A stretch of 5,532 nt of DNA from Candidatus Altarchaeum sp. (GTDB lineage Archaea > Altiarchaeota > Altiarchaeia > Altiarchaeales > Altiarchaeaceae), in the NCBI GenBank assembly GCA_018260755.1, contig JAGTWP010000075.1, forward strand, positions 1 through 5,532. Reading direction: 5' to 3'. Below are positions 1 to 5,532 of this stretch, one piece after another. Position numbers and translations under genes: made by a program. The notes beneath the pieces were generated by a model. It did not search any database. It saw nothing but the letters and a program-made list of their open reading frames with translations, and was not told the DNA's origin. How positions within the stretch are numbered: the stretch's first letter is position 1; each line of letters starts with the position of its first letter.

Positions 1-46
1 AATATATTTATATATAATCCTAATAATTTATATTAAAACTGCGTAA

Positions 47-163
47 GTCCTAGATAAGATATATTTTACCCTATTATACAATGACACTCAAAATAAAATT
101 TATATTTTCGGTGTAAACCCAGAACCAGGAGTACCATTCAAAATTCAGAACAACTTAAAATGA
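47..163 (+). pseudogene. C-terminal remnant of an unidentified upstream gene
   Basis: An open frame of 38 codons runs from just after an in-frame TAA (44-46) to a TGA at 161-163, whose TGA overlaps the ATG of the next gene (ATGA). It contains no ATG, GTG or TTG before codon 23 and reads like ordinary protein toward its end (KIYIFGVNPEPGVPFKIQNN, then LK and stop). The ATGA junction is the same arrangement seen between the next two genes, which suggests this was once the preceding operon member. It is either the tail of a gene broken by deletion or frameshift, or a chance frame. I do not recognise a family. Bases 1-46 are AT-rich and show no frame I can support. Confidence 0.35.
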
Positions 164-1392
164 ATATTGAACATATTATAAAAACACGAAAATGTTGTGG
201 GTGTGGAACATGTGCAGGAATTTGTCCTAAAGGAGCAATAGAAATGAAAATAAATAAAATGGGTTTATATATTCCTGAAATTGATAAGAAAAAGTGTAGT
301 AATTGTGGTCTTTGTAACAAAGTTTGTCCACAAATAGACAAAAAGGTAGATTTTAACGAACTAAACAATTCTATTTTTAATAAAACTCCCGAGGATAAGT
401 TTATCGGAAACTACATAAGTGGTTATGTTGGATACTCAACAGATAAAAATCTAAGATTTGAGGCATCTTCTGGAGGAATGATAACTCAGATTTTGATTTC
501 TGCGTTAGAAAGTGGAATCATTGACGGTGCTCTTGTGACAAGAATGAAAAGAGATACTCCTTTAATTCCAGAACCATTTATCGCACGAACAAATGAAGAA
601 ATTATCTCTGCAATAGGATCAAAGTATTGCCCAGTACCGGTAAATATTATGCTAAAAGAGATAATAAACTCAAAAGGTGATGAAAAATTTGCAGTTGTTG
701 GTTTGCCTTGTCACATTATAGGAATTAGAAAGGCCGAGATACTAATCCCGAAGATTCGTGAAAGAATAGTTTTGCATTTAGGAATTTTTTGTTCTGGCAC
801 AGAATCGTTTTTCGGAACAAAATTTATTCTCAAAAAAAAAGGAATCAAAACAGAAAAAGTAAATAGTATTAAATATAGAGGTATGGGATGGCCTGGATAT
901 ATGCAAATAAGATGTACCAACAAAATAGTGAAGATATTTCATCATGACTTATTGTATTACGGAGGAATATTTCCATTTTTTAAAAATCCAACATGTATAC
1001 TTTGTCTAAAAAAAGGATATATTCTTAACGAGTTAGCAGATATTTCTTTTGGAGATGCGTGGGGCACAATACAAGAAAATATTGATGCTCTTGGATCATC
1101 ATTCATAATTTCAAGAACAAACATTGGTGAAAAGATATTAGCAATAACTAAGGAACACAGTGAAATAAAAATAATAAAATTATCTAAAAAGGATTGTTAC
1201 TTGCACAATGGTATAAAGTGGAAAGCAAATCAGGATAGCATTGGCAATAGACTATATTTCCATTACCTATATTTTATAAATAAATATGCTATATACCAAA
1301 ATAAGAATATTCAAAAGTTTTTTTTATTAATATTATATAATATTTTAATTTTAAAATCTAAATTATTTAGAAATAAACAAAAAATCAAATGA
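160..1392 (+). CDS. FrhB/FdhB-family iron-sulfur flavoprotein (coenzyme F420 hydrogenase/dehydrogenase beta subunit-like) of a polysaccharide cluster
   Basis: The 410-residue protein opens with two ferredoxin-type 4Fe-4S motifs: Cys12, Cys15, Cys18 and Cys22-Pro, then Cys46, Cys49, Cys52 and Cys56-Pro. The FrhB/FdhB N-terminal domain follows (about residues 88-165, with the EASSGG signature at 101-106), then the C-terminal domain (about 170-305) with VGLPCH around Cys184, KYRGMGWPG at 238-246, the Cys279/Cys282 pair and ADISFGDAWG at 293-302. Family members carry FAD and move electrons, to or from F420 in archaeal enzymes. Standalone versions like this one, beside pyruvyl transferases in glycan clusters, have no settled substrate, and a redox step on a sugar or carrier is inference. 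The tail (about 370-410) is hydrophobic then basic and could touch the membrane. The ATG at 160 places the first cysteine motif at the usual distance. No Shine-Dalgarno is visible; translation may be coupled to the upstream frame. The TGA overlaps the next start. Confidence 0.9.
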   Translation: MNIEHIIKTRKCCGCGTCAGICPKGAIEMKINKMGLYIPEIDKKKCSNCGLCNKVCPQIDKKVDFNELNNSIFNKTPEDKFIGNYISGYVGYSTDKNLRFEASSGGMITQILISALESGIIDGALVTRMKRDTPLIPEPFIARTNEEIISAIGSKYCPVPVNIMLKEIINSKGDEKFAVVGLPCHIIGIRKAEILIPKIRERIVLHLGIFCSGTESFFGTKFILKKKGIKTEKVNSIKYRGMGWPGYMQIRCTNKIVKIFHHDLLYYGGIFPFFKNPTCILCLKKGYILNELADISFGDAWGTIQENIDALGSSFIISRTNIGEKILAITKEHSEIKIIKLSKKDCYLHNGIKWKANQDSIGNRLYFHYLYFINKYAIYQNKNIQKFFLLILYNILILKSKLFRNKQKIK

Positions 1393-2696
1393 AAAAAAGA
1401 CAAATACTTATTATGGGTGTGGATCCATTTGCTATTAATAGAGGTGGTGGTGCAATGACAATGGGAATTGTGCGTATAATGAAGGAAAAATTACCTACTT
1501 GTCATTTTAGAATATTTAATCAATACCATGCAATTCCAAATTATCACACAACATTTTATGACCTAAAATACAAGAATGATAAGTTCATACAGCATGATAA
1601 ATATATTTTTAAATTGGTCAAAGCATATTTATACAATTTTTTTCTTCTGTTTTTAGCAATAGGATATAATTTGTCAAAAAAGTTCAATCTTTTCCCCCTT
1701 CTTAAAAGATTCTCTTTACCCTCCCAAATGCGAATATTTTTACAAAGTGACTGTGTCATAAATTTAAATGGTGGTGATTGTTTTACTGATAGATATACTC
1801 TAAAAATGACACTTATTTCTTTTTATTATCAAATTATCTTTCTTTTATTACATAAACCAGTTATACTTCTTCCACAAACAATAGGTCCTTTTACAAACCC
1901 AATTACTAAATTTTGTGCAAAAATTGTACTTGATAGAGCAGAAATAATTATGATACGAGAAAAGAGGAGCGAATTATACCTCCAAAATATGGGTGTAATA
2001 AACAAAAATATTTTTTTAATTCCTGATACAGCATTTTATTTAGAACCATGTTCTTCAGACAGGATACAAAAGATATTAGAAAACGAGGGGATAAGTTCTT
2101 TCACACAAGTTCTAATAGGAATCTCATTACGATATTCCGTAATTCCAAGTGATGGAAATGTAGGATTACCAATTTATCAAAACTATGCAGATGTTATGGC
2201 TAAAACGATTGATTATTTATGTAATGAATTTGACGCACGTATTTTGATTATTCCTCATAGCGGTTTAAAATATAATAAGTTGCTAAAGAGAGATATACTT
2301 GACAAGATAAGTAGTAAAAATAAAGCCAAAATATATTGCATCGAAAAAAGAGAGTATACATCAGAAGAGCTGAAAGGAGTAATAGGAAAATGTAATATGT
2401 TCATTGGATCATACATGCATGCAAATGTGGCTGCACTTTCTATGTGTGTTCCTACTATTGGTTTAAGCTATAGTTATAAATTTCAAGGAATTTTTGAGAT
2501 GCTTGGACAAGAAGAATGTGTATGTGATCTTAAAAATTTAACTTATGAAAACATAATTTCAAAGGTTAACGATGTTTGGAATAAGAAAGAAAAAATAAGA
2601 AAGGAATTAGAAGCAAGAATGATAGTTATACAAAAGCAAGTGTTGTTTGCGGGTGAGTTAATCAAGAAATTTTTAGAGGAAAATAAATCAAAATAA
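1389..2696 (+). CDS. Polysaccharide pyruvyl transferase family protein (WcaK/CsaB type)
   Basis: The 435-residue protein fits the pyruvyl transferase family (PF04230), whose members move pyruvate from phosphoenolpyruvate onto a sugar as a ketal, adding negative charge to a surface glycan. Visible hallmarks in order are an N-terminal INRGGGAMTMG loop (residues 16-25), NLNGGDCFTDRY at 125-136 (the family's GG-x-x-F-x-D region), LLPQTIGPF at 160-168, IREKRS at 189-194, IPDTAFYL at 211-218, and GSYMHANVAALSMCVPTIGLSYSYKFQG at 340-367 (split here only by position: His344 and Lys364 are the likely donor-binding/catalytic residues by family analogy). It is probably cytosolic and acts on a lipid-linked intermediate. 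The start overlaps the previous stop as ATGA with no ribosome binding site, pointing to translational coupling with the FrhB-like gene. The acceptor sugar cannot be told from sequence. Confidence 0.9.
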   Translation: MKKRQILIMGVDPFAINRGGGAMTMGIVRIMKEKLPTCHFRIFNQYHAIPNYHTTFYDLKYKNDKFIQHDKYIFKLVKAYLYNFFLLFLAIGYNLSKKFNLFPLLKRFSLPSQMRIFLQSDCVINLNGGDCFTDRYTLKMTLISFYYQIIFLLLHKPVILLPQTIGPFTNPITKFCAKIVLDRAEIIMIREKRSELYLQNMGVINKNIFLIPDTAFYLEPCSSDRIQKILENEGISSFTQVLIGISLRYSVIPSDGNVGLPIYQNYADVMAKTIDYLCNEFDARILIIPHSGLKYNKLLKRDILDKISSKNKAKIYCIEKREYTSEELKGVIGKCNMFIGSYMHANVAALSMCVPTIGLSYSYKFQGIFEMLGQEECVCDLKNLTYENIISKVNDVWNKKEKIRKELEARMIVIQKQVLFAGELIKKFLEENKSK

Positions 2697-2728
2697 TTTC
2701 GCTCTTATTTTTATTGTTGCGAGTGTGC

Positions 2729-2736
2729 TATAAAAT
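2729..2736 (+). promoter_or_regulatory. Possible TATA-like element before the GT2 gene
   Basis: The 97-base gap between the pyruvyl transferase and the glycosyltransferase contains TATAAAAT about 58 bases before the next ATG, just after a locally GC-richer stretch (GCGAGTGTGC). It could be an archaeal TATA box or a bacterial -10. No matching -35 at normal spacing is seen. In DNA this AT-rich such matches arise by chance, so this is only a candidate for separate transcription of the GT2 gene. Confidence 0.2.
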
Positions 2737-2793
2737 TTCAAAATATTTTTCCGTTATTACAGATTCGAAAAAAGAGCATTAACATAGGAAAGA

Positions 2794-3699
2794 ATGACAG
2801 ATATTTCTATAATTATAAGAACAAAAAATGAGGGCAAAAGTATATTAAAAACGTTGGAGAAAATTTCATCTCAAAAGATAGATAAAACATTTGAGATAAT
2901 TATTGTGGATTCTGGTTCAATAGATAATACAATAGAGGTTGCAAAAAAATTCGGGAGTAAAATATTAAAAATTCCTCCTCAAAAATTTACTTATCCTTAT
3001 GCATTGAACTTTGGAACAAATAATGCTAAAGGAAAACTTATTGTTTATCTGTCAGCACATTGTCCAGCAGTAAATGATTATTGGCTTTACTATCTTACAA
3101 AACATTTTTCTGATCCTGATGTTGTAGGAGTATTTGGAAGAGAAATCCCAATAAAATGTTTAAATCCTGTGTATGAATATTTTCAGATTTATGAAATGTT
3201 TCCTTCTGATGGAAATACACCTGTTTTATTTTCAAATGTAAATTCATGTATTAGAAAGGATGTATGGAAAAAATACAAATTTGATGAGAGAGTATCAAAA
3301 AGGCATAGAAAATTTCTTATAGGGGAGGATCAACTTTGGGCAAATACTGTAAAGGAAAAGGGTTATAAAATAATATATGAGCCACAATCTGTTGTTTATC
3401 ATTCTCACAAATTTTCTTTGAAAGGGTTAAGTAGGATGTATTCGGGGGGATACTTCTCAAGTGAATTATCATTTACTTCGTCAGTTTTAAGGGAAAAAAG
3501 TTTTTGGAAACAAATAAATGTTTATATCAAAAAACAAATAAATGTTTTTTATTATCTCGTAAAGAATCATTATTTTAAAGCAATTATATGGGATTTTCCT
3601 TTTTCAATATTTTTCAATATTTTTTGGTTTTACCTTGGAAAAAGAGATAGAAAAAAAGAGGACGCATTAAATAAATTTTTTGAAAATAATCCATCCTAG
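2794..3699 (+). CDS. Family 2 glycosyltransferase (GT-A fold)
   Basis: The 301-residue protein starts with the GT2 nucleotide-sugar fold: ISIIIRTKNEG (4-14), EIIIVDSGSIDNT (34-46) with Asp39, and LIVYLSAHCPAVNDYW (82-97) at the place of the usual DxD metal motif. SNVNSCIRKDVW (147-158) and GEDQLWA (177-183), the likely catalytic-base region, follow, then a C-terminal region with hydrophobic stretches (about 255-285) and a basic tail. It probably adds a sugar to a growing lipid-linked repeat unit at the inner membrane face; donor and acceptor are unknown. The ATG at 2794 is the first start after an in-frame TAG at 2785-2787. A weak AGGAA (2786-2790) lies only three bases upstream. An unusual short tandem repeat occurs near residues 239-254. 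The gene ends in TAG; reading through would add only seven residues before TAA at 3718. Its last 33 bases overlap the convergent flippase remnant. Confidence 0.9.
   Translation: MTDISIIIRTKNEGKSILKTLEKISSQKIDKTFEIIIVDSGSIDNTIEVAKKFGSKILKIPPQKFTYPYALNFGTNNAKGKLIVYLSAHCPAVNDYWLYYLTKHFSDPDVVGVFGREIPIKCLNPVYEYFQIYEMFPSDGNTPVLFSNVNSCIRKDVWKKYKFDERVSKRHRKFLIGEDQLWANTVKEKGYKIIYEPQSVVYHSHKFSLKGLSRMYSGGYFSSELSFTSSVLREKSFWKQINVYIKKQINVFYYLVKNHYFKAIIWDFPFSIFFNIFWFYLGKRDRKKEDALNKFFENNPS
3508..3547 (+). repeat. In-frame 16-bp direct repeat inside the GT2 gene
   Basis: The 16-mer AAACAAATAAATGTTT occurs at 3508-3523 and again at 3532-3547, a period of 24 bases, giving the eight-residue tandem KQINVYIK / KQINVFYY at residues 239-254. 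The exact multiple of three keeps the frame. It looks like a small slippage duplication in a non-catalytic region. Confidence 0.75.
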
Positions 3700-3920
3700 A
3701 CCAATCAATTGTCCGATTAAGTAGCCATACGCGACACCTAACAATTCAAACTGAAATATCAAGAGAGTTCCAACAGTTAAACTAGATAAAGAGATTAGAA
3801 CATTAACTATGACAAATTCTTTAAGTTCTTTTTTTATATTTTTAGTCGTTAAATAAACTTGATTAATAGCAAAGGGGATAAGTGTAACTGCCAGTACTTG
3901 CATAAGATATGTAGGCACTA
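3667..3920 (-). pseudogene. Oligosaccharide flippase (COG2244 type), C-terminal piece beyond the IS insertion
   Basis: On the minus strand the frame begins at the insertion site (Ile codon shared with the TA at 3919-3920), continues VPTYLMQVLAVTLIPFAINQ and ends at TAA (3669-3667), giving about 84 residues. It carries three predicted membrane segments: around YLMQVLAVTLIPFAINQVYL, FVIVNVLISLSSLTVGTLLIF and LLGVAYGYLIGQLIGLGWIIF. These match the last helices of Wzx-like polysaccharide transporters of the MATE/MOP superfamily, which move lipid-linked repeat units across the membrane. A GTG at 3918 could in principle start a fragment, but a lone three-helix tail would not be functional. It continues exactly in frame from the piece at 5402-5057 once the IS and one TA are removed. 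It overlaps the convergent glycosyltransferase by 33 bases. Confidence 0.8.
3919..3920. repeat. TA target-site duplication, left copy
   Basis: TA directly outside the left inverted repeat of the IS630 element; the partner copy is at 5055-5056. Insertion at TA with its duplication is the rule for the IS630/Tc1/mariner group. Because both sides read TATA, the exact border could shift by two bases without changing the reconstruction. Confidence 0.75.
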
Positions 3921-3950
3921 TACTTCACAACTTCACAGTTTGAGCTTTTT
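3921..3950 (+). repeat. IS630 left terminal inverted repeat
   Basis: Read inward on the plus strand from 3921, this 30-base end matches the opposite end (5054 to 5025, minus strand) at 21 of 30 positions without gaps, including the outer TACT, an inner CAA, and a shared CTTTTT at positions 25-30. The transposase stop codon (TGA, minus strand 3927-3925) lies inside it. Confidence 0.8.
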
Positions 3951-4524
3951 TAAATGTCTGAAATCGCAATGTGAGCAAAGAGTCAAGATCTTGTTTGTAG
4001 GTAGTATTTGTTTGTTCAAGGCAGTTTGTAATGGCTTTCTTGAAACTTCCAAATTCTGAATAATATTTTGAATAAAGACATTTCTTCTTAACAAATTTCC
4101 ATAGCCGCTCGATCTGATTTAAATTAGGAGAGTATGATGGAAGATAAAGTAGCTCTATCTTAAGAGATTTTGCTAAATTTTGTACAAGTGCACACTTTTG
4201 ATACCGGGCATTATCTAAAACAATAGTTATTGGAACGTCATACTTTAACTGTGAAATACGCCTCAGTAACTCACAAAAACTCTGTGCATTGATATAAGTG
4301 TCATTAGTAACAGTTATTAATTCATGCGTAACTGCATTTATCGCACCGAGAACATTGAATCGCTGTCTACCTGAAGGGGCTTGAATAAACATTTTTGTGA
4401 AACACCACAGAATCCCTAAAAAAGGGGCTAATACGAAATGCGCGGCGTCAACAAAAAAAACGACTCTTTGACCCTTCTTAGATTCTTCAAGACGTGGTTC
4501 TAATTCGTTCTTTAAAAAAACTTC
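3925..4524 (-). pseudogene. IS630 transposase, C-terminal DDE catalytic part after the in-frame TAG
   Basis: This is the same reading frame as the N-terminal part, continuing directly after the TAG for 199 codons. In full-length numbering it holds the RNase H-like catalytic triad: Asp174 in VVFFVDAAHF, Asp252 in ITIVLDNARYQK and Glu287 in SYSPNLNQIERLWKFVKK, with 34 residues between the last two (D,D34E) as in IS630/Tc1 enzymes. It ends in AQTVKL and TGA inside the left inverted repeat. The first ATG after the TAG is codon 193 (4392-4390), beyond Asp174, and no ATG, GTG or TTG lies between the TAG and Asp174. Separate translation of this part would therefore give a protein lacking its first catalytic residue, and activity needs readthrough or an intact copy elsewhere. 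Confidence 0.85.
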
Positions 4525-4527
4525 CTA
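4525..4527 (-). other. In-frame TAG codon splitting the IS630 transposase
   Basis: TAG at codon 148 of a 347-codon frame, in the context GAA AAA TAG GAA GTT. Protein similarity to the family continues smoothly on both sides (MIPAKADAEK before, EVFLKNELEPRLEE after) with no insertion, deletion or frameshift. A single C-to-T change from a CAG glutamine codon would produce it. Decoding as pyrrolysine is possible only if the host has the pyl system, which this window cannot show. Confidence 0.85.
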
Positions 4528-4968
4528 TTTTTCGGCATCTGCTTTTGCAGGAATCATGCCTACCTTTCGAGGTTTCATTCCAATGGATTTAAGAAATACC
4601 CTTACACTATTTTCGCTGAGTTTAATCCCTGTTAATTCCTCTATCTTGGCCGTTGCTTCTTTAACAGTGGCTGGTGGATGCTCACGAAAATAATCTTCTA
4701 AAGTTGCTGAGTACTGTTTTAGTTTACTCTGCGGCTGATAGAATTTTATTTTTTTCAACGCCACAACACCGCCTTGTTGATACTCTCGAATATAATTACG
4801 CAAAGTGTTTGACGAGATTCCAGTCAGACGACATATATCTTTATGTTTTATTCCCTGGCTCTTCAGATAAAGGGCTTCCATTTTGCGTTGAACATGCGAA
4901 TGCGGGTAATGAAAACGTTCGTATCTCAACATCTTAATATCCTCCTCCGTAAAAAATATTTTGATCAT
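4525..4968 (-). CDS. IS630 transposase, N-terminal DNA-binding part (ends at in-frame TAG)
   Basis: This 147-residue piece holds the DNA-recognition half of the transposase. A first helix-turn-helix lies at about residues 38-63 (QGIKHKDICRLTGISSNTLR then NYIREY), and a second winged-helix region at about 89-140 (including EDYFREHPPATVKEATAKIE and SENSVRVFLKSIGMKPRKVG). The two would bind the terminal inverted repeats. The ATG at 4968 fits the family N-terminus as I recall it (FTEEDIKxLRYERFHxPH). Met13 (4932-4930) is the only start with a clear ribosome binding site (GGAGGAGG, eight bases upstream), so a shorter start is possible. Translation stops at TAG 4527-4525 before the catalytic domain. 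Alone this piece could bind IS ends without cutting, which might act as an inhibitor; that is inference. Confidence 0.8.
   Translation of the reverse strand: MIKIFFTEEDIKMLRYERFHYPHSHVQRKMEALYLKSQGIKHKDICRLTGISSNTLRNYIREYQQGGVVALKKIKFYQPQSKLKQYSATLEDYFREHPPATVKEATAKIEELTGIKLSENSVRVFLKSIGMKPRKVGMIPAKADAEK
4938..4948 (-). promoter_or_regulatory. Strong Shine-Dalgarno-like site inside the transposase start region
   Basis: On the minus strand ACGGAGGAGG precedes the ATG of codon 13 (4932-4930) by about eight bases, whereas the upstream ATG at 4968 has only AAGAAAGATTAA before it. It encodes Thr-Glu-Glu-Asp in the longer frame, so it may be coincidence, but it is the best ribosome binding site in the window and bears on the choice of start. 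Confidence 0.4.
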
Positions 4969-5024
4969 TTAATCTTTCTTTTAAACATATTTTTAAATAT
5001 AATTATAATTATACTTCATTTAAT

Positions 5025-5054
5025 AAAAAGTGCAATCTTTGCCATTGAGCAGTA
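5025..5054 (-). repeat. IS630 right terminal inverted repeat
   Basis: Read inward on the minus strand from 5054, this end begins TACTGCTCAATGGCAAAGAT and runs to a CTTTTT; it pairs with the left end at 21 of 30 positions. It lies upstream of the transposase start, with an AT-rich 56-base stretch (4969-5024) between them that could hold the transposase promoter. Confidence 0.8.
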
Positions 5055-5056
5055 TA
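5055..5056. repeat. TA target-site duplication, right copy
   Basis: TA directly outside the right inverted repeat, within a local TATATA. Deleting 3921-5056 joins 3920 to 5057 and yields a minus-strand frame reading Gly-Lys-Glu-Tyr-Ile-Val-Pro-Thr-Tyr, continuous flippase sequence. Confidence 0.75.
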
Positions 5057-5402
5057 TATACTCTTTTCCAAATAAAGATAAGATAAATTCTCCAAACATA
5101 GAAAATAAAGCAATTCCTCCAAAAACTACTAACAATGAAAGTTTTATTGCTTTTCTCTCATGTTTTGATGTATCCCTTTCTTTGTGTGATCCTTCCATTA
5201 AAAATGCGCCATTTATTAATGACACAAAATCACAAAACATTAAGAATATCATCCAAGGTATGTAAAAGTATGCAACATTTTGTGCGGGTAATAAATTTAG
5301 AATTACTAATGGAAACAGTAATCCTGGAATACGCAAGAATATTGTAGCGATCTGATTTGCAAAAGTAAATGCAAATGTCTTTTTTAATCCATAACTTTGC
5401 AC

Positions 5403-5532
5403 TTTTTAAGTAATAGGTAAAATATTTCTGTGTGTTTTTTTCTTTAACAATTATTTTTTAAGGTTATAAATATTTAATTCAAATTACTTAATTAAGTAAT
5501 ATATAATAAAATAAAAAAGATAAAATGAAAAA
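5403..5532. other. AT-rich region without a supported gene, carrying an 18-bp palindrome
   Basis: No frame on either strand looks like protein for any useful length. On the minus strand a 19-codon open stretch ending in a frame offset from the flippase (reading IFYLLLKKCKV) could be a frameshifted scrap of the flippase, but it is too short to judge. A perfect palindrome, ATTACTTAATTAAGTAAT, occupies 5483-5500. An ATG on the plus strand at 5525-5527 (ATGAAAAA) might open another gene past the window edge, but only two full codons are visible. Confidence 0.4.

Follow-up and report, generated by a model that had tools for sequence, protein, structure and literature searches.

An in-frame amber codon likely inactivates an IS630-family transposase of Candidatus Altarchaeum

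The stretch of DNA analysed here (5,532 nucleotides, hereafter the window) carries an IS630-family insertion sequence whose transposase frame is interrupted by one TAG codon. We consider it very likely (probability about 0.94) that this element lies in the remnant of a flippase gene, that its codon for Gln148 was later changed to TAG by a C-to-T mutation and that no active transposase is made from the present copy. An IS630-family element would have jumped into a TA site of a flippase-like gene remnant within an archaeal surface-polysaccharide gene cluster and, afterwards, a TAG stop would have arisen by one C-to-T change in the conserved codon for Gln148, for which CAG is the simplest candidate. 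Translation would then end after 147 residues and only the DNA-binding part would remain, so that the copy would be unable to make active transposase. An IS630 element inactivated by nonsense is of an ordinary kind, and no unusual genetic code is involved.

The initial annotation had described one continuous 347-codon D,D34E transposase frame with a lone TAG at codon 148 and no start codon between this TAG and Asp174, and each of these points was borne out. Translation of the minus strand, with TAG translated as a residue, gives a single open frame ended by TGA in which codon 148 is the sole internal stop (Table 1); a homologous frame of this length is far beyond chance. The catalytic triad (D174, D252 and E287, with D-34-E spacing) is intact, and the frame is matched by Pfam DDE_3 (4.4e-27) and, when the TAG is read through, by the NCBIfam IS630 transposase model NF033545 (206.7 bits for a cut-off of 100). 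The second helix-turn-helix match, HTH_33, is interrupted close to its end by the TAG. Scanning the frame from codon 148 to D174 revealed no ATG, GTG or TTG, and the next in-frame start is at position 4392, downstream of D174. An active full-length transposase, which is expected of autonomous copies only and is not needed for membership among IS630 DNA elements, is not predicted for this copy, given the TAG at codon 148, the lack of a start before D174 and the failure to find a suppressing tRNA or synthetase. The element shares with the IS630 family (Tc1/mariner-like, D,D34E) the domain order and the D-34-E triad, as well as the TA target duplication, the terminal inverted repeats and a size of ~1.1 kb, and its transposase is 74-75% identical to the IS630 copies of ANME-1 and ANME-2 archaea. 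It differs from the family by a nonsense codon at a conserved Gln.

Table 1. Features of the IS630-family element and of its transposase frame in the window.
Feature	Coordinates	Strand	Basis
IS630-family insertion sequence, 1134 bp	3921..5054	-	TACT... ends, inverted repeat, TA flanks, related elements
TA target-site duplication, transposase 5' side	5055..5056	.	comparison with related elements
TA target-site duplication, transposase 3' side	3919..3920	.	comparison with related elements
IS630 transposase frame, 347 codons + TGA, one TAG inside	3925..4968	-	translation, Pfam, NCBIfam
TAG, codon 148; conserved Gln (CAG/CAA) in relatives	4525..4527	-	translation and alignment of relatives
Predicted translated product, 147 aa, helix-turn-helix DNA-binding part, without catalytic residues	4528..4968	-	HTH_23 26-71; HTH_33 101-154
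Catalytic part with D174, D252 and E287, predicted to be untranslated; no in-frame start ahead of D174	3925..4524	-	ORF list and triad

The alignment at codon 148 suggested by the initial annotation was made with 80 relatives represented by their best tblastn segment, 75 of which could be aligned over this codon. Gln was found in 61 of the 75 (31 CAG and 30 CAA), including all 28 relatives with at least 60% identity, and the others are either remote relatives or copies with local shifts or decay. TAG was present at this position in none of the 75, indicating that an in-frame UAG is not conserved among the homologues. The nearest full-length relatives (74-75% protein identity), mostly from ANME archaea, carry CAG at codon 148, a single C-to-T step from TAG, and we infer an ancestral CAG in preference to CAA. 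Codon 148 of the immediate ancestor could not be seen directly, because the closest copies from the same genus (86-89% amino acid identity) are fragmentary or decayed and end short of it. Internal stops are found in the best tblastn segments of 22 of the 80 relatives, exactly one in 8 and at least two in 14 more; TAA, TAG and TGA all occur, and some of them stem from frameshifts that the alignment reads through. IS copies with a lone nonsense codon are thus commonplace. A scan of viral contigs for relatives of the transposase found none.

The codons located past the TAG are without decay. First, dN does not rise across the stop, being 0.19-0.21 ahead of the TAG and 0.14-0.15 past it; second, dN/dS with respect to the congeneric fragments is 0.14-0.16, so that the stop most likely arose recently. 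It would also postdate the insertion, and a full-length enzyme is presumably no longer produced. Only one copy of the element was detected in the host genome. The fragments of 86-89% identity sit in one congener (G001), which indicates that the element family moved within the host genus. In contig C19 of this congener (stretch L172, positions 11867-12485 and 4024-4061), the same IS is present as a decayed copy, together with short solo pieces of ~40-47 bp that correspond to its transposase-side end, which suggests nested or partial insertions.

The TAG might instead be an error of sequencing, of assembly or of strain mixture, the true copy being intact with a Gln codon. The host genome, archaeal by its rRNA, is a fragmented draft (78 contigs, 1.32 Mb, ~85% complete), a single base separates TAG from the expected codon, and repeated elements are typical trouble spots of such assemblies. 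Against this, the presence of one copy in the genome makes a collapse of copies less likely, and the rest of the frame shows nothing that looks erroneous. We regard such an error as improbable and rank it below a recent amber nonsense mutation; what uncertainty remains for this IS630 copy concerns a stop fixed in the population versus an artefact of the draft.

The initial annotation had also considered that pyrrolysine might be inserted at UAG, so that the transposase would be full-length and its mobility host-dependent; decoding of this kind has been proposed for some transposases of Methanosarcina. The host is an archaeon, the frame is intact and undecayed on both sides of the lone TAG, and in-frame amber transposases are on record in Methanosarcina, where certain transposases keep the amber codon from copy to copy, in hosts that carry pyl genes (PMC2933860, PMC8211752). 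The two situations share the occurrence of TAG within the frame of an archaeal transposase. In contrast to Methanosarcina, the present TAG is confined to one copy, its host has no detectable pyl genes, and relatives have Gln at this position; the remark that in-frame amber codons are a known theme in archaeal transposases thus holds for Methanosarcina and fails for the present host. The suggested search for pylS and pylBCD gave no PylS, PylB, PylC or PylD over the curated cut-off in the host genome and three congeners, within the bounds set by a ~85% complete genome whose missing part could harbour a cluster, and no PylS over the cut-off in 29 genomes of the host's class; in each control set, exactly one genome was above the cut-off. 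It is unlikely that a pyl cluster is hidden in the missing part across four genomes. Matches below these thresholds in the host had other identities: those to PylS were SepRS and the alpha and beta chains of PheRS, whereas a CofH/MqnE-like radical-SAM enzyme was the top match to PylB. The O-phosphoseryl-tRNA synthetase (SepRS; 486 bits for a cut-off of 381) is encoded at positions 1156-2625 of stretch L002 (G000:C27), and its presence makes a tRNA-dependent cysteine pathway probable in this host.

No CUA anticodon was identified with ARAGORN among 39 tRNAs genome-wide and in ~300 kb of contigs, a scope that a divergent tRNA located elsewhere could escape. A known tRNA-Pyl, whose sequence was entered as a control, was correctly called; the Pyl label given by one ARAGORN option was a relabelled Lys tRNA and was disregarded. 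TAG is an ordinary stop in the host genome: in the 287 kb of contigs that were sampled, 15 of the 193 long ORFs terminate with it, and the run from this terminal TAG to the next stop is short (median 13 codons), much like that following TAA and TGA. No PYLIS-like structure was present 3' of the TAG of the transposase, the RNA being no more structured than its shuffles (z = 0.68). The initial annotation had named missing pyl genes together with CAG or CAA in sister copies as the pattern of a plain nonsense mutation, and this is the pattern obtained, with no PylS, PylB, PylC or PylD over the cut-off in the genome or genus and CAG or CAA in relatives. With Gln in relatives and TAG conserved in none of them, decoding as pyrrolysine is very improbable, and the other option of the initial annotation, a plain nonsense mutation reducing the copy to its DNA-binding part, is preferred.

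It is just as improbable that the stop is retained on purpose, the 147-residue DNA-binding protein repressing transposition and rare read-through yielding traces of enzyme: the helix-turn-helix part is indeed kept in the truncated product, and against this stand the conservation of TAG in 0/75 relatives, the lack of a recoding structure after it and the failure to find a full-length partner copy in the genome. Read-through by a divergent amber-decoding system that escaped detection, being encoded in the 15% of the genome absent from the draft, is the least probable of all.

This IS copy is a clear example of fresh inactivation through one amber mutation, and its importance is mainly for annotation. 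Taken alone, one TAG within the frame of an archaeal transposase does not point to pyrrolysine, and both the conservation of the codon and the presence of pyl genes should be checked before pyrrolysine is inferred.

The limits of the element were set by its ends and by comparison with related elements. Both ends begin with TACT... and form an imperfect inverted repeat of ~38/36 bp; at the transposase-side end, many relatives align up to position 3919. A 9-base direct repeat, TGAAGTATA, lies near both ends and was rejected as the target duplication, as related elements place the 5' end further out, at 5054, where a normal TA duplication is seen. In silico excision of the IS together with one TA fuses the flanking ORFs 5402..5016 and 3918..3667 into one frame, ...LFGKEYIVPTYLMQVLAV..., encoding a protein of 199 residues with a weak MatE-type transporter likeness (E = 0.015, under the cut-off). 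Its hydrophobic composition and the genes around it suggest a polysaccharide flippase of which the C-terminal half is left. Genes for an FrhB-like iron-sulphur protein, a polysaccharide pyruvyl transferase and a family 2 glycosyltransferase (Pfam/NCBIfam) are present next to the IS.

On the minus strand, the ORFs 3667-3918 and 5016-5402 are pieces of one flippase-like gene divided by the IS. An N-terminal half is apparently absent from this gene: a stop lies immediately upstream of position 5402 and is followed by AT-rich non-coding DNA up to the contig end, so that the IS may have entered a gene that was a remnant by then. A perfect 12-nt inverted repeat (TAAAAAGTGCAA at 5024-5035 and TTGCACTTTTTA at 5397-5408) has one arm inside the 5' end of the IS and the other just ahead of the start of the truncated flippase; it is possibly the trace of an older IS end.
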